Part shown: one piece after another, positions 1 to 64,000 of the stretch
How positions within the stretch are numbered: the stretch's first letter is position 1
How the letters are laid out: each line of letters opens with the position of its first letter
Assembly: GCA_012960315.1 (NCBI GenBank)
Contig: DUBN01000078.1
Span: 62,001-126,000 of the forward strand
Length of the DNA stretch: 64,000 bases
Direction of reading: 5' to 3'
From: Acidimicrobiia bacterium
GTDB lineage: Bacteria > Actinomycetota > Acidimicrobiia > Acidimicrobiales > Poriferisodalaceae
Notes under the pieces: generated by a model
What the model was told of the DNA's origin: nothing
The model's input: the letters and a program-made list of their open reading frames with translations, nothing else
Database searches by the model: none
Made by a program: the position numbers and the translations under genes

Positions 1-233
1 CGCCCCAACCTTGCTAAGTAATCGATTTGAGTTGTGGAAAATTGGAAACGAGCGAGCAGTTCTGTCAGGCGTCCAGGTCCGGCCACTACTCCGTACCCTC
101 GCCCCTGAGGCAGTCGCCGCGCGAAGACTTCAAACGTCGCCCTCCGTGAGGCAACCCCCGAGCGGAGCGCGGCGTCAAGCATGGTGACCTCGTAAAGGTC
201 CGTCATTAAGGCAGTGCCCATACCCGCAAGCAT
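1..233 (-). CDS. pncB: Nicotinate phosphoribosyltransferase, N-terminal part (cut by window edge)
   Basis: Only the first 77 or so codons are inside the window; the gene runs off at base 1. After the start the translation reads MTDLYEVTMLDAALRSG, then a stretch ending FEVFARRLPQGRGYGVVAG, which is the characteristic start of actinobacterial nicotinate phosphoribosyltransferase. The family converts nicotinate, PRPP and ATP to nicotinate mononucleotide in NAD salvage (cytosol). ATG at 233 is used; an in-frame ATG at 221 is equally possible because neither has a clear Shine-Dalgarno. It is divergent from the aminotransferase gene at 366, with about 130 bp of shared upstream DNA. Confidence 0.85.
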   Translation of the reverse strand, partial: MLAGMGTALMTDLYEVTMLDAALRSGVASRRATFEVFARRLPQGRGYGVVAGPGRLTELLARFQFSTTQIDYLARLG

Positions 234-365
234 GGTTCATGAACTGGGTTAAGGGAAAGGCCAATTATCGGTCGCCGTTGTTTCGAGCAACTTGTTCGTT
301 ACTTGTCGTGGCGCACGATGCAAAAATAAGCGACGGTAGCGGTCTCTAGAGGCCACACTCCTGTT

Positions 366-1535
366 ATGGCTCTCAAGACCTCAAGTCGAACTGATATCGC
401 ACCGTTTTATGTGATGGAGGTGATGCGCGCTGCAGCGGCACGCGAAATGGCCGGCAGCGAGGTACTGCATCTTGAGGTGGGTCAGCCTTCGACCCCGGCG
501 CCTGAAGGGGCACGCGAGCGCGCGATCGCGGCCATCGAGAATGAAATTCTCGGTTACACCTCAGCGCTTGGCATGGACGCGCTTCGAGAGCGTTTAAGCC
601 TCCATTATCAAGACTGGTACGGCGTCAAGATAGGAGCCGAGCGGATAGCGATCACCATGGGAGCGAGCGGCGCGTTTACATTGGCGTTTTTGGCATGTTT
701 CGAGGCTGGTGACCGCGTCGCTGTTCCATCTCCTGGGTATCCGTGTTACCGCAACACCCTTAAAGCGTTAGGCGTTGAAGCCGTTGAAGTGCCGGTCGGG
801 TACGACACTAGATTTCAACCTTCGCCATCAATACTTGATGATGTTGGACCTATCGACGGGGTGGTTGTCGCGAGTCCATCTAACCCGACCGGGACCATGC
901 TCCTTCCTAGCGAACTGACGGAACTGATTCGTTGGTGCAAGGAGCGAGACGTCCGTTTCATTTCCGACGAGATTTATCATGGCATCACGTATGGGACTTC
1001 AGCTCCAACTGCCGCTGCGGAGTGGGAAGAAGCTGTCGTTGTGAATAGCTTCTCAAAGTACTTTTCGATGACCGGATGGCGACTTGGGTGGTTGGTTCTT
1101 CCCAGCGATCTGGTTTCTCCCGTCGAACGCCTGGCACAAAATGCGTTCATCGCCGCGGCGTCAGTGTCACAACATGCTGCGCTTGGTGCATTCGAGAGTC
1201 ATAGCGAACTGGAAGGCAACGTCGAGCGCTACGGCGTTAATCGAACCATTCTCCTCGAAGGTCTCCCCAAGGCAGGCATTAGTCAATTAGCACCTGCCGA
1301 TGGAGCGTTTTACATCTGGGCGCAGGTAGATCACTTGTGCGACGACAGCCAGAACTTGGCGCAGGAGTGGCTAGAGGATCTCGGGATTGCAGTCACTCCA
1401 GGCATCGATTTTGATCCCACCGAGGGACACCGATTCATTCGCTTCTCGTTTGCTGGTTCAACCCGTGAGGTTGAGGAAACCGTACACAAGTTGACCAATT
1501 GGGCTTCCGAACCTTCGGCTCGAAGAAAGCGCTGA
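366..1535 (+). CDS. Pyridoxal-phosphate-dependent class I/II aminotransferase
   Basis: 389 residues, the normal length for fold-type I aminotransferases. Visible landmarks are the S-N-P-T-G motif near residue 172, the PLP-ring aspartate D201 in SDEIYHG, the Schiff-base lysine K231 in NSFSKYFSMTGWR, and a C-terminal FIRFSFAG arginine that normally binds the substrate carboxylate. It transfers an amino group from an amino acid to a 2-oxo acid in the cytosol; aspartate- or alanine-type substrates are likely, but sequence alone does not decide. The gene stands alone, divergent from pncB and convergent with a small zinc-ribbon gene 8 bp downstream. Confidence 0.9.
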   Translation: MALKTSSRTDIAPFYVMEVMRAAAAREMAGSEVLHLEVGQPSTPAPEGARERAIAAIENEILGYTSALGMDALRERLSLHYQDWYGVKIGAERIAITMGASGAFTLAFLACFEAGDRVAVPSPGYPCYRNTLKALGVEAVEVPVGYDTRFQPSPSILDDVGPIDGVVVASPSNPTGTMLLPSELTELIRWCKERDVRFISDEIYHGITYGTSAPTAAAEWEEAVVVNSFSKYFSMTGWRLGWLVLPSDLVSPVERLAQNAFIAAASVSQHAALGAFESHSELEGNVERYGVNRTILLEGLPKAGISQLAPADGAFYIWAQVDHLCDDSQNLAQEWLEDLGIAVTPGIDFDPTEGHRFIRFSFAGSTREVEETVHKLTNWASEPSARRKR

Positions 1536-1543
1536 GACCAGGG

Positions 1544-1744
1544 TTACTCTTTGGTCGCGACCTGATTTGGTGTGACATTCATTTTTGGTTCGTATTTTGT
1601 TGCCCCGACCTCGCGAGGTTCGCCACCAAGATGCGCTTTGAGTTCTTCACGGCACCGGGCGCAAGGTCCATAGAACCGCTCATTGACCGATTCGGAACAT
1701 CGAGGGCAATTGAATTCGAGTGGATCTCCGGTTGTGGGCACCAT
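1544..1744 (-). CDS. Small zinc-ribbon-like protein, function unknown
   Basis: About 66 residues from the preferred start. Two Cys pairs, FNCPRC and GPCARC, separated by 13 residues look like a four-cysteine zinc ribbon. The C-terminus is charged and ends in a PKMNVTPNQVA stretch that resembles small actinobacterial proteins I have seen, but I cannot name the family. ATG at 1744 is preferred over ATG at 1789 because GCAGGATGCG gives an AGGA site just upstream and because the longer form would overlap the divergent gene. Opposite-frame ORFs here lack these features. Function unknown; nucleic-acid or protein binding is a guess from the ribbon. Confidence 0.6.
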   Translation of the reverse strand: MVPTTGDPLEFNCPRCSESVNERFYGPCARCREELKAHLGGEPREVGATKYEPKMNVTPNQVATKE

Positions 1745-1789
1745 CGCATCCTGCCAGCCCAAATGCTCTAATTGGGGAATGAGGCCCAA

Positions 1790-2161
1790 ATGAGGCGAGA
1801 ACTTTTAACGGAAATTTGTTTGGGTCAACCTGACGCGGTTGAGGATTTTCCATTCGGCGATCATGTCTCAGTGTTCAAAGTCGGAGGAAAAATGTTTGCG
1901 TTGATTCCCACGACTTTGGATCAACTTTCCCTCACTCTCAAATGTGACCCTGACAAAGCGGAGTCTTTGCGACAGCAATATTCATCCGTTCGAGCAAGCA
2001 ACTTTCACAAACGACATTGGAATCGAGTGTCAATTGACGGGTCTATCTCAATTAATGAGCTGCAGGACTGGGTCGAGGATAGTTACGACCTTGTAGTCGA
2101 CAAGTTGCCCAAAGGGCTCCGACTGAGTTTGCAGGGGCAAGTAAGAGGTCCGTCAGATTAA
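1790..2161 (+). CDS. MmcQ/YjbR family protein
   Basis: 123 residues, typical of the MmcQ/YjbR (CyaY-like fold) family. The pattern D-A-V-E-D-F-P-F-G near the N-terminus, the VFKVGGKMFAL strand and the late SFHKRHWNRV-like and ELQDWVEDSYDLV segments are the usual landmarks. Family members are often described as DNA-binding or stress-linked, but the biochemical role is not settled. Start chosen at ATG 1790, six bases after GAGG; an upstream in-frame start at 1772 would add six unlikely residues. It is divergent from the zinc-ribbon gene and followed by a hairpin-rich noncoding region. Confidence 0.8.
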   Translation: MRRELLTEICLGQPDAVEDFPFGDHVSVFKVGGKMFALIPTTLDQLSLTLKCDPDKAESLRQQYSSVRASNFHKRHWNRVSIDGSISINELQDWVEDSYDLVVDKLPKGLRLSLQGQVRGPSD

Positions 2162-2544
2162 GCCCCTCTGACTCCACGCGTGTCATGAAGGGCATCGTGC
2201 AGTGAACCGACTCCTGAGACGCGTCGATGCCCCCACCTTGTGGGCGGGGGCATCAAACGACACTTGAGACGTTTTGCCTGACTATCAAAGCCAGGGCTTC
2301 ACTGCGCGAGGACCGACACGCTCATCGTCAAGTCGGATGGTCTGGGTTGGAGTCGCCACCATTTCGTTACGTACGAAGAAGGCTTCCTCCCAAGTTGGCA
2401 GGCCGCCTCAGCGCCCGACCACCTCCAGAGTCCTATTAAGTCTTGGCATGTTTGGGACCACCTCCTTTTTCTGGTGACCCGATGGTGACACAACTTGAGG
2501 CAATCTGAGTGCCATGTGTGACTAGATGCGCCAAATCGTCGCGT
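2162..2544. other. 383-bp intergenic region between convergent genes; no credible gene
   Basis: It separates the MmcQ gene from the P1 peptidase gene, which point at each other. Short ORFs occur on both strands but none has a start with a ribosome site and family-like sequence. One plus-strand frame ending at TGA 2486-2488 is open for about 70 codons with protein-like composition but has no start codon, so at most it is a gene remnant. The left part holds the mutually exclusive hairpins listed separately. Confidence 0.6.
2226..2254. terminator. Strong hairpin, probable bidirectional terminator
   Basis: GATGCCCCC (2226-2234) and GGGGGCATC (2246-2254) form a perfect 9-bp stem with an 11-base loop, about 65 bp after the MmcQ stop. 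There is no U-tract on either strand, so classic intrinsic termination is not assured. The position between convergent genes fits termination from both sides. An alternative pairing with an upstream GGGCATCG at 2190-2197 exists. Confidence 0.45.
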
Positions 2545-3441
2545 TCATTGAACTGCGTTGCGGATGGCGGCAGCTACTGCCGTAGACGCGAGGTCAGCAA
2601 CGAGGTCTACGGTCGCAGGGACCTCTTGGGTTGCTAACAAAAACAATGCGTCTCCGTCGACCGAGGTATGTGGGGGGTTGATGCTCCGAGCTATCCCGGT
2701 GTGGGCAAGGTCCGCTACTCGGCAGGCTTCTGGTTTGGTCAGCGTTGCATTGGTAACCAAACATCCGATGGTGGTATTAGCTCTCTCTTCGCCGGACTCC
2801 CAGGCAGCTACTTCGTCAAGTGAAACAAACGGATAGCGGGGAGCCCCGGGTGCGGCTGTCGAACCGGCAAGGACACTGCCGTCTGTATCAAGCACGTCAC
2901 CGAAAGCGTTAACGGCAACGATTACTCCCACGGTTACGTCGCCTGATCGAGCCACGGAGATGCCCTGTCCGCCCGGACGCGCATAAACCCGCCCCGCTGC
3001 TTTACCAACGGTGCAGCCTCGGCCCACACCAACACGTCCGGTCTCAGGGTCAGCACTGGTTGCCGCCTCACATGCCAGTCGGCCTGCATCGGGGCCCGGT
3101 CGTGGATCGTCGGGTCCGGTGATGTCGAATACGACCGCTGCACCAACGACGGGCACGAGAACGGTCGCCAACTCAAGGCCGCGCTTATGATCGCTGCACC
3201 ATTGGACCACTCCCTCGGCAGCCGCAAGACCGAAAACGCTGTTCCCACATAACGCGACGGCGTGACATTCGATCCCGGACCCGTTGGGCCCCAGTGCCGC
3301 TGCCTCACGCGTGCCGGGGGCACCACCACGCACTGCGATGGCCCCAAGCGAGCCTTTGGGGGGAAGAACAACCGTGACTCCTGTTGCATGTTGTTCGTCA
3401 GTCCAGCAACCCACCATTACGTCTTCGATGCCAAGTGCCAT
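2545..3441 (-). CDS. P1 family peptidase (DmpA / S58 aminopeptidase family)
   Basis: 298 residues. The N-terminal half is rich in glycine with GATVV-, NGSGIECHAV- and NSVFGLAAAEGV-type segments. The C-terminal half carries N-T-T-I-G followed by VTNATLTKPEACRVA and a final SVDGDALF, the order seen in the DmpA/ornithine-acetyltransferase-fold family. These enzymes self-cleave before a Ser/Thr nucleophile, here probably a Thr of NTTIG, to make alpha and beta chains, and then act as D- or beta-aminopeptidases in the cytosol. AAGG lies upstream of ATG 3441. It is divergent from nei2, whose start is 39 bp away. Confidence 0.85.
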   Translation of the reverse strand: MALGIEDVMVGCWTDEQHATGVTVVLPPKGSLGAIAVRGGAPGTREAAALGPNGSGIECHAVALCGNSVFGLAAAEGVVQWCSDHKRGLELATVLVPVVGAAVVFDITGPDDPRPGPDAGRLACEAATSADPETGRVGVGRGCTVGKAAGRVYARPGGQGISVARSGDVTVGVIVAVNAFGDVLDTDGSVLAGSTAAPGAPRYPFVSLDEVAAWESGEERANTTIGCLVTNATLTKPEACRVADLAHTGIARSINPPHTSVDGDALFLLATQEVPATVDLVADLASTAVAAAIRNAVQ

Positions 3442-3480
3442 AAAAGAACCTTACGTTGCTCCGCGCGTTAGACATACATG

Positions 3481-4287
3481 GTGCCCGAAGGTCATACGAT
3501 TCACCGACTATCGCGGGATTTACGGTCAGATTTTGGGACAAATCCGGTTAAAGCAAGCTCTCCGCAGGGCCGTTTCCACGATGGATCGGTCCAAATTAAT
3601 GGGAGGACTTTGTCGAAGAGCGAAGCCTGGGGAAAGCATTTATTTCTCAGTTTCGATGATGAACTGATCTTGCACGTCCATCTCGGTTTAATCGGGAAAT
3701 TTCGGCCTCATTCGATTGACTCGTTAACAACAGACACAGTACGTCTTCGCCTTGAGGGAAAGCAGGCGTGGCACCTCACTGGGCCCCAAAAGTGTGCCCT
3801 AATTTCCATCGATGAGTTCGTCAACGTGACCAACGGTTTGGGACCTGACCCTCTCCGGCGAGGGACACGTTTGAGTCATTTCGCTGACAACGTGGCACTC
3901 CGGCAAACTCCGATCGCAGTCTCACTGTTAGACCAGTCGGTTATCGCGGGAATTGGGAACGTATATCGCGCTGAGTTTCTTTTCATTCTGGGGATACACC
4001 CTGAACGACCCTCATGTGAACTGACCGATACTGAGATTCGCGGTCTGTGGGAAATAGCGGGCACTCAACTGCGTCAAGGGGTCCGACTTAACCGGATCGT
4101 TACGGTTTCTCGGGAAGATTCAGGATCCGTTCCCGGGCGAGTTAATCCTGATGACGCGCTGTACGTGTATAAACGCGAATCACAACCTTGCAGGCGTTGC
4201 GGTACCGACATCAGAATTACTGAACTTGCGGGGAGAAAATGTTGGTGGTGTGATCGATGTCAACCTCGATCGCTCAGTGCGCGTTGA
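3481..4287 (+). CDS. Endonuclease VIII-like DNA glycosylase/AP lyase (Nei2 type)
   Basis: 268 residues from GTG 3481. The enzyme family needs proline directly after the initiator Met as catalytic nucleophile; the frame reads M-V-P-E-G-H-T-I-H from ATG 3478, so the real start must be the GTG, giving (M)-P-E-G-H. Also visible are a conserved Lys in GKHLFL, the HLGL helix, an N-terminal-domain H2TH region (GIGNVYRAE) and a four-cysteine zinc finger (CRRC...CWWC-C) at the end. It removes oxidised bases and cleaves the abasic site. It ends 6 bp from the stop of convergent mutM, so two Fpg/Nei paralogues face each other. Confidence 0.9.
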   Translation: MPEGHTIHRLSRDLRSDFGTNPVKASSPQGRFHDGSVQINGRTLSKSEAWGKHLFLSFDDELILHVHLGLIGKFRPHSIDSLTTDTVRLRLEGKQAWHLTGPQKCALISIDEFVNVTNGLGPDPLRRGTRLSHFADNVALRQTPIAVSLLDQSVIAGIGNVYRAEFLFILGIHPERPSCELTDTEIRGLWEIAGTQLRQGVRLNRIVTVSREDSGSVPGRVNPDDALYVYKRESQPCRRCGTDIRITELAGRKCWWCDRCQPRSLSAR

Positions 4288-4293
4288 GTAATT

Positions 4294-5103
4294 TCAGCGG
4301 CGTTGACACGTTGGACACCAGGTGGTGGAACGGGCATCAATAATTCGTGCCCTCAGGATAAAACCGCAGACAAAACATTTTTGCCCGACGCGGCCGTAGC
4401 ACTGAAGATGATGTTGATTGGACCCTTCACCCACCAGGTTGCGGTAGTCGCGAAGCGTTGTTCCTCCGCGCTCCAGGGCCTGTGACAACACCGCGCGAAT
4501 AGCATCAACGAGGCGTTGAGCTTGAGGTCGGCTAATGGAACGTAATGACGGATTCAGTCCAGCTTGGAACAATGCTTCGTCGGCGTAAATATTCCCTACT
4601 CCCGCTACTAGGCGCTGCCCCAACAATTGAGTCTTAATGCGCTGCCGTCGACCTCGAGCTCTCCTCCATAGTTCGTCCCCGTCAAAGTTCGAGTCAAAGG
4701 GCTCGGGGCCCATGTGCAGCAACGTCGGAATTTGCGAATAATCGCCTTTCTTGACAAGCGCTATTCTGCCAAACCTACGGACGTCTCTAAAAACGAGTGT
4801 CCGCTGATCGTCTAATAGCCACCATGCCCTCATGTATTCGTCGACTACCGATAAGTCGAGTTCGGGATTGTCGATGAGTAGTTGCCCGGTCATGCCCAGG
4901 TGAACGATGAGTTCTGTCTCATTCCCAAGCTCTGCGAGTAGGTACTTGCCTCGCCGCCGAAGGGCCATGAACCGTTGACCTTCAACATCTCGAGCGGGCC
5001 GAAACTTTTCTGATTCGTGACTACCTGCCTGAACGACCGTCCGTTTCAGAATTTCGCATTCCAATTGTCGGCGGATCGTTTCGACCTCCGGAAGCTCAGG
5101 CAC
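4294..5103 (-). CDS. mutM: Formamidopyrimidine-DNA glycosylase (Fpg/MutM)
   Basis: 269 residues, the standard Fpg length. It begins M-P-E-L-P-E-V-E-T-I, where Pro2 and Glu3 are catalytic, has the GKYLL lysine and HLGMTGQL segment, the H2TH helix region GVGNIYADEALF, and ends with a zinc finger (C-Y-G, KCFVCGF, WCPTC). It excises 8-oxoguanine and formamidopyrimidine from DNA and nicks the strand. A RecB-like nuclease gene ends 17 bp upstream on the same strand, so this is the distal gene of a minus-strand group running from parA through the nuclease. Confidence 0.93.
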   Translation of the reverse strand: MPELPEVETIRRQLECEILKRTVVQAGSHESEKFRPARDVEGQRFMALRRRGKYLLAELGNETELIVHLGMTGQLLIDNPELDLSVVDEYMRAWWLLDDQRTLVFRDVRRFGRIALVKKGDYSQIPTLLHMGPEPFDSNFDGDELWRRARGRRQRIKTQLLGQRLVAGVGNIYADEALFQAGLNPSLRSISRPQAQRLVDAIRAVLSQALERGGTTLRDYRNLVGEGSNQHHLQCYGRVGQKCFVCGFILRARIIDARSTTWCPTCQRR

Positions 5104-5120
5104 TTGAACGGCGGCTTTTC

Positions 5121-5939
5121 TCAGCTACGAGGCCCATATCGCCTCTCTGCTTCAGCCGCGCCTTCCGGGCACAGGTCTACATAAGGACACCAGTTACACA
5201 GCGGACCAGTTTTGTGAGGGAAGTGCTCAGCATCTATCGATTGACAAAGAAGGTCCCAAGTAAGCCTGTACTGGTCAACAGCTTCCCCCACTGCCTCGGC
5301 ATCAATTGGGCGATCAATCGGGCCGCTCGTCAGGTACATCAAACGAACCTCTGATACCTCGTGGTGTGTTTCTGCTAGCGCGGCTGCGTACAACCAAACC
5401 TGGGAAAGTTTGTCGTCGACGTATCTTGCGGCAGGTGATTTACCCGTCTTGTAGTCAACGACTCGCAACCCGGAGGGCACGCGTTCAGTCAAATCGACTA
5501 TGCCGAAGAAGGGAACCCCCGAAATTTCAACGGATAATTCTTGTTCTGCTCGCACCACATCTACCGCAGTTGGGTCTTCTAACGAAAAGTAACGCTCGAC
5601 CAGTCTCCAGGCCTTCCACATAAACGATGTCGTGTCCTCCAGAGATAGGCCCAACCCTAGAAAATCATCGTCATCGCGAGTCTCATCCCACAACGTGCGC
5701 GCTAACGCTCTGGCTGCATCAACCGAGCGGTCGCTTGCGTCAAGGCTGAGCAGATCTTCAAGTATCCGATGAACAAAAGTGCCAAGTACAGCAGCTTCGC
5801 CTTTGGGGTCTGGGAGTTTGTCGATATATCTCATCCGCCAACGCCGAGGGCATTGTCGGAAAGTGGAGGCTGAACTCGGACTCAAATGTCTTGGTCGAAA
5901 GCTTTGAGTTTCCATGTCGACTGAATTCACAACTCTCAT
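5121..5939 (-). CDS. RecB/Cas4-like PD-(D/E)XK nuclease with Fe-S cysteines
   Basis: 272 residues from ATG 5939. SPSSASTFRQCPRRW near the N-terminus and a CNWCPYVDLC cluster near the C-terminus supply one plus three cysteines, as in AddB/Cas4-type 4Fe-4S nucleases. Between them are GTFVHRILE (motif with H), GIVDLTERV (motif with D) and VVDYKTGKS (D-x-K), the PD-(D/E)XK core. The family processes DNA ends in repair; this protein has no helicase domain, so it is a stand-alone member. ATG 5939 avoids overlapping the membrane-protein gene upstream; a longer ATG at 6032 and a shorter one at 5915 exist. Confidence 0.85.
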   Translation of the reverse strand: MRVVNSVDMETQSFRPRHLSPSSASTFRQCPRRWRMRYIDKLPDPKGEAAVLGTFVHRILEDLLSLDASDRSVDAARALARTLWDETRDDDDFLGLGLSLEDTTSFMWKAWRLVERYFSLEDPTAVDVVRAEQELSVEISGVPFFGIVDLTERVPSGLRVVDYKTGKSPAARYVDDKLSQVWLYAAALAETHHEVSEVRLMYLTSGPIDRPIDAEAVGEAVDQYRLTWDLLCQSIDAEHFPHKTGPLCNWCPYVDLCPEGAAEAERRYGPRS

Positions 5940-5964
5940 CTTGCCCGAGGGGAGGGACGTTGGA

Positions 5965-6261
5965 TCATCTGTCTCTTTTCGCAATACGACGCCACAGCCA
6001 AAGAACGGCGATAAGCCCTGCCAGACCACCAAACACTGCGACCGCTGGGACTCTCCGATCTAATGGCGGTACAGCTTGAGGCACCGTCTGCAGCGTCGGT
6101 CCCATTTCATCTTTAGTACTGATGGTTGGCGGTTGCTCCCCATCACTTTTTCGATCTGTTGCTATTTGAGATTCAGGGCGGTCGGTCACGGGGTCACCGG
6201 GAAGGCCGATGAATGCCCCACGGTCAGTGGGTCGCGGTCGGTTGGGGTCGTAGCCGGCCAT
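5965..6261 (-). CDS. Small single-pass membrane protein, unknown function
   Basis: 98 residues. The first 70 are polar, rich in Pro, Asp and Arg, and probably disordered; residues from about 72 to 90 (VAVFGGLAGLIAVLWLW) form one membrane helix, followed by a basic RRIAKRDR end. That topology suggests a cytosolic basic tail and an extracytoplasmic or disordered N-terminal arm. AAGGAG sits 4 bases before ATG 6261. It lies 12 bp after the ParA stop and just before the nuclease gene, probably in one operon. I recognise no family. Confidence 0.65.
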   Translation of the reverse strand: MAGYDPNRPRPTDRGAFIGLPGDPVTDRPESQIATDRKSDGEQPPTISTKDEMGPTLQTVPQAVPPLDRRVPAVAVFGGLAGLIAVLWLWRRIAKRDR

Positions 6262-6273
6262 CGCGCTCCTTCG

Positions 6274-7107
6274 CTAGTCGATAGTACTGGGCATCGAGGG
6301 TTCGGGGCTTTGGAGCGGTTCTCGACTGCTTGGTTCTACGGTTCGAGTCTCGGCTAACGAATTCCATAAGTCATCAAACTGACTGACAGCTTCAGCAGCA
6401 CCTGGACGCTTCCCTAAAGCCCTCAAGCTGGTGGATTGGCCTGATGCCTCTGCAACCGCGGCCCTGAGTTGGATTTGAGGTAGCACAAGATCACCAAATC
6501 GATCATGTAACTGTTCGCACCAATAACGATTATCGCGGGTACGGCCAACTCGATTTACAACCACCCCTGCAAGTCGTGGCGCGCCTAGGCGCCCGGCAAC
6601 TCGTTCAATTGTGTTGTGCATTAAGTCAACTCCGTCGGCTGCCCACGCAGCAGGTTCAGTGACAATCACGGCACGTTCGGCCGCGAACAGACCGTTGATG
6701 CATAGAAGACCTAGTGACGGCGGACAGTCAATAAGCACAAGGTCGTGGTCTACCCCTGCCAGCGAAAGTCGAAGACGATCTTGAGCTCCCACAGGATCGG
6801 CAGCAAGTAGAGGCTCTCTGCCGGCAAGCAAGAGACTGCCGGGAACAAGATCGGGCTGTGGACCCTCTTCGGGCCAATTAGATCGGCAGATAGCATCATT
6901 CACTGAGCCCGCCCTTGCTTCCGCCAGGACATCGTCGATTGATGGCGTTGCATTCCATACGCCCAAGCCACTTGAGGCATTGGCTTGGGGGTCAAGGTCA
7001 ATCACCAACACCCTCATACCCGAAGCACTAGCGGCTTCAGCGATACCAAGGGTGACGGTGGTTTTACCCACGCCTCCTTTTTGATTAACAACAGCGATGG
7101 ACTGCAT
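6274..7107 (-). CDS. ParA/Soj-family ATPase, no ParB partner adjacent
   Basis: 277 residues. The deviant Walker A K10-G-G-V-G-K-T-T opens the protein, followed by [17 protein letters not shown] (Walker A') and [12 protein letters not shown] (Walker B), all diagnostic of ParA/MinD-type ATPases. It lacks an N-terminal helix-turn-helix. Such proteins position chromosomes, plasmids or protein cargo using ATP-driven dimerisation on DNA. No parB or parS cluster is nearby; the downstream gene encodes a single-pass membrane protein and then a nuclease, so it is an orphan ParA whose cargo is unclear. The C-terminal 35 residues are low-complexity, Ser/Pro rich. Confidence 0.88.
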
Positions 7108-7162
7108 TAGACGACAGGCTAACCCCGCTCGGCTCCTTCATCGGTTCGTTGACGATTCACGG

Positions 7163-8380
7163 TTATTGGCGAAGGTCAATACCGCACAACGAAGCCGCCG
7201 CAATTAGGCATCCTCGATGTGGCGGCCCTGCGCCATCTTCGATCGATTGTGCCGCGGAGAGAAGGGCGGCGCGCGCACGAGGCGCGTCAAGGTCATCGTC
7301 TAAAGCACTTCGTACTTCATCAATTAATGGCCCGTGACTCACAGGGTCGGCTTCACCCGCCGCCCGAACCAACCAGTCCAGATCAGATTGCGCTTGCGGC
7401 GCTTCTTCATCAAACCACTCAAAATCAGATCGGTAGTGGTGGGCCATGAGAGCAAGTCGGATAGCTCTCGGGTCGATCTTTTGGCGGAGGTCAGACACGA
7501 ACACCAAATTGCCGAGAGATTTCGACATTTTTGTTCCTTGGTATGCCACAATTCCCGCGTGAACCCAGTACCGAGACAAGGACTCACCAGTTACGCATTC
7601 ACTCTGCGCAATCTCGCATTCATGATGGGGGAAAATTAAGTCTCCTCCACCTCCATGAATATCAATTGTTGTTCCAAGTGCGTCCATGCTCATAGCCGAA
7701 CACTCGATATGCCATCCGGGTCGGCCTGGCCCAAATGGTGAATCCCACCGCGGTTCGTCATCAGCACTCGGCTGCCACAAAACAAAATCTAAGGGGTTCC
7801 GCTGCCGAGGGTCGTCAGGAGAGCCGCCTCTCTCGGCGGCTAAAGCGACCATCTCGGCGTTGGTCAGATGCGACAATTTGCCGAAAGACGGAAAAGTTGA
7901 TACATCGAAATATGTGATGCCATCGATCGTGTAGGTATGGCCGCCACTTTCTAAGGCACTAATTAGTTCGATCATGCCCGCAATGGATTCCGTTGCTCGC
8001 GGCTCTGCGCTCGCTGGGCGTGTATTCAGCGCTTCCATGTCCTGACTGAAGCGGTTCATCTCTAACTCGGCGAGCTCTAGAAAATCGATACCTAGTTCTC
8101 GTGCCTTAGGCAAGATGCTGTCATCAACGTCAGTGACGTTTCTTACGAGTTCAACGGTGTGGCCAAGATCTTCGAGTCTTCGGATAATGAGGTCGTAAGT
8201 GAGGTAAGTCGCTGCATGGCCCAGATGGGTTGAGTCGTAGGGAGTTATTCCACACACATACATTTGAACGTGATCGCCCACCTCAAGATCGACTATTTCC
8301 TGACGGGCGGTGTCATACAGACGCATTGTCATAGAGGTTGTCTCTTTCTTGGTCTGTAACCAGGGAAGTTCCTTCACCAT
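7163..8380 (-). CDS. mshC: L-cysteine:GlcN-Ins ligase, mycothiol biosynthesis
   Basis: A cysteinyl-tRNA-synthetase-like ligase that joins cysteine to GlcN-inositol using ATP, the third step of mycothiol synthesis. It has C43 in YVCGITPYD, H-L-G-H at 52-55 (HIGH motif), the GWHIECSAM zinc/cysteine segment at 222-230 and KMSKS at 284-288. The wording GITPYDSTHLGHAATYL is the MshC signature rather than CysS, and the protein lacks the CysS anticodon domain. ATG 8332 (MTMRLYDTA) is a possible shorter start. Mycothiol is confined to Actinobacteria, so this gene is the best taxonomic marker in the window. Confidence 0.88.
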   Translation of the reverse strand: MVKELPWLQTKKETTSMTMRLYDTARQEIVDLEVGDHVQMYVCGITPYDSTHLGHAATYLTYDLIIRRLEDLGHTVELVRNVTDVDDSILPKARELGIDFLELAELEMNRFSQDMEALNTRPASAEPRATESIAGMIELISALESGGHTYTIDGITYFDVSTFPSFGKLSHLTNAEMVALAAERGGSPDDPRQRNPLDFVLWQPSADDEPRWDSPFGPGRPGWHIECSAMSMDALGTTIDIHGGGGDLIFPHHECEIAQSECVTGESLSRYWVHAGIVAYQGTKMSKSLGNLVFVSDLRQKIDPRAIRLALMAHHYRSDFEWFDEEAPQAQSDLDWLVRAAGEADPVSHGPLIDEVRSALDDDLDAPRARAALLSAAQSIEDGAGPPHRGCLIAAASLCGIDLRQ

Positions 8381-8472
8381 ACGTTGAAGACTCGACGAGT
8401 AGCGGCCATGAGTGTGCCGAATATATGAGCACAGCTATCACCTGAGGTTTAGACCTAGGTACTCTCGGTCAA

Positions 8473-9648
8473 GTGAGTTCTCGCGACGACGAAGCGATGC
8501 TTGAAACTGTCGAACATTTTCGACAACGTCGGCATCTCTCATCTGTAGATCCAAGCAAGCTTGATTTGATTATCGATGAGATCTCGATAGGTGGCCGAGA
8601 ACCCATCGAGTACGTCGCAGCCCTGTTCGATCGGCATGAAATAGTCTTCGTCGGACATGACTTGCCCTCCCGGAGAACGGGTTTATTCATGCAAGAATTA
8701 ATCCCTTCCGTGCGCGCCGCCGGTGTTCAATTATTAGGTATTGAGTGGGCCTGCGTAGATGATCAATCGTTACTCGACGAACTCGTTAATGCTCCACAAT
8801 TCGATGAAGGTATAGCTCGATCGGCCCTTTTTAGGTGGGGGTTACGTCATCACTTTGCGTATGTCGAATATTTAGACATTTTGCGTTCAGTCTGGGGCGT
8901 CAACCAGACACGCGACCCTGGTTCGCCAATCCTTCGAGTGGTCGCACTTGACTACGACATAGACATCGATGCCGTAACGGACAGCGCTGACCTACTTTCG
9001 CCATATGCGTGGGAACACCTACGTCCTCGGGGTCCGGCTTCGCGACACATGGCTGACGTGTTGTTACGAGAATTTGTCGATAAGGGCCAGAAAGCATTAG
9101 TTCTTACGCGCACGGTGAATGCGCTCACGCGCCTGCGGCGGCGTCCACACTCCATAAACGACCACATCGACAAAGAAATTATTGATGGCCGCGTCATTGG
9201 GTGTGGAAACCACGTTTATAGCGCCATCGCTGATCAGGCAGCGACGGTATTGATTCACCAACCCTTCACTGCTGAGGGCGAGCACGGCTTTTTCACCCTC
9301 CCAGCGGATGGCTATTTAGACGCTGCGTTTGCCCATCCGAATCGACCCCATTTCCCAATCGCTTTCGACGTAAGTTCTGGTCCAATAGGGCGCCTCTCAT
9401 GCTCAACTTCTGCAGACGGCGGCGATATTTCTCAATTTGCTCATGGGTGGGTATTTCTTGAAACTGCCAGCGATGTTCAGGGACCCACTCCTCTGCAAGG
9501 ATTGATTGATGATGGAAATCTCGCTGAAGCCCGAAGGTGGTCACTCGACCCTCATCTTCGCCGTGCCGACGCGACCGTTACTGATTTCGAAGCAGCGCTC
9601 AGCAACGCCGCGGCGTCGGCTGAACTCAGTTGGACCCAGATCGTTTAG
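8473..9648 (+). CDS. Unknown protein, first of a tandem paralogous pair
   Basis: 391 residues. Segments EIVFVGHDLPSRRTG, a LLGIEW strand and a FAYVEYLDILRSVWGVNQT stretch align by eye with the next gene (LVLLGDQVG, LAWEF, YREYADVLKAAWSLNRT), so the two are tandem duplicates that have diverged. The alternation of a hydrophobic strand, G-(D/H), and a later E resembles the ChaN/Tiki and erythromycin-esterase-like (EreA/TraB) folds, but the catalytic His/Glu set is not clearly present; treat that as a weak structural guess. There is no signal peptide or membrane helix. It is followed 18 bp later by its paralogue and then by nucleotidase and NUDIX genes in one operon. The start at 8473 may be GTG. 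Confidence 0.75.
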   Translation: MSSRDDEAMLETVEHFRQRRHLSSVDPSKLDLIIDEISIGGREPIEYVAALFDRHEIVFVGHDLPSRRTGLFMQELIPSVRAAGVQLLGIEWACVDDQSLLDELVNAPQFDEGIARSALFRWGLRHHFAYVEYLDILRSVWGVNQTRDPGSPILRVVALDYDIDIDAVTDSADLLSPYAWEHLRPRGPASRHMADVLLREFVDKGQKALVLTRTVNALTRLRRRPHSINDHIDKEIIDGRVIGCGNHVYSAIADQAATVLIHQPFTAEGEHGFFTLPADGYLDAAFAHPNRPHFPIAFDVSSGPIGRLSCSTSADGGDISQFAHGWVFLETASDVQGPTPLQGLIDDGNLAEARRWSLDPHLRRADATVTDFEAALSNAAASAELSWTQIV

Positions 9649-9666
9649 GCGCGCGAAGGTGCAGAG

Positions 9667-10788
9667 ATGAACGAACCGAAAAACATAGACGGAGATTCGG
9701 GATCTTCACTGCAATCAGCTACCGCGCACCTTGCGGAATTAGCCGGATCTAAACAGTTGGTGCTGCTCGGTGACCAGGTCGGGGTCTCACAACATGTCCG
9801 CTTTGTGGCCGACTCATTACCCGAGCTTTATTCAGCCGGAGTCACCAACCTGGCGTGGGAATTCACAAACGATCGATCACAAAAACAACTGGATGATCTG
9901 CTTTCAGCAGAGTTATGGGAGGAGAGCCGATGCATCGAACTATTTGTCGATCTTCTCGGTATCGGCTTTACCTATCGCGAATACGCCGACGTTCTTAAGG
10001 CAGCGTGGTCATTGAACCGCACTCTCCCCACAGATGCTGATTCCTTTCGAGTCATCGGTCTAGGTTTACCCACTTATGTTGAGGATCCTGAACTTCTAGA
10101 TGGGAGATCAGCCGCTGAGCTAGAACTGCGGAACTGGTGGATGGGGGGCCACTATCGCGACGTAGCGGCCTTTCACATGGCGAATATGTTGACCAACGAA
10201 GTCCTTCGCAGTGGACAACGCGCAGTTGTTTTGTTATCTGCGGAACGCACGACAACCAGGCTGATTCAGTGGGTAGATGGCCTCCCAACTGTGAGCGTGG
10301 GCAATCTTCTTTATCGCTGGATGGGAGAAGGCATAGCTCGGGCGGTGTTTCACGGAGCAGTAGCCGATAGCGGCGCTATTGAGAGAGTCGAATCTTTGGT
10401 CGCTGGAGCGCCCGAGCAACCTGATCAGTTCGGGATTTCTCTGGACCTTTCCACCCTGGGCAACGTCGGAGTAAACGAAGTGATCGGCTCCATCGATGGC
10501 CTCGAAACGTCATTAAGGCTGCGCGATGTTGCCGATAGCTACATCTGGTTAGGCAACATCGAAAGCTGGGAGGCGTGTCAACTAATTGAAGATGTCATAA
10601 CCGAAGACAACTTCACCCAAGTCGAGGCGCGCTATCGAGCTCTCGACCCGAGACTGGAACCATGGACCGCTGCCGAACTTGAAGAGATACGTCAAGACGG
10701 ACAACTCAAACTTTCAGACTCCTGGCCGAGGCTCCCCTTCGTCGAGGAACCTCCGGAAAAGCGCCGCCGCTTCCGGAAGCAACGGTAA
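9667..10788 (+). CDS. Unknown protein, second of a tandem paralogous pair
   Basis: 373 residues, similar in layout to the gene before it. Both have a C-terminal segment of the form W-(V/I)-(F/W)-L followed by a helix and then LDP(H/R)L, and a central DVA-FHMANML segment matching RHMADVLL of the partner. The C-terminus is basic (EKRRRFRKQR). No transmembrane helix or signal peptide is visible and I cannot assign a family with confidence; a ChaN/EreA-like fold is possible. Its stop overlaps the start of the nucleotidase gene (TAATG), indicating translational coupling, so its role is probably linked to nucleotide or small-molecule housekeeping. Confidence 0.75.
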   Translation: MNEPKNIDGDSGSSLQSATAHLAELAGSKQLVLLGDQVGVSQHVRFVADSLPELYSAGVTNLAWEFTNDRSQKQLDDLLSAELWEESRCIELFVDLLGIGFTYREYADVLKAAWSLNRTLPTDADSFRVIGLGLPTYVEDPELLDGRSAAELELRNWWMGGHYRDVAAFHMANMLTNEVLRSGQRAVVLLSAERTTTRLIQWVDGLPTVSVGNLLYRWMGEGIARAVFHGAVADSGAIERVESLVAGAPEQPDQFGISLDLSTLGNVGVNEVIGSIDGLETSLRLRDVADSYIWLGNIESWEACQLIEDVITEDNFTQVEARYRALDPRLEPWTAAELEEIRQDGQLKLSDSWPRLPFVEEPPEKRRRFRKQR

Positions 10789-11438
10789 TGAACGACTTCA
10801 TTCTCGGCGTCGACCTCGACGGAGTCTGTGGGCAACACACTGAAATGTTTCGCGAAATCGTCGCGCGAGAGCTTGGCGTTGACGAAGAAACACTTCCCTT
10901 GGAACGAAGTTGGGATTTTCGTGAGTGGGGTTTCGGGCCCGACGACTTTGAACGTTTACACCGAGTAGCAGTGCTGGAACATCGGATGTTCAGAGACATG
11001 AAGGTCATGCCGGGATGCGCAGAGGCGCTCTGGCGATTGTCCGATGCTGGTATTTGGATCCGCATCGTCACCCATCGTTTATATGTCAACTGGGGGCACG
11101 CGGTCGCGATCGCAGACACGGCTCAATGGCTTGATCAGCAACGTATTCCTTATCGAGATGTTTGTTTCGTCGGAGAGAAACCCGACGTCGCCGCTCATGC
11201 TTACGTCGACGATGGCCCACACAACGTCGAGGGCTTACGAGAGGCGGGCCACACAGTGATCACCTTCGATCAGCCCTACAACCGTCACATTGATGGCCCT
11301 CGGGTATCTTCCTGGCCAGAACTCGAGGGGATCGTTTTGAAATTAGCAGCTGACCACGCCGGATCGATTCCACAACAGTTGCCAGGAATGGGTGCAGGAT
11401 CGGACAGACTCGTCGAAAGAACTAAGAAACAACCGTGA
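10788..11438 (+). CDS. HAD-superfamily 5'(3')-nucleotidase-like protein (NT5C type)
   Basis: 216 residues. GVDLDGVCGQH at the N-terminus is HAD motif I (D-x-D-G-V), IRIVTHRLY is motif II, and VGEKPDVAAHAYVDDGPHN carries the motif III Lys and motif IV Asp pair. The D-L-D-G-V form and overall size match the cytosolic 5' nucleotidase, deoxy (Pyrimidine) type C group that dephosphorylates nucleoside monophosphates. It overlaps the preceding gene by one base (TAATG) and the NUDIX gene by four bases (GTGA). Substrate is inferred from family only. Confidence 0.82.
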   Translation: MNDFILGVDLDGVCGQHTEMFREIVARELGVDEETLPLERSWDFREWGFGPDDFERLHRVAVLEHRMFRDMKVMPGCAEALWRLSDAGIWIRIVTHRLYVNWGHAVAIADTAQWLDQQRIPYRDVCFVGEKPDVAAHAYVDDGPHNVEGLREAGHTVITFDQPYNRHIDGPRVSSWPELEGIVLKLAADHAGSIPQQLPGMGAGSDRLVERTKKQP

Positions 11439-12178
11439 CCATCGCAACAGCCCCAATTGATGCCGCAACCGTGGTAGTTGCCAGAGACACGGATAACGGC
11501 GTCGAAGTTCTGATGCTCCGACGTAATTCCAAAATATATTTCGGAGGAATGTGGGTTTTCCCTGGAGGCAGGGTCGACCCAGCCGATCGGGAAGACGAAA
11601 ACCAAGTTTCCGTATGCGACGACAGCAATGGTCGCGGGTTTCTCGCCGCAGCGATTCGCGAAGCGCGAGAGGAAGCCGGAATCGACCTCAGCGATAGTGA
11701 GCTACACCATTTCGCCCACTGGCTTCCTCCTGCTATTCGACCAAAACGATTTTCTACACAGTTTTTTCTCACCACGGCGCCAGCAAATCTCGACGTTGCA
11801 ATCGATCACGGAGAGATCACCGAACACCATTGGATGACACCTGCCGACGCTTTACAGCGACGAGCTATCGGCGAAATCGAGATGGTCACTCCCACTTTTT
11901 GCACTCTCAATTGGCTCGAAAAATTCCCAACCGTATCTGATGCCTGCTCCGCGGTAAAAACCGCGGAGTGCTTCCACACTCACATAAAACAAGTGGACGG
12001 TTCCGATCCAGGCATGATCGCGTTCTATTCAGGAGACGTCTCATATGATTCTCTTGACTTGGAAGCCTCGGGCGCGCGTCGGCGCTGCTACATGCTTCAG
12101 TCAGCCTGGTGGTGGGAAGAACACGACGGCGATGGATCGAATCTCAGCCTTGAAAGGCCTGACATCGTTACGAGTTAA
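11435..12178 (+). CDS. NUDIX hydrolase, NUDT19/CoA-diphosphatase-like
   Basis: 247 residues, GTG start overlapping the previous stop as GTGA. MWVFPGGRVDPAD is followed about 40 residues later by AAIREAREEAGIDL, the R-E-x-x-E-E-x-G core of a Nudix box with a long insertion between the first glycine and the REXXEE, a hallmark of the NUDT19/RP2-like subgroup. These enzymes hydrolyse nucleoside diphosphates linked to other moieties, in some cases acyl-CoA. The long C-terminal extension (YSGDVSYDSLD...) is also typical. It is the last gene of the plus-strand operon and overlaps the convergent nitrile hydratase accessory gene by four bases. Confidence 0.88.
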   Translation: MTIATAPIDAATVVVARDTDNGVEVLMLRRNSKIYFGGMWVFPGGRVDPADREDENQVSVCDDSNGRGFLAAAIREAREEAGIDLSDSELHHFAHWLPPAIRPKRFSTQFFLTTAPANLDVAIDHGEITEHHWMTPADALQRRAIGEIEMVTPTFCTLNWLEKFPTVSDACSAVKTAECFHTHIKQVDGSDPGMIAFYSGDVSYDSLDLEASGARRRCYMLQSAWWWEEHDGDGSNLSLERPDIVTS

Positions 12179-12513
12179 TGATCATGGCCGTGTGGTCGCT
12201 CGGCATAAGCGATGGCGCGCCCATCGAGTTCTGCTTCGTCAAGAAGCGTCAAATCGTTGAGTATTTGCTCGAGAGCCTTTGTCCAGCAGGTGTAGTAGTC
12301 CCATGTCGGTCGATCGATATCATCCGTTGACTCCCAAGCACCAATTGCCGCAATTAACCGCTTTCGGAAGTCTCCCCAACTAAAGCATCCCGATTCGACT
12401 AAGTCGGCTGTTACCCCAAAGGCTCGGCTTTGCCACGGTGCTTCGAAAACCAACTCGCCATTCAGTCTGGGTGGCGCTGTTAGCGAGTCCTCGAGAATCT
12501 CAACTTCAGTCAC
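12175..12513 (-). CDS. Nitrile hydratase accessory protein (activator/metallochaperone)
   Basis: 112 residues. The pattern LNGELVFEAPWQSRAFGVTADLVE, FSWGDFRKRLIAAIGAWE and YYTCWTKALEQIL is that of the small nitrile hydratase accessory protein, itself related to the N-terminal half of the beta subunit. In cobalt-type enzymes the accessory protein loads cobalt into the alpha subunit by subunit swapping. GTG start overlaps the alpha stop as GTGA. The tail is histidine-rich (PHGHDH), compatible with metal handling. It is the distal gene of the beta-alpha-accessory operon. Confidence 0.88.
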   Translation of the reverse strand: MTEVEILEDSLTAPPRLNGELVFEAPWQSRAFGVTADLVESGCFSWGDFRKRLIAAIGAWESTDDIDRPTWDYYTCWTKALEQILNDLTLLDEAELDGRAIAYAERPHGHDH

Positions 12514-13130
12514 GGCTTTTCGGCCCTTGCCACTCCGATCATGGAATCTCTGCTCACCAGGTGCGCTAACTCTTCTAGGTCGAGGTGATCGGTTCCCTCC
12601 GGCTGCTCAGGGAGCACGAGAAAACGGGTTTCTGAACTGCTATCCCAAACTCGTACTTCGGTGTCGGCCTCAAGGCTTAGGCCCATCTCATCAAGAACCT
12701 TTCTAGGTTCTCGCACTACTCTGGCTCGATATTCGGGGCTCTTGTACCAATTTGGTGGCAAACCGAGGAGAGCCCAGGGATAGCAAGAACACAACGTACA
12801 AACCACGACATTGTGGACCCCGGGCTCGTTGGCCTTCACTTCGATATGGTCCATGACTGGTCCAGTCTCCGCGCCTTGAATGTCTTCGGTAGCTAGGACT
12901 TCATCAGCGTCGTCAAGAAGGCGCGTGCGAAATTCGGGGCTGAGCCATGCTTTCGCAACGAGGCGAGCTCCAACCATCGGCCCTAAGTCGTTTTCGAAGC
13001 GCTCGATCAGAGCATCGACACGCGACCGGTCGACGATCCCCTTCTCAACGAGAAGGTCCTCAAGAGCCTCAGTTCGAACCTCGGGTGAGCGAGGGTCGGT
13101 CTCATGGTGGTGATCCATTCCAGAGCTCAC
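12510..13130 (-). CDS. nthA: Nitrile hydratase alpha subunit, cobalt type
   Basis: 206 residues. The metal-binding claw is C111-T-L-C114-S115-C116, followed by YPWALLGLPPNWYKSPEYRARVVREPR, the invariant neighbourhood of the catalytic site. Thr at the second position (CTLCSC) marks the non-corrin cobalt form rather than the iron form (CSLCSC). Two cysteines in this motif are normally oxidised to sulfenate and sulfinate. The enzyme hydrates nitriles to amides in the cytosol. The start is a GTG that overlaps the beta stop (GTGA), giving tightly coupled 1:1 synthesis. Confidence 0.95.
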   Translation of the reverse strand: MSSGMDHHHETDPRSPEVRTEALEDLLVEKGIVDRSRVDALIERFENDLGPMVGARLVAKAWLSPEFRTRLLDDADEVLATEDIQGAETGPVMDHIEVKANEPGVHNVVVCTLCSCYPWALLGLPPNWYKSPEYRARVVREPRKVLDEMGLSLEADTEVRVWDSSSETRFLVLPEQPEGTDHLDLEELAHLVSRDSMIGVARAEKP

Positions 13131-13840
13131 GTCGCCTCCACTACAGCAGTCAGATAGTTCTCGTACAAGTCGACATTAATCACAACACCGGCTTCGGATT
13201 TATTGCCCCAAAGATCTTCAGCCCGGTAACCAACGCAGATCACGTGTTGAGGCCTTTCGCCGAGGTCGTGGGCGGTGCTGTCCGGCAACACCTCCGCTGG
13301 GTGGATCTTGACGACAGTGCCCACCACACCAGCGACGTATTCAGGCAATCGGGTGTGGCCCTCTTGATTCGCTCCAATTGCGACTACGCGATCTCCTACT
13401 CCAAAGTGCGGAGGGTCAACGAGTTCGCGACGCACGGTTCGATGATTTGGTTGGGGGGTTTTTCGATCGGCCGGCAACTTTTGAGGATCTTTCGGCGCTA
13501 CTGGCGAAGCGCGATGGGCTGGACCAGTGCCTTCTTTCGCACCCAATAGGACATCGAGCTCACCTGGGGCGAGAAGCGCATACTCTTCGAGAAGTAATTC
13601 CATCACCGCTTCCCAACGACCGTAATAGCCGCCATGATCGAAATAATCGTCTGGCGCGAGCCGTTCGAGGGCGTATCGCATCTCGCCGGGACGCGTCGCT
13701 GTGTGGCGCAGCACCTGGAACATGAGGCCTAGAACTCGTCGTTCCCATTCGTTGTGAAACGGTGGCTCATCAGGACTGTGAGGTACTTTCCCCCACCCTT
13801 GGGTGCCTCCTATGTCGTGAACACCACGATCTCTGGTCAC
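13127..13840 (-). CDS. nthB: Nitrile hydratase beta subunit
   Basis: 237 residues. It opens with GVHDIGGTQGWGKV, the usual nitrile hydratase beta N-terminus, continues with FHNEWERRVLGLMFQ and YALERLAPDDYFDHGGYYGRW, and ends with the SH3-like barrel (FGVGDRVVA ... GVVINVDLYENYL). Beta subunits form the heterodimer with alpha and complete the active site. GTG start at 13840. Gene order beta-alpha-accessory is that of cobalt enzymes. The operon lies next to an SDR and is convergent with the NUDIX gene. No amidase gene is adjacent, so the amide product must be handled elsewhere. Confidence 0.93.
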   Translation of the reverse strand: MTRDRGVHDIGGTQGWGKVPHSPDEPPFHNEWERRVLGLMFQVLRHTATRPGEMRYALERLAPDDYFDHGGYYGRWEAVMELLLEEYALLAPGELDVLLGAKEGTGPAHRASPVAPKDPQKLPADRKTPQPNHRTVRRELVDPPHFGVGDRVVAIGANQEGHTRLPEYVAGVVGTVVKIHPAEVLPDSTAHDLGERPQHVICVGYRAEDLWGNKSEAGVVINVDLYENYLTAVVEAT

Positions 13841-13847
13841 CGTCAGA

Positions 13848-14621
13848 TCATCTTCCGCTTACGGATCCACCGTCAATGGTGTACACCCCGCCGTTGATGT
13901 AACTCGCGTCTTCTGACGCAAGGAAGGCGACCAGTGCAGCGACTTCATCGGGCTCGCCGTAACGGCCCATCGGGTTTCGTGCAGCTAAGTCCTTGCGGAT
14001 CATTTCAGCCTGATCGCCTCCGAACCCCTCTTCGAGGCTTCGCATCATTCGTGTTTCTATTGGGGAAGGGCACACAGCATTAACTCGAACGCCCTGGGGT
14101 ACCAACTCGAGGGCAGCCGATTTGGTTAAGCCGAGAACGCCGTGCTTGCTTGCGACATAAGCGCTTAGTCCGCGAGCTCCCATCAAGCCAGCCGTCGATG
14201 CGGTGTTGACAATCGCGCCGCCACCATTCGCAATCATCGCGGGAGCAGAATATTTCATCCCCAACCACACCCCTCGGAGGTTGACACTGATAACTCGATC
14301 AAAATCTTCCTCCGGGTAATCGAGAAGCCCAATGATTCGGCCCTCAATTCCCGCATTATTGAACAGCACGTCGAGACGCCCAAACTCTGCAACGCACCCT
14401 TCAACATAACGAGCAACATCTGCTCCCTCGCTGCAGTCAGCCGTCACGGCAATGGCGTCAACCCCAAATGGCTCCGCCTCTGATAGCGCGACGTCTAAGT
14501 CCGATCCTTCGAGATCAACTGCGACGATCCGCGCACCTTCGGAAGCGAAGCGGCGCACAGCAGCGAGACCGATTCCCCCTGCGGCTCCGGTTACAACAAC
14601 GACCTTGTCTTGAAAGCGCAT
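13848..14621 (-). CDS. SDR-family oxidoreductase
   Basis: 257 residues from ATG 14621, chosen because GGGAGG lies eight bases upstream; ATG 14666 and 14627 are also in frame. TGAAGGIG is the NAD(P)-binding Gly motif, NNAG the second landmark, and S-x10-Y-V-A-S-K the active site, so it is a classical SDR with full catalytic machinery. The acidic D at the end of strand 2 (VAVDLEG) favours NAD(H). Substrate unknown. It is divergent from the limonene-epoxide-hydrolase-like gene and 8 bp before the nitrile hydratase operon, with which it may be co-transcribed. Confidence 0.9.
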   Translation of the reverse strand: MRFQDKVVVVTGAAGGIGLAAVRRFASEGARIVAVDLEGSDLDVALSEAEPFGVDAIAVTADCSEGADVARYVEGCVAEFGRLDVLFNNAGIEGRIIGLLDYPEEDFDRVISVNLRGVWLGMKYSAPAMIANGGGAIVNTASTAGLMGARGLSAYVASKHGVLGLTKSAALELVPQGVRVNAVCPSPIETRMMRSLEEGFGGDQAEMIRKDLAARNPMGRYGEPDEVAALVAFLASEDASYINGGVYTIDGGSVSGR

Positions 14622-14677
14622 GAACATAGCCTCCCACGGATAAGCAAACTCGATCGGACCCTGCAAGAATTAGAAAC

Positions 14678-15067
14678 ATGAGCGAATCAACTAGCCCCGA
14701 AGAGGTTGTTAACACCTTCATCGAGAAGATAGAAGCAAGAGATCTCGACGCGGCACTTAGCCTCGTTTCTGACGACTGTTATTACGACAATGTCCCCATC
14801 GGAGATATGACCGGAAAAGAGGACATGCACAAGTTCCTTAGCGGGCTGCTCAAAGGGGAAGGACCAGTGGAGTTCGAGGTCATTCGGCAAACAGCCACCG
14901 GGAACACCGTGATGAATGAGCGAGTCGACCGCTTCACTACGGCGAGCGGACGGACTATCGAATTGCCGCTCATGGGCGTCTTCGAAGTGAACGATGGACA
15001 CATCACTTTTTGGCGCGACTATTTTGACAACGGCATGTTTCTTAAACAAGTAAAGGGCGAGGGCTAA
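14678..15067 (+). CDS. Limonene-1,2-epoxide hydrolase-like / SnoaL-fold protein
   Basis: 129 residues with the cone-shaped NTF2 fold pattern. MNERVDRF and FWRDYFD supply the Arg/Asp and Asp that make the catalytic D-R-D triad of limonene-epoxide hydrolase, and GVFEVNDGHITFWRDYFD is nearly the family signature. Such enzymes add water to an epoxide in one step. The neighbouring SDR, UGSC selenoprotein and MaoC genes suggest breakdown of a cyclic or terpenoid compound (inference). A steroid-isomerase-like role cannot be excluded. Confidence 0.8.
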   Translation: MSESTSPEEVVNTFIEKIEARDLDAALSLVSDDCYYDNVPIGDMTGKEDMHKFLSGLLKGEGPVEFEVIRQTATGNTVMNERVDRFTTASGRTIELPLMGVFEVNDGHITFWRDYFDNGMFLKQVKGEG

Positions 15068-15127
15068 CATGACAGTGTCGGCACTTCGTAACAAAGATCG
15101 TTAGAACGGCACCGACTAGGGGGAGTT

Positions 15128-15658
15128 ATGAGTATCACTACCGAGTTCCACGACCCTCGAGCAGACGCTCAGGCGGTCGCGGAGCCCTATGAACTAGAAG
15201 TTGACCTAGGAAAACCTCTGACAATTGGTCTCGTTGCAAACGGCTTCCCAGACAGTGTCCGTTTCCTAGATCATGTGGAGAAATCCCTGGGCCAAGTTGT
15301 GCCCACCGCATCTTTCGTCCGTTACGACAAAGGTGACGCGTCATCAGTCGTTAGCGGTCGCATGCTCGAAGAGATCCAAGCAGAATGCCAAGCGGTTGTT
15401 GCTGCTTATGGTCATTGAGGCAGCTGCACTTCTGGCACCGTGCGTGACAGCATTTCAGTAGCTCGCTTGGGTATCCCTGCCGTAGCCCTAGTCACAGAAG
15501 AATTTTGGCCTCAAGGAGATTTTTTCGCTCATTCCACCGGCATGCCCGAGGTACCCCGTATCAAGTTGCCTCACCCAGTCGCTGGTACCGGTGAACAAAA
15601 GATGGCCGAAGTTGCTGCAGATATCACTCCTTCCATCGTCGACTTCTTCACCGGCTGA
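15128..15658 (+). CDS. UGSC-family selenoprotein (in-frame TGA = selenocysteine)
   Basis: 176 residues if TGA 15416-15418 is read as selenocysteine (residue 97). Without recoding it appears as two fragments, 15128-15418 and 15440-15658, in the same frame. The junction reads AYGH-U-GSCTSGTVRDS, exactly the U-G-S-C motif that names the UGSC family, and both sides keep uninterrupted family-like sequence (LGIPAVALVTEEF downstream). U-x-x-C is a thioredoxin-like redox motif, so a redox role is likely; the true substrate is unknown. GGGGGAG precedes the ATG. It is followed 21 bp later by a conserved partner gene. A nonsense mutation is the alternative, but the TGA sits precisely at the active residue. 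Confidence 0.88.
15419..15451 (+). promoter_or_regulatory. Candidate bacterial SECIS hairpin of the UGSC gene
   Basis: Directly after the UGA, GCAC (15426-15429) pairs with GTGC (15440-15443) around a 10-base loop containing GG, and GCT (15423-15425) pairs with AGC (15449-15451) across a bulge. The loop GG lies about 16-17 bases after the UGA, a distance compatible with SelB-binding hairpins. The stem is weaker than in the other two selenoprotein genes here, so this is a tentative call. Confidence 0.4.
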
Positions 15659-15679
15659 GCTAAGTAACACGAGACGAAG

Positions 15680-16768
15680 ATGACTTTGCTCGACGCCCCA
15701 TCTGAACACGACGCGCTCGAAGTTCTGCACCAACTGGGCTGCACCGATGGTCTGCCGGTGGTAATACCCACTACTGACCGGGTGTCTCGAATGGTTTTGG
15801 CTACAGGATTCGAGCCCGACCTTGTATTAGGGGTCATGGGGCCGATGCATGGCTCCGCGACAGTAGAAAAAGTCTGTACCGCAGCCGTCATGGCGGGGTG
15901 CCTACCGGACTACGCCCCGGTAGTCGTTGCAGCAGTCCGCGCCGTTTGCCAACCCGAGTTCGACTTGACCGAAATGCAAGCGACAACTCATTGCACTGCT
16001 CCGTTGGTGATTGTTTGTGGGCCAGCTCGCCACGCGTGTGGCGAAATAGCGTCCGGGTTTGGTGCTCTCGGACCTGGACATCGGGCGAACGCCTCAATTG
16101 GGCGTGCCCTTCGGCTCGCCATGATCAACATTGGAGGTGCCCGCCCGGGTTCCTCCGACATGGCTCTGCACGGGCATCCCGGGAAATTCACTTACTGCGT
16201 CGCTGAGGATGAAGAAAACAGCCCTTTCCCTGGTCTACACACCACTTTTGGCTACGACCCCGAACAAAGTGCCGTGATCGTCACCGGAGCTGAAGCTCCA
16301 CATTCCACTTTCTTCACCGGAGATCGAGACGATCCCGCTTCGGTGGAGAATTTGCTTAACGTAATCGCGCTAGTGATGGCGAACCCGGGAAGCAACAATG
16401 TTCATATTCGAGAAGGCTCCATCACTGTCATGATGAATCCGGATCACACCGACGTGCTCAGTCGGGCGGGTTTGAGCCGTGAAGACGTGCAAGCGGAACT
16501 CGCGAGTCGGGCCGCCATCTCGGTCGGAACGATGAGAAGAATAAGTCCGGACCCGCAGGGTCGGTACGAAGAGTCAGCGGACGATGAACTCATCCATGTA
16601 CTCAAAGATCCGAGCCGCATACTGTTGTTCCAGGCTGGAGGCAGCGGCCTTTACACAATGGTGATGCCATCTTGGTGCGCAGGTCCGCATCGCAACGCAA
16701 TAGTTCACGCTGAAATCGAACTCGACCAAGCCTGTGAAGTGCCTGGAATGAGCGAGTTGCCAAACTAA
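15680..16768 (+). CDS. Conserved protein of unknown function, partner of the UGSC selenoprotein
   Basis: 362 residues, no signal peptide or membrane helix. It contains G-C-T-D-G-L-P-V-V-I-P-T-T near residue 20, a Cys-rich middle (VCTAAVMAGCLPDYAPVVVAAVRAVCQPEF, THCTAPLVIVCGPARHACGEIASGFGALGPGHRAN), and a glycine-rich C-terminal LLFQAGGSGLYTMVMPSW. I recognise it only as a protein that accompanies UGSC domains; no enzyme family can be named. The many cysteines and the 21-bp gap to the selenoprotein suggest that the two act together, perhaps with the U-G-S-C residue reducing or transferring a thiol-bound group (inference). Confidence 0.7.
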   Translation: MTLLDAPSEHDALEVLHQLGCTDGLPVVIPTTDRVSRMVLATGFEPDLVLGVMGPMHGSATVEKVCTAAVMAGCLPDYAPVVVAAVRAVCQPEFDLTEMQATTHCTAPLVIVCGPARHACGEIASGFGALGPGHRANASIGRALRLAMINIGGARPGSSDMALHGHPGKFTYCVAEDEENSPFPGLHTTFGYDPEQSAVIVTGAEAPHSTFFTGDRDDPASVENLLNVIALVMANPGSNNVHIREGSITVMMNPDHTDVLSRAGLSREDVQAELASRAAISVGTMRRISPDPQGRYEESADDELIHVLKDPSRILLFQAGGSGLYTMVMPSWCAGPHRNAIVHAEIELDQACEVPGMSELPN

Positions 16769-16787
16769 TCTGAGGAAGGGATCCTAG

Positions 16788-17261
16788 GTGGCTGAAGATC
16801 GACCCCATGGTGGACTGTGGTTTGAAGAACTGACGCCCGGACTCGTCATTCGGCATCGTCTCCGGCGCACAGTAACTGAGACCGACAACATTATGTTCAC
16901 GACGATGACGATGAATCCGGCCGCGCTGCATCTTGATTTCGACTACGCAGAAAAAGAGACCCAGTTCGGGCAGCCGCTAGTGAATTCGATGTTCACCGCA
17001 GCACTTGTGGTGGGAATTTCGGTTCACGAAACAACGCACGGCACGACAGTCGCCAACCTCGGTTTTGAGCAGATGAACTTTCCTGCTCCGGTGTTTCATG
17101 GCGACACCCTTCGCGTTGAATCTGAGGTAATTAGTGCACGCGAATCTTCCAGCAAGCCAGACCAGGGAATCGTTTTGTTTGAACACCGCTCTCACAACCA
17201 GGACGATGTCTTGGTTGCCACGATGAGACGAAACGCGCTCATGTGGAAACAGCCGAACTGA
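16788..17261 (+). CDS. MaoC-like dehydratase (hot-dog fold)
   Basis: 157 residues, GTG start eight bases after [36 protein letters not shown] carries the D-x4-H hydratase-2 motif layout, followed by [11 protein letters not shown] and [17 protein letters not shown], all standard for MaoC/mesaconyl-CoA-hydratase-like enzymes that add water to enoyl-CoA thioesters. It is the third gene of the run UGSC, partner, MaoC, SDR on the plus strand, and a second MaoC gene lies at 48.5 kb beside another selenoprotein gene. Confidence 0.88.
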
Positions 17262-17364
17262 ACTAACCGGTAGCGCCCAGCCAGAAAATTCTGCCGTACG
17301 GTTCGGAATCGTGCGCCGCACTGACTACCGTCATCGCCACCCCCCCTCTTTTGGAGTCTCCGCG

Positions 17365-18330
17365 ATGGCTTACACCGCGCCTACAGACGCATTCCGCTTC
17401 GATGAATACCGATCTGCGGTGGAAGGCAAACGAGTGTTCATCACTGGCGCGGGTAAGGACGGTGGCATAGGACAGGCTTTCGCACTCTGCGCTGGTCTTA
17501 ATGGAGCTGCGTCAGTCGGCGTTCATTTTCATCGAAGTTATGAGGACGGTTTCGATCTCGTTGACCAGCTACGACTGGAGGGCGTGAACGCCTTCCCCGT
17601 GCAGGCAGATGTAACAAATTTGCGTGATTTGTGGGCGAGTCGCAGCTACGTCATAGACCAGATGGGAGGCCTTCCTCCAAATTTAGTTATCTGCAACTCT
17701 GGGCTAACCGAATCGGGTTACAGCTTCGGACGGGCCCTTCGAGAAAAAGAAGGAGAGGGTCGGGCCCTTCGACGTGCCCGGGTGCGACAGCATTTTTTGG
17801 ACAATCTCGACGAATCCCGTCTTGTCTTAGACACCAAGGTTGACGGCTTCCTTGCATCCACCCATCTGTGGGCCGGGGAGGCCGTTCACCATAATGAACC
17901 GATCCAATTGGTCTACATATCTTCACGTCAGGCAATCGACCCGGGGCCAGCGGTACCGGGGTATGCGATCAGCAATTGGGCGGTTTTACAGTTGCCGAAG
18001 GTGTTGAAAGTAAACCTGGGCAAAAACGCAGATCTAGTCCAATGCTTCTCGCTGATGTTTCCGTTTATCCGCACAGGTATGACCGATGAGTACGCTGACA
18101 ACGAACGGGTCTTCGGGCGTTGGCAGCCTCGGATGCTTGAACCATCTGAGATGGCGGAAGCATTCATGGCGTTGTTGCACCGTCCCGGCGACGAGACCGA
18201 TGACGGAATGTTTGAACTCTTCGTTGAGGCTGCCGAACAAAACGAGATAGATGTCACTTGGCGACAAGTGAAATTCAATCTCGCAGAGGAACAACTCACA
18301 TGGAGTGCCGACCACCCGCTGAAGTTCTAG
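17365..18330 (+). CDS. Atypical SDR with the catalytic Lys missing
   Basis: 321 residues from ATG 17365 (GGAG eight bases upstream); a GTG at 17311 would add 18 residues. TGAGKDGGIGQAF is the dinucleotide-binding motif and ICNSG replaces NNAG. At the active site the sequence is SSRQAIDPGPAVPGYAISN: Ser and Tyr are present but the expected Lys four residues after Tyr is Asn. The length and the LREKEGEG/ALRRARVRQHF insertion around residues 130-155 differ from classical SDRs. It may be a specialised or non-catalytic dehydrogenase; substrate unknown. It is convergent with the SMP-30 gene. Confidence 0.8.
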   Translation: MAYTAPTDAFRFDEYRSAVEGKRVFITGAGKDGGIGQAFALCAGLNGAASVGVHFHRSYEDGFDLVDQLRLEGVNAFPVQADVTNLRDLWASRSYVIDQMGGLPPNLVICNSGLTESGYSFGRALREKEGEGRALRRARVRQHFLDNLDESRLVLDTKVDGFLASTHLWAGEAVHHNEPIQLVYISSRQAIDPGPAVPGYAISNWAVLQLPKVLKVNLGKNADLVQCFSLMFPFIRTGMTDEYADNERVFGRWQPRMLEPSEMAEAFMALLHRPGDETDDGMFELFVEAAEQNEIDVTWRQVKFNLAEEQLTWSADHPLKF

Positions 18331-18348
18331 AGCGCTGACTCGACGCAA

Positions 18349-19197
18349 CTATGGCGAATCGGCGCCTGGTATGTCGACCCGAATTCGTTCTATTCGCCCT
18401 TCACGGCGTTCCGCCGCACCGCCTCGCCCAGAGGTTGGGGCCGTAACGAGATACAACGTTCGCCGGTCCTCGCCTCCGAGCGCGCACGCGTAACAATTCA
18501 GTTCCAGATCTATGTGGTGGGTTACTTCGCCGCCGTCAACCACTCGGAAGACGGAACGATTGGTGGGATCACCAACCCAAATTCCTCCTTCGATATCAAG
18601 GCAAATTCCGTCCGGAACGCGTTCACCTAAATCGGCGAATAGGCGCCTGCCTGTGAGAGAGCCATCGAGTTCTATATCGAATGACAGAAGCCTGCGACCG
18701 TAAGACTCAGCGATAACTAGTCGGTTACCTTCAGGGTTAATGACCGCACCGTTAGGAAAGTCAAGCTCTGCGGGCCCGCGGCGCGTTATCCCGTCGGCCC
18801 CAACGATGGCAAGAGTGGCCTGGGAAAACTCTTCGCCTGCATCAGATCCAAAATTTCCTACATAAGCGGTGCCATCGCTTGCGACGACCATGTCATTACA
18901 CGGACCGCCCGCGATATGTGAAAGATCCGCATGTAGCGACACCTGGCCGGCGGCATCCATGCGTTTAAGGCTCCTGTCGAGCATTGACACAAACAGAAGA
19001 TCCCCATTGGGAAGCCATCCAAGACCAGATGGTTGTGTAGCAACTTCAAGTACAAGCTCTTCTGTCCCGGCTTCATCAATTCGAAAAATTCCGTGGCGGT
19101 AGAAGTCAGAAAACCATAGGTAACCGTCTCGCCACCGTGGGCCTTCGCCGAAGGCTAGACCAGCCAGCACAATGTCAGTATCCACAACATCTCTCAA
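18349..19197 (-). CDS. SMP-30/gluconolactonase-family protein
   Basis: 282 residues of beta-propeller type. GLAFGEGPRWRDGYLWFSD at the start contains the metal-binding Glu, GGPCNDMVVASDGTAYVGNFG the Asn, and VPDGICLDIEGGIWVGDP the Asp of the calcium/zinc site. The family hydrolyses lactones or related esters. The start appears to be TTG 19197, with GTG 19185 as an alternative. It is divergent from prmA. A second family member lies at 33.1-34.0 kb; the two share the same layout but are clearly diverged. Confidence 0.85.
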   Translation of the reverse strand: MRDVVDTDIVLAGLAFGEGPRWRDGYLWFSDFYRHGIFRIDEAGTEELVLEVATQPSGLGWLPNGDLLFVSMLDRSLKRMDAAGQVSLHADLSHIAGGPCNDMVVASDGTAYVGNFGSDAGEEFSQATLAIVGADGITRRGPAELDFPNGAVINPEGNRLVIAESYGRRLLSFDIELDGSLTGRRLFADLGERVPDGICLDIEGGIWVGDPTNRSVFRVVDGGEVTHHIDLELNCYACALGGEDRRTLYLVTAPTSGRGGAAERREGRIERIRVDIPGADSP

Positions 19198-19252
19198 TCT
19201 TGATCAACAGAAAATCTAACTATTCCTAAAGCCGAAGGTAGCGTCCTGAGGT

Positions 19253-20086
19253 GTGGGTGAGCTAAGTCAACAGGAGGTTCGCCTCCGAATTGCGGTGCCG
19301 AGAGCGAACGCCGACTTGATATCAGGCGAACTTTGGCGACTAGGCACCTTAGGAATAGAAGAACGCGACGAGGGTGCCCAAATTGTGCTTCTGGCTGGTT
19401 TCTCTTCCGCTCATACTGCTGAAGCCGCCGCACGAAGCCTGGAAACATTTTGCGTAGTCGAAGAATTTGAATCGGACGATTACCTTGACGTTTGGCGCGA
19501 ATTCGCAACGATTTACAGGGCTGGGAATCGCGTCGTGATTCGACCGCCGTGGGTCCACTATGAACCGAAGGCGAGCGAATTAGTCGTTGGGATAGATCCT
19601 GGACGTTCGTTCGGGTCTGGGAGTCACCCTTCGACTCGACTTGCTCTAGCTGAACTTGAGCGACTGCTCGAAGGAAACGAATCCGTTCTCGATGTTGGCT
19701 GTGGAAGTGGCATTTTATCCGTCGCTGCCGCACGGCTGGGTGCAACTCGAGTACTTGGAATCGACATCGACCCCGCTGCAATCGAGTTCACGACTAGAAA
19801 TGCAAAATCGAACGGTGTCGCTGATCTGGTCACCGCGACGGCAATTCCAATTGAAGCGGCAGACGGTACATACGATGTGGTCATTTCGAACATGCTCGCC
19901 TCAATTCTGAGCTCACATGGGCCCAATCTCGTAACGATGGTTCGACCAGGCCGGCGGCTCGTGCTTTCAGGCCTTTTGAGCTCACAGGTAGATCAAGTCG
20001 TTGATAGTTGCACTCCCCTACGGCTACTTACTACCCGACACTGCGACGCTGGGGAAGGCGACTGGGTCAGCGTAACTTTGGGGTGA
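19253..20086 (+). CDS. prmA: Ribosomal protein L11 methyltransferase
   Basis: 277 residues, GTG start with GAGG upstream. The N-terminal domain is short, followed by DPGRSFGSGSHPSTRLAL, SVLDVGCGSGILSVAAARLGATRVLGIDIDP (SAM-binding motif I and acidic loop), ISNMLASIL (the N-x-x-(A/V) segment that recognises substrate) and the C-terminal LSGLL, in the order of PrmA. The enzyme trimethylates several lysines of ribosomal protein L11. It stands between divergent and convergent neighbours and is not in an operon with dnaJ or the 16S methylase rsmE, its usual partners. Confidence 0.9.
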   Translation: MGELSQQEVRLRIAVPRANADLISGELWRLGTLGIEERDEGAQIVLLAGFSSAHTAEAAARSLETFCVVEEFESDDYLDVWREFATIYRAGNRVVIRPPWVHYEPKASELVVGIDPGRSFGSGSHPSTRLALAELERLLEGNESVLDVGCGSGILSVAAARLGATRVLGIDIDPAAIEFTTRNAKSNGVADLVTATAIPIEAADGTYDVVISNMLASILSSHGPNLVTMVRPGRRLVLSGLLSSQVDQVVDSCTPLRLLTTRHCDAGEGDWVSVTLG

Positions 20087-20092
20087 ACTGTG

Positions 20093-21382
20093 TTAGCTCG
20101 GGACAACCATTTGATGTTGAATCGGTCCAACGTGCAAGTGGCCCACGCGTTCAAGTTCACCTTCCAGACGCAGACTTGGTAAGAGTGGAAGGACCGTTCG
20201 GAAGAACGCTCTCAACTCCCACCGTGCGAGGTGAGCACCAAGGCAGAAGTGAGCGCCATGTCCGAAAGCTAGGTGCTCGTTTGGATATCGAGTCACATCA
20301 AACCGGTACGGCTCATGGAACTGTCGTTCATCTCGGTTGGCTGACGCGTGCCAGATTCCAACGTGATCACCGGCACGGATTAGTTGATCGCCGATTTCAA
20401 TGTCCCGGGTGCAGACGCGAGCGAACTGAATAACAGGAGAAGTCCATCGAAGAATTTCTTCGACCCCGTTGTCCAGCATTTCCTTCTCTTCAAGGTGGTC
20501 AACCAAGAACGCCAGTTCCTCCGGGTGTTGGAGGAGAGCGATCATTCCACCAGTGGCTGCGTTCCGGGTCGTCTCATTGCCGGCGGCGATCAGAACTCTG
20601 ATGTACCCCAATAATTGTTGAGGTGTGAGGGGCTCACTTTCGAGTTCCGATCGGAGAAGAATCGATATCAGATCTGGTCCGCTGCAATCAGTAGCGCGCC
20701 GGTCCGCTATCTCTTCAAAGATCCACTCCTCAAATTCGATGAACATTCGCCGCCGCATGTCTTTTTTCGTTTCGTTAACTTTGGCGAATCGCATGAGTTT
20801 GGGATCGTCAAAAAAAACAGCGGTCCAGGCATGCACTTGTTCCCAATCGTCAGGAGATGCGCCGATCATCTCGCAGATCGTGGCCAAGGGGAGTTTGACT
20901 GCCAAGTCTTCAACTAGGTCTGCAGTTCCTTCAGTCTCCACCTTCTTCGCGAACTCATCTGCATACAACTGCGCATGGTTGACAAGAGATTCTTCTCGGG
21001 AACGCATTGCCTTGGGGGTGAATTCGGGGGCTACTAATCGGCGCATATCCCAGTGGACAGGACGGTCTGTGTAAATGAAGTCTGGGGGCTCCTCGGGATC
21101 CCACCCGCGCTCTTCCATACGGGCGCGGTATCCATCCCAAAATCGTTGATCCCGTTCGGCGAGGTCGAGCCGTAGTCTGCCTTTCCCATTAGCGAACGTC
21201 TCGTTGTCACCTGAGATCCGTTTCACATCTGCGTATCGGGTTATCGACCAAAACGGGGTGATTCCTTCGCGTTGGTACCAATAGACCGGCGCCTCAGCGC
21301 GAAAAAGATCCCACTCTTCCCACGGATAGCCCTCAGTTCGGTACCTCTCTAAGTCGTGAATTATTGCGTCACCAACATGCAT
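20093..21382 (-). CDS. Cytochrome P450
   Basis: 429 residues, soluble bacterial class. AGNETT at 267-272 is the I-helix oxygen-activating motif (Glu in place of the more common Asp), EEILR at 308-312 holds the ExxR pair, and FGHGAHFCLG with C380 is the haem-thiolate loop. The family hydroxylates steroids, terpenes or fatty acids using ferredoxin-delivered electrons; wording such as GNETTRNA and WTSPVIQFAR is close to mycobacterial CYP125/CYP142-like sterol hydroxylases, but this is a loose resemblance. No ferredoxin is adjacent. Confidence 0.93.
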   Translation of the reverse strand: MHVGDAIIHDLERYRTEGYPWEEWDLFRAEAPVYWYQREGITPFWSITRYADVKRISGDNETFANGKGRLRLDLAERDQRFWDGYRARMEERGWDPEEPPDFIYTDRPVHWDMRRLVAPEFTPKAMRSREESLVNHAQLYADEFAKKVETEGTADLVEDLAVKLPLATICEMIGASPDDWEQVHAWTAVFFDDPKLMRFAKVNETKKDMRRRMFIEFEEWIFEEIADRRATDCSGPDLISILLRSELESEPLTPQQLLGYIRVLIAAGNETTRNAATGGMIALLQHPEELAFLVDHLEEKEMLDNGVEEILRWTSPVIQFARVCTRDIEIGDQLIRAGDHVGIWHASANRDERQFHEPYRFDVTRYPNEHLAFGHGAHFCLGAHLARWELRAFFRTVLPLLPSLRLEGELERVGHLHVGPIQHQMVVPS

Positions 21383-21466
21383 GGGCCCTCCCGGAGTTCT
21401 GTAAGCGTAATAAGAATGCGAAGGCCAAGTCGGACTAATGAGTTCTCGTGGAATTAAAATCCAGTG

Positions 21467-22441
21467 ATGACTGACCTACCTATGATCTGGTTCGATCGCC
21501 CTCCTGATTCGTCAATAGTCGATCTCATCAAAGGACGAGCACTTTTAACTTGGCCCAACTCAGATGATCCGCTTGATGGGATTGATCAAGCCGACGGGGC
21601 CGTGGTTGGTGCTTCCATCATCTACGACCGCAACGTTTTTTCGGGTAGCCCCAATTTGCGGGTGTTGTCGCGTGCAGGAATCGGATTCGACAACGTGGTT
21701 TTGAGCGACGCGACTGAATTCGGTATCGCTGCTTGCAACACCCCAGATGGTCCAACAATTTCAACAGCCGAGCATGCCTTAGCGTTGATTTTCGCTATAA
21801 CAAAGGGGTTGAAACAGAGTGAGCACCGTCTCCACCGCCAAGAGGGCAACTATCCGGCCTCTCACGACGCTCTAGAACTTGCAGGCGCGTCGCTCACGTT
21901 GGTGGGACTCGGAAGAATCGGTTCTCGAGTGGCAACAGTTGCTCTTGCCGCCGGAATGCATGTCACCGCCTACGACCCATTCGAATCGGACCAAAGATTT
22001 GAAGAACTTGGAGTTAGGCGTGCCCCAAATCTCATCGAAGCGGTTCGGGAGGCCCAAATTGTTTCTGTCCACGCTCCTTTAACGGACAACACCCGGCACT
22101 TAATTGGTGACGAATTGATCAATCTAATGGCCGACGGTGTTTTCATCGTGAACACCGCACGAGGAGGCCTTGTTGATGACTCTGCTCTTCTCCGAGCCTT
22201 AAAAAGCGGGAAAGTGAGGGCAGCGGGTTTAGATGTGACCGACCCTGAACCTCTACCTCAGGGACATCCGCTTCTAGAACACGACAACGTCTTAGTCACA
22301 CCCCACGTTGCTTCAGCAACTGGTGCAGGGCGAACACGAATTTTTGTTATGGCAATTGATCAAGTCCTGACAGGTCTTTCTGGGTCGAAGCCTTCCAACA
22401 TTCTTAATCCCGAGGTTTGGCCGGGGCGCAACTCTAGGTAA
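21467..22441 (+). CDS. D-2-hydroxyacid dehydrogenase (SerA-like)
   Basis: 324 residues from ATG 21467; a GTG one codon earlier is also in frame. LVGLGRIGSRVA is the NAD-binding GxGxxG loop followed by YDPF; ARGGLVDDSALL holds the catalytic Arg, TDPEPLP the Glu and TPHVAS the His. The family reduces 2-oxo acids or oxidises D-2-hydroxy acids with NAD(H). It lacks the C-terminal ACT domain of full-length 3-phosphoglycerate dehydrogenase, so glyoxylate/hydroxypyruvate or another 2-oxo acid is likely. It is followed 53 bp later by a sugar-lactone oxidase-like gene in the same direction. Confidence 0.88.
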   Translation: MTDLPMIWFDRPPDSSIVDLIKGRALLTWPNSDDPLDGIDQADGAVVGASIIYDRNVFSGSPNLRVLSRAGIGFDNVVLSDATEFGIAACNTPDGPTISTAEHALALIFAITKGLKQSEHRLHRQEGNYPASHDALELAGASLTLVGLGRIGSRVATVALAAGMHVTAYDPFESDQRFEELGVRRAPNLIEAVREAQIVSVHAPLTDNTRHLIGDELINLMADGVFIVNTARGGLVDDSALLRALKSGKVRAAGLDVTDPEPLPQGHPLLEHDNVLVTPHVASATGAGRTRIFVMAIDQVLTGLSGSKPSNILNPEVWPGRNSR

Positions 22442-22494
22442 AGAGCCCTTCAGCGCAGCGGGATACAGAACTTTTCGGTTCTAAGATCGAGAGC

Positions 22495-23670
22495 ATGGCG
22501 GAATGGAAGAACTGGTCGGGGAAACTCTCCGCTGAGCCACAACGCATCGTTCAAGTCGGCACAGTCGATGCAATCCGAAGTGAGCTATTCGCGGCACGAG
22601 ACGGGGGCTGGACCGTGCGGACCGCAGGGACAACCCATTCCCATTACCCCTTACTGCCAACCAACGGAGTAATTCTCGACACTCGTCCACTCTCAGGCCT
22701 CGTATCCGTCGACACGGAGGCAATGACCGCGACATTTCGTGCTGGCACCAAGATTCACGCATGTGGCCGCCCGTTGTTGGAACACGGCCTCGGTCTCTTA
22801 AATCAAGGGGACATCGACCAGCAGTCCGTCGGTGGTGCTATCGCCACAGGGACTCACGGTACGGGAGTCGAGCTTGGGAGTTTTTCAAGCGCAGTGACCG
22901 AATTATCGGTCCTTTTAGTCGACGGGTCAGTAGTGACTTGCACCCCCGATTGTGAACCAGATCTATTTGAAGCGGCACGGCTGTCTTTAGGGGCAGTTGG
23001 GGTCGTTCTGGAAGTTACTCTCCAAGTTCGCGAGGCCTACCGACTTGAGGAGCAACGGTGGCTCGAGCCCCTCGAAAGTGTTATGGAAAGAATTGACGAG
23101 TTGGTGATCGCGACTCGACACTTCGAATATTTTTGGTATCCGGGTCAAGACCGCGCGATCTGCAAATCGATCGACATTACCGAGGAACCCGGCCGATACC
23201 CCTTGGGAGATGAGGGCCAAAGATTGGCATGGGGTTTCGAGGTTCTTCCGAATCAGCGTCTCGATCCTCATACCGAGATGGAGTATTCACTCCCAACCGA
23301 ACATGGGCCTTCATGCGTTGCCGAAATCAAGAACCTGCTTTCAAGCAACTACCCCGATGTTCTCTGGCCAATCGAGTACCGCACGGTAGCAGCGGACAAC
23401 GTTTGGCTCTCTCCAGCGCGAGGTCGAGCAACTGTGACAGTGTCAATTCACGAAGATGTAGAACGAGACGAAACCGCGTATTACAAAGATGCGGAAACAG
23501 TGTTCCGTGCCCATGGGGGACGGCCCCATTGGGGCAAAGTGCATTACCTATCTGGCGAGGACCTGGCCGCTGATTACGACCATTGGCAAGACTGGTGGCG
23601 TGTTCGAGACGACGTCGATCCCACTGGCGTCCTTTTGAACGATGCTCTGCGCAAGTTACGTACGTCGTGA
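22495..23670 (+). CDS. FAD-dependent aldonolactone oxidase-type protein
   Basis: 391 residues, PCMH-type FAD domain plus a C-terminal ALO (D-arabinono-1,4-lactone oxidase) domain. TAGTTHSHYPLL near residue 43 is the usual covalent-His/FAD loop, DIDQQSVGGAIATGTHGTG is the diagnostic VAO motif, and the C-terminus ends HWGKVHYL with D-x-G-x-L-L-N. Family members oxidise L-gulono-, L-galactono- or D-arabinono-lactone or related alditols, generating H2O2 or passing electrons on. Its stop overlaps the helicase start by GTGA, an unexpected coupling of a metabolic oxidase with a nucleic-acid enzyme. Confidence 0.88.
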   Translation: MAEWKNWSGKLSAEPQRIVQVGTVDAIRSELFAARDGGWTVRTAGTTHSHYPLLPTNGVILDTRPLSGLVSVDTEAMTATFRAGTKIHACGRPLLEHGLGLLNQGDIDQQSVGGAIATGTHGTGVELGSFSSAVTELSVLLVDGSVVTCTPDCEPDLFEAARLSLGAVGVVLEVTLQVREAYRLEEQRWLEPLESVMERIDELVIATRHFEYFWYPGQDRAICKSIDITEEPGRYPLGDEGQRLAWGFEVLPNQRLDPHTEMEYSLPTEHGPSCVAEIKNLLSSNYPDVLWPIEYRTVAADNVWLSPARGRATVTVSIHEDVERDETAYYKDAETVFRAHGGRPHWGKVHYLSGEDLAADYDHWQDWWRVRDDVDPTGVLLNDALRKLRTS

Positions 23671-26177
23671 GCGATTCGCGGTTATTCACCCATATTCCGG
23701 AAAAGGTCGACTCCAGCAATCTGCTCGACGGTTTCCTTGCTTGGACCTCTGCGGTAAATATCGATTTGTACGAAGCTCAAGAGGAAGCGATCCTGGAGGT
23801 CTTCTCTGGTCACCACGTGATCCTCACGACCCCTACTGGCTCAGGAAAATCGCTAGTCGCAACCGCAGCCCACTTCGAAGCCATAGCCCACGGAAAGCGT
23901 TGCTGGTACACCGCCCCGATCAAAGCCCTGGTTTCCGAAAAGTTTTTCTCTCTTTGTCAAGAGTTCGGTTCGGACAACGTCGGAATGATCACAGGAGACG
24001 CTTCGGTCAATCCTGATGCGCCCATCGTTTGCTGTACTCAAGAAATCTTGGCCAATCTCGCGCTCAGACACGGATCCGACGCCCCAGTTGATACCGCAGT
24101 CATGGACGAATTCCATTACTACTCAGACAGAGACCGCGGGTGGGCATGGCAGATACCTCTTATGGAGTTGCGGAAAACACAATTTGTTTTGATGAGCGCG
24201 ACTCTCGGCCCAGCGGAGTTCTTCCTCAACGACTTAGAAACCCGCAGCAACCGCTCAGCGGTGGAGGTAACTGGAAGTGCCCGACCCGTTCCCCTCGAAT
24301 GGAGCTACCGCGAGACGACACTTCTCGAATCGATTCGTGATCTAATCCAGATGGATCGAGCACCTATCTATATTGTCCACTTCACTCAAAGGGCGGCCGC
24401 GGAACGCGCCCAGGCGCTGACGAGCTTGGACGTGTTAACTCGCGAAGAAAAACAGAGGATTCGCGAAGAGATATCCAATTTCCGTTTTGATTCGCCTTTC
24501 GGAAAAGACGTCGCCCGATTTGTCAAAGCAGGAATTGGGGTCCACCACGCAGGGCTTCTGCCCAAATACCGCCTGCTGGTTGAGCGTCTAGCCCAGGAAG
24601 GGTTGCTGAAACTGATTTGCGGTACCGACACCCTCGGTGTCGGCGTAAATGTGCCGATCAGAACAGTGCTGTTCTCACAGTTGTGCAAATTTGACGGACA
24701 CAGGACCGCGGTTTTGACTGTGCGCGATTTCCAGCAAATTGCCGGGCGTGCTGGTCGCAAGGGTTTCGATGATGAGGGGTTTGTGTGGTGTCAAGCTCCA
24801 GAACACCAGGTGGAAAATCTGAAGGCGTTGGAGAAAGCTGCTGACGATCCCAAGAAACGCCGAAAGGTACAACGCAAAAAACCCCCAGAACGAGGTTATG
24901 CACACTGGGACGAAAAGACTTTCGAACGGTTGCGCAATGGACAACCAGAAGTGCTGTCCTCAAATTTTCGGGTGTCGCACTCGATGCTGCTGAATGTGTT
25001 GGATCGCCCCGGAAATGGTTGCGCTGCTTTACGCAGGATCTTGACCGATAATCATGAGTCACGGCCACAGCAACGCGATCACATTCGTCAGGCCATCGGG
25101 ATGTATCGCTCACTTGTTTCGGCAGGAATAGTCGAAACTCTCGACGAGCCAGACACCGACAACCGTTTAGTGAGAGTCAACATCGACTTACAAGCTGAGT
25201 TCGATCTCACAGGGGCACTTTCACCGTTCGTGCCCGATGCAGTCGAGCTTCTTGATCGCGACGACATCAGCTACGCCCTTGATGTCCTCACCGTGGTCGA
25301 ATCTGTCTTGGAGAACCCCAGTGTCGTTTTAGCGAGGCAAAGCCATAAGGCGCGCGACGAACTGTTCGTTGAACTCAAGAGCGAAGGGGTTGACTATGAA
25401 GAGCGCCTCGCCCGACTTGATGAAGTTGAGTGGCCAAAACCACTCAAAGAGTTCCTCTATACGACCTTTGATGCGTGGGCGGTCCACCATCCATGGTTGG
25501 GGCAGGAGAATCTGAGACCGAAATCTATTGTGCGCGATCTGTACGAACGAGCGATGACGTTTCGCGAATACGTCAACTACTACGGCATAAAAGGGTCCGA
25601 GGGAGTTTTGCTCCGATATTTGACTGACGCGTTCAAGGGATTACAAAAAACGGTTCCAGATAGTTTGTGGACTTCGGAGTTGGAGGATTTATTTGAATGG
25701 CTTGGCGCGCTCGTGCGCCAAGTCGACAGCAGCCTGCTTGACGAGTGGGAACGGCTCCAGAATCCCGAACAACTGAGCGAGGAGATTCGTCCTCAAGCAG
25801 TTGACATCACTACACAGACCCGGGCCTTCCAAGTGATGATCCGCAATGCAACATTTCGTTGGGTTCAGTTGCTTTCTCGAGCCGACTACGTGGGTCTCGC
25901 TCAAGAAGCTGAAGGTGATTTATCGGATGTCGGAAGAGTCAAAGAAGTTGTTAGTTCATACTGGGAAGACTTCAGCGAAGTGGCGACGGATGCTGAAGCT
26001 CGCTCATCTCGCTGGCTGGTAGAAACTGCCAGGGATCAGGCCCAGGTGATCGTTGAACAAATCGTGTGCGATCCGGAAGGCTTTAACGAGTGGCGGCTTC
26101 GCGGTGTGGTCGAGCTAGAAGCCTCTCGTGAAGCAGGTGAAGCTGTAGTGAAGTTAACGGACATCGTCAAACTTTAA
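23667..26177 (+). CDS. DExH-box helicase with DUF3516 C-terminal domain
   Basis: 836 residues from GTG 23667, which overlaps the oxidase stop as GTGA; a longer in-frame ATG at 23583 would bury the N-terminus inside the oxidase gene. TTPTGSGKSLVATAA is motif I, MDEFHYYSD motif II (DEFH), MSATL motif III, a GVHHAGLLPKYR segment and QIAGRAGRKGFD motifs V-VI. The remaining C-terminal half is the all-helical DUF3516 region found in actinobacterial Ski2/Mtr4-like helicases. It probably unwinds RNA or DNA; exact target not known. Confidence 0.9.
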   Translation: MSDSRLFTHIPEKVDSSNLLDGFLAWTSAVNIDLYEAQEEAILEVFSGHHVILTTPTGSGKSLVATAAHFEAIAHGKRCWYTAPIKALVSEKFFSLCQEFGSDNVGMITGDASVNPDAPIVCCTQEILANLALRHGSDAPVDTAVMDEFHYYSDRDRGWAWQIPLMELRKTQFVLMSATLGPAEFFLNDLETRSNRSAVEVTGSARPVPLEWSYRETTLLESIRDLIQMDRAPIYIVHFTQRAAAERAQALTSLDVLTREEKQRIREEISNFRFDSPFGKDVARFVKAGIGVHHAGLLPKYRLLVERLAQEGLLKLICGTDTLGVGVNVPIRTVLFSQLCKFDGHRTAVLTVRDFQQIAGRAGRKGFDDEGFVWCQAPEHQVENLKALEKAADDPKKRRKVQRKKPPERGYAHWDEKTFERLRNGQPEVLSSNFRVSHSMLLNVLDRPGNGCAALRRILTDNHESRPQQRDHIRQAIGMYRSLVSAGIVETLDEPDTDNRLVRVNIDLQAEFDLTGALSPFVPDAVELLDRDDISYALDVLTVVESVLENPSVVLARQSHKARDELFVELKSEGVDYEERLARLDEVEWPKPLKEFLYTTFDAWAVHHPWLGQENLRPKSIVRDLYERAMTFREYVNYYGIKGSEGVLLRYLTDAFKGLQKTVPDSLWTSELEDLFEWLGALVRQVDSSLLDEWERLQNPEQLSEEIRPQAVDITTQTRAFQVMIRNATFRWVQLLSRADYVGLAQEAEGDLSDVGRVKEVVSSYWEDFSEVATDAEARSSRWLVETARDQAQVIVEQIVCDPEGFNEWRLRGVVELEASREAGEAVVKLTDIVKL

Positions 26178-26186
26178 ACAGCCGAC

Positions 26187-27829
<1,643 letters not shown>

Positions 27830-27857
27830 CTACCGTAGGCCCGACGACAGGAGCGGC

Positions 27858-29033
27858 ATGGCCGACTTTCAGCAGCGAGGGCCCATCACGACGCTGCACC
27901 GCTTAACCGAGAATGCTCAGGCCGCGGCTGCTTCTTCGCTTTCTGATCCCAACGTTGGGGACCGGGTGGCATTGCTCCTTCCATGTTTGATTACTGAGTT
28001 CGACGGCACGGCTTTGCCCGAAATGGTGAATCAAATTTCGACACTCGAATGGCTTGGCAGAGTGATTGTGGGAATTGATGGAGGAACCAAAAGTTCTTTT
28101 CTCAATGCTGAACAGTTGTTCGCCTCACTCCCACAAAAGACCACAGTCATCTGGAATGACAGCCCCGCAATGGACGCTTTCGACCGCAGGGTCGGTGTCG
28201 CTCCCGAACCCGGGAAAGGCAGCAACCTATGGCGGTGTATTGGCGCCGTCGCGGCATTTGGCGACATTGACACGATCGTCGTTCATGATGCCGACATCTC
28301 CACTTACGAATCTTCATTTGTCGCGAGACTGGCTCATCCAATTGTCGACGAACGACTTGGGTTTGACTTCGTTAAGGGTTTCTATCCACGCTTTGACGAC
28401 AGCGGCCTTAACGGGCGGGTAACCCGGTTGTTAGTGGGACCTTTGCTTGAGTCCTTGTCCTCGTCGGCGCAGGCAAATCAGCACATCTCATATCTGCAGT
28501 CGTTTAGATATCTCCTCGCCGGAGAATTTGCTACGCGTTTGCCGATAGCAACTTCATTAGCCATACCCGGACACTGGGGAGTTGATATCTCGTTGCTTGT
28601 GGCGGCACGGGCGTTGAAATGTCACATCGCGCAAACTGATCTCACCGACAATTACGACCACAAACATCAAAGTCTTTCATTGGAGCACCCCGAGTCGGGC
28701 TTGCACCGCATGGCCCGCGACATCATCAGCACAACACTTTCTCTTAGTGGAGTTACGGCTGTGGATGCACCTGAGTTCGACCGGAAAGCCAGCGAAACCC
28801 TCGCCGCCCACCGAGCTAACGCGATAAGTAATTCACTACCATTTGATGACGCCCAAGAAGAGTCCGCTGTTGCATTGTTCTGCAAACTGATTCGCGAGGA
28901 GCCTTCTCCTTTACCATCTGATCTACCCGCTTGGGATCAGCTAGAGAAGCAATTCCCGGACTGTCTCGCAGAGTTAAAATCGGCGGTGGAGAGCCAAAGC
29001 ACTGCGCCTGGGTCGAGAGAAATTTCGCCATAA
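27858..29033 (+). CDS. gpgS: Glucosyl-3-phosphoglycerate synthase (GpgS-like, GT81)
   Basis: 391 residues from ATG 27858, chosen because CAGGAGCGGC gives a ribosome site; ATG 27783 would overlap the guaB start codon. VALLLPCLITEFDG, VIVGIDGG, EPGKGSNLWRCIGA, TIVVHDADI (metal-binding D-x-D-like) and the PGHWGVDISLL segment are characteristic of glucosyl/mannosyl-3-phosphoglycerate synthases. It joins NDP-glucose and 3-phosphoglycerate on the way to glucosylglycerate, a compatible solute and nitrogen-starvation osmolyte. Its last 97 bases overlap the convergent phosphorylase gene, a physical and probably functional partnership. Confidence 0.85.
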   Translation: MADFQQRGPITTLHRLTENAQAAAASSLSDPNVGDRVALLLPCLITEFDGTALPEMVNQISTLEWLGRVIVGIDGGTKSSFLNAEQLFASLPQKTTVIWNDSPAMDAFDRRVGVAPEPGKGSNLWRCIGAVAAFGDIDTIVVHDADISTYESSFVARLAHPIVDERLGFDFVKGFYPRFDDSGLNGRVTRLLVGPLLESLSSSAQANQHISYLQSFRYLLAGEFATRLPIATSLAIPGHWGVDISLLVAARALKCHIAQTDLTDNYDHKHQSLSLEHPESGLHRMARDIISTTLSLSGVTAVDAPEFDRKASETLAAHRANAISNSLPFDDAQEESAVALFCKLIREEPSPLPSDLPAWDQLEKQFPDCLAELKSAVESQSTAPGSREISP

Positions 29034-30607
29034 AGGAGTTTTTCTGTAAGCAGATCCAGACTGGGCTCAGAAAGCAGATATCGAGTCTTTGAAAACCCAA
29101 AGTTCGCCACAACTGTGACTCGGTCGCTCCCTTCGCCTCGAACAACTCCAAACAAAGGTGACTCCAAATTCAACACGAGTTGGTTGGCATCGGGGTGAAA
29201 CGCGGAAAGACTACGTCGTATCATCAAACGACGAGCAAGTTCGTCGCGGGCTAAACGACGTGGGCCGGTAAAAACTTTTGATCGATCGGTGAGCGTACAT
29301 TTAGGTCGGTTAATTGCTCGTGCGTGTCCACTATCTTGCACACCTTCTATGTCGTTAGGTTCACCCTCAACTGCCGGTAGATAAAACGCCGGGACACCTT
29401 GAAGACTCGCCAGAACAGTGTGACCAGTGAGTAATCGATCCAACCCAAGCAGCGATGCCGGTGCCACATTGAATTCATAGGGTCGAATTCTTTCTGATGT
29501 TGTGTGGCCCGTCCAGGTTCCGTTTGCTCGCTCGGTCGCAGCTAACAACATTTCAATTTCAGAATCATTCAGTAAATCTTCGACAGGACGAACTCCGATC
29601 CCGTCGTGACTAGCTAAAAAGTTGAGGAACGTTGTGCCTTCAGGTGGCTGCTCCGACTCCCGGAGCCAAGCAGCGATCCGTTCACTTGAACCGGTTATGA
29701 GTGCATGTGTGAGGAGAGGTGCGAGAGTGAAGTTGTAGGCAAGGTGCGCCTGCGTTCCGTCGCGCAGGTAGGACAGGTTCTCTGCATGGGGCACGTTGGT
29801 CTCGGTGATCAAGAGAGCATCGGGACAACGCCACTCCAAAAGGTCGCGCAGCAGACGAACTAGCTCATGTGTTTCTTCTAAATGCACGCATGTTGTACCG
29901 AGACGTTTCTGCGCGTACGCCACCGCATCGAGCCGAATCCATCGGACGCCGGCCTCAAGTAAACGGTGCAGCGTTCTTAAGGTTTCTAAAAGAACTTCGG
30001 GTTCTGCCCAATTGACATCAACTTGGTCGGGGCTAAATGTGCACCACAGATGTTTGACACCGTTAATCGTCTCGCAGGGAACTAACAATTCTGTAGTTCG
30101 CGGTCGCACAACGGCTGAAAGGTCGGTGTCAGGCGATGCGGTCAATAAACAACAGCGGCCTGGGTCGATGTCTTTTCGAAATTCGTCGACCCAGCGGTGA
30201 GAGGCGCTTACATGGTTCAGCACAAGGTCCGCCATAATTTGATTGTTCGCCGATATCGATTCGATATTTCTCCACCCGCCGAACTCTTCAGCAACTTCGC
30301 AATGATCTATCACGGCGAATCCGTCATCAGAACTCGAAGGGAAGAATGGGAGGATGTGGATCGTGGAAAATGCATGATCCACTTCCGACAAGACACTCTT
30401 CAGTGTCGCCAGAGGAGGTTGGTCCTGATCACTAATCTGGTCTGGATATGCAATAAGCACGACATCGTTTTCAGACCAACGATCACCCCCGGTTGAAGGG
30501 GTCGGATCTCCCAACGCTGACCTGCACCGTTCGAACAGTTCGTCAACGTCAGAGTCGCTGTAGAGCAGTTGAAGTCGCCGACATATCCGCTCTTCTTGAA
30601 GCGTCAT
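28937..30607 (-). CDS. GH13_18 sucrose-phosphorylase-like enzyme, probable glucosylglycerate phosphorylase
   Basis: 556 residues. The alpha-amylase-like active site is complete: WIRLDAVAY with the nucleophile Asp, LLITETNVPH with the acid/base Glu and FLASHDGIGV with the transition-state Asp. The MADLVLNHVSASHRWVDEF region is that of sucrose phosphorylases (GH13_18). Because it is convergent with and overlaps gpgS by 97 bp, phosphorolysis of glucosylglycerate (2-O-alpha-glucosyl-D-glycerate) to glucose-1-phosphate and glycerate is the best guess; sucrose or glucosylglycerol are alternatives. Cytosolic. Confidence 0.82.
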   Translation of the reverse strand: MTLQEERICRRLQLLYSDSDVDELFERCRSALGDPTPSTGGDRWSENDVVLIAYPDQISDQDQPPLATLKSVLSEVDHAFSTIHILPFFPSSSDDGFAVIDHCEVAEEFGGWRNIESISANNQIMADLVLNHVSASHRWVDEFRKDIDPGRCCLLTASPDTDLSAVVRPRTTELLVPCETINGVKHLWCTFSPDQVDVNWAEPEVLLETLRTLHRLLEAGVRWIRLDAVAYAQKRLGTTCVHLEETHELVRLLRDLLEWRCPDALLITETNVPHAENLSYLRDGTQAHLAYNFTLAPLLTHALITGSSERIAAWLRESEQPPEGTTFLNFLASHDGIGVRPVEDLLNDSEIEMLLAATERANGTWTGHTTSERIRPYEFNVAPASLLGLDRLLTGHTVLASLQGVPAFYLPAVEGEPNDIEGVQDSGHARAINRPKCTLTDRSKVFTGPRRLARDELARRLMIRRSLSAFHPDANQLVLNLESPLFGVVRGEGSDRVTVVANFGFSKTRYLLSEPSLDLLTEKLLYGEISLDPGAVLWLSTADFNSARQSGNCFSS

Positions 30608-30629
30608 GGCACAGCCTGACGCCCGCCGC

Positions 30630-31097
30630 TCAACTTAGATTATTGATGTCGTTTAAGACCTCTTGAGCATGTTCTGAAAGATCGGGGGAGTCCTTGAAGT
30701 CATACGACTTGGCGATTAGTCCGTCGGGACTAATCAAATAGCTAACACGGCGAGGAAATCCCGCCGCTTTGTGGTCAGCTGGTCGAGCAGCTTCATAAGC
30801 GGTGCCGGCGACCCGCTCAGAATCCGCGAGCAACCGGTACGGGAAGCTGCAGTTATCTGCGAACGCCTTCTGGTCATCGACTGTGTCGAATGAGGCACCC
30901 AAAATTACAGCATTGGCTGATTCAAACTCTGGAGCTCGATCACGGAGCCCCTGTCCTTCAAGAGTTCAACCAGGCGTCGATGCTTTCGGGTACCACCACA
31001 ACAAAACCCATTGACCCGCGAAATCATCAAGCGAAACCTGCTCACCGTTCTGGTCAGGCAGAGTAAACGCGGGTGCAGAAGTTCCAACTTCGAGCAT
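30630..31097 (-). CDS. Selenocysteine-containing peroxiredoxin (Bcp/PrxQ type)
   Basis: 155 residues when TGA 30966-30968 is read as selenocysteine (residue 44). Translation runs MLEVGTSAPAFTLPDQ, WWYPKASTPG-U-TLEGQGLRDRAPEF and on without a break to the stop at 30630. In the Bcp family this position is the peroxidatic Cys of TPGC, so the Sec is at the catalytic centre. The usual resolving Cys five residues later is Gln, so a 1-Sec/other-Cys mechanism is expected. GGGAGGA precedes ATG 31097. A short ORF at 30630-30902 is only the back half of this gene. Reduces H2O2 and organic peroxides. Divergent from a copper amine oxidase. Confidence 0.92.
30926..30965 (-). promoter_or_regulatory. Candidate bacterial SECIS hairpin of the peroxiredoxin gene
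   Basis: On the mRNA, immediately after UGA, ACUCU (bases 1-5) pairs with AGAGU (36-40), and the inner GGGCUC (16-21) pairs with GAGCUC (29-34, one G-U) around the loop CGUGAUC. Size (40 nt) and start directly at the UGA resemble the classic fdhF-type SelB-binding hairpin. It codes for TLEGQGLRDRAPE at the same time. Confidence 0.65.
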
Positions 31098-31202
31098 TCG
31101 AATCCTCCCAAACGTGCACTCTGGAGACTAGAGGAATTTGCTTTGGATAACACCTAGCAACCGCGGGCTAGCTATCCCCTATCTGGCCTCTAAGGTTTCC
31201 TC

Positions 31203-33095
31203 ATGCATGCACTTTCGATGATGACCAGTAAGGAAATTGAAACCAGTGTTGCAATACTGCGCGAATCCGGCCGGATTGACGACAGCGCAACATTTCACGG
31301 TTGTTGCATCCACGAACCACCCAAAGCCGAAGTTGCCGCTTGGAACGCTGGAGATCCTATCGATCGGCGTCTAGATCTGGTGGTGCGATATGAGGGTGAG
31401 GTGTACGAGGCCACGGTGTCGGTAAGTCGCGGCGAGGTGGACCGCTGGGCGATGATCCCCGACGTAGTGCCACGGGTCGGATTCGTCGAATTGTTCAAAG
31501 TAATGGAAGCAGTCACTTCCGACCCTGGTTTCCAAACGGCACTAGCGAAACGCGGGATTTCTGACGCCTCGGCGATGCAAATTGATCCATGGCCTACAGG
31601 GGATTACCAACTCGAATTCGAGAATGGTCGACGTGTTCAACGATGCATCGCTTTTCACCGTCCCACCCCCCACGACAACGGTTACGCGTTTCCGATCGAC
31701 GGGCTCATGATCCACGTTGATGTCGACACCTTGGAGGTCCTCCATATCGAAGATTTCGATCAATGGCCACTCGCTACCGAGCGGGGAAATTACGACGTTG
31801 ACTCCGTGGTCAACGATTACGGGCCGCTCAGAGAAGACCTTCGACCGGTCGAAATTACTCAACCTGAAGGAGTGAGTTTCTCTCTCGAAGACAACGAGTT
31901 GTGCTGGCAAAAATGGCGTTTCAGAGTAGTGATGGACGACACCGAGGGCTTGGTTTTACACCAAATTACCTACAAGCAAGACGGCATCGAACGACCAATT
32001 ATTGACCGGGCCTCACTGGCAGAAATGGTCGTTCCCTACGGCGACACCAGACCGAGTCAGACCTTCAAGCACGCTCTCGACTCAGGCGAATATGGGCTCG
32101 GGATGACGGTGAACTCGCTGACACTTGGATGTGATTGTCTTGGCGAAATCGTCTATCTCGATGCAGTTCAGATGCTTGACGACGGGAGTGTTGTAGGCAC
32201 CGACAACGCGATTTGTGTTCACGAGGAAGATTTCGGGATCGGCTGGAAACACACCGACATGCTGACGGAACAAGTCGAAGTACGTCGGTCACGACGTCTG
32301 GTGGTGAGCAGTATCCACACGGTCGGTAATTACGAATACGGGTTCTTTTGGTATTTCCATCTCGACGGATCTATCAAGCTCGAAATAAAATTGACGGGCA
32401 TTCTGACCACACGTTCACATCGCGACGGTGATGACCTGACTTTCGCTCGACAGGTAGCGCCTAATGTTTCAGCTCCAATTCATCAGCATATGTTTTGTGT
32501 GCGGTTGGATATGGCTGTTGATGGAAACACCAACAACGTCGTGGAGGTCAATACAGAGGCCTTGTCTCCCGGTCCCGATAATCCTCACAACACCGCTTTC
32601 GCCGCGCGAGAAACTCTACTTACTAGTGAGAAGTCCGCTATGCGACAGACCAACTCGGCAAGCAGTCGATATTGGAGAATCGAACACTCCGAAAAGACGA
32701 ACCGGCTAGGCCGTCCAACTGCTTACCGTTTATTGCCGTCCTCAACACCCACCATGTTCGCCTCAGCGGACTCACCTCACGGCCAACGTGCCGCTTTTGC
32801 TAAAAACAATTTGTGGGTGACGCCTACCGTGCAGTCAGAAAGATACGCAGCTGGCGATTACCCGACCCAAAGAAACGCTGGTCAAGGTTTGCCCATGTAC
32901 ACGGCTGAAGATCGTCCAGTGTCTGGCACAGACATCACGGTTTGGCACAGTTTCGGACTTACCCACGACGTCCGACTTGAGGACTATCCGGTGATGCCCA
33001 CTGAGTACGTCGGATTCCTATTGGTTCCTGACGGCTTTTTCGAACGCAACCCCGCTATTGATGTTCCACCTAGCAGCACTGACCATTGCCACTAA
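31203..33095 (+). CDS. Copper amine oxidase (primary-amine oxidase)
   Basis: 630 residues. Y377 in VGN-Y-EYGFFW is the tyrosine processed to topaquinone, ALDSGEYGLGMTVNSLTLGCDCLGEIVYLDA carries the catalytic base Asp, PIHQHMF gives the H-x-H copper ligands (about residues 426-428) and THDVRLEDYPVMP the third His. No signal peptide is seen, so it is cytosolic, unlike eukaryotic relatives. The enzyme oxidises primary amines to aldehydes, releasing NH3 and H2O2. The H2O2 link to the divergently transcribed selenoperoxiredoxin is discussed in the findings. ATG 31203 is used; ATGs at codons 6-7 are possible. Confidence 0.93.
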   Translation: MHALSMMTSKEIETSVAILRESGRIDDSATFHGCCIHEPPKAEVAAWNAGDPIDRRLDLVVRYEGEVYEATVSVSRGEVDRWAMIPDVVPRVGFVELFKVMEAVTSDPGFQTALAKRGISDASAMQIDPWPTGDYQLEFENGRRVQRCIAFHRPTPHDNGYAFPIDGLMIHVDVDTLEVLHIEDFDQWPLATERGNYDVDSVVNDYGPLREDLRPVEITQPEGVSFSLEDNELCWQKWRFRVVMDDTEGLVLHQITYKQDGIERPIIDRASLAEMVVPYGDTRPSQTFKHALDSGEYGLGMTVNSLTLGCDCLGEIVYLDAVQMLDDGSVVGTDNAICVHEEDFGIGWKHTDMLTEQVEVRRSRRLVVSSIHTVGNYEYGFFWYFHLDGSIKLEIKLTGILTTRSHRDGDDLTFARQVAPNVSAPIHQHMFCVRLDMAVDGNTNNVVEVNTEALSPGPDNPHNTAFAARETLLTSEKSAMRQTNSASSRYWRIEHSEKTNRLGRPTAYRLLPSSTPTMFASADSPHGQRAAFAKNNLWVTPTVQSERYAAGDYPTQRNAGQGLPMYTAEDRPVSGTDITVWHSFGLTHDVRLEDYPVMPTEYVGFLLVPDGFFERNPAIDVPPSSTDHCH

Positions 33096-33138
33096 ACCGA
33101 GCACTTCTAACCGGCAGCTTTACTCATTACTGCCACCA

Positions 33139-34038
33139 TCACTGAGTCTGTAGGAGGGGCATTCCTTCGATCGGCCATTCGATGGCATATACATATCCCT
33201 TGTCAGATGAAGTTACGAACAAAGTTCGAAGGTCTTTTCCACCGAAACAACAGTTCGTCGGTCCAGAGTCGGGAAGCTCAATGATTTCGATCGGGCGACC
33301 ATCTTGCCCATCGAGTACGAATAGGTTGCTCGAACCATGGCCCGCCACGATGATCCGTCCAGACGCGTCGAAGCAAAATCCGTCAGGCACCGATCTTCGT
33401 CCGATCATCCCATTCGCTTTCGGCGTGCCGCTCAATATTCCCGGCTCCTCAATTCGGTAGCTCAAAAGCATTCCGGTTAAGGACTCACAAACAATCAGCA
33501 CATTCCCGTCAGCTCGGACACCTAGGCCGTTGGGAAAGGCGATGTCTGCAACAGCTCGAGTTGCCTCTCCTTCCGAGTTCACATAACACACCGGCCCCCC
33601 GGCCCTGTCCCCGCCGACAAGTCCGCTCCATACCGGATCGGTGAAGTAGTAGCCCCCATGTTCGTCGAAACAAACATCGTTGGGAGAGTTCAAAGCTATT
33701 TCGTCAATTTCTAGGAGTTCCTCAATAACTTCGCCTTCGGTGGTCACGCGCTGCATGCGACCCGGTCCACCTTCAGGTTCACCGGCCTCAGATGTTGAAG
33801 GAACATCAGATGGCCATTTCCCACCGTTATTGCAAACTAGAAGATCGCCTCTCGCGTCGAACGCTGCCCCATTCGGTCCGCCTCCGGTGTGGGCATAGGT
33901 CGAAACAGTCCCATCTTCCGCGATTTTAGAGATGCGTTGACCCGCTATCTCGGTCACATACAGCGCCCCATCTGAACCGATCGCTGGGCCCTCGGGAAAC
34001 ATAAGTCCTGTGGCTAGTCGGTCCACTTGATTCATCAT
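33139..34038 (-). CDS. SMP-30/gluconolactonase-family protein (second copy)
   Basis: 299 residues from ATG 34038, where GGAGG lies six bases upstream; the longer in-frame start at 34299 would invade the divergent SDR gene. LMFPEGPAIGSDGALYVTEI supplies the metal-site Glu, GGGPNGAAFDARGDLLVCNN and LNSPNDVCFDEHGGYYFTDPVW the Asn residues and VPDGFCFDASGRIIVAG the Asp of the propeller site. Probable lactonase or related hydrolase. Divergent from the SDR at 34123. Its substrate may be a product of the neighbouring catabolic genes, but this is not visible from sequence. Confidence 0.88.
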   Translation of the reverse strand: MMNQVDRLATGLMFPEGPAIGSDGALYVTEIAGQRISKIAEDGTVSTYAHTGGGPNGAAFDARGDLLVCNNGGKWPSDVPSTSEAGEPEGGPGRMQRVTTEGEVIEELLEIDEIALNSPNDVCFDEHGGYYFTDPVWSGLVGGDRAGGPVCYVNSEGEATRAVADIAFPNGLGVRADGNVLIVCESLTGMLLSYRIEEPGILSGTPKANGMIGRRSVPDGFCFDASGRIIVAGHGSSNLFVLDGQDGRPIEIIELPDSGPTNCCFGGKDLRTLFVTSSDKGYVYAIEWPIEGMPLLQTQ

Positions 34039-34122
34039 TAACATCCTCCACCGCTGCCCGAGAATGGACGCTACGCCATTGAATTTAATGACGCGGCCGC
34101 ATTCGCGACCGATACTGGACCT

Positions 34123-34863
34123 ATGGGTATTCGATTGAAGGGCCAAACAGCCATCATCACGGGGGGCGCACGCGGCCAAGGCGCCGCTGAGGCACGACGC
34201 TTCGCGGACGAGGGGGCGTTCGTCGTCATCGCCGACCTCCTTGATCGCGAAGGTGAAGATTTGGCGAACGAGATAGGCAGCGCAGCAATCTTTAAGCATC
34301 TCGACGTAACGAACCAGGAAGCATGGGTCGCATTAACCGAAGACGTACTGGACCAAAAAGGCAGCATCGATGTGCTGGTCAACAATGCCGGCATTTTGGT
34401 ATTTGACCGAATGACCGGGACTTCACAAGAAGAATTTGAACGAGTGATGGACGTAAATTGCACTGGAGTGTTTCTTGGGATGCAGGCAGTTTCGGAGGCG
34501 ATGAAGCAGCAGCACTCGGGATCCATAGTGAACATTTCTTCAGTTGCCGGCCTACAAGGTGTCGGATTTCAGTTCTCCTACTCGGTAAGCAAGTGGGCAG
34601 TCCGGGGTATGACCAAATCGGCCGCTCACGAGCTTGCCCGCCACAACATTCGAGTGAATTCGGTTCACCCCGGGCTGATTGATACGGCCATGCTCGAGCA
34701 GTTCACCAAAGAAGGGTTCACCGAGCCAACCGCTCACGTACCGATGGGCAGGAACGCCAGCGCAGCCGAGGTAGCTGAACTAGTGCTGTGGCTGGCGTCT
34801 AGCGAAAGCAGTTATTGCACCGGCAGCGAATTTGTGGTGGATGGCGGGCTCTCAATCACTTAA
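34123..34863 (+). CDS. SDR-family oxidoreductase, hydroxysteroid-dehydrogenase-like
   Basis: 246 residues. GGARGQGAAEARRFADEGA is the cofactor motif, in the G-A-R-G-Q-G form often seen in 3-alpha/20-beta-hydroxysteroid dehydrogenases; VNNAGI and S-x12-Y-S-V-S-K complete the active site, and HPGLIDTAM is the substrate loop. ADLLD after strand 2 favours NAD(H). It is followed by an acyl-CoA ligase gene 81 bp away. Exact substrate unknown; steroid or alcohol dehydrogenase is family inference. Confidence 0.9.
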   Translation: MGIRLKGQTAIITGGARGQGAAEARRFADEGAFVVIADLLDREGEDLANEIGSAAIFKHLDVTNQEAWVALTEDVLDQKGSIDVLVNNAGILVFDRMTGTSQEEFERVMDVNCTGVFLGMQAVSEAMKQQHSGSIVNISSVAGLQGVGFQFSYSVSKWAVRGMTKSAAHELARHNIRVNSVHPGLIDTAMLEQFTKEGFTEPTAHVPMGRNASAAEVAELVLWLASSESSYCTGSEFVVDGGLSIT

Positions 34864-34944
34864 CAAACATATTGGCCATTGGGATTGTTCTAACGTCGTT
34901 GAACGGCGAACATAGGTCCAAACAATCCAGATTGGAGGCCACGC

Positions 34945-36429
34945 GTGCGCACCATTCCTGATCCCTTGCTACGCGCCGAGGCGATACACAATTCAAAAAC
35001 CGCCTTTATTTGCGAAGGCCGAGAGCAAACATTCGGTGAGTTCGTCGATAGGTGCCGACGAGTGGGCAGTGTTCTTGATGATCTCAGAGTTGGTTCTGGA
35101 GAACGAGTGGGTCTCTTGGCCGCTAACTCCGACACTTACGCCGAGTTGTACGCCGGTATCCCTTCATCTGGACGAGTAGTGGTGCCACTAAACAGTCGGT
35201 GGGCTGAACCCGAATTGGCCTATGCATTAGAGGACGCGGACGCGACAATTTTGATTAGCGATCAGGACCCGGGCGAGTTACGTAACTCAGTCGACCAAGT
35301 GCTGAGTCTCCAAGAGTATGAGGAGCACCTTTCAACATCTGAACCTATGGAATTCGCTCAGATGAAAGAAGATGACCTAGCTGGTTTGTTTTACACCGGC
35401 GGAACTACTGGCCGAAGCAAGGGCGTGATGCTGAGCCATAGAAATCTGATTGCGAACACTTTGCATAGTCAGATCACAATTCCGCTCAATGGCGAGGACA
35501 CATATCTGGTCGTCGCCCCTATGTTCCATGCCGCTGGATCTAACTCAGTGCTCCAGTGCATCGCTTTGGGTATCTGCCAAATTGTGGTTCCCGCCTTCGA
35601 TCCAAATTTGTGCCTGGACCTCATAGAGAAACACCGATGCTCCGCTACGTTGGCTGTCCCAACCATGGTCGCAGCGTTGATAGAAGCACAGGCCTCGAAC
35701 CCTCGAGACACTTCAAGCCTCATGCTGATCGCTCACGGGGCTTCCCCAATTGCAACCGAAGTACTTCGACGCGCACACGAAGAGTTCCCAAGCGCTGAGC
35801 TATTGCACTTGTATGGCGCTACGGAAACCGCGCCTCTGGTAACCGGCCTTCGCCACGAAGAGCGTCTCATTGGCACCACTCGCGGCAAGTCGGTAGGGCA
35901 TCCATCTCTTGGTGTGTCTTTGCGGATCGACGCGGAGGCAGGTGACGCTGGAGAGGTATTGGTTAGCGGCCCCAATGTCATGCAGGGCTATTGGAACAAA
36001 CCTGATCAAACTGCTGCTGCGTTAGAGGACGGCTGGTACCGGTCTGGTGACATCGGCTACCTGGACGACGAGGGTTATTTGTATCTGGTAGATCGCGCGA
36101 AAGACATGATTATTTCCGGTGGGGAAAACGTCTACTGCTCCGAAGTAGAAGAGGTCATTTACCAGCACCCGAAGGTGCTGGAAGCCACGGTGTTTGGAAT
36201 TCCCCATGATCGGTGGGGGGAGCAGGTTCACGCGGTCGTCGTCCCACGCGACGAGAGTTTGACCGATATCGAGCTCATCGATTTTTGTCGAGCGTCACTC
36301 GGCGGGTACAAACTCCCGCGATCAGTTGCGTTTCAGTCCGAAGAACTACCAAAATCCGGTCCTGGGAAGGTTCTTAAACGTGAGCTTCGTGCACCTTTCT
36401 GGGAGGGTACAGAAAGGTCAATCAACTGA
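34945..36429 (+). CDS. Acyl-CoA ligase (AMP-forming, fatty-acid type)
   Basis: 494 residues, GTG start after TTGGAGG. YTGGTTGRSKGVMLSH is the P-loop A3 motif, LYGATETAP the A5 motif, YRSGDIGYLDDEGYLYLVDRAKDMIISGGENVY the A7-A8 hinge region and SGPGKVLKREL the A10 lysine. It activates a carboxylic acid as acyl-AMP and transfers it to CoA, feeding beta-oxidation-type genes in this region. The final 12 bases overlap the convergent B3/B4-domain gene. Confidence 0.92.
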   Translation: MRTIPDPLLRAEAIHNSKTAFICEGREQTFGEFVDRCRRVGSVLDDLRVGSGERVGLLAANSDTYAELYAGIPSSGRVVVPLNSRWAEPELAYALEDADATILISDQDPGELRNSVDQVLSLQEYEEHLSTSEPMEFAQMKEDDLAGLFYTGGTTGRSKGVMLSHRNLIANTLHSQITIPLNGEDTYLVVAPMFHAAGSNSVLQCIALGICQIVVPAFDPNLCLDLIEKHRCSATLAVPTMVAALIEAQASNPRDTSSLMLIAHGASPIATEVLRRAHEEFPSAELLHLYGATETAPLVTGLRHEERLIGTTRGKSVGHPSLGVSLRIDAEAGDAGEVLVSGPNVMQGYWNKPDQTAAALEDGWYRSGDIGYLDDEGYLYLVDRAKDMIISGGENVYCSEVEEVIYQHPKVLEATVFGIPHDRWGEQVHAVVVPRDESLTDIELIDFCRASLGGYKLPRSVAFQSEELPKSGPGKVLKRELRAPFWEGTERSIN

Positions 36430-37149
36430 CTTTTCGTCCAATATGGGCGCCGAGAGTTGTGTGATCTGAATCTCAGGTGAAAACTTTGCAACAAGATCGG
36501 CAAACAAGCGGACCGCCGCAGCGACATCTTGTGGCCCCTCCTCATGGTGGGCTTCTGCAATTACAAGCGCTCTTTGGGTTTCCGGTTGCGATGCGAAGCG
36601 CCGATCTTGTCGCCAGCACCACCGACGGGTCATCAACTCGCCATCGGCGTCGGTGAACACCACCTCTCCCACTTCTGGGTGATCGGTTTCGCTCGACCCA
36701 AGGTCGGCGAAGTGTTCATCACCACTGGCGAATCCGATTTTCGCCGGAGCTGCGAAGCGGTCAACGTCAAATATTCCCAGTGGCACTCGGCAACTGATGG
36801 AAACGAGATTGCCGAGATCCACGAGGTAACTGATGGAAGGCAAGGCTTCGCCTTTCGAAATACGTCGAAGAAGGGCTTCCAAAGAATTGCGGTACTTCGT
36901 TGGTTTTGCACCAAAAGAGCTGAAGACCCGTCGCCAAGCAACAACTGCCGGTATCTCCGCAATCGGAGTGGATTGCAGCACCGCCCGAACTTCTAACTCC
37001 GCTAACCGCATTTTGGCCGTTAGTGCCATTGGCGAGGGCTCGTTGGAGACACCTTCAATCAAAATGCACGCCCAAGACAACTGAGGGAAGCGACCGGGTA
37101 TCTCTGGGTCGTAGCCAATTATCGGTTTCATGACATCAGAACTCACCAT
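36418..37149 (-). CDS. B3/B4 tRNA-editing-domain-like protein
   Basis: 243 residues. SSFGAKPTKYRNSLEALLRRI and LPSISYLVDLGNLVSI followed by PLGIFDVDRF form the signature of the stand-alone B3/B4 domain, the editing module of phenylalanyl-tRNA synthetase beta chain. A role in clearing mischarged tRNA or modified amino acids has been suggested for free-standing members, not proved. ATG 37149 has AAGG eight bases upstream. Ends overlapping the acyl-CoA ligase by 12 bp. Confidence 0.85.
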   Translation of the reverse strand: MVSSDVMKPIIGYDPEIPGRFPQLSWACILIEGVSNEPSPMALTAKMRLAELEVRAVLQSTPIAEIPAVVAWRRVFSSFGAKPTKYRNSLEALLRRISKGEALPSISYLVDLGNLVSISCRVPLGIFDVDRFAAPAKIGFASGDEHFADLGSSETDHPEVGEVVFTDADGELMTRRWCWRQDRRFASQPETQRALVIAEAHHEEGPQDVAAAVRLFADLVAKFSPEIQITQLSAPILDEKSVD

Positions 37150-37282
37150 AATCCGAGCCTTGTCGGAGCCACGTTTTCGCTCCTAGTAGAGCGACTAAGG
37201 CGTAGCCTGCCATATCGATGACCGTAGTGTTATCAGAGGATCTTTCAACGCTTGACGAAGAACAGATGGGATCGGCATACCT

Positions 37283-38338
37283 ATGAAGCTTGCACTAATG
37301 CTCGGCTATTCGGGAGGCCGTGTAGATATTCCAATTGAGAGAATCAAGCTTGCTGAACAGCTCGGTTACCACTCCGTGTGGACTGCGGAAGCGTACGGCT
37401 CGGATGCGATGACTCCGCTTGCCTACATTGCAGCCCACACTGACCGGATCAAGCTGGGCACCGGGATTATCCAGCTAGCGGGTCGTGCTCCTGCCATGGC
37501 TGCGATGCAAGCTCAAACTATTGATGCTCTTGCAGGCGGTGATCGAATGATCGTGGGACTCGGTGTCTCGGGCCCACAGATAGTTGAAGGTTGGTACGGG
37601 CAACCGTGGGGCAAGCCGTATTGGCGGCTGCGCGATTACATCCAAATTATGAGGAAGATTTTCGATCGTCAGGAACCTGTGACTCACCAAGGGCGCGAAT
37701 ACCAGTTGCCATTTGTTGGTGAGGGCACCATCGGCCTAGGGAAACCCCTTATGTCAATCTTGCACACCAATTCAGATCTTCCTATTTGGTTGGGAAGCGG
37801 TTCTGAAGCGACGGTGAAGTTGACTGCAGAGTTGTGCGACGGTTGGCTGCCGATGCATTTCGTGCCTGGACGGATGAACCATTTTCGCCCCTGGATTGAA
37901 GAGGGCTTTGAGCGAGCACAACGAAGTGGCATTGACAAAGGCTGGAAGGACTTCGAAATAATTGCTCAATGTCCGGTACAGATCACAGACGATGTTGAGT
38001 CCGTGTTTCGGCGAGCAAAAGACAACATCGCTCTCTATGCCGGTGGAATGGGCCACAAAGACGTGAACTTCCACAACCAACACATGGTGCAACGCGGCTA
38101 CCCCGATGTCGCGGTTCGGGTACAGGAGTTGTACCTCGCAGGACAAAAGGCCGAAGCCGCCGCCGCTATCCCCGACGAATACGTAGATGACGCCGGGTTG
38201 TACGGCTCACCAGATCGGATAAGTCAACGATTTTTGCAGTGGGCCGACAGCGGTCTCACCGGCATCAGCATCAACACGAACCAAGACGAGGCCGTCCGAC
38301 TGCTGGCCGATTTGGCCGGCACTGACCTCCAACGGTAG
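37283..38338 (+). CDS. LLM-class F420-dependent oxidoreductase
   Basis: 351 residues. The luciferase-like TIM-barrel start MKLALMLGYSGGRVDIPIERIKLAEQLGYHSVWTAEAYGSDA, the TDRIKLGTGIIQLAGRAPAMAAMQAQTIDALAGGDRMIVGLG strand and the PIWLGSGSEATVKLTAELCDGWLP loop match the Rv3520c-like, F420-using group. It reduces or oxidises a so far unidentified substrate. A second LLM protein follows 10 bp later, so the two are probably co-transcribed. Confidence 0.9.
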   Translation: MKLALMLGYSGGRVDIPIERIKLAEQLGYHSVWTAEAYGSDAMTPLAYIAAHTDRIKLGTGIIQLAGRAPAMAAMQAQTIDALAGGDRMIVGLGVSGPQIVEGWYGQPWGKPYWRLRDYIQIMRKIFDRQEPVTHQGREYQLPFVGEGTIGLGKPLMSILHTNSDLPIWLGSGSEATVKLTAELCDGWLPMHFVPGRMNHFRPWIEEGFERAQRSGIDKGWKDFEIIAQCPVQITDDVESVFRRAKDNIALYAGGMGHKDVNFHNQHMVQRGYPDVAVRVQELYLAGQKAEAAAAIPDEYVDDAGLYGSPDRISQRFLQWADSGLTGISINTNQDEAVRLLADLAGTDLQR

Positions 38339-38347
38339 AAAAACAAC

Positions 38348-39373
38348 ATGGAATCAGCTGCTTTTAGCTTGGGAGACAACTTGCCCCACCCAGTAACTGG
38401 GGTAACGCTGTCAGAGGCAGACCGCCACCGGCAATTGATCCAGTATTCAATCTGGGCTTCCGAAGCCGGGTTCGATGCCGTACATATTGGTGAGCACCAC
38501 TTCAACGACTACATGCTCAGTTCACCTCCGGTTGTGCTGTCGGCAATCGGAGAACGCGCCCCAGACTTGATTCTTTCAACCGCTGTCACCTTGGTGCCCA
38601 CGCTTGATCCTGTACGTGCAGCAGAGGACTACTCAACACTTGACAATCTTTTTCCTGGCCGGGTGGAGATCGTCGCCGGTCGCGGAAATTTTTTTAGTAG
38701 GAGCTATCCGGCATTTGGTTTAGAGATTGCTGACGCTAGAGAAATTTTTGAAGAGCGGCTGAGTCTCCTCCAAACTCTTTTACGCGAAGAGGACGTGAGT
38801 TGGTCAGGAAGGTTTCGCGGTCCTCTTGAAAATGTGACGATACGTCCGCGACCAACCCGGGACCTTCCTATCTGGATTGGTGCTGGCTCAACGGCGTCCG
38901 CTTTACTCGCCGCCAAGTTGGGCTGCCGTCTAATGCTTCCCTCAGTATTCGGGCACCCAAAAATGTTTGTACCCATAGTTGAGCGATACAAGGAAGCCTG
39001 GGAAGAGGCTGGCAGAGACGTCACCGACATCATCATTGGTTCGTGTTCTCATGCCTTTGTCGGATCAACCCACGATGACATGCGAGCACGCTTTGTTCCG
39101 CGCTACGGCCACTATTGGAACTTTGTTGATCAATTGATTAGTGACAACACCGGCGGCAAAGTTCAAATGCCCTTCGATCTCGAATCATTTCTGGCTGGGC
39201 CAGCTGTGGCGGGAAGTCCCCAAGAATGCATCGACCGCATGGGGGAACTACATGAGCTTCTCGGACATAACCGGCAGTTGTTCATGTTCGACATAGGCGG
39301 CATATCTGACAGCGAACTAGAAGAAACAGTTCGAAGGTTTGGTGCGGAGGTACTCCCCTATCTTCCTGGTTAG
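38348..39373 (+). CDS. LLM-class flavin-dependent oxidoreductase (luciferase-like)
   Basis: 341 residues. DAVHIGEHHFNDYMLSSPPVVLSAIGERAPDLILSTAVTLVPTLDPVRAAEDYSTLDNLFPGRVEIVAGRG is the bacterial-luciferase-family core; LPIWIGAGSTASALLAAKLGCRLMLPS is the flavin-phosphate loop. It belongs to a different branch from the neighbour before it, closer to FMN-dependent monooxygenases. Ends a few bases before the convergent PPOX gene. Substrate unknown. Confidence 0.88.
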   Translation: MESAAFSLGDNLPHPVTGVTLSEADRHRQLIQYSIWASEAGFDAVHIGEHHFNDYMLSSPPVVLSAIGERAPDLILSTAVTLVPTLDPVRAAEDYSTLDNLFPGRVEIVAGRGNFFSRSYPAFGLEIADAREIFEERLSLLQTLLREEDVSWSGRFRGPLENVTIRPRPTRDLPIWIGAGSTASALLAAKLGCRLMLPSVFGHPKMFVPIVERYKEAWEEAGRDVTDIIIGSCSHAFVGSTHDDMRARFVPRYGHYWNFVDQLISDNTGGKVQMPFDLESFLAGPAVAGSPQECIDRMGELHELLGHNRQLFMFDIGGISDSELEETVRRFGAEVLPYLPG

Positions 39374-39376
39374 CCC

Positions 39377-40030
39377 CTATCGATGCCACTGCAGGATATG
39401 TTCAGGCGTGGCGATGCCTTCTCTGAGTTGTGGGTCCGGTATCGGTGTCCCAACTTTGATACCGAGCGGGAGAACCCCGGCCCAGGTGTCAAGTTCATGA
39501 TCTTCTGCGTCGTCCACTGGTGGCCCGGTACGAATCTTGGCAGAAGCCTCACTAAGGCTCATTGACAGGACCAAAGTGCCTTTGATTTCCTTTTCGTGAT
39601 GCGGACGAGTTCCCGCTACCCGGCCTGGAATCACGTGCTCGCTAATGACGTCAAGTGCCCGAGAACGAACATCTAAATCCTCAACGGGCGACGCTTGGCC
39701 CATCACAACAACTGATCGATAGTTCATCGAGTGGTGAAATAACGATCTAGCCACCACGAGCGCGTCGATGAGGCTGACAGTTACACACAGTTCAACGGAG
39801 CGCCCTTCGCGTAGCAGGCGGCTCGCGGGGGAGCCGTGAAGAAAGAGGTGTTCTTCGTCGCGCCCATACAGCATCGGAATGACGACCGGACCTTGCTCGG
39901 TGTTTATCCCTACGTGAGCGAGTAGTCCTTCATCCAATATCGAATGGATTGTCTCTCGGTCATAAGAACCTCGATCAGGCAGACGTTGAACCGTCGTCCG
40001 ACCCGACGGGACCTGGTTTTCTTGACTCAT
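39377..40030 (-). CDS. Pyridoxamine-5'-phosphate-oxidase-fold FMN protein (NimA-like)
   Basis: 217 residues from ATG 40030, with AGGG seven bases upstream; the TTG at 40036 is less likely. DEGLLAHVGINTEQGPVVIPMLYGRDEEHLFLHGSPASRLLREG is the split-barrel flavin-binding motif of the NimA/PPOX-like family, followed by LCVTVSLIDALVVARSLFHHSMNYRSVVVMG. Family members bind FMN or haem and reduce nitro or other electrophilic groups. Divergent from the ACAD-like gene at 40067. Confidence 0.88.
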   Translation of the reverse strand: MSQENQVPSGRTTVQRLPDRGSYDRETIHSILDEGLLAHVGINTEQGPVVIPMLYGRDEEHLFLHGSPASRLLREGRSVELCVTVSLIDALVVARSLFHHSMNYRSVVVMGQASPVEDLDVRSRALDVISEHVIPGRVAGTRPHHEKEIKGTLVLSMSLSEASAKIRTGPPVDDAEDHELDTWAGVLPLGIKVGTPIPDPQLREGIATPEHILQWHR

Positions 40031-40066
40031 CGGCAAACCCTAGCCCTCTCCAGTACGGTGCCGGGT

Positions 40067-41278
40067 ATGGATAGCGATCCGGTCGCACACTTCTTCCCTA
40101 GCGACGAATCAGAACTATATGTACATCCGGTATTGGACGCCTTGGAAGCTCAAGCCGAAAATGCTGACCGAACCAGAACGGTTGCCCTGCAGGTGACCGA
40201 ACAGTTGCGCGGCAGCAACGTCATGCGTATGGCAGCGACCACAGAGCTGGGGGGAGTTGAATCGTCGATCCTTTCCATGGGACGAGAGCTAGAAGCTGTC
40301 GCGTCAAGGTGCCCGTCAACCGCGTGGTGTTTATGGAACCACTTAGCCGTGTTCCATCTCTTCGTCGGGACCCTAGGTCCCGAACACCACCAGTTTCTCC
40401 AAGAGATCGTGGAACGAGGCGATTGGGTCTCATTCCCCGCAGGGGCCGGCAGTGGTGTTCATGGTCGAATCGAAGGGGATGAGGCAGTCCTTAATGGCGC
40501 CGCGACTTTCGGCACTGGCAGTCGATATGCGGATCATTGTGGTGTCGTCTTCGCAGTTACCGGCGACGACGGACAGCCTGTTCGACCGATGGATCTACGT
40601 TTTTCAATCGTTCCGAGTGACATTGAGGGCTTGAAAATTGAGCCAACCTGGGACGGTTCAGGGCTTCGAGCATCAGCTACTGACGATCTTCACTACAGCG
40701 AGGTTCGAGTTCCATTAGACCGCTGCGTTCCGTGGTACGGCGCTAACCGAGCCGAATCTTTGCGCACCGTGCCCGTTATCCATCACCGGTACCGGGAAGA
40801 TTGGGTCGGTATTTCGGATCTCTGGTTGGGATGGATGGCTGCAGGGCTAGTCCGTCGATCCTTGCAAGAAGCTTCGGCCTCGACTCGCAAACGGCGAGTA
40901 ATCATGGGGGGCAAGATGGTTGAGAAGCCAAGCGCCCAAATCAACATCGGGCGCGCTGCCGCCCTTCTCTCTTCCGCTCGCGCTGCCGTGGAAACGGCCT
41001 GTCTGGAGTTGGACAGAAGAGTCGAAATGGGTATTGTCCCCGACGAAGCAGACTATTTGCGTCAAATGTCGATTGTTTCGATGAGCGTTGAACAGTTAGC
41101 CGAGGCAATGCAACTCCTAGAACGAACTCAAGGGGGCAACGGACTTCGCGAAGGCGGGACCTTCGAGCGGAGGTACCGTGACTTTCGAGCTATGCCACTA
41201 CACATAAACGTTCATCAGGATCGTGTAACCCACCAACTTGGGCGATTCATGCTTGATATAGAACGAGACCCTTTCTAA
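40067..41278 (+). CDS. Acyl-CoA-dehydrogenase-fold flavoprotein (HsaA/group D monooxygenase-like)
   Basis: 403 residues from ATG 40067; an upstream ATG at 39944 would overlap the divergent gene. The helical-bundle architecture shows in SILSMGRELEAVASRCPSTAWCLWNH, GAATFGTGSRYADHCGVVFAVTG (central beta domain) and LLERTQGGNGLREGGTFERRYRDFRAMPLHINVHQDRVTHQLG (C-terminal helices). The last segment and the missing acyl-CoA catalytic Glu point to the flavin-monooxygenase branch rather than true dehydrogenases. A reductase partner, usually separate, is not adjacent. Confidence 0.82.
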   Translation: MDSDPVAHFFPSDESELYVHPVLDALEAQAENADRTRTVALQVTEQLRGSNVMRMAATTELGGVESSILSMGRELEAVASRCPSTAWCLWNHLAVFHLFVGTLGPEHHQFLQEIVERGDWVSFPAGAGSGVHGRIEGDEAVLNGAATFGTGSRYADHCGVVFAVTGDDGQPVRPMDLRFSIVPSDIEGLKIEPTWDGSGLRASATDDLHYSEVRVPLDRCVPWYGANRAESLRTVPVIHHRYREDWVGISDLWLGWMAAGLVRRSLQEASASTRKRRVIMGGKMVEKPSAQINIGRAAALLSSARAAVETACLELDRRVEMGIVPDEADYLRQMSIVSMSVEQLAEAMQLLERTQGGNGLREGGTFERRYRDFRAMPLHINVHQDRVTHQLGRFMLDIERDPF

Positions 41279-41359
41279 ACAGATCGACTAGTTCGACACG
41301 ACCCCCGGGCTCAGATCTACCCTGACTCGAAGTCGCACATTCTCAGGAGTTAGCTAGCA

Positions 41360-43054
41360 ATGAGTTACGACATCGTCATCAAAGACGGATTCATCTTCGA
41401 CGGCACTGGGGCACCTCGAGTGCGAGGAGACGTTGGCATAACTGAAGGTCGTGTGACCGCTGTTGGCCGAGTCAACCACCGAGACGCAGGCCAAACCATC
41501 GATGCCAGCGGCATGCACGTAGCGCCTGGTTTCATTGATTTACACACCCATTACGACGCACAAATCTTCTGGGACCCCTACTGCACACTTTCGGGCTGGC
41601 ATGGCATTACGTCAGTGGCGATCGGCAATTGTGGCTTCGGTTTTGCCCCGGTTGCACCAGAAATGCGCGAATACGCGATGCGATCGATGGTTCGCGTAGA
41701 AGCAATCCCTTACGACTCAATGGCGCAAGGTATGCCTTGGGATTGGGTGACCTTTCCTGACTATCTGGACAGCTTGGACCGCACGCCAAAGGCAGTGAAC
41801 ATTCTTCCCTACGTACCAATTGGTCCGATGCTGCTGCAGGTGCTGGGCGTAGACGATGCCAAAGCAGGTCGCATGCCGTCTGACGAGGAGCACGCCGAAT
41901 TGGCAAATTTGTTGCGTGAGGCAATGGATGCAGGCGGCTGTGGTTGGTCGGCTCAAAGACTTCCTTCGACGGGACCGGCTGCAGTGCAGCGCGACTGGGA
42001 TGGCACCCCCATGCCCACCGACATGATGAACGACGAGACTGCCAGAGTGCTGGCGAAAGTCTTGGCTGAACGTAATCAGGGTGTCGTTCAGATGACCCTG
42101 ACGACTGATGACATCAAACACGACCTCGCACATCTCGAAGAGATCGCGTCAATAAGCGGTCGCCCCCTATTGCACAACGTGGTGCAAGCGTTCGAGGACA
42201 AGCCTCATGTCCACAAGCGTCAGATTGAATGGCTCGAACGTTGCAGAGAGCGCGGGATTCCAGTTTATGGCCAAGGAGTAACGAGCGATGCAGGGTTTAC
42301 CTTCACGTTAGAAGATTGGAATCTCTACGACGACTCCGAGGCCTGGATGGAGGCATGCATGGGGGACAAAGCCGCTCGTTTAGCTAAGTTCTCCGACCCG
42401 GCTCGCCGCCAAGCCTTGAAGGACAATCTGCCCTCGACGGCAACCGCCCCAATCGGAACTGTAACAATTCTGTCACCACGCTCAGAAGGCACAGAGAGAT
42501 ACCGGGAAATGTCAGTGTCTCAAGCTGCGGAGGTAACCGGAAAGCACGAAGTAGATGTCATGCTCGACATCGCAGTCGAAGATGACCTTGATACGTTATT
42601 TTTTGTCGCCCCTCCGCAAGGAAACAGTGACCTTCTTCGCGATGTCGTCAGTTATCCGCACATGTTGTTTGGCGTTTCTGATGGCGGGGCCCACACGAAA
42701 TTTCTAACGGCTGGCCGATACCCAACGGAGACTCTCACCCAACAAGTACGTGACAACCAGTGGCTAACGTACGAAGAAGCGCATCGACGTTTATCTGCTC
42801 TTCCGGCTCAGCTAGCTGGGTTCAGAGACAGAGGTGTCATTAGACAGGGGTGCCCAGCCGACCTTGTCGTGTATGACCCCGAGAACTTGAAGGTTCTACC
42901 TATGGAAGTGGTGCATGATCTTCCCGGTGGTGAATGGCGACGTATACAAAAAGCGTCCGGCTACCGCAACGTCATAGTCAATGGGGAGATCACTATCGAA
43001 GATGACGCGCAGACCGAGACCTACAGCGGCAAGCTTTTGCGACACGGCCGCTAG
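41360..43054 (+). CDS. N-acyl-D-amino-acid deacylase / D-aminoacylase-like amidohydrolase
   Basis: 564 residues. APGFIDLHTHYDAQIFWDPY is the first metal-binding motif (H-x-H) in the form peculiar to the D-aminoacylase group, ITSVAIGNCGFGFAP the carboxylated-Lys/Cys region, and FGVSDGGAHTKFLTAGRYPTE the C-terminal metal Asp. RDRGVIRQGCPADLVVYDPENL is the closing small domain. Members cleave N-acyl groups or cyclic amides; physiological substrate uncertain. Preceded by CAGGAG. Confidence 0.9.
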   Translation: MSYDIVIKDGFIFDGTGAPRVRGDVGITEGRVTAVGRVNHRDAGQTIDASGMHVAPGFIDLHTHYDAQIFWDPYCTLSGWHGITSVAIGNCGFGFAPVAPEMREYAMRSMVRVEAIPYDSMAQGMPWDWVTFPDYLDSLDRTPKAVNILPYVPIGPMLLQVLGVDDAKAGRMPSDEEHAELANLLREAMDAGGCGWSAQRLPSTGPAAVQRDWDGTPMPTDMMNDETARVLAKVLAERNQGVVQMTLTTDDIKHDLAHLEEIASISGRPLLHNVVQAFEDKPHVHKRQIEWLERCRERGIPVYGQGVTSDAGFTFTLEDWNLYDDSEAWMEACMGDKAARLAKFSDPARRQALKDNLPSTATAPIGTVTILSPRSEGTERYREMSVSQAAEVTGKHEVDVMLDIAVEDDLDTLFFVAPPQGNSDLLRDVVSYPHMLFGVSDGGAHTKFLTAGRYPTETLTQQVRDNQWLTYEEAHRRLSALPAQLAGFRDRGVIRQGCPADLVVYDPENLKVLPMEVVHDLPGGEWRRIQKASGYRNVIVNGEITIEDDAQTETYSGKLLRHGR

Positions 43055-43094
43055 TTGGGAGTTTCGGTCAAATGAAACCCGCGACCAAAGCAAC

Positions 43095-44129
43095 TCAGAT
43101 CATGCCAAGGAGTTCGGCTGCTCGTTGCGCTCGCTCCCCTACGGAGTCCCTCATACGGTCCAAATCAATGTCTTCATCTTGTTCACCTTGTTGTCCCGCG
43201 AGATACCGGGAATAAACCCCTTCACCGATGCACGCTAAACGCCATTGAGCGAATGCTCGGTAGTAACTAATCGCATCAATCTCAGAGTCCATAATCGTCG
43301 CATAGCGGGAAGCCAACTCATCCTGAGTCAAGAAACCTGGCAGTCCCGTGCTTTCTGCATCTCCAGTAGGGTCCTTCTCTTGAGGGTCATGCCAGTATCC
43401 AAGGAGTCCACCAAGGTCAGCTATCGGCTCACCCAGAGTGCACAGCTCCCAATCCAACACCGCTACTACTGACCCACTTGCGTCAACCATGCAGTTTGAT
43501 AGCCGATAATCGCCGTGGGCAATCGTCGTGGGGTTCGGTTCGGGCATCACACGTATCAGTTCAAGGGCAATCGCATCGACGATGGGCATGTCACGAGTTC
43601 GTGAACTTTCCCATTGACCGGACCACCGTTTCACTTGCCGTTCCACGTACCCACTGCGCTTAGCAAAATCACCCAACCCCACTTCGTCAATGTCGACCCG
43701 ATGCAATGCCGAAAGTGTGTCGATTAGCGATTCCGACATGACTTTCCGAGCCGCTACATCCATTTCAGTGGCGAGGTCTATATCTCGGACGACAATTCCG
43801 TCAACGTAATACATAACGTAAAAGTCGCGGCCATTAATCGTTTCGTCTTGACAAAGACCAACCATTTCAGGAACCGGCACGTCACTGTCACGAAGCGCAT
43901 GCATTAGCCGGTATTCCCGCGCCATGTCATGAGCGGAAGGCAAAAGCGGACCGGTAGGTGGGCGCCGCAAAACAAATCGGGGCTGATCACCATCGTTTAC
44001 GACAAAGGTCATGTTTGACCTGCCGCCAGCAATCAACGTGAACGTCAGCGCTTCACTAATTTCCGCATGGTCGCCGATCCACGACGTGACTTTGTCCGCC
44101 GCGATGACGGTGGGTAGGACTTCAGACAT
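43095..44129 (-). CDS. Aminoglycoside-phosphotransferase-family protein (ACAD10/11 kinase-like)
   Basis: 344 residues from ATG 44129 (AAGG upstream). FVLRRPPTGPLLPSAHDMAREYRLMHALRDSDVPVPEMVGLC is the N-lobe, HGDYRLSNCMVD the catalytic loop (H-G-D-x4-N) and VAVLDWELCTLGEPIADLGGLLGYW the metal-binding D-W-E segment. This branch phosphorylates hydroxyacyl-CoA-type substrates in ACAD10/11-like pathways. It follows the enoyl-CoA hydratase gene closely, consistent with a shared operon for hydroxyacyl degradation. Confidence 0.87.
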   Translation of the reverse strand: MSEVLPTVIAADKVTSWIGDHAEISEALTFTLIAGGRSNMTFVVNDGDQPRFVLRRPPTGPLLPSAHDMAREYRLMHALRDSDVPVPEMVGLCQDETINGRDFYVMYYVDGIVVRDIDLATEMDVAARKVMSESLIDTLSALHRVDIDEVGLGDFAKRSGYVERQVKRWSGQWESSRTRDMPIVDAIALELIRVMPEPNPTTIAHGDYRLSNCMVDASGSVVAVLDWELCTLGEPIADLGGLLGYWHDPQEKDPTGDAESTGLPGFLTQDELASRYATIMDSEIDAISYYRAFAQWRLACIGEGVYSRYLAGQQGEQDEDIDLDRMRDSVGERAQRAAELLGMI

Positions 44130-44166
44130 GCCTTGTATGTAGCAGAGTGGCCTGGGGTCGTGTCGG

Positions 44167-44937
44167 CTAGCTGTTTCCAAACCGTGGCGAACGTCCTTCT
44201 GTCAACGCCTTCATGGCTTCGCGATGGTCTGCTGATCGTGTCGTCGCCACGTGGTTCGCTTGAATTTTGTCAAGGTCCGGATGAACTCCAGCCAGATCAT
44301 TAATCGCTTGCTTCGTCAATTTCACCGCGCCCGGCGCCAATTCAGAAATGGCCTTGCATAACTCGACTACTCGAGAGTTCAAACGGTCTGGTTCGATGAT
44401 TTCGGTGAGGTAACCCATAGCAAGCAACTCATCAGCACTTATGGTCTCTCCGGTCAAGAAAATGCGTTTCGTTGCGGAAGGTCCGATACGTTCAACGAAT
44501 CTTTGTAACCCTGTTGCGTAGTACTGAAGCCCTATTCGGGCGGCGGGCATCGCCAAGGCAATGTGACTCGTTGCCAACCGCATGTCACAGGCCATAGCCA
44601 GATCGGTACCTCCGCCGTGCACATTGCCGTTGATGACCGCAATCGTAGGTATTGCGACTTTCGCTAAAGCGTCACACACCTCACCGAATCCGAACTTTGG
44701 TCGGTCTCCTTGAGCAAGCGCGCCTAGGTGGTAACCGGAGCACCACGATGGGCCGTGAGCTTCGATCGTCAAACTACGTACCGATGGGTCTGCCTCTACA
44801 GCCGCCAAATGGGCCATTAGGGCCTCTAAGTCTGGGGGACCTAAGCGGTTTCGTTTATCGGGCCTTCGAAGAACGATTTGAGCACGACTTTGGAGAATTT
44901 CAAGACTCGGCACATCTCCTTCACTGTTTGGTGTCAT
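44167..44937 (-). CDS. Enoyl-CoA hydratase/isomerase-family protein
   Basis: 256 residues from ATG 44937 (ATG 44982 would overlap the dehydrogenase gene). The crotonase oxyanion segments are EAHGPSWCSGYHLGAL and GNVHGGGTDLAMACDMRLA; the following MPAARIGLQYYATGLQRFVERIG helix sits where catalytic acids lie, but the two classical Glu residues are not obvious, so isomerase or other crotonase chemistry is possible. Coupled with the zinc dehydrogenase gene upstream (5 bp) and the kinase gene downstream. Confidence 0.85.
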   Translation of the reverse strand: MTPNSEGDVPSLEILQSRAQIVLRRPDKRNRLGPPDLEALMAHLAAVEADPSVRSLTIEAHGPSWCSGYHLGALAQGDRPKFGFGEVCDALAKVAIPTIAVINGNVHGGGTDLAMACDMRLATSHIALAMPAARIGLQYYATGLQRFVERIGPSATKRIFLTGETISADELLAMGYLTEIIEPDRLNSRVVELCKAISELAPGAVKLTKQAINDLAGVHPDLDKIQANHVATTRSADHREAMKALTEGRSPRFGNS

Positions 44938-44941
44938 CGGT

Positions 44942-46042
44942 TTAATCAAACACCAATATTGATCGTCCCGCGACGCGGCCATTCTCTAGATCGTCAACCG
45001 CTCGCCCAATGTCGTCTATGGAATAGCGTTGAGTGACTAAAGCATCGAGATCGAGAATGCCTTGACGGTGCCAATCAATGAACCGAGGTAAGTCCTCTCC
45101 TGGCGCACATGAACCGCCCAGACTGCAGATGTAGGAGCGTTCGCCCATAAACATGTATCGGCTGTCCAGTTCGATTGGAGTCTGTGGTACCCCTACCAGC
45201 ACCGCGGTTCCGCCTTTGGATTGCCCGAATTCGCCGCTGCGGGTCATTTCAGATATTTGTCGCATCGTGGCTGCGTGCCCGATGCAGTCGAACGCGTAGT
45301 CGACTCCGGCTATAGGTCGTCGCAGGACGTCGAACTGGTTGGCAATTTCAGTTAGGTCTCGCACGGCTGCAACGGGGTCGACCTGTGAAGCGTTCACACC
45401 GTGGGTGGCTCCAAATTTTTTTGCAAAGTCGAGCTTGTCGTCATCCAAGTCGACAGCAATGATTGGGTCCGCTCCAAGGTGCGCAGCGGCGGCTACTGCC
45501 GAGAGACCGACACCTCCGGCGCCAATTATGGCGACGCTGTCGCCGCTTTGAACTTTTGCGGTGTGTAGCACCGCGCCGGCGCCGGTAATCACCGCACATC
45601 CGATGATGCTGCTTGCTTCGCGGTCAATGTCGGATGGGACCTTCACCACATACATCTCATCAGCGATGGTGTGCGTCGCCCAGGTAAAAACGTTGCTACT
45701 TGTAGCGGTCCGGCCATCGTGGAGATCGACACTGGCGATACCTCCTTGGCGGCGAGCCTGGGTCTGATCTTTCGGCACCCAAGTCACCATGACGGTGTCG
45801 CCTGGTTGCAGGCCCGCGACCGACGTTCCAACAGCAACAACTTCGCCTGTTGATTCGTGACCCAATACAACGGGCGCCTGTCGAGGATTGTGAATGACGT
45901 GAAGTTGGCTGTGACATATCCCCGAAGCGAACTGGCGCACCACTACTTGGTGCGGTGCAGGATCGGGCAAGGTTACGTCGACTACTTCTAGCGGTTGATT
46001 CTGTTCTTGAGGGACAACCACCACTCGAGCGTCGGTCGGCAT
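44942..46042 (-). CDS. Zinc-type alcohol dehydrogenase (class III-like, lacking structural-zinc cysteines)
   Basis: 366 residues. GICHSQLHVI and LGHESTGEVVAVG contain the catalytic-zinc Cys and His-Glu, AIIGAGGVGLSAVAAAAHLGADPIIAVDLDDDKL the NAD site. The block that normally holds four zinc-binding cysteines reads VTWVPKDQTQARRQGGIASVDL without them, so the structural zinc is absent. The family includes mycothiol- or NDMA-linked dehydrogenases; the organism makes mycothiol. AAGGAG lies seven bases before ATG 46042. First gene of the hydratase/kinase run. Confidence 0.9.
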   Translation of the reverse strand: MPTDARVVVVPQEQNQPLEVVDVTLPDPAPHQVVVRQFASGICHSQLHVIHNPRQAPVVLGHESTGEVVAVGTSVAGLQPGDTVMVTWVPKDQTQARRQGGIASVDLHDGRTATSSNVFTWATHTIADEMYVVKVPSDIDREASSIIGCAVITGAGAVLHTAKVQSGDSVAIIGAGGVGLSAVAAAAHLGADPIIAVDLDDDKLDFAKKFGATHGVNASQVDPVAAVRDLTEIANQFDVLRRPIAGVDYAFDCIGHAATMRQISEMTRSGEFGQSKGGTAVLVGVPQTPIELDSRYMFMGERSYICSLGGSCAPGEDLPRFIDWHRQGILDLDALVTQRYSIDDIGRAVDDLENGRVAGRSILVFD

Positions 46043-46112
46043 GATGCTTCTCCTTCTTTCGTGAGTGCTTCAAAAGCTACTTCCGTTGGTTTGCCTCGAC
46101 GAATTATTTGCG

Positions 46113-46583
46113 CTATGTCGGAAGTCGTAAGGGTCGACCATCAATGTCGGGACGACTGTCAGTTGATAACCATAATTGCACCGGTTCGCCGTCGGCCCAG
46201 AGCTGAGCACGGACCATGGGTCGCGCGTCTAGAGTTCCACCCGTAACGTCATCGATCTGCCCCGAAAAGACAATCTGGTTGCCGTTCGAACATCCCAACA
46301 CCGCCAAAGCTTGGGAAAGGTCGCCGGGATGTATGCCGATGCGCATCTTTCGACCCGGATCGTTGATCTCACGTTGAGTTCGCCATTGGGCAACCACGGC
46401 AGCTTCTACTGCATTTGCCGCATCGTCAAAGCAACCGACGAGCGACGTTTCGTGGTCAACAATTAATGCGCCCTTGGCTTCGAAAATCTCTGTCACTAGC
46501 TCAGTTGGTTCGACACTTTGAGGAATACCCACGATTTCGTAGTCGACACATACATATGTGAGGTTCCGCGTCACTTGGTTCAT
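46113..46583 (-). CDS. Degenerate class III adenylate-cyclase-like domain protein
   Basis: 156 residues. ALIVDHETSLVGCFDDAANAVEAAVVAQWRTQREINDPGRKMRIGIHPGDLSQ, then NQIVFSGQIDDVTGG recalls the cyclase homology domain (x-A-x-x-A-x-x-x-Q, (V/I)-R-I-G-I-H-x-G, (R)-Q-I-(V/L)-x-S). The metal-binding Asp pair and the transition-state Asn/Arg are not visible, so cyclase activity is doubtful; it could be a regulatory or decayed domain. It stands between the dehydrogenase and hydrolase genes. Confidence 0.6.
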   Translation of the reverse strand: MNQVTRNLTYVCVDYEIVGIPQSVEPTELVTEIFEAKGALIVDHETSLVGCFDDAANAVEAAVVAQWRTQREINDPGRKMRIGIHPGDLSQALAVLGCSNGNQIVFSGQIDDVTGGTLDARPMVRAQLWADGEPVQLWLSTDSRPDIDGRPLRLPT

Positions 46584-46611
46584 AAGGCATCTATGGGTAT
46601 TGAGACTCCAC

Positions 46612-47490
46612 CTATTTTGCTGGCGCGACGTTGGAGAGAAACGTGAGTACGGCCGTTACAAAGATGTCGTTACGGTCACCCGCCACCATATGAGCGGCAC
46701 CTCCAACATTCGCATACTCAGAGTGGGGCACGAGGTCTAGGTATGCGTTGGCGCCCTCTTCCGAAAGCACGTCACTGAGTCCTCCCCGAACCAACAGGGA
46801 CGGGCATCGAACATTTCTCGCAGCCTCTTCCTGACGAGGTATTCGATCTGCGATTGATCTTTTTCGTTGCATAAATTCTGGGTCCCAATGCCACCGGTAG
46901 CGACCATCAGGCCAGAGGCGCACATTTTTTGCGAGGCCATCGAGTGTGCGTGGTCGTTTCCGGTGCGGTTGATAGTTAGCGATCGCTTCCGCTACTTCGT
47001 CAAGAGATAAAAACCCGTCTGGTGCTTGACCCATAAAGTCTCTGATCTTTCGGACGCCGGATATTTCGATGCGAGGCGCAGTGTCAACCAAGACCAACGC
47101 GGTCGCATCAACCCGTCCTTCACCTACAGCAGTCAAAGACGTGCCGCCTCCCATTGAGGCGCCGACGAGAATGGGTTTTTGTCCGAAATGCTCGGTGACC
47201 GCAACGAGGTCGTCAACAAGCACATCATTTGAGTAGTCACCGTTAGGAGCCCATTCGCTGTCGCCGTGACCTCGGGCGTCGAGACTGACTGCTTGGTAGC
47301 CCGCGTCGGCCAACATCTGACCAGCGCTTTTCCATGCGTGACGCGTTTGTCCGCCGCCGTGTTGCAGGATCACAAGTGGACCCGAATCCCCGTAAATATC
47401 GGCCGCAACGTGAACTCCGCCGGTCGCGGGGATCATCTTGTGCGGCTCTGGTGCGCCCTCCAGGCGGGCGCCTCGCTCACCTTTGGCCAC
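46612..47490 (-). CDS. Alpha/beta hydrolase
   Basis: 292 residues, GTG start. LVILQHGGGQTRHAW holds the oxyanion HG, LDARGHGDSEW is the strand-4 loop, VGASMGGGTSL the nucleophile elbow with Ser, and NVGGAAHMVAGDRND the catalytic His region. It resembles carboxylesterases/haloalkane- or epoxide-hydrolase-like enzymes; exact reaction unknown. It lies 6 bp downstream of the GrdB-like selenoprotein gene in the same direction and is probably co-transcribed with it. Confidence 0.9.
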   Translation of the reverse strand: MAKGERGARLEGAPEPHKMIPATGGVHVAADIYGDSGPLVILQHGGGQTRHAWKSAGQMLADAGYQAVSLDARGHGDSEWAPNGDYSNDVLVDDLVAVTEHFGQKPILVGASMGGGTSLTAVGEGRVDATALVLVDTAPRIEISGVRKIRDFMGQAPDGFLSLDEVAEAIANYQPHRKRPRTLDGLAKNVRLWPDGRYRWHWDPEFMQRKRSIADRIPRQEEAARNVRCPSLLVRGGLSDVLSEEGANAYLDLVPHSEYANVGGAAHMVAGDRNDIFVTAVLTFLSNVAPAK

Positions 47491-47496
47491 GCCGCG

Positions 47497-48402
47497 TCAG
47501 CCTCTACCCGCACCATCGGCTTTAGCGTCCGCTTGGGCGGCGCGGCGCTGATCTCCAGCTGCTGCGAGAGCAGTCCTATTGGAGTCGTCAACCTTCATAA
47601 AATGCCGCCGCCAATCATCATTGGACTCGGCGTCCCATACAAAAGGTGTCTGCGTTGTCGTTCGGGGCTGCCATGCACGTTCAAGAAGGTCTAAGGCCAT
47701 GCCCATGATGGTTGTCTGCATTTCGACGTCTCCGGGTTTGCCGGCCGGATTTCCTAGGGGAAAGTCAGTGAATACAAAGCGGCTTACTCCGCATTCTTCA
47801 ACGATGTCTCTTGCGCTACCGACGACCACGGTGGGGAGACCCGCTTCTTCGAGATGGCGCGCGACCAGACTCACGGTCTGGTGACAAACAGGTCAGAGGG
47901 GGACTAGTACTACTGCGTCCAGCTCATCTTGCCGAGCAAATTCGAGTATTTGCGGTGCGTCCCTGCGACTAGTGCGTCTGTGACTGTAATCGGTAGGGAC
48001 GCCGTAGAACCGATCGGCGAGTGAACCAATTCTGCCTTGGGCAGCAAATTCCCTAAGACGATTGATCGGCAGGTAGGTGTCCAAGTCGTCAGTGTGGGTG
48101 TTGTCTTTATCCCAGAAGAGATCTTTGTTGTAGAGGCCTCCCAATGCGTCATCGCAAAGCGCTGCATAGGGTTCTTTTGTTCCGGAACCGGCCACAGCCC
48201 CTTTATCGACCTTCCGCTCAAAAAATGATGTAGTGATGAGTCCTATACGGCACTCAGCCAACGGCTTTTCAAGCGCCGCAAACGGCACCGCATGATGATA
48301 AGCCCATTGATATGCCTGTGGGTAGCCCTGGGCTCCGTAGTAGCCCCGCGATTTGTCGATATAGCTGACATGTGAACGATGGGTGCGACGATCGTCTGCC
48401 AT
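47497..48402 (-). CDS. GrdB-like selenoprotein (glycine/sarcosine/betaine reductase B family), in-frame TGA = Sec
   Basis: 301 residues when TGA 47893-47895 is read as selenocysteine (residue 170). The two halves, 47893-48402 and 47497-47874, are in one frame and join as VVLVPL-U-PVCHQTVSLVAR. U-x-x-C is the redox motif of GrdB-type selenoproteins, and RDIVEECGVSRFVFTDFPLGNPAGKPGDVEMQ downstream is the family core. Strong ribosome site (GGGGAGGGAG) before ATG 48402. Classical glycine reductase is anaerobic and multi-subunit; no GrdA/C partners are here, so this is a stand-alone member with unknown substrate. Confidence 0.92.
47864..47882 (-). promoter_or_regulatory. Candidate bacterial SECIS hairpin of the GrdB-like gene
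   Basis: On the mRNA, bases 11-17 after the UGA (ACCAGAC) pair perfectly with bases 23-29 (GUCUGGU) around the 5-base loop CGUGA. The stem-loop is compact and at the right distance for SelB recognition, and shares the CGUGA pentamer with the peroxiredoxin hairpin. Confidence 0.65.
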
Positions 48403-48510
48403 CGAACTCCCTCCCCTTACTAAAGCAACGACCCGATGGTAGGCGGAGAACGGGGGGAAGCGCCTAATTAGCGGGCTACGGTCACCAGAAATAACGCAAT
48501 GGAGGATTCA

Positions 48511-48990
48511 ATGATTGGCGACCTACCACCCAGGCCACATCGTGGATGGACTTTTCGCGAGGTTCCCATCGGCAAGCGTTGGAGCACTTCAAGGCGCACC
48601 GTGACAGAAACAGATCTCGTGGTTTACGCCACACAGTTCGGTTTCGTCGAAGGTTTGTTTCTCGACGCGACGGGTGCAGAGCGCGCCGGGTACTCGGGGC
48701 GTCTTGTCCCTGGAAGTTTGGTGATGTCGATAGCGGAAGGCTTAATTATCAGCGGAGGAGCTATTGCCGGCACGGGCATGGCTTATTTAGGTGCAGACGT
48801 CCAAGTTAAGGGACCGACTTTCGTGAATGACACCCTCCAAGTCGTGGCTGAAGTGACTGCGGCAAGGCTCACCTCAAAACAAGACCGAGGAATTGTGACG
48901 ACTCGTAACGAGGTGTTCAATCAGGATGGGGAAATAGTAATGGTGTATACCCCGACTCGGATGGTCCGAACAGAACACGTTGATGACTAG
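48511..48990 (+). CDS. MaoC-like dehydratase (second copy)
   Basis: 159 residues from ATG 48511 because GGAGG lies five bases upstream; ATG 48499 overlaps that site. RTVTETDLVVYATQFGFVEGLFLDA is the hydratase-type N-terminal motif, SGRLVPGSLVMSIAEGLI the hot-dog helix and VKGPTFVNDTLQVVAEV the following strand. Enoyl-CoA hydration is the family reaction. It precedes the acyl-CoA dehydrogenase and CoA-transferase genes, consistent with a beta-oxidation-like set, and is divergent from the GrdB-like selenoprotein gene. Confidence 0.88.
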   Translation: MIGDLPPRPHRGWTFREVPIGKRWSTSRRTVTETDLVVYATQFGFVEGLFLDATGAERAGYSGRLVPGSLVMSIAEGLIISGGAIAGTGMAYLGADVQVKGPTFVNDTLQVVAEVTAARLTSKQDRGIVTTRNEVFNQDGEIVMVYTPTRMVRTEHVDD

Positions 48991-49078
48991 GCCGAACGTA
49001 CGACAGATGTCCGTTTAATTTCACATTTCAGTTATCTTCGCTTTCACGCGGATTGTTCGACTTCCGTCATCGAGCAAG

Positions 49079-50260
49079 ATGAGAGATCGCCAACGGCGCT
49101 ACCCTCCAAACGTGGAATCAAATAGCGACGCTGCTCTAAACGACGGCGATCTTGACGTGGTTAAACGCGCTCAAGCTTGGGCAAACGACTTTGTTGCACC
49201 CAGGGCTGAGGCGTGGGAAACAGAACGTCGATTCGCAAGAGAAGCATTCGATAGTGCGGGCCAGAACCGCCTGACCGGACTACTGGTGCCAGCTAATGAT
49301 GGTGGGGAAGACATCAGCGTGCTTGGGCTGGCACGCGTGTTAGAAGAAATAGCCGCCGTTGACTTCTCTATTGCTTTCTCATTGGTTTGCCACAACAACT
49401 TGGCTGGCGCAGTAGGGCGTAGACCCAACGGGCCACTCCGCGACAGCGTTCTCCCGGGGCTGGTGGAAGGCAGTTTGGTTGGTGCATTCTTGTTGACCGA
49501 ACCTGAAGTTGGGTCTGACGCGGCGGCAATAGCTGTAGCTGCAACTAACGATGGGGATGAATGGCTGCTCAATGGTGAGAAGGCATGGGTCACCAATGGT
49601 ACGGACGCTGACGTGTTGTCCGTTTACGCCCAAACAGATTCTTCTCTCGGCCACCGAGGCATCGCTACCTTCCTCATTGACGCCAACACTCCCGGAGTGA
49701 CTAAGACCCCGGGTTATGAGTTGCTAGGTGGTCATGGGTTGGGCGCTAACAGCATCCGTTTTGATAACTGTCGGGTGTCAGCAGAATCAATATTTCAGCC
49801 AGTTGGGCAGGGCTTTCGTGCCGCTATGGAGGGAATCGATGTGGCACGGGTATTAGTCGGAGCAATGTGCTGTGGGATGCTTCGAACCGCACTCACGACG
49901 GCCTCACATTATGTTCGTGACCGCCTTGCCTTCGGTAGCCGGCTCGCTGATTTACAGGGTGTCCGTTTCAAGCTTGCAGACGTCGCTACCGATCTTGAGG
50001 CATCACGTCTTCTCACCTACCGCGCCGCCCTTACTTTGCAGGAAGGTCGTAACGCAGCGGTCGAAGCGGCACACGCAAAAAAATTCTCGACCCGTGTGAC
50101 TGAGACCGGAATTGCTTCATGCATGCAGGTGATGGGAGCAAACGGAGCGAAGAGGCACCATCCGCTCCCCCGTCATCTCAACGCGGCTCGACTAACCCAT
50201 TACGTAGACGGCGCTACTGAGATCCAAGACGTCGTGATCAGTCGCTCCTTACTTGACTGA
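49079..50260 (+). CDS. Acyl-CoA dehydrogenase
   Basis: 393 residues. FLLTEPEVGSDAAAIAVAA is the FAD/substrate signature 1, WVTNG the central beta domain, and RDRLAFGSRLADLQGVRFKLADVATDLEASRLLTYRAAL the C-terminal helix. At the position of the usual catalytic YEGT the sequence is HYVDGATEIQDVV, so Asp may replace Glu or the base may come from another site. A GTG at 49112 is an alternative start. Followed 17 bp later by the CoA-transferase gene. Confidence 0.92.
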   Translation: MRDRQRRYPPNVESNSDAALNDGDLDVVKRAQAWANDFVAPRAEAWETERRFAREAFDSAGQNRLTGLLVPANDGGEDISVLGLARVLEEIAAVDFSIAFSLVCHNNLAGAVGRRPNGPLRDSVLPGLVEGSLVGAFLLTEPEVGSDAAAIAVAATNDGDEWLLNGEKAWVTNGTDADVLSVYAQTDSSLGHRGIATFLIDANTPGVTKTPGYELLGGHGLGANSIRFDNCRVSAESIFQPVGQGFRAAMEGIDVARVLVGAMCCGMLRTALTTASHYVRDRLAFGSRLADLQGVRFKLADVATDLEASRLLTYRAALTLQEGRNAAVEAAHAKKFSTRVTETGIASCMQVMGANGAKRHHPLPRHLNAARLTHYVDGATEIQDVVISRSLLD

Positions 50261-50277
50261 AACCGTCTGGAGTTGTT

Positions 50278-51543
50278 ATGAGATCTGAGCGTGAAGGTAA
50301 ATCGGTCAGTATCGACGAGGCGGTTAGCGCAATTCCGGATCACGGCCGGGTATTTGTCGCCCAGGGTTCGGGGTGCCCATACGGGTTGTTGGTTGGAATA
50401 GATGACCGACGTGACATGTTCGAGAGTCTGGAGTTTGTTTCCGCGTTCTTGTTGCAACGGCCTGCACCCATAGAGCATCTTGGACAACCATTTCGATGGC
50501 TAACGCTGCAGCCCACAGGCGCAATTCGCGATGCTCTTGATCACCCCGAATTCGGGATCGTTCCAGGCCGGTACTCCGATCTCGATGGAATCTGCGCACC
50601 TGGCGGCCCCCTGGCAGCGGATGTCGTGGTTTGTCAGGTCAGTCCCCCAAACAAGAACGGCGACTGCAGTTTGGGTACAGGAGTGGGGGGTCATGTCTCG
50701 CTGCTTGCAGAGGCACCATTGGTGATCGGCCAGATCAACTCCCAAATGCCTTATGTCCACGGTGACGGAGAGTGTCGCGTTGAGAACTTCGACTTTCTCG
50801 TGGAAATTGATGAGCCTTTGTCCGAACTTCAGCCCGCAACTATTGACCCCATCTCTGAGGCCATCGCCGAACATGTGAGCCCTTTCATACCGGACGGTTC
50901 AACTCTTCAGTTTGGTATCGGGGCAGTGCCCGATGCGGTTCTATCCAGCTTGCGAACCCGCAAACACCTGGGATTGCATGGAGGAATGATTAACGATGCG
51001 TGCATTGAGCTAGTTGAATGCGGTGCTATCGACAACCTCCACAAGGGATGTGATGAAGGCGTTTCGGTAGCGGCAGAGATCATGGGAACTAGACGACTCT
51101 ACGATTGGGTAGATCACAACGCGACAGTTCGTTTAGCGCGCGGGGCTCACACCCACGGGATCCCGGGAATGGCATCGATTCAGAATTTTGTCGCATTGCA
51201 ATCCACGGTTGAAATGGCTTTAGATGGCGCCGTCAATAGCGAGTTTGCCGCCGGTCGTTTTATTTCAGGGCCCGGGGGTGCACCTGATTTCGCTTTTGGT
51301 GCTTCTATCGCTACCGGTGGCAGGTCGATAATGGCTATGCCGTCCACTGCCGCGAACGGAACTGTTTCAAGAATCGTTTGTCGCCTGGCAGATGGCGCGC
51401 CTACGACCTTGCCTAGCTATCTTGCCGATGTTGTGGTGACCGAATACGGGGCGGTCGAGTTGAGAGGGAAAACTCTCGCGGAACGAGCGGAGCTTCTCTC
51501 CGGTATCGCTCACCCTGATCACCAGGGCTCCCTCGGTCAATAG
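50278..51543 (+). CDS. Acetyl-CoA hydrolase/4-hydroxybutyrate CoA-transferase-family protein
   Basis: 421 residues. CQVSPPNKNGDCSLGTG, LQFGIGAVPDAVLSSL and the C-terminal PSTAANGTVSRIV plus YGAVELRGKTLAERAELL are family landmarks of class I CoA-transferases. The HTEM motif, whose Glu becomes the acyl-CoA intermediate, is HGGM (LGLHGGMIND) here, so the usual ping-pong chemistry is in doubt. Preceded by GGAG at proper distance. Acts downstream of the acyl-CoA dehydrogenase in the same operon. Confidence 0.88.
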   Translation: MRSEREGKSVSIDEAVSAIPDHGRVFVAQGSGCPYGLLVGIDDRRDMFESLEFVSAFLLQRPAPIEHLGQPFRWLTLQPTGAIRDALDHPEFGIVPGRYSDLDGICAPGGPLAADVVVCQVSPPNKNGDCSLGTGVGGHVSLLAEAPLVIGQINSQMPYVHGDGECRVENFDFLVEIDEPLSELQPATIDPISEAIAEHVSPFIPDGSTLQFGIGAVPDAVLSSLRTRKHLGLHGGMINDACIELVECGAIDNLHKGCDEGVSVAAEIMGTRRLYDWVDHNATVRLARGAHTHGIPGMASIQNFVALQSTVEMALDGAVNSEFAAGRFISGPGGAPDFAFGASIATGGRSIMAMPSTAANGTVSRIVCRLADGAPTTLPSYLADVVVTEYGAVELRGKTLAERAELLSGIAHPDHQGSLGQ

Positions 51544-51577
51544 ACGATCGCTAGGAAACTTATGCTCGCTTCACCGT

Positions 51578-52444
51578 TTACAACCTTCGAAAAGTTGCTG
51601 TCTGGCCGCTAGTACCGAATGCCATGCCGCTCATTCGGTGCAAGTTTCGCGAATTGTGGAGACGACCTATTAAACGAGGTCCATTTGCTAAGAGCCCTCC
51701 GTCCACGATGTGTTCTTGGCCGGTCACAAATTTCGAGTCGTCTCCTGCAAGGAATAACGCCATCCCCGCAATATCGGAACCTTCTCCGCGCTTACCTAAG
51801 GGCTGAATATCGGCAATGACTTCCTCGGCCTGTTCTTCATTACCGCTGTGCATGAGGGGCGTGAAGATGACTCCGGGACATATCGCGTTTACTCGGATGT
51901 TGTGCGCTGCTAGCTCGACGGCTGTGGTTTTGGAGAGGTTCACCACGGCTGCCTTCGCTGCTGAATACGCCTGAGGACCGGCTCCGCCTCCCATGCCCGC
52001 TATTGATCCTGTATTGATTATCGATCCGCCCTCGCCTTGGTCGATCATGATTCGAGCCGCGTGTTTGATACCAAGAAATACTGAACGAACAAGAATATGG
52101 AAGGTCGTGTCCCAATCGTCAACATCAAGTTCAGTTACCGGGCCGAACGCTCCCCCTATACCCGCGTTGTTGAACACGATATCGAGGCGTCCGAATGCGT
52201 CGACGGCCAGTTCCGTCATAGCTGCGACGTCATCTTCTACTGAAACGTCTGTCGTAGTGAAACGGACGCGGTCTCCATGGCCTGCGGCGGTGAAGGTCTC
52301 TAACGCATTACGTCCGTTATCGGCATTCAAGTCACCAATGACGACCGAAGCGCCTTCGTCAAGGAATCTTTGGACGGTGGCTAAACCCATGCCACTCGCA
52401 CCTCCGGTGACAATCGCGACCTTCGATTCAAGTGTTCCGCTCAT
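51578..52444 (-). CDS. SDR-family oxidoreductase
   Basis: 288 residues. TGGASGMGLATVQRFLDEGASVVIGDLN is the cofactor motif with an acidic residue after strand 2 (NAD-preferring), FNNAGIGG and S-x12-Y-S-A-A-K the catalytic set, NAICPGVIFTPL the substrate loop. About 30 residues of extra, weakly structured C-terminus after VDGGLLANG are unusual for the family. AAGGGAAAGCG lies before ATG 52444. Divergent from the next SDR. Confidence 0.9.
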   Translation of the reverse strand: MSGTLESKVAIVTGGASGMGLATVQRFLDEGASVVIGDLNADNGRNALETFTAAGHGDRVRFTTTDVSVEDDVAAMTELAVDAFGRLDIVFNNAGIGGAFGPVTELDVDDWDTTFHILVRSVFLGIKHAARIMIDQGEGGSIINTGSIAGMGGGAGPQAYSAAKAAVVNLSKTTAVELAAHNIRVNAICPGVIFTPLMHSGNEEQAEEVIADIQPLGKRGEGSDIAGMALFLAGDDSKFVTGQEHIVDGGLLANGPRLIGRLHNSRNLHRMSGMAFGTSGQTATFRRL

Positions 52445-52522
52445 CGCTTTCCCTTCGCTCTAGACCTGCATTGTCGCCTACTCGCGAGGGTTTGTGCTCG
52501 TTGACCGCATTACGGTCCGGTT

Positions 52523-53290
52523 ATGGACCTTGAACTGATAGATAAGAGAGCCGTAATCACGGGCGGCTCTAGGGGCATTGGTCTGGGTTGCGCTGTGGCT
52601 TTAGCCCGCGAGGGTTGTCATGTTCAGTTGGCAGCTCGGAACGAGGAAACTCTTCGCCACGCTAAAGCTGCTGTTCTTGAAGCAGCTGGAACCGTTGACG
52701 TATTGACACATTCAGTCGATCTTTCAGCGAGCGAAGACCAGAGAGCCTTAGTGGACGCAGCTGGTGAAGTCGATATTTGGATCAACAATGCAGGTGCGAT
52801 CCCAGCCGGTGACATCTCAACAATTAATGAACGTCGATGGCGAGACGCGTGGGATCTCAAAGTCTTCGGCTATATCAATCTCTGTCGAGAGGTGTACGCC
52901 GCTATGGAGGCAAAAGGAACCGGGGTCATCATTAACGTGATTGGCGCCGCTGCAGTTCGGCCTCAGCCTTCCTATATCGCTGGAGCTGTTGGTAACAGCG
53001 GACTCGTGGGACTTACAGCGGCGCTAGGGAGTCGTAGCATCCAAAAAGGTGTGCGGGTACTGGCTATCAACCCTGGCTTGATTGTGACCGACCGCATGGG
53101 AGACATTTTGCGGCGGGAGGCTATTGACCAATTAGGTGACGAAGACCGCTGGGAGGAACTCATCCCAGATGACCCCGCGCCCGGCACCGTGGAACAATGC
53201 GCCGATGTGATCACCTTTCTGGCCTCACCCAGAGCTAGCCATATCAGTGGCACCACTCTGACGGTTGACGGAGGTGCCTCTGCCCGCTGA
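52523..53290 (+). CDS. SDR-family protein lacking the Ser and Lys of the catalytic set
   Basis: 255 residues. GGSRGIGLGCAVALAREGCHVQLAARNEETL is an NADP-type cofactor motif (Arg after strand 2) and INNAGAIP the second landmark. At the active site VIGAAAVRPQPSYIAGAVGN keeps Tyr but has Gly for Ser and no Lys four residues on. This pattern recurs in a distinct actinobacterial SDR group, whose function is unknown to me. Ends before a metal-dependent amidohydrolase gene on the same strand. Confidence 0.82.
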   Translation: MDLELIDKRAVITGGSRGIGLGCAVALAREGCHVQLAARNEETLRHAKAAVLEAAGTVDVLTHSVDLSASEDQRALVDAAGEVDIWINNAGAIPAGDISTINERRWRDAWDLKVFGYINLCREVYAAMEAKGTGVIINVIGAAAVRPQPSYIAGAVGNSGLVGLTAALGSRSIQKGVRVLAINPGLIVTDRMGDILRREAIDQLGDEDRWEELIPDDPAPGTVEQCADVITFLASPRASHISGTTLTVDGGASAR

Positions 53291-53333
53291 GGCATCTCTC
53301 TGACAGAATGATCGCGAGATGTAGGAGACGACG

Positions 53334-54536
53334 ATGTCTACGACAATTCAACGTGAGGGACTACCTCATCGAGAAATGCATGAAGTTCACCGGATTGAGC
53401 ACGAGGGTGCCGTCGATGCTGACGGTCACATCCTTGAGCCTCCCGACTTGTGGGACGAATATTTGGAAGCAAGATTCAAGGATCGAGCTCTTCGGATTCG
53501 CGTCGATGAGAACGGTTTAGAAGAATTGGAGATCGGTGGGCAGCGGAGCACCATGAGTCGAAAAGGCTTTCCTGCGACCCTGGGGGCTATGGGAGCTGCC
53601 GATCTGGCAGACATTCAACGCAACCCTGATCGCACGTATCTGCACGAAGCTCCCTTCGGCTCTATGGATCCAAACCAACGCCTTGATGTTCTTGACGCAG
53701 AAAATCTTGATGCAGCGATCATTTACACAACAGTTGGTTTGCTTTGGGAGGCGGAGGTAGAAGATCCGGAATTGAGCCAGGCCTACACGCGCGCGTACAA
53801 CCGGTGGATAGTCGATTTTTGTCGCGATAGCGGCAATCGACTGATCCCAACCGCACATCTTTCTTTGAGCGATCCTGTCGCGGCTGCCGCTGAACTCCGA
53901 AGGGCCGTTGATGATGGCGCCAAGGGCTGTTATGTGGCTCCGTTTACTCACGGAGCAGTCCCGCTGGGTCATCCGGACAATGACGTTGTGTTTGCAGCAG
54001 CGCAGGAACTGGGGGTTCCTTTCGCGATACATCCGACGTTTGAACCTCAGTGGACCAAGGGCGCAAGAATGGGCACTTGGGAACACGTCAAGCAACTCCG
54101 ACTTACCGCCTCTGTAACTGCGTCGGATGGTGTGCGCCACCAGTTCACCACCCTGTTCGACTACGGAGTCTTTGACAAGTTCCCAGAACTAAAGGTTTTG
54201 GTACTTGAATCTGGAGGTGGTTGGATCGGATATTGGCTTGATCGGATCGATGCTGTCTACGCCCACACCTTCGTGGGATCAAGAGTCCCCCTCGACATGA
54301 AACCCAGCGAGTACTTCATGCGACAGGTCTGGATCAGTTGCGATCCCGACGAACGGACCATCCCGTCGCTCGCTGAGCGATTCGGTTATGACCGATTTTT
54401 GTGGGCTTCCGATTTTCCTCATGCTGACCACACGCCCGAATACGTTCATGACCTGAATGATTTGGTAGCGATGTTCCCAGATAAACACCGGCGCGCGTTT
54501 ATCGGTGATAACGCCCGGAACTTATTCGGAATCTAG
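53334..54536 (+). CDS. ACMSD-like metal-dependent amidohydrolase
   Basis: 400 residues. VDADGHILEPPDLW has the first metal motif in D-x-H form typical of the amidohydrolase_2 (ACMSD/LigW) group, FAIHPTF the metal His, LVLESGGGWIGYWLDR and FLWASDFPHADHT the C-terminal Glu/Asp of the active site. These enzymes decarboxylate or hydrolyse aromatic or unsaturated acids. GGAG stands six bases before ATG 53334. Co-directional with the unusual SDR upstream; the two may act on the same compound. Confidence 0.9.
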   Translation: MSTTIQREGLPHREMHEVHRIEHEGAVDADGHILEPPDLWDEYLEARFKDRALRIRVDENGLEELEIGGQRSTMSRKGFPATLGAMGAADLADIQRNPDRTYLHEAPFGSMDPNQRLDVLDAENLDAAIIYTTVGLLWEAEVEDPELSQAYTRAYNRWIVDFCRDSGNRLIPTAHLSLSDPVAAAAELRRAVDDGAKGCYVAPFTHGAVPLGHPDNDVVFAAAQELGVPFAIHPTFEPQWTKGARMGTWEHVKQLRLTASVTASDGVRHQFTTLFDYGVFDKFPELKVLVLESGGGWIGYWLDRIDAVYAHTFVGSRVPLDMKPSEYFMRQVWISCDPDERTIPSLAERFGYDRFLWASDFPHADHTPEYVHDLNDLVAMFPDKHRRAFIGDNARNLFGI

Positions 54537-54538
54537 AA

Positions 54539-55657
54539 TTAGACAGGTCGACAGGAGACAACGAACACACCCGAGCGTGCCTTGGGAAGAAAGTATGTTG
54601 ATTTAGGAGGCATGACTTGGCCCAAATCAGCGGAACGGAATACATCCTCAAGCTCGGCCGGAGGCAGACACACGGTGACTGGCCCAGTGCGTCGGCCAAT
54701 GCCAGCAGGCCTGTACGACAGCCGCTGGTCATCTGCACTGTGGATGTCGAAAAGCTCCGGAAGAAGGGTCGCGTGAAGAAATTCGGCATCGAGTCCGCTG
54801 CTGTCTCTTCGTCGCGCAGTAAACCATTTATCGCCAAGTCCCAACCCCAGTACACCTTTCTCAGTTGGTTCTGCCAATTCGCGCGAAGCGACTTCGTGAA
54901 CATCGCACCATTTAGAAAGTCTCTCCACGACGCGTCGAGGCAAAACCACAAGTTCATCAATATCGCGGTCGAAGCTGCCTAGGTGCAACTCAGAGGGAGG
55001 AACGTATGCGACCAGGACTCGTTCAAATCGAGCTTCGCCTGCGGCAGCAACTCGATGATGGCCATCAATGATGTAGAGGGGGGACGCAAGTGCACTCAAA
55101 TCGATGTCTATTTCCCACAGAGTGATCCGGGTCCCGTCAATTGCTGTGAAATTTCTGACGGGTGCCGTGTGCCCGGATTCTTCAAAAGAGCGAAGGTCTA
55201 AATTCTCGTCGCGCGATGTGACCACCACCGGACTCGACATCGATCGAACCTGGCGTAAATGAGCCGCCAATGCACGCACCCGACCCGGGTGAACATCTTC
55301 ATGAGCGTGAAGCATTTCTTCACCGAGGGTTATCGCGCCAACAACCGAGCGCTGAATGATTCCCTCCGTTTCGATTTTTTGTAAAAATAGACAAGGCTCA
55401 GTTGGCTCTGAGTATGCGCCTTCCGACATCAGTCGAGTCAGCGCTGCAGCGCCTTCATTTGCCAGACGCCGATGCTCTGTCGGGTGCCCGTGGCTGGCAT
55501 CTGCTGAACGAGTGACGTGAAGAAATGAGTGTGGGTTGTCACTCAAATGTTCTTGCCGCTCTTCAACGCTTAGGGAGTCGTATGGCGGCGGAACAACTGA
55601 TGGTGCCCAGCTTGCTTCAACTATTGATGCATCAATCGATTGGATCACGTTCGTCAC
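54539..55657 (-). CDS. DUF1015 / SerK-like kinase-family protein
   Basis: 372 residues, probable GTG start. PPYDSLSVEERQEH at the N-terminus, LHAHEDVHPGRVRALAAHL, a LYIIDGHHRVAAA centre and PPKSTYFLPKARSGVFV at the C-terminus are the family signature; related archaeal proteins phosphorylate free serine with ADP (SerK). Whether this actinobacterial member is a kinase is unproved. Ends two bases from the amidohydrolase stop (convergent) and is followed by an MFS gene on the same strand. Confidence 0.88.
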   Translation of the reverse strand: MTNVIQSIDASIVEASWAPSVVPPPYDSLSVEERQEHLSDNPHSFLHVTRSADASHGHPTEHRRLANEGAAALTRLMSEGAYSEPTEPCLFLQKIETEGIIQRSVVGAITLGEEMLHAHEDVHPGRVRALAAHLRQVRSMSSPVVVTSRDENLDLRSFEESGHTAPVRNFTAIDGTRITLWEIDIDLSALASPLYIIDGHHRVAAAGEARFERVLVAYVPPSELHLGSFDRDIDELVVLPRRVVERLSKWCDVHEVASRELAEPTEKGVLGLGLGDKWFTARRRDSSGLDAEFLHATLLPELFDIHSADDQRLSYRPAGIGRRTGPVTVCLPPAELEDVFRSADLGQVMPPKSTYFLPKARSGVFVVSCRPV

Positions 55658-55675
55658 CCCCTAAGGCATTCGACG

Positions 55676-56953
55676 CTAGTCCAGGTTCCGAATTGTTGAA
55701 AAGCCCAGATGAGTCCAACTGACTATGAACAGGGACACGGCACCACATACCGAGACCACGTTCCCCGCTCCCACTACAGAAGCAGCCCATCCAAGTCCAA
55801 GAGCACCAATGGGCATAAATCCAAACTGGACCAGTAGATACAGGCCCATGACGCGACCCATTAGCTCTCTCGGTGTCGCCGATTGGATAAGCCCTTGGTT
55901 CATGGTGATAAAGAAGCCACCAGCGAGCCCCATCAAGAAGAAAAGGGGAAGTAGCAGTTTGAATGAGGAGGCCTGACCCATGCCAATCACTAGGGCAGAA
56001 CCGCACATCATCGCTTGCTGAAATTTTCCACCTTTGCGTTTCATATCTCCTTTTCGCATCACAACAACTGACGAGATTGCAATCCCGATCGCCATGACCC
56101 CCAACAAATAAGCCATGTCGCCACTATCACGCAGAAGTTCTTCTTTGACCTTTGCTTGCATAGTGACCATCACAGCGGCGTTGACACTGATTGAGGCGAC
56201 GGCGAGCAGAAGAAAAAGGACACGTAGGCGCAGGTCGTTCATGACGTGACGGAACGCCGATGCAGCCTCCTGGATCAGTCGGCGTTTGGGGCTCTCTGTG
56301 ATAGGTGGCGTTTGTAAACGTCGAAGCGCGAAAAGACCGACAACGAGCATTACCAACTGCAATCCGTACACACCTTCGAAATTGAATAAGTCGCCGGCAA
56401 TCTTCACTAGGGGTGCAGAGAGGATCATGCTGCTAGTCATTGCGAGCGCGTTAAGCGCTACGGCATTCATAAGCAGGCGTTCTGGAACCAACAGCGGGAT
56501 AAGGGCTTGACGAACGGGCTGCCCAAATGCCTGAGCTATTCCGGAGAAAACAGAAAGGATGAGCACCCAGGAATAGGTGAGTTGATCAAAACCGAGCAAA
56601 ATCAGGGTTGCGAGCACGACTAACAGCAACCCTGATTGGCTGCGGATCAACAATGCGCGTCGGTCCATCCGATCAGCTAGCACGCCTGCTTGCATGACAA
56701 TCAAGGCGACGGGAATTCCCAGCATGAATACCGCCATGCCTTGACGGGTTTCATTACCCCCAAGTCCGTCTAGTACCAACCAGCCGATAGCGAAACGTTG
56801 GGCGTTGCTCACAAACATGTAAATGAGGTTGTTGATCCACAGTCGCCGATAATCGGGGTATCCGAGCGCGTTTTTCACTTCTTCAGAGGTCAGCTGCTCT
56901 GGCTGATCTCCACCCGGGGAATCCGTCACCGAAGCAGTCTGGCTGAACGGCAA
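55676..56953 (-). CDS. MFS transporter (MFS_3, exporter-like)
   Basis: 425 residues with about 11-12 hydrophobic segments. The N-terminal DYRRLWINNLIYMFVSNAQRFAIGWLVLD, ADRMDRRALLIRSQSG loop (D-R-x-x-R-R) and the later LMGRVMGLYLLVQFGFMPIGALGLGWAASVVGA are those of EntS-like MFS_3 exporters of siderophores or drugs. Substrate unknown. It sits between an SDR and the DUF1015 gene, all on the minus strand. Confidence 0.92.
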   Translation of the reverse strand: MPFSQTASVTDSPGGDQPEQLTSEEVKNALGYPDYRRLWINNLIYMFVSNAQRFAIGWLVLDGLGGNETRQGMAVFMLGIPVALIVMQAGVLADRMDRRALLIRSQSGLLLVVLATLILLGFDQLTYSWVLILSVFSGIAQAFGQPVRQALIPLLVPERLLMNAVALNALAMTSSMILSAPLVKIAGDLFNFEGVYGLQLVMLVVGLFALRRLQTPPITESPKRRLIQEAASAFRHVMNDLRLRVLFLLLAVASISVNAAVMVTMQAKVKEELLRDSGDMAYLLGVMAIGIAISSVVVMRKGDMKRKGGKFQQAMMCGSALVIGMGQASSFKLLLPLFFLMGLAGGFFITMNQGLIQSATPRELMGRVMGLYLLVQFGFMPIGALGLGWAASVVGAGNVVSVCGAVSLFIVSWTHLGFSTIRNLD

Positions 56954-56993
56954 AGCTCGTACCTTATTGGCTTCGATTCTTCGTCAGATACTT

Positions 56994-57788
56994 TCATCTC
57001 AGATGTTCTGGTCGGGGGTCAGCCAAACGACCCAACGGGGATTGTGCCCGGAGGCCGCCATCAACAACTACCGCTTCGCCAGTTACGAATGATGCTTCGT
57101 CGCTAGCAAGCCAAACCGCTACATTGGCGACCTCTTCAGGGCGTCCTAATCGCCCAATGGCGTGAGCGCGCAAATTTGCTTGCAACGCCGCGGGGTCTGC
57201 CATCATTCTTTGAACAGGTGGTGTCTCAATCGTTCCCGGACAAATTGCATTGACACGAATGCCGTCTGCCGCGTGATCCGTACTCATCGCTCGAGTCAAA
57301 TTGATTACCGCTGCTTTACTTGCCGCATAGCAGACTGCGCCACCATCGCCATGTAGCCCTGAGATGGAGGCTGTATTGATGATTGAGCCACCCCCTGAGT
57401 CAAGCATGACCGGAATCGCGTATTTGCCTCCCAGGTACACCGATCGAACATTGACGCCCATTACGAGATCCCAATCGTCGACGTCGAGTTCTACCACCGT
57501 TCCAGGTCTCAGAGTTCCTGCATTATTGAACATGACATCGAGACGCCCCATATGCGAGACGGTGGTGTCAACTAACGCAGCGACCGATTGTGGCTTTGAG
57601 ACATCGACCTCAACTGCAATCGCGTGTCCACCATTCTCATTGATTCTTGCGGCCACGGCCTCGGCCTTCCGCATGCGCAGATCGGCAACCACGACAGCTG
57701 CTCCCTCTCGCGCGAAGCGGTCCGAGGTAGCTTCACCTATCCCAGATCCACCACCGGTGACGATCGCCACTTTGTCGTTTAGAAGCAT
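56994..57788 (-). CDS. SDR-family oxidoreductase
   Basis: 264 residues. TGGGSGIGEATSDRFAREGAAVVVADLR is the cofactor motif, FNNAGTL the second landmark, S-x12-Y-A-A-S-K the intact active site and NAICPGTIETPP the substrate loop. Acidic residue after strand 2 (ADLR) favours NAD(H). GGGGGAG is two bases before ATG 57788. Divergent from the esterase gene. Closely similar in wording to the SDR at 51578 (INTGSI / INTASI, VDDWD), suggesting duplication. Confidence 0.92.
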   Translation of the reverse strand: MLLNDKVAIVTGGGSGIGEATSDRFAREGAAVVVADLRMRKAEAVAARINENGGHAIAVEVDVSKPQSVAALVDTTVSHMGRLDVMFNNAGTLRPGTVVELDVDDWDLVMGVNVRSVYLGGKYAIPVMLDSGGGSIINTASISGLHGDGGAVCYAASKAAVINLTRAMSTDHAADGIRVNAICPGTIETPPVQRMMADPAALQANLRAHAIGRLGRPEEVANVAVWLASDEASFVTGEAVVVDGGLRAQSPLGRLADPRPEHLR

Positions 57789-57871
57789 TGCTCCCCCATT
57801 GGAGTTAAGAACGCACGAATCTAGTGGGACTATGGTCAGTTGTGCACAGACCTGAGTTCAGGAGTCGTACC

Positions 57872-58765
57872 ATGGCAAGTCCCGAATACCATCGAATACG
57901 AGACATCATTGCTTCGCGACTGGTCCACAGCGATCGCCCAGTGAACGTCGAGAAGTTCAGAGCGAACCAGGACGCAACCGGCCGGGCTCTGCCGAAGCAG
58001 GTAGTCGGCAGCACCGTCAATGCCGCCGGGGTTCCAGCCGAGATGCAAACACCTTCCGGAGCCACGGACGATAACTTAATCATTTACTTTCACGGCGGCG
58101 GTTATATCGGGGGTTCGATTGCCAGTCACCGAAATTTGACGGGTCATGTCGCCCTACAGTCCGGATGTCGCGTGTTGTCAGTCGAATATCGTCTTGCGCC
58201 TGAGCATCCGCATCCCGCTCCGGTTGACGATGCAGTTACGTCCTACAACTGGGCAGTGGACCAGGGGTATGAGCCAGCAAAGATCGCTCTCGCTGGCGAT
58301 TCTGCTGGAGGTGGGCTTACCGCGGCGTGTCTCCTTACGCTTCGCGACCAACAAATAGAACTCCCAGCGGCAGCAATGATGATTTCTCCGTGGCTAGATA
58401 TGGGTTTCACCGGCGAAAGCATGCTGACCAACGAAGGACATGATTCCTCGATCTCGCCCATCGGCATGCCAAGAATTCGCGAGTTGTTCCTTGGGGATGC
58501 TTCCATCGATGACCCACTTGCTTCACCACTCGAAGCAAACCTCGAAGGGCTCCCTCCTCTTCTCATTCAAGTCGGTGACGAGGAAGTGCTTCTGTCCGAC
58601 AGTGAACGCTTCGCAGAAAAGGCAATCGCTGCGGGCGTGGACGTTGAGTTACGAGTGTGGCCTGAGATGTTTCATGTGTGGCACGCGTGCGTGGGCTTAT
58701 TTCAAGAGGCCGCAGATGCCATTGACGAGATGGTTGAATTTGTGAGACCTCGAATCGACCTTTGA
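57872..58765 (+). CDS. Hormone-sensitive-lipase-family alpha/beta hydrolase
   Basis: 297 residues from ATG 57872 (AGGAG seven bases upstream); a GTG at 57824 is the longer alternative. YFHGGGYIGG is the HGGG oxyanion motif, GDSAGGGL the nucleophile elbow and FHVWHACVGLFQEA the catalytic His region, with D in DEEVLLSD. Typical of HSL-family carboxylesterases that hydrolyse short-chain or lactone esters. Convergent with the large CoA-transferase gene. Confidence 0.92.
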   Translation: MASPEYHRIRDIIASRLVHSDRPVNVEKFRANQDATGRALPKQVVGSTVNAAGVPAEMQTPSGATDDNLIIYFHGGGYIGGSIASHRNLTGHVALQSGCRVLSVEYRLAPEHPHPAPVDDAVTSYNWAVDQGYEPAKIALAGDSAGGGLTAACLLTLRDQQIELPAAAMMISPWLDMGFTGESMLTNEGHDSSISPIGMPRIRELFLGDASIDDPLASPLEANLEGLPPLLIQVGDEEVLLSDSERFAEKAIAAGVDVELRVWPEMFHVWHACVGLFQEAADAIDEMVEFVRPRIDL

Positions 58766-58793
58766 GATCTGCACGTACTTTAAGATTCAGGCA

Positions 58794-61073
58794 CTACCTG
58801 GGAGGTTCGGTGCGAACGATTCCTTGCTTCAACAGCGCCTCGTAATGCGAACGACTTAACTCTGCGAGATCAAGGGCCGCGTACTCGTTGTGTTCCCCCA
58901 TCGTCCCCGCGGCCTGGCGCATAGTGGCGGGTGTCAGTTCCAGCCGAGCGGCGAAGCGCGGCCACACGTGTGTGCCCGCCTCCGGGTGCGAAAGAGGAAC
59001 AAAGAACGCAAGGCTTTGCAATTGCGGATCGTTCACGACATCGGCCGCATCAAAAACCGCCCCGGCGGGCACTCCCGCTGTCTGCAAGGCCACCATGAGC
59101 GAACGATCCTCTTGGTCAACTGTGAACGAGGACAACCGAGCGTCTAGTTCGTCGTGGCGTTCCCACCTTTGGTCAACGTCGAGTTGCTGGAGTTCGCTCC
59201 AACCAGCGACTTCGCACAGACCTAACCAGGAAACATCGTCTACGACAGAAATGGCGATCCACCGATCTTGACCTTTGCAGGGATATACCCCTTGAGGGGC
59301 GCGTCCAGGACGGCGGTTACCCCACCTTCCACTGGGGCCATCGAGTTGAAAGGCAACAACGTGCTGACCAATCATGTTGATCGCCGTCTCTACCTGCGCT
59401 ATCTCAACGGTTTGGCCTGTCGTTCCACAACATTGTCGATCGAGCAGCGCAACAATGGTCGCGGCGGCAGCGTGCAGGCCCGCAGTGGGGTCAGGCCACG
59501 CGATACCGCATTTCCATGGAATTTCGTTCCGGTAGCCAGTCAGCGAGGTGTGACCCGCGTGACCATCAATGGTTGGACCGTATGCAACCCAGTCGCTATT
59601 TGGACCCGACCTTCCATAACCAGGCATCGTCACATAGGTGAGATCTGGGTTGAGTTTCCTAAGCGCACCTTCACCTAGTTCAAAGTTGGGCATTACTCGC
59701 GGGGCGTAATTCTCTATGACAACATCTGCTTTCGGAACTAACGCAGCAAAAAATTCTCTGCCCTCCGCCTTACCTAAATCGATGACGGTGGACAGCTTGT
59801 TATTCGCGTATTTGTTGTGGAAACCATTTCGATTCCACGGTTGATCTCCCGCTTTGTCATCTGGGAAGTAGTGCGTGGAATCGACCAAACTTTGCGGAAC
59901 TTCAAGTGGAGTGCGCGTCCACGGAACCTCAGTCATTAGGACTTCAGCTCCCAAGTCAGCAAGGATTCGCGCTGCAAGCGGCCCGGCCCACACCCGTGTC
60001 ATGTCTAGTATTCGAATTCCACTGAGCGGCCCGTCCTTCAGGCGGTCGAGCGGCTCGTCCCTCGACCTAAGAGAACGTTTCCTTTGTTTTGGCCCGATCG
60101 ACCATTCGTGGTGACTTAGCCGAAAAGGGGGTCCGGGTAGCCGGACCCCATCAGTGTCTGATTCCCAAAAATTCCGATCGTTCAAATGTGGATCAGCTAA
60201 CAGATCGTCCATCGTTGAGATAGGCGCCACTGGGAGTCGTAATGCTTGGAAGAGTTCAACCAGGTCCGTTCGCTCCTGATTTTTCAAATAAGGGACGAGT
60301 GCTCCGTCGAGCAGTTCTTGATTGGTCATGACGTCGTAGATCGTCTCAACCTCTTCGCGGTCAAGGAGGTAGCTGAGACCCGTGGCTTCCAAGAGTCGTT
60401 CCATCTGGTCACTTTGGCTGATCGCTAAACCAATCCACCCATCCGCACATTCATACGCTCCGATTGGAGTTCCTGGACCGCTATACCGATTCCCCATTCG
60501 GTTCAAAATCGCACCGTTGTGGGTGTAGCGGAGGAGGCTGAACTGATGCAGGGCAGCAATGACTTCTTGATGAGATGTTTCAACGATCTGACCGCGACCC
60601 GTCCGGGCCCTCGTCATTAGCGCAGCCAGGGCTCCAATAAAACCGGTAACTCCTGCTGCCATGTGAACGATATCGGGGACCCCATTAAGTGGTTCGCGGG
60701 TCGGGCTGCCGCTCAAACGTAAGTGTCCGGCAATCGCGGCATCTACAAGGTCAGTTGATCGCCATGTTGCGTACGGGCCGGACGACGCGAAGGGAGAGAT
60801 CCGAAGAACAATTTGTTGAGGAAGTGATGGTTCATACACCAACTCAATCGGACCCGTACCACTCGATTGGATAACGATGTCTGCGGTAGTCAATAATTCG
60901 TTACCACTTCTGTGTTTCGACGCGTCGAAAAAGTTGTGCCCTTCAAGGGGTGCGTCTCCTCCCACGACATGAACTTCGCTGCCATAGTCAGCGAACAGTT
61001 TTCCTGCGTACGCGCCCGCAACCGAGTCCCCTGTTTCCGCGACAAGGAGCGACTCCAATGCCGTATCGGTCAC
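58794..61073 (-). CDS. Two-domain CaiB/BaiF-type CoA-transferase
   Basis: 759 residues from GTG 61073, which overlaps the preceding CoA-transferase stop (GTGA); ATG 61115 would lie inside it. Two consecutive CaiB/BaiF domains are visible: the first near residues 15-325 (AGAYAGKLFADYGSEVHVVGG, GAYECADGWIGLAIS), the second from about 350 (GIRILDMTRVWAGPLAARILADLGAEVLMTEV, GPTIDGHAGHTSLTGY, GRAPQGVYPCKGQDRWIAISV). Fused class III transferases move CoA between acids. Whether both active-site Asp residues are functional is not clear; the first domain lacks an obvious one. Confidence 0.9.
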   Translation of the reverse strand: MTDTALESLLVAETGDSVAGAYAGKLFADYGSEVHVVGGDAPLEGHNFFDASKHRSGNELLTTADIVIQSSGTGPIELVYEPSLPQQIVLRISPFASSGPYATWRSTDLVDAAIAGHLRLSGSPTREPLNGVPDIVHMAAGVTGFIGALAALMTRARTGRGQIVETSHQEVIAALHQFSLLRYTHNGAILNRMGNRYSGPGTPIGAYECADGWIGLAISQSDQMERLLEATGLSYLLDREEVETIYDVMTNQELLDGALVPYLKNQERTDLVELFQALRLPVAPISTMDDLLADPHLNDRNFWESDTDGVRLPGPPFRLSHHEWSIGPKQRKRSLRSRDEPLDRLKDGPLSGIRILDMTRVWAGPLAARILADLGAEVLMTEVPWTRTPLEVPQSLVDSTHYFPDDKAGDQPWNRNGFHNKYANNKLSTVIDLGKAEGREFFAALVPKADVVIENYAPRVMPNFELGEGALRKLNPDLTYVTMPGYGRSGPNSDWVAYGPTIDGHAGHTSLTGYRNEIPWKCGIAWPDPTAGLHAAAATIVALLDRQCCGTTGQTVEIAQVETAINMIGQHVVAFQLDGPSGRWGNRRPGRAPQGVYPCKGQDRWIAISVVDDVSWLGLCEVAGWSELQQLDVDQRWERHDELDARLSSFTVDQEDRSLMVALQTAGVPAGAVFDAADVVNDPQLQSLAFFVPLSHPEAGTHVWPRFAARLELTPATMRQAAGTMGEHNEYAALDLAELSRSHYEALLKQGIVRTEPPR

Positions 61074-62266
61074 GGAATGGCTCCCAAGTCCTTGAGACCC
61101 TCGATGTCGTCCCAATCGAAACCCAGTTCAAGCAGAACGAGTTCGGTGTGCTGACCCAACATCGGTGCGTTATCACGAGCAGACCAGTCGGTTTTTGAAA
61201 AGTCCACTGGAGACGCGACCATTTCCACGGTCTCTCCGTCCCCAGTAGGGACTTGCACCCAACATCCCGCGGCGCGGCTTTGCGGATCATTCAACAATTC
61301 AAGACTGGACTGCACCGGCGCCCACCAAACATTTTTTATATCGAATATTCGGCCCCACTCTTCTCTTTCTTTCGTTGCAAGAACAGTGTCGATTTCAGCG
61401 GTCAACGCGGCGGTATTCTCCATGCGCGTTTCAATGGTTAAGAAACGCTGGTCTTCAAGCCATTCATCGACTTCAAGCGCGTCCACAACTTGAGGCCAAT
61501 GGCGTTCGCCCTCAAGCCCAAGCATCCACAACCACTTTCCGTCAGCACACCGATAACAATTAATGAGCGGATTGGGTTGCTCGTCTCGGCTCCGCACCAC
61601 TATGTCTTCCCCCCCTGTTGCGGTGACGTTGTGATCCCAACCAAGCATGTACGTCCCGATACGCATTAGAGACGTTTCAACAAGTTGCCCTTCGCCTGTT
61701 TTCTCTCGGTGGAACAGCGCAGCTGACACCCCCGCTGCTGCCGCTAGCCCGGTCATGTGATCACCCATTCCACCTCGCGGGACGGGAGGGATGTCACCTC
61801 CCGAACCCAGTGCGTGGGCGATGCCTGAACGCGCCCAAAACGCCCCAATATCGTAGGCCTGTCGATCAGCCTCATCCCCTCGGAGAGACATACCGGTAAC
61901 ACTCGCGTAGACAAGTCGGGGATAGCGGCTGGTCAGCGCTTCATGATCCAAACCCAGACGCTGGAGACCTCCCGGACGGAAGTTGGTGAGGAACACGTCG
62001 GCTTCTTCGAGAAGGCGATGCATGACTTCCAATCCTTTCTCGTTCCGCAGATCAAGCGCCAGGCTGCGCTTTCCTCTGTTATCCAGCTCAAAGGGGGGGT
62101 TGATGTCATCCCCATACAACCATCCGAGCCCTCGAAAAGGATCTCCTTCATGTGATTCAACTTTGATGACCTCGGCACCCCAGTCAGCAAGGATCCCTCC
62201 GCACGCGGGGCCGGCCACCCAAAGTCCTAATTCGACCACTCGTATTCCATGCATCGGCCCGGGCAT
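61070..62266 (-). CDS. CaiB/BaiF-type CoA-transferase
   Basis: 398 residues, single domain. GIRVVELGLWVAGPACGGILADWGAEVIKVESHEGDPFR is the N-terminal signature, TNFRPGGLQRLGLDHEAL the CoA-binding segment and RQAYDIGAFWARSG contains the conserved active-site Asp. INCYRCADGKWLWMLGLEGERHW and DPQSRAAGCWVQVP are the closing landmarks. Paired and translationally coupled with the two-domain enzyme downstream; together they probably make one acyl-CoA supply unit for a nearby catabolic pathway. Confidence 0.92.
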   Translation of the reverse strand: MPGPMHGIRVVELGLWVAGPACGGILADWGAEVIKVESHEGDPFRGLGWLYGDDINPPFELDNRGKRSLALDLRNEKGLEVMHRLLEEADVFLTNFRPGGLQRLGLDHEALTSRYPRLVYASVTGMSLRGDEADRQAYDIGAFWARSGIAHALGSGGDIPPVPRGGMGDHMTGLAAAAGVSAALFHREKTGEGQLVETSLMRIGTYMLGWDHNVTATGGEDIVVRSRDEQPNPLINCYRCADGKWLWMLGLEGERHWPQVVDALEVDEWLEDQRFLTIETRMENTAALTAEIDTVLATKEREEWGRIFDIKNVWWAPVQSSLELLNDPQSRAAGCWVQVPTGDGETVEMVASPVDFSKTDWSARDNAPMLGQHTELVLLELGFDWDDIEGLKDLGAIP

Positions 62267-62299
62267 CTCGTCACTCTCCTTCCCGGCGCGGGAGGATAG

Positions 62300-63604
62300 T
62301 CAGTTCCGACTGGTCAAGGGTCGGTAACCAGCAGCATTGGCTATCACCAACATGTCCGCCGTAAGACCAGGCTTCATGGTCGACACCGCGGCCATACGTT
62401 GCGCTGAATCTTTGGAAATAACTTCATGACTACCTAAAGGGCGGTTCGTTGAAGCTTCGAACCACTCTGAGGGATCTGCCGGGACCACCGGTGAATCTGA
62501 GGAGAGGGTGACCTTGATGTCTCGTTCGGTGAGCGATCCAAGTGGCCACAACCATTTTTGTTCCGCAGGTGATAGTTCCTCGAGGTATTTACCCAAGCGA
62601 CGGGTGAGGAATGAAGGTTGTGTGCAAACCGAGACTCCTAGCTCCCCTATGCGGTCTAACTGCTCTGGCAATGCCAAGGAACAGTGCTCGAGTCGGTCAA
62701 CAGTGTTTGCCGGTGGGCTTGATGCCTCTAGAGCTAGCAGTGCTTCTTCCAAGGTGTCGATATCCATGACGTGAATCGCCGCAGGAAACCCCGCTTCGTG
62801 AGCACCCCGCACGAGTCGATTAAGGTCCGTCCCACCCTCGACGCCCGGCATCACCTTGGCGTGCCCGATCTTTATTCCGCGACAAATTTGTTCATATCGC
62901 AGTCCGTCGAGTCGGTCTGCGCCGACCATCGCTGTGATACGGGGAGCCTCAGAGGTGTCTCCTATTTCTCCCAGCGCGGCGATAGCGGTGAGGTCATTGG
63001 TATGGGTCGCGTCCGTAATTGCCACAAGGCCACTCCTGCGCCACTCACTAAATAATTCCTGCGCTGCAATTTTCAGATCAGATGTCGCGAGTCTGGGTGT
63101 CCGAGCCAAAATCTGTTGCTGCTCTACCAGAATCCCGTCTGGGTGGCTTTGTGCCCCTAGAGCCTTCGCTGCGGCTGTGTTGACTACGGCAACGTGTCCG
63201 GTCCGATCGTGTAAGACAGCCGGCACACCTTTGGTTACTCGATCGAGATCACCGGAAGTGGGGTGACGTTTTTCGACCAGAAAACTCGGGTCATGTCCCC
63301 AAGCTCGTATCCACCCATTATCTCCAGTTGGTGCCTGACTCAGACGTTCCAATAGATGATCGATTGAATCCGTGTCCGATAAATCGAAGGAGCAGCGACT
63401 CGCCAACGTTGAGAGAAGGTGAACATGGTCATCGCGCCACCCAGGTTGAAGAGTGTCGCCCTCATCAAGTTCGAGGACGTCAACATCGTTATGAATATCT
63501 GAATCAAATGCGGTAACTACACCACCCCGAAGCAAAACATTGGAAGCGACCGGGTGGGAACGATCAAGGGTAAGAATCCGTCCTCTGACGAGGAGCGGAG
63601 TCAT
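62300..63604 (-). CDS. Amidohydrolase family protein (YtcJ-like)
   Basis: 434 residues. LQPGWRDDHVHLLSTLASRC is the first metal motif (H-x-H), GIKIGHAKVMPGVEGGTDL the Lys-bearing region, AIHVMDIDTLEEALLALE and RLEHCSLALPEQLDRIGELGVSVCTQPSFL the metal His strands, and TLSSDSPVVPADP the C-terminal Asp. Shorter than typical YtcJ (about 540), so the insertion domain is reduced. Substrate unknown. Same strand as the CoA-transferases and the CoA ligase upstream. Confidence 0.88.
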   Translation of the reverse strand: MTPLLVRGRILTLDRSHPVASNVLLRGGVVTAFDSDIHNDVDVLELDEGDTLQPGWRDDHVHLLSTLASRCSFDLSDTDSIDHLLERLSQAPTGDNGWIRAWGHDPSFLVEKRHPTSGDLDRVTKGVPAVLHDRTGHVAVVNTAAAKALGAQSHPDGILVEQQQILARTPRLATSDLKIAAQELFSEWRRSGLVAITDATHTNDLTAIAALGEIGDTSEAPRITAMVGADRLDGLRYEQICRGIKIGHAKVMPGVEGGTDLNRLVRGAHEAGFPAAIHVMDIDTLEEALLALEASSPPANTVDRLEHCSLALPEQLDRIGELGVSVCTQPSFLTRRLGKYLEELSPAEQKWLWPLGSLTERDIKVTLSSDSPVVPADPSEWFEASTNRPLGSHEVISKDSAQRMAAVSTMKPGLTADMLVIANAAGYRPLTSRN

Positions 63605-63609
63605 TGCGT

Positions 63610-64000
63610 TTAGATGCCCAACTCTTCAAGCATCGGAATGAGGTCTCTCCGAAGTAATTTTCCGGTTGAGGTTCGAGGCAGTTCGTCCATCAAATGGATC
63701 GCCTCCGGCCGTTTGAAAGGAGAAAGCTTTGCCTTCGCAAACGCAACTAGATCTTCGCCATTCACTCCGCTTCCATCACGGATAACAGCGGCAGCGACGA
63801 CCCGTTCGCCCCATTCTTCCGAAGCGACGCCGACGACTGCGCATTCGAGGACCGCACTGTTCTCGTACAGGACTGCCTCCACTTCGTCGGGTGACACGTT
63901 CTCTCCGCCGCGAATAATCATGTCTCCCGTGCGACCCCCGAGAAAGAGATAATCATCTGCATCGAGGTAACCAAGATCACCAGTGTGAACCCAACCTTCG
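63610..64000 (-). CDS. AMP-forming acyl-CoA ligase, C-terminal part (cut by window edge)
   Basis: Open frame from the right edge of the window to a stop at 63610, 129 codons visible. EGWVHTGDLGYLDADDYLFLGGRTGDMIIRGGENVSPDEVE is the A7-A8 region and TSTGKLLRRDL the A10 catalytic Lys of the ANL superfamily. The missing N-terminal part lies outside. It activates a carboxylic acid as CoA thioester, heading a minus-strand catabolic group with the amidohydrolase and CoA-transferases. A short internal ATG at 63921 is not the true start. Confidence 0.9.
   Translation of the reverse strand, partial: EGWVHTGDLGYLDADDYLFLGGRTGDMIIRGGENVSPDEVEAVLYENSAVLECAVVGVASEEWGERVVAAAVIRDGSGVNGEDLVAFAKAKLSPFKRPEAIHLMDELPRTSTGKLLRRDLIPMLEELGI

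Follow-up and report, generated by a model that had tools for sequence, protein, structure and literature searches.

The window analysed here is a stretch of 64,000 nucleotides from the genome of an Acidimicrobiia bacterium (GenBank assembly GCA_012960315.1, contig DUBN01000078.1). It carries a gene of the UGSC selenoprotein family, followed on the same strand by the gene of a larger protein that we call the partner. The features are listed by their positions in the window.

15128..15658, + strand: gene of a UGSC-family selenoprotein; reading the TGA as Sec gives 176 residues (ORF reading; match to Pfam PF24696 with E 4.3e-43 over residues 8-175)
15416..15418, + strand: TGA, almost certainly the Sec codon, residue U97 of the U-G-S-C motif (column of 65 TGA, 12 TGC and 4 TGT in 81 domains)
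15425..15427, + strand: codon of Cys100 of the same motif, invariant in the 42-row alignment and likely the resolving thiol
15432..15450, + strand: predicted bacterial SECIS hairpin, subfamily variant CUG.G.CAC[CGUGC]GUG.A.CAG with the loop at 15439-15443 (sequence comparison)
15680..16768, + strand: partner protein, 362 residues, family with a D-G-L-P motif, no Pfam or NCBIfam match (next to UGSC almost everywhere; AF2 model with mean pLDDT 91.0)

The ORF 15128-15418 is closed by the TGA at 15416-15418, and the same frame continues past it to the TGA at 15656-15658. The preliminary description had joined the two ORFs across this codon and placed Sec exactly in the U-G-S-C motif; both points are confirmed by the reading of the frame, in which the 176-residue product has U97-G98-S99-C100, the U/C-G-S-C motif looked for in PF24696 members, in the context AYGH-U-GSCTSG. 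When both halves were compared as one protein with the UGSC family, as had been suggested there, a single Pfam profile, PF24696 (UGSC), extended across them (147.8 bits, cut-off 25, profile positions 3-171 of 172). The score for NCBIfam NF041046 was 114.1 bits, and the window protein is not filed under this equivalog because its cut-off is 125. Judged by its sequence, the protein belongs to a subfamily with the motif AYGH-UGSCTSG/TTG and a shifted hairpin.

UGSC is already a catalogued selenoprotein family (PF24696, NF041046). The name 'UGSC-containing protein' comes from the Global Ocean Sampling survey of 2008 (PMC2398784), and the part of that paper available to us counts 255 Sec sequences of UGSC, ranks it among the commonest selenoproteins of aquatic metagenomes, guesses a Trx-like fold and mentions a fused form with an unnamed second domain, 'Unknown_1', which may be the present partner. 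As far as this part goes, the published family and our data agree in the family profile, the UGSC motif and the predominance of the Sec form over the Cys form (PMC2398784). The function of UGSC had been described as not established, and the accessible portions of the literature on UGSC selenoproteins indeed give none; the accessible portions of the literature naming both UGSC and glycine reductase do not state a kinship between them. The window gene adds a divergent-subfamily member to this known family, together with a testable proposal for its function. What is added here is the constant partner, a predicted flavodoxin-like fold, a probable link to GrdB/PrdB, and the context of a CxTC domain and of trxB and trxA.

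The Sec position was followed through a sample of 296 genomes drawn from the class Acidimicrobiia, 106 of which have UGSC. Eighty stretches were fetched, 76 from the list of UGSC genomes (mostly its head, with lower rows added for diversity) and four from the window's own genome. Together with the window they provide 81 domains, in which the Sec column holds 65 TGA and 16 Cys codons (12 TGC and 4 TGT), while TGA is absent from every other column. The Cys expected in relatives at residue 97 is therefore found, and every one of the 81 domains has Sec or Cys there; relatives lacking both had been named as evidence against the selenoprotein. The window gene shares its TGA with relatives of 51-53% identity. 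In the set of named genomes collected by means of the partner, UGSC has Sec in 71 and Cys in 7 of 78 domains. An exception to the Sec/Cys rule comes from outside this clade: a UGSC-partner fusion of Sporomusa termitida in which Met replaces Sec and Ser replaces Cys. The motif UxxCxxC is present in 16 of the 42 rows of the UGSC alignment. We also observed a divergent UGSC-like Sec group with the motifs UGNC, UGAC, UGSC and UGCA (L191:3207-3737, L195:9523-10059, L204:184-432 and L245:12068-12574), which lies together with a divergent copy of the partner in a single frame when the TGA is read through, and which may be a separate subfamily.

The host genome (2.82 Mb in 91 contigs, 96.55% complete) has selA, selB, selC and selD, all with matches above the cut-off, so that the machinery named as a check in the preliminary description is found in full. 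The tRNA-Sec gene (selC, 65.1 bits) is on a different contig from the window, selB and selA adjoin each other on contig 58, and selD is on contig 4 (L253). The latter has one in-frame TGA inside it, and the host selenophosphate synthetase is probably itself a selenoprotein. There are three UGSC genes in this genome in all, each with one TGA. Among the matches listed, tRNA-Sec exceeds the cut-off in 77 of the 84 genomes with a TGA-type UGSC and in 3 of the 11 with the Cys type alone; the seven TGA-type genomes with no such match among those listed are G020, G032, G119, G182, G197, G240 and G252. In Paracoccus ferrooxidans the annotation splits the UGSC frame at its TGA, and selB is located nearby.

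The region 3' of the TGA was compared in 133 Sec and 25 Cys domains that satisfied the conditions of length and place (a few others were dropped), the comparison sets being 119 distinct Sec sequences outside the window subfamily, 10 inside it and 24 Cys sequences. Outside the subfamily, a main hairpin at +16-20/+26-30 from the TGA, of the CGUGC-AGUNU-GCACG type, is complete in 115 of the 119 Sec genes; 98.8% of its cells are paired, the second, third and fifth pairs vary on both sides, and slid versions reach 58.5% of paired cells at most. The corresponding values for the Cys genes are 59.2% of cells paired and a complete hairpin in 1 of 24. None of the 10 sequences of the window subfamily forms the main hairpin. 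All 10 distinct sequences have instead the six pairs of a variant (+16-18,20-22/+28-30,32-34, loop CGUGC), which is complete in none of the 24 Cys genes. The only changed pair of this variant, C-G to U-A on both sides, occurs in the window itself, and the covariation support derived from ten close sequences and one change is modest. A competing helix of five pairs (+9-13/+24-28) is likewise complete in all ten, so that the variant may fold in either way. The folding energy of the window hairpin is no better than that of shuffles (z 0.63 to 1.00) or synonymous draws (z 0.84), the mean synonymous z differs weakly between Sec and Cys genes (p 0.076), and a scan of the window with Rfam gave nothing at gathering level. 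A hairpin just 3' of the TGA, as a SECIS element requires, is thus found by comparison and not by folding energy, and since the latter gives no support, our case for it is built entirely on comparative evidence.

A nonsense mutation or an assembly error in a decaying Cys-type gene would also leave two ORFs in place of one, and a single genome taken by itself would permit such a reading. The TGA recurs, however, in 65 of the 81 domains of the class, and the Sec form makes up 71 of 78 in the named genomes; moreover, the hairpin is specific to Sec genes, the Sec machinery is present and two further host copies carry the TGA. The conservation seen in the alignments already refutes this reading, whose chances are close to nil. 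Because the relatives share the TGA, the TGA is confined to one column and the Sec machinery is encoded in the genome, the codon at 15416-15418 is not a product of chance, and we consider its decoding as Sec practically certain.

With its start at 15680, the partner ORF follows the UGSC stop by 21 bases, and comparison of its sequence with Pfam, NCBIfam and PDB gave nothing convincing. Both genes are present in 103 of the 296 genomes; three have UGSC alone (G103, G154 and G196, two of these matches being weak), two have the partner alone (G092 and G162) and 188 have neither. With the window excluded, the partner lies within 150 bp of UGSC on the same strand in 75 of the 80 fetched domains of the class, in the order partner-UGSC in 63 cases and UGSC-partner, as in the window, in 12. 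The second copies L066 and L075, scored as 'opposite strand', have an adjacent truncated partner at the edge of the locus, and in L070 the partner is located about 3.8 kb upstream of UGSC. The relation also holds in the other direction: when named genomes were scanned for the partner (80 of 576 confirmed loci were kept), a UGSC domain was found in 69 of the 80 loci, in 66 of them within 300 bp of the partner, and at least three of the 11 loci lacking it start at a contig end. These loci span Proteobacteria, Actinomycetota, Chloroflexota, Rokubacteria, haloarchaea and others. The pairing, which the preliminary description had called tight, is far stronger than one neighbourhood could reveal. 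The two proteins very probably form a physical pair, acting as a complex.

Residues of the partner that are invariant in all 39 rows include D23, T61, R142 and E176. The description of this protein as Cys-rich applies to the window copy, which has 10 Cys, and not to the family, in which C74 (90%) and C173 (87%) alone are conserved. A fourth partner copy of the host, on contig 16 (L014 / L107), carries a CPTC domain as a fusion, lacks a neighbouring UGSC gene and sits downstream of a triosephosphate isomerase-like gene. The natural UGSC-partner fusion of Sporomusa termitida (L125:7320-9044) is encoded by the plasmid pSPTER, is followed by an FAD-dependent oxidoreductase and scores above the Pfam cut-off for UGSC. 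A search for DNA-level relatives on plasmids found none.

In the window, a nitrile hydratase cluster lies near UGSC on the - strand at 12175-13840 (alpha TIGR01323, beta TIGR03888 and accessory TIGR03889, all above the cut-off), and the + strand neighbours at 14678-15067 and 16788-18330 encode limonene-epoxide hydrolase/SnoaL-like, MaoC-like and SDR-like proteins. These + strand neighbours are not seen again next to related pairs, save for SDR matches at one locus. The nearest relatives have the motif VAAYGHUGSCTTG or close forms. A conserved wider operon was considered and rejected: in 13 subfamily loci, two of which are probably the same contigs as two others, the two genes alone recur, with the exception of the SDR-family matches in one. 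Since the genes around the pair vary between loci, the unit consists of two genes and no pathway is indicated.

The AF2 model of UGSC, built on the 42-row alignment, has a mean pLDDT of 94.7 and places strands at 31-37, 61-67, 89-95, 118-123 and 144-147 with a helix after each, U97 following the third strand and preceding the helix 98-112. Such a succession of five strand-helix units differs from the thioredoxin topology, and the model, which is not a solved structure, accordingly does not match it; the predicted fold is flavodoxin-like and not thioredoxin-like. The UxxC motif would suit a general thiol peroxidase or disulfide reductase of thioredoxin fold, in line with the suggestion of the 2008 survey, with the partner as its protein client or accessory. 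Besides the five successive units of the model, its structural matches (azoreductases, flavodoxin-like, TIR and CheY/receiver-domain proteins and a chain of the MCR activation complex, none of which stands out) disagree with this reading, and the existence of a single dedicated partner family is more in keeping with a specific substrate than with general thiol chemistry. We regard such an enzyme as improbable.

The matching chain of the MCR activation complex, 8s7v chain H, ranks second among the structural matches (Z 10.8, rmsd 3.0, 130 aligned), and weak MCR_C matches were found in three UGSC members (best 0.0022). These data could be taken to mean that UGSC uses Sec97 and Cys100 to bind a metal or an iron-sulfur cluster and acts as electron donor to the partner, in the manner of McrC/Mmp7 in MCR activation. 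The best MCR_C (PF04609) score, however, is 17.6 against a cut-off of 25, the window protein is not among the three, and many unrelated alpha/beta folds have Z values within 1-2 of the 8s7v row. According to the part of PMC12176620 available to us, the ligands in McrC/Mmp7 are Cys and His spread along the chain, and no such set was traced in UGSC. The likeness is thus one of alpha/beta folds in the model, accompanied by a sequence match below the cut-off and no traced cluster ligands, and we consider cluster binding very unlikely. Comparison of UGSC with PDB by sequence gave no match. For the partner model no fold stands out among solved structures; the weak rows obtained (fumarase and cyclic amide hydrolases, Z at most 5.4) were not used for assignment.

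A different kinship emerged from the profile comparison with selenoproteins of the glycine and D-proline reductases. GRDB-family genes were fetched from the class with their Sec ends taken by coordinates; in the genes among them that were read through, the Pfam match ends at or just before a TGA, and UGT.TR.G or UPxC follows. Alignment of UGSC to 24 GRDB-type sequences by hhalign gave, for this single pair, a probability of 92.6, a score of 50.8 and a P value of 4.6e-7, with U97 falling on the Sec of GrdB/PrdB. The scores of 200 column shuffles did not exceed 21.5, the reversed profile scored 15.2 and the highest score against 25 unrelated control families from neighbouring genes was 30.8; with fewer sequences UGSC scored 39.0 and 34.5. 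PF07355 (GRDB) was not among the families listed (25 of 29) for 42 UGSC members at E up to 5, and comparison of GrdB with PDB by sequence gave nothing convincing. By these alignments, the Sec domain of UGSC is probably a remote homologue of the GrdB/PrdB Sec domain and not a member of that family. As sources of the partner, GrdE/PrdA (score 12.6, probability 0.1) and the N-terminal part of GrdB (no homology) were both rejected. Three GRDB-family (PrdB-like) matches occur in the host genome outside the window (L156, L167 and L170, on contigs 15, 51 and 26); the read-through gene (L142/L170) has a Sec-type UPVC motif, and standard gene calling would cut it at its TGA.

An N-terminal domain with the motif C[PEA]TC (CxTC) precedes the partner domain in 36 of the 79 partners of the class, and in all 35 such cases with a typed UGSC the latter has UxxCxxC. 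By its motif the domain looks thioredoxin-like; in the one copy scanned against Pfam the best match was TraF at 0.0054, below the cut-off. The gene order is trxB-trxA-partner-UGSC in Arthrobacter and partner-UGSC-trxB in Roseovarius; in Variovorax two genes separate the partner from an upstream trxB, and in Candidimonas a TrxB homologue is about 1.4 kb from the pair. As a general neighbour of the pair trxB was rejected, being near 2 of the 80 named loci, one of these distant. The pair could in principle be a non-redox enzyme (a hydrolase, lyase or isomerase) with Sec or Cys as the nucleophile alone and no external reductant, as the weak partner matches to fumarase and cyclic amide hydrolases and the Sporomusa fusion lacking both Sec and Cys might suggest. 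Those matches, however, have Z values of at most 5.4, and the presence of a CxTC domain or trxB next to the UxxC pair argues for redox cycling, which makes this alternative unlikely.

We favour a thioredoxin-driven reductase of two subunits resembling GrdB/PrdB. Directed by the hairpin 15432-15450, SelB and tRNA-Sec would insert Sec at the TGA 15416-15418, yielding a small flavodoxin-like domain, kin to the Sec domain of GrdB/PrdB, whose third helix begins with Sec right after the third strand. This domain would act in one complex with the partner, which, by analogy with glycine and D-proline reductase, may bind a small metabolite. The selenolate of Sec97 would attack the bound metabolite, a leaving group would depart, and a thioredoxin-like donor would then reduce whichever product had formed, a Se-adduct or a Sec97-Cys100 bond. 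Taken as a whole, this reading seems to us somewhat more probable than otherwise; as regards the reductive chemistry and the electron source, the case for and against is evenly balanced. The partner gene, the corrected fold, the link to GrdB/PrdB and the probable thioredoxin donor together make the function testable with purified proteins, and cultured strains of Arthrobacter and Roseovarius, which have the Cys form beside trxB and trxA, are an easy starting point for such work.

According to the part of PMC13188914 available to us, the Sec subunit of glycine and D-proline reductase acts together with further subunits, and in the glycine system thioredoxin is also involved. UGSC and GrdB/PrdB (PF07355) are alike in having Sec at the same aligned place, a UxxC motif and then GIP-like and HP-like motifs. 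They differ in that UGSC has no PF07355 match and that its partner shows no relationship to GrdE/PrdA. The known systems have the latter as their pyruvoyl subunit (PF09338), to which the host genome has no match. Since the partner lacks kinship to GrdE/PrdA, the chemistry of substrate activation must differ from that of the known systems. We tentatively suggest that UGSC and its partner may add a third kind to the Sec-dependent substrate reductases, next to those for glycine/sarcosine/betaine and for D-proline, although the balance tips slightly against it. If so, a GrdB/PrdB-type Sec domain would have been kept with an unrelated substrate-binding protein in place of the pyruvoyl subunit, and the range of such reductases would reach far outside the anaerobic fermenters of amino acids and include a haloarchaeal Cys form.

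Follow-up and report, generated by a model that had tools for sequence, protein, structure and literature searches.

A stand-alone selenoprotein family of the PrdB branch in Acidimicrobiia and other bacteria

The window, a stretch of 64,000 nucleotides from the genome of an Acidimicrobiia bacterium (contig DUBN01000078.1, positions 62,001 to 126,000), carries a gene that, judged by comparison with its relatives, encodes a real selenoprotein whose in-frame UGA is read as selenocysteine (Sec), and which we identify with near certainty as a stand-alone selenoenzyme from the PrdB branch of the GrdB/PrdB superfamily. Two minus-strand open reading frames in the same frame, 48402-47893 (169 aa) and 47874-47497 (125 aa), are parted by a single TGA, and reading this codon as Sec joins them into one 301-aa protein with U170 in the context LVPL-U-PVC-HQTVSL (Table 1). 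The initial annotation had placed the TGA between the two frames with the translation VPL-U-PVCHQT; its coordinates and translation agree with ours, and the strand, which it did not give, is the minus strand.

Table 1. Positions of the selenoprotein gene, its recoding elements and the adjoining gene within the window
Feature	Position	Strand	Details	Evidence
PrdB-like selenoprotein gene	47497..48402	minus	ATG 48400-48402, stop TGA 47497-47499, 301 aa with Sec170	homology, purifying selection
In-frame UGA, selenocysteine U170	47893..47895	minus		TGA in 80/80 best named orthologs, Cys codons in L021/L024
Cys173 codon	47884..47886	minus	predicted resolving cysteine of U-x-x-C	aligns with Cys of PrdB UGTC
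SECIS-type hairpin	47864..47882	minus	7 bp, loop CGUGA, starts 10 nt past UGA	covariation
Alpha/beta hydrolase	46612..47490	minus	GxSxG, PcaD-like, 6 nt downstream of selenoprotein stop	Pfam Abhydrolase_1

Regarding the family placement, the top model is PrdB (TIGR04483; E = 5.6e-26, 91.4 bits), and its alignment places U170 on the Sec of the PrdB motif UGTC. The initial annotation had described a GrdB-like protein with a U-x-x-C motif, and while its assignment to the GrdB/PrdB superfamily of selenoproteins stands, the protein is PrdB-like instead, the GrdB-type models reaching 36-49 bits. Indeed, the PF07355 search proposed at that time gives 18.2 bits for the recoded protein, under the gathering score of 22, and the scores of 38.6 and 42.6 bits lie below the cut-offs of 602 and 65 (TIGR01917 / TIGR01918). 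Compared with GrdB, GrdF and GrdH, the C-terminal half is homologous and Sec occupies the same site, but the protein has about 300 residues against about 435 and reads UPVCHQ where these read UGTGTRC (LTAT-U-GTGTRC in the Actinomycetota GrdB encoded beside PF09338). Score, motif, length and partners all led us to reject membership in GrdB.

The likeness to PrdB has limits of its own. A Sec-x-x-Cys is present at the homologous site, but the score stays far from the equivalog cut-off of TIGR04483 (300 bits), whereas an authentic PrdB from Enterococcus raffinosus, encoded beside prdA, prdC and prdD, reaches 399.7 bits. With the PrdB proteins of E. raffinosus and Terrisporobacter, a core of about 210 residues aligns at 27% identity, including Sec, the Cys at +3 and the next His (LTAGUGTCHR in PrdB, LVPLUPVCHQ here), in agreement with the position of Sec in Clostridium sticklandii PrdB, residue 152 of 242 (PMC3091704). 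The window protein is longer, by about 20-30 N-terminal and about 45 C-terminal residues, its motif is UPVC instead of UGTC, and neither prdA, prdC, prdD nor a proline racemase gene adjoins it. End-to-end similarity (38-41% identity) is found with two alphaproteobacterial proteins of 302 and 308 aa that RefSeq names 'glycine/sarcosine/betaine reductase selenoprotein B family protein' (WP_207415257 and WP_035710215); they are likewise encoded by stand-alone genes, but carry Cys for Sec (NCPVCHQ) and have different neighbours. In a tree built with a quick method, in which some branches are weak, the PrdB-like group stands apart from GrdB (100% SH-aLRT), a single origin of Cys is seen among the rows used, and the window clade lies nested within a set of sequences from several phyla, a pattern that suggests horizontal spread.

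D-proline and glycine reductases employ a pyruvoyl proprotein, PrdA or GrdE (PMC3091704). No match to PF09338 (GrdE/PrdA) was found in the window genome, in 29 other Acidimicrobiia with a relative, or in 36 genomes from other groups that carry the gene or a relative; as positive control, the same model detects an authentic PrdA at 91.6 bits. Among Actinomycetota, 15 of 397 have PF09338 matches, and those tested also encode GrdB and GrdA. GrdA is absent from the 18 tested genomes with the gene (18/18) and was recovered in all five positive controls. The claim of the initial annotation that the gene lies outside a glycine reductase operon hence holds, as judged by GrdA and GrdE/PrdA, for the genome as a whole. 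Apparent grd sets (PF09338, Sec-containing GrdB and Sec-containing GrdA; L160-L172) occur in some Actinomycetota, among them two genomes from the same class. The genome encodes a haem-copper oxidase subunit I (COX1) and therefore probably respires oxygen, in line with the aerobic setting first proposed. Since the partners are missing and the organism apparently respires oxygen, the enzyme must serve another redox reaction.

Among the neighbours singled out by the initial annotation, the alpha/beta hydrolase proved conserved across relatives and the MaoC/acyl-CoA dehydrogenase/CoA-transferase set did not. In 22/22 named loci of the clade the hydrolase gene (70-97% identical) follows downstream in the same orientation, and it is kept even in a sub-clade whose other neighbours are wholly different. 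This linkage is limited to one family-level clade: in the neighbourhoods of 80 orthologs, neither the hydrolase nor any other partner gene was found conserved near the gene beyond the window clade, and other phyla have other neighbours. Only close relatives, in which the synteny of the whole region is preserved, retain the MaoC, acyl-CoA dehydrogenase and CoA-transferase genes; these were rejected as a pathway clue, as this context says little on function. Local associations, named by eye, occur in Smithella-like genomes (a thiolase with a CoA-synthetase-like gene) and in Binatia (a luciferase-like frame). In the window, a 156-aa frame downstream of the hydrolase (46113-46583) has no Pfam match and is conserved in the closest clade only.

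The genome encodes four UGA-bearing PrdB-like genes, namely the window gene and paralogs at 33%, 31% and 27% identity. These three are L010 (G000:C15), L011 (G000:C51) and L012 (G000:C26); with 162 bits, L010 comes nearer to PrdB than the window gene does, and L011 and L012 have long C-terminal extensions. Elsewhere in the wider family, the diverged paralog L061 (9642-10397) reads U-P-L-D-H-Q, with Asp for the usual resolving Cys and with the UGA and the hairpin kept, so a Se-S step would not be universal in the family. A further paralog with the motif PLCTRT (L063, L070 and L071) has a small conserved neighbourhood comprising an MFS transporter, a putative dioxygenase and an LLM-type monooxygenase-like protein (named by eye), which is a possible pathway clue.

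As to the U-P-V-C site, for which the initial annotation had suggested structural prediction, the AF2 model (pLDDT 83) places U170 between strand 163-167 and helix 171-186, at the helix N-terminus, with C173 one helix turn further on. A helix N-terminus that follows a strand is a usual place for a reactive residue. Searches of PDB sequences with the single protein and with a profile returned no relative, and Foldseek with the AF2 model gave nothing at E <= 1e-3; structure hence gave no functional lead.

For PrdB itself, the proposed cycle starts with attack of the selenolate on the alpha carbon of pyruvoyl-bound proline, after which a PrdB cysteine cleaves the selenoether and PrdC reduces the mixed Se-S bond (PMC3091704). 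By analogy, we propose that SelB brings Sec-tRNA to the UGA as directed by the hairpin just downstream, that the selenolate of Sec170 would attack a small substrate at an electrophilic centre, that displacement by Cys173 would then leave a Se-S bond, and that this bond would be reduced by a general thiol donor such as thioredoxin or a comparable system. PrdB relies on the pyruvoyl group of PrdA to activate its substrate, whereas the same Sec-Cys cycle would proceed here without the pyruvoyl step; as a PrdA-type partner is missing, the substrate must bring its own activating group, be it a carbonyl, thioester, halogen, disulfide or peroxide. In this clade, either the substrate or the product of the selenoenzyme is probably processed by the neighbouring hydrolase. 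We give this mechanism, a Sec-Cys redox enzyme working with no pyruvoyl partner, roughly even chances on the sequence evidence; an unrelated carbonyl-bearing partner may be encoded elsewhere.

The main rival is an antioxidant selenoperoxidase or a thiol-disulfide oxidoreductase, in which Sec170 would be oxidised by a hydroperoxide or a disulfide, Cys173 would resolve the product and thioredoxin-like donors would reduce it. The position of U-x-x-C at a helix start, the aerobic-type genome and the absence of the partner genes for GrdE/PrdA and GrdA all agree with such an activity, and GrdB itself reportedly has peroxidase activity, the title subject of a 2007 paper by Grobe et al. However, the numerous residues that are invariant beyond the motif (D106, Y139, S140, R142, R208, W256 and W264), the presence of four diverged paralogs with UGA in a single genome and the linked hydrolase suggest specific substrates, and the gene is also present in metagenome-assembled genomes named Desulfobacteraceae and Smithellaceae, groups known as anaerobic. 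We hence regard a peroxidase as possible but the less probable of the two. Far less tenable is the proposal of a true subunit of D-proline, glycine, sarcosine or betaine reductase with its partners encoded elsewhere: it has homology to PrdB and GrdB in its favour, but no PF09338 or GrdA is present in the genome or its relatives with the controls working, the score of 91 falls far short of the 300 bits of the equivalog cut-off (authentic PrdB: 399.7), and the motif differs, so that it is close to refuted.

The recoding is documented by comparison. Relatives were sampled in 148 genomes of the same order, of which 53 have one and 95 do not. Among those 53 genomes, nearly every relative contains a single in-frame TGA, at the same codon wherever the site can be aligned, and in the named genome collection TGA is kept at the Sec codon in all 80 best loci, which by record title belong to Acidimicrobiia, 'Deltaproteobacteria' groups, SAR324, Myxococcota, Binatia, Alphaproteobacteria, Chloroflexota and Acidobacteriota. 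Sister orthologs L021 and L024 (n=2, one genus) have TGT or TGC, both Cys, at the exact Sec codon and have lost the CGUGA loop, and Cys stands at the Sec site in two plasmid homologs as well. The initial annotation held that relatives with a sense codon unrelated to Cys would speak against its proposal; the sense-codon relatives carry Cys at the site.

The hairpin initially described (ACCAGAC-CGUGA-GUCUGGU, bases 11-29 after the UGA) was confirmed. Folded as a single sequence it is not unusual (z = -1.0), so the case for it rests on comparison. Across 39 distinct Sec sequences, 91.6% of the stem cells are paired, five of the seven pairs have changes on both sides, and cells changed on both sides yet still paired number 33 versus 8.2 in shuffles (0/500); sliding the stem partners by 1-3 columns destroys the pairing, leaving this control flat. 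In the PLCTRT subfamily, both sides of the stem are swapped together along with protein residues, which makes the covariation more than codon redundancy. Within the window, Rfam at gathering thresholds gave no match.

Between the window gene and close orthologs, nonsynonymous change amounts to 0.01-0.10 per site and synonymous change to 0.1-0.9, before and after the UGA (pn 0.02-0.10 versus ps 0.1-0.9 for the part after it); by these rates, purifying selection acts on both sides of the codon. The genome has a tRNA-Sec above the cut-off (65.1 bits) and encodes SelA, SelB and SelD, the latter (L191, G000:C4:3866-4801) with an in-frame TGA and probably a selenoprotein itself. SelB is found in 51/53 genomes with a relative versus 40/95 without (Fisher p = 3e-12). 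The gene combines the features by which bacterial selenoproteins are recognised, namely a conserved UGA with some Cys replacement, a SECIS hairpin under selection and Sec machinery. That the UGA is a true stop, an assembly error or a pseudogene mutation, leaving separate or broken frames, would fit the insignificant single-sequence fold, but is refuted, and vanishingly improbable, given TGA in 80/80 independent orthologs, a covarying hairpin, purifying selection on the part after the UGA and the existence of Cys substitutes.

PrdB is among the commonest selenoproteins of ocean surveys, read as the D-proline reductase of anaerobic fermentation. Surveys of the Sargasso Sea and GOS counted 42 and 235 genes for marine 'proline reductase PrdB' selenoproteins with UxxC (PMC1088965; PMC2398784), and the Sargasso paper gave D-proline reduction as the function of the PrdB family (PMC1088965). 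These survey sets share the UxxC motif with the window group and probably include it; the genomes searched here are without a PrdA partner. Marine 'PrdB' selenoproteins have hence been counted since 2005, and RefSeq already names Cys homologs; a search of the literature on Acidimicrobiia selenoproteins returned nothing on the window protein. New here is the demonstration that the subfamily is coherent and stand-alone, with a motif and a SECIS of its own, that its partners are absent while the positive controls are recovered, and that a hydrolase gene is linked to it.

As relatives are present in marine Acidimicrobiia and in many phyla without the obligatory pyruvoyl partner, the reading as D-proline reductase is probably wrong for them, and a different Sec-dependent reaction would be widespread among bacteria that apparently respire oxygen. 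More tentatively, and as a conjecture that we would not yet favour, a large stand-alone, oxygen-compatible Sec family spanning Actinomycetota, Desulfobacterota, Myxococcota, SAR324, Chloroflexota and Alphaproteobacteria might perform PrdB-type selenolate chemistry (reductive C-X cleavage) with no pyruvoyl partner, and might make up the greater part of 'PrdB' in the oxygenated ocean. The Cys versions in the cultured Roseomonas haemaphysalidis and Haematobacter massiliensis open the function of these proteins to bench work.
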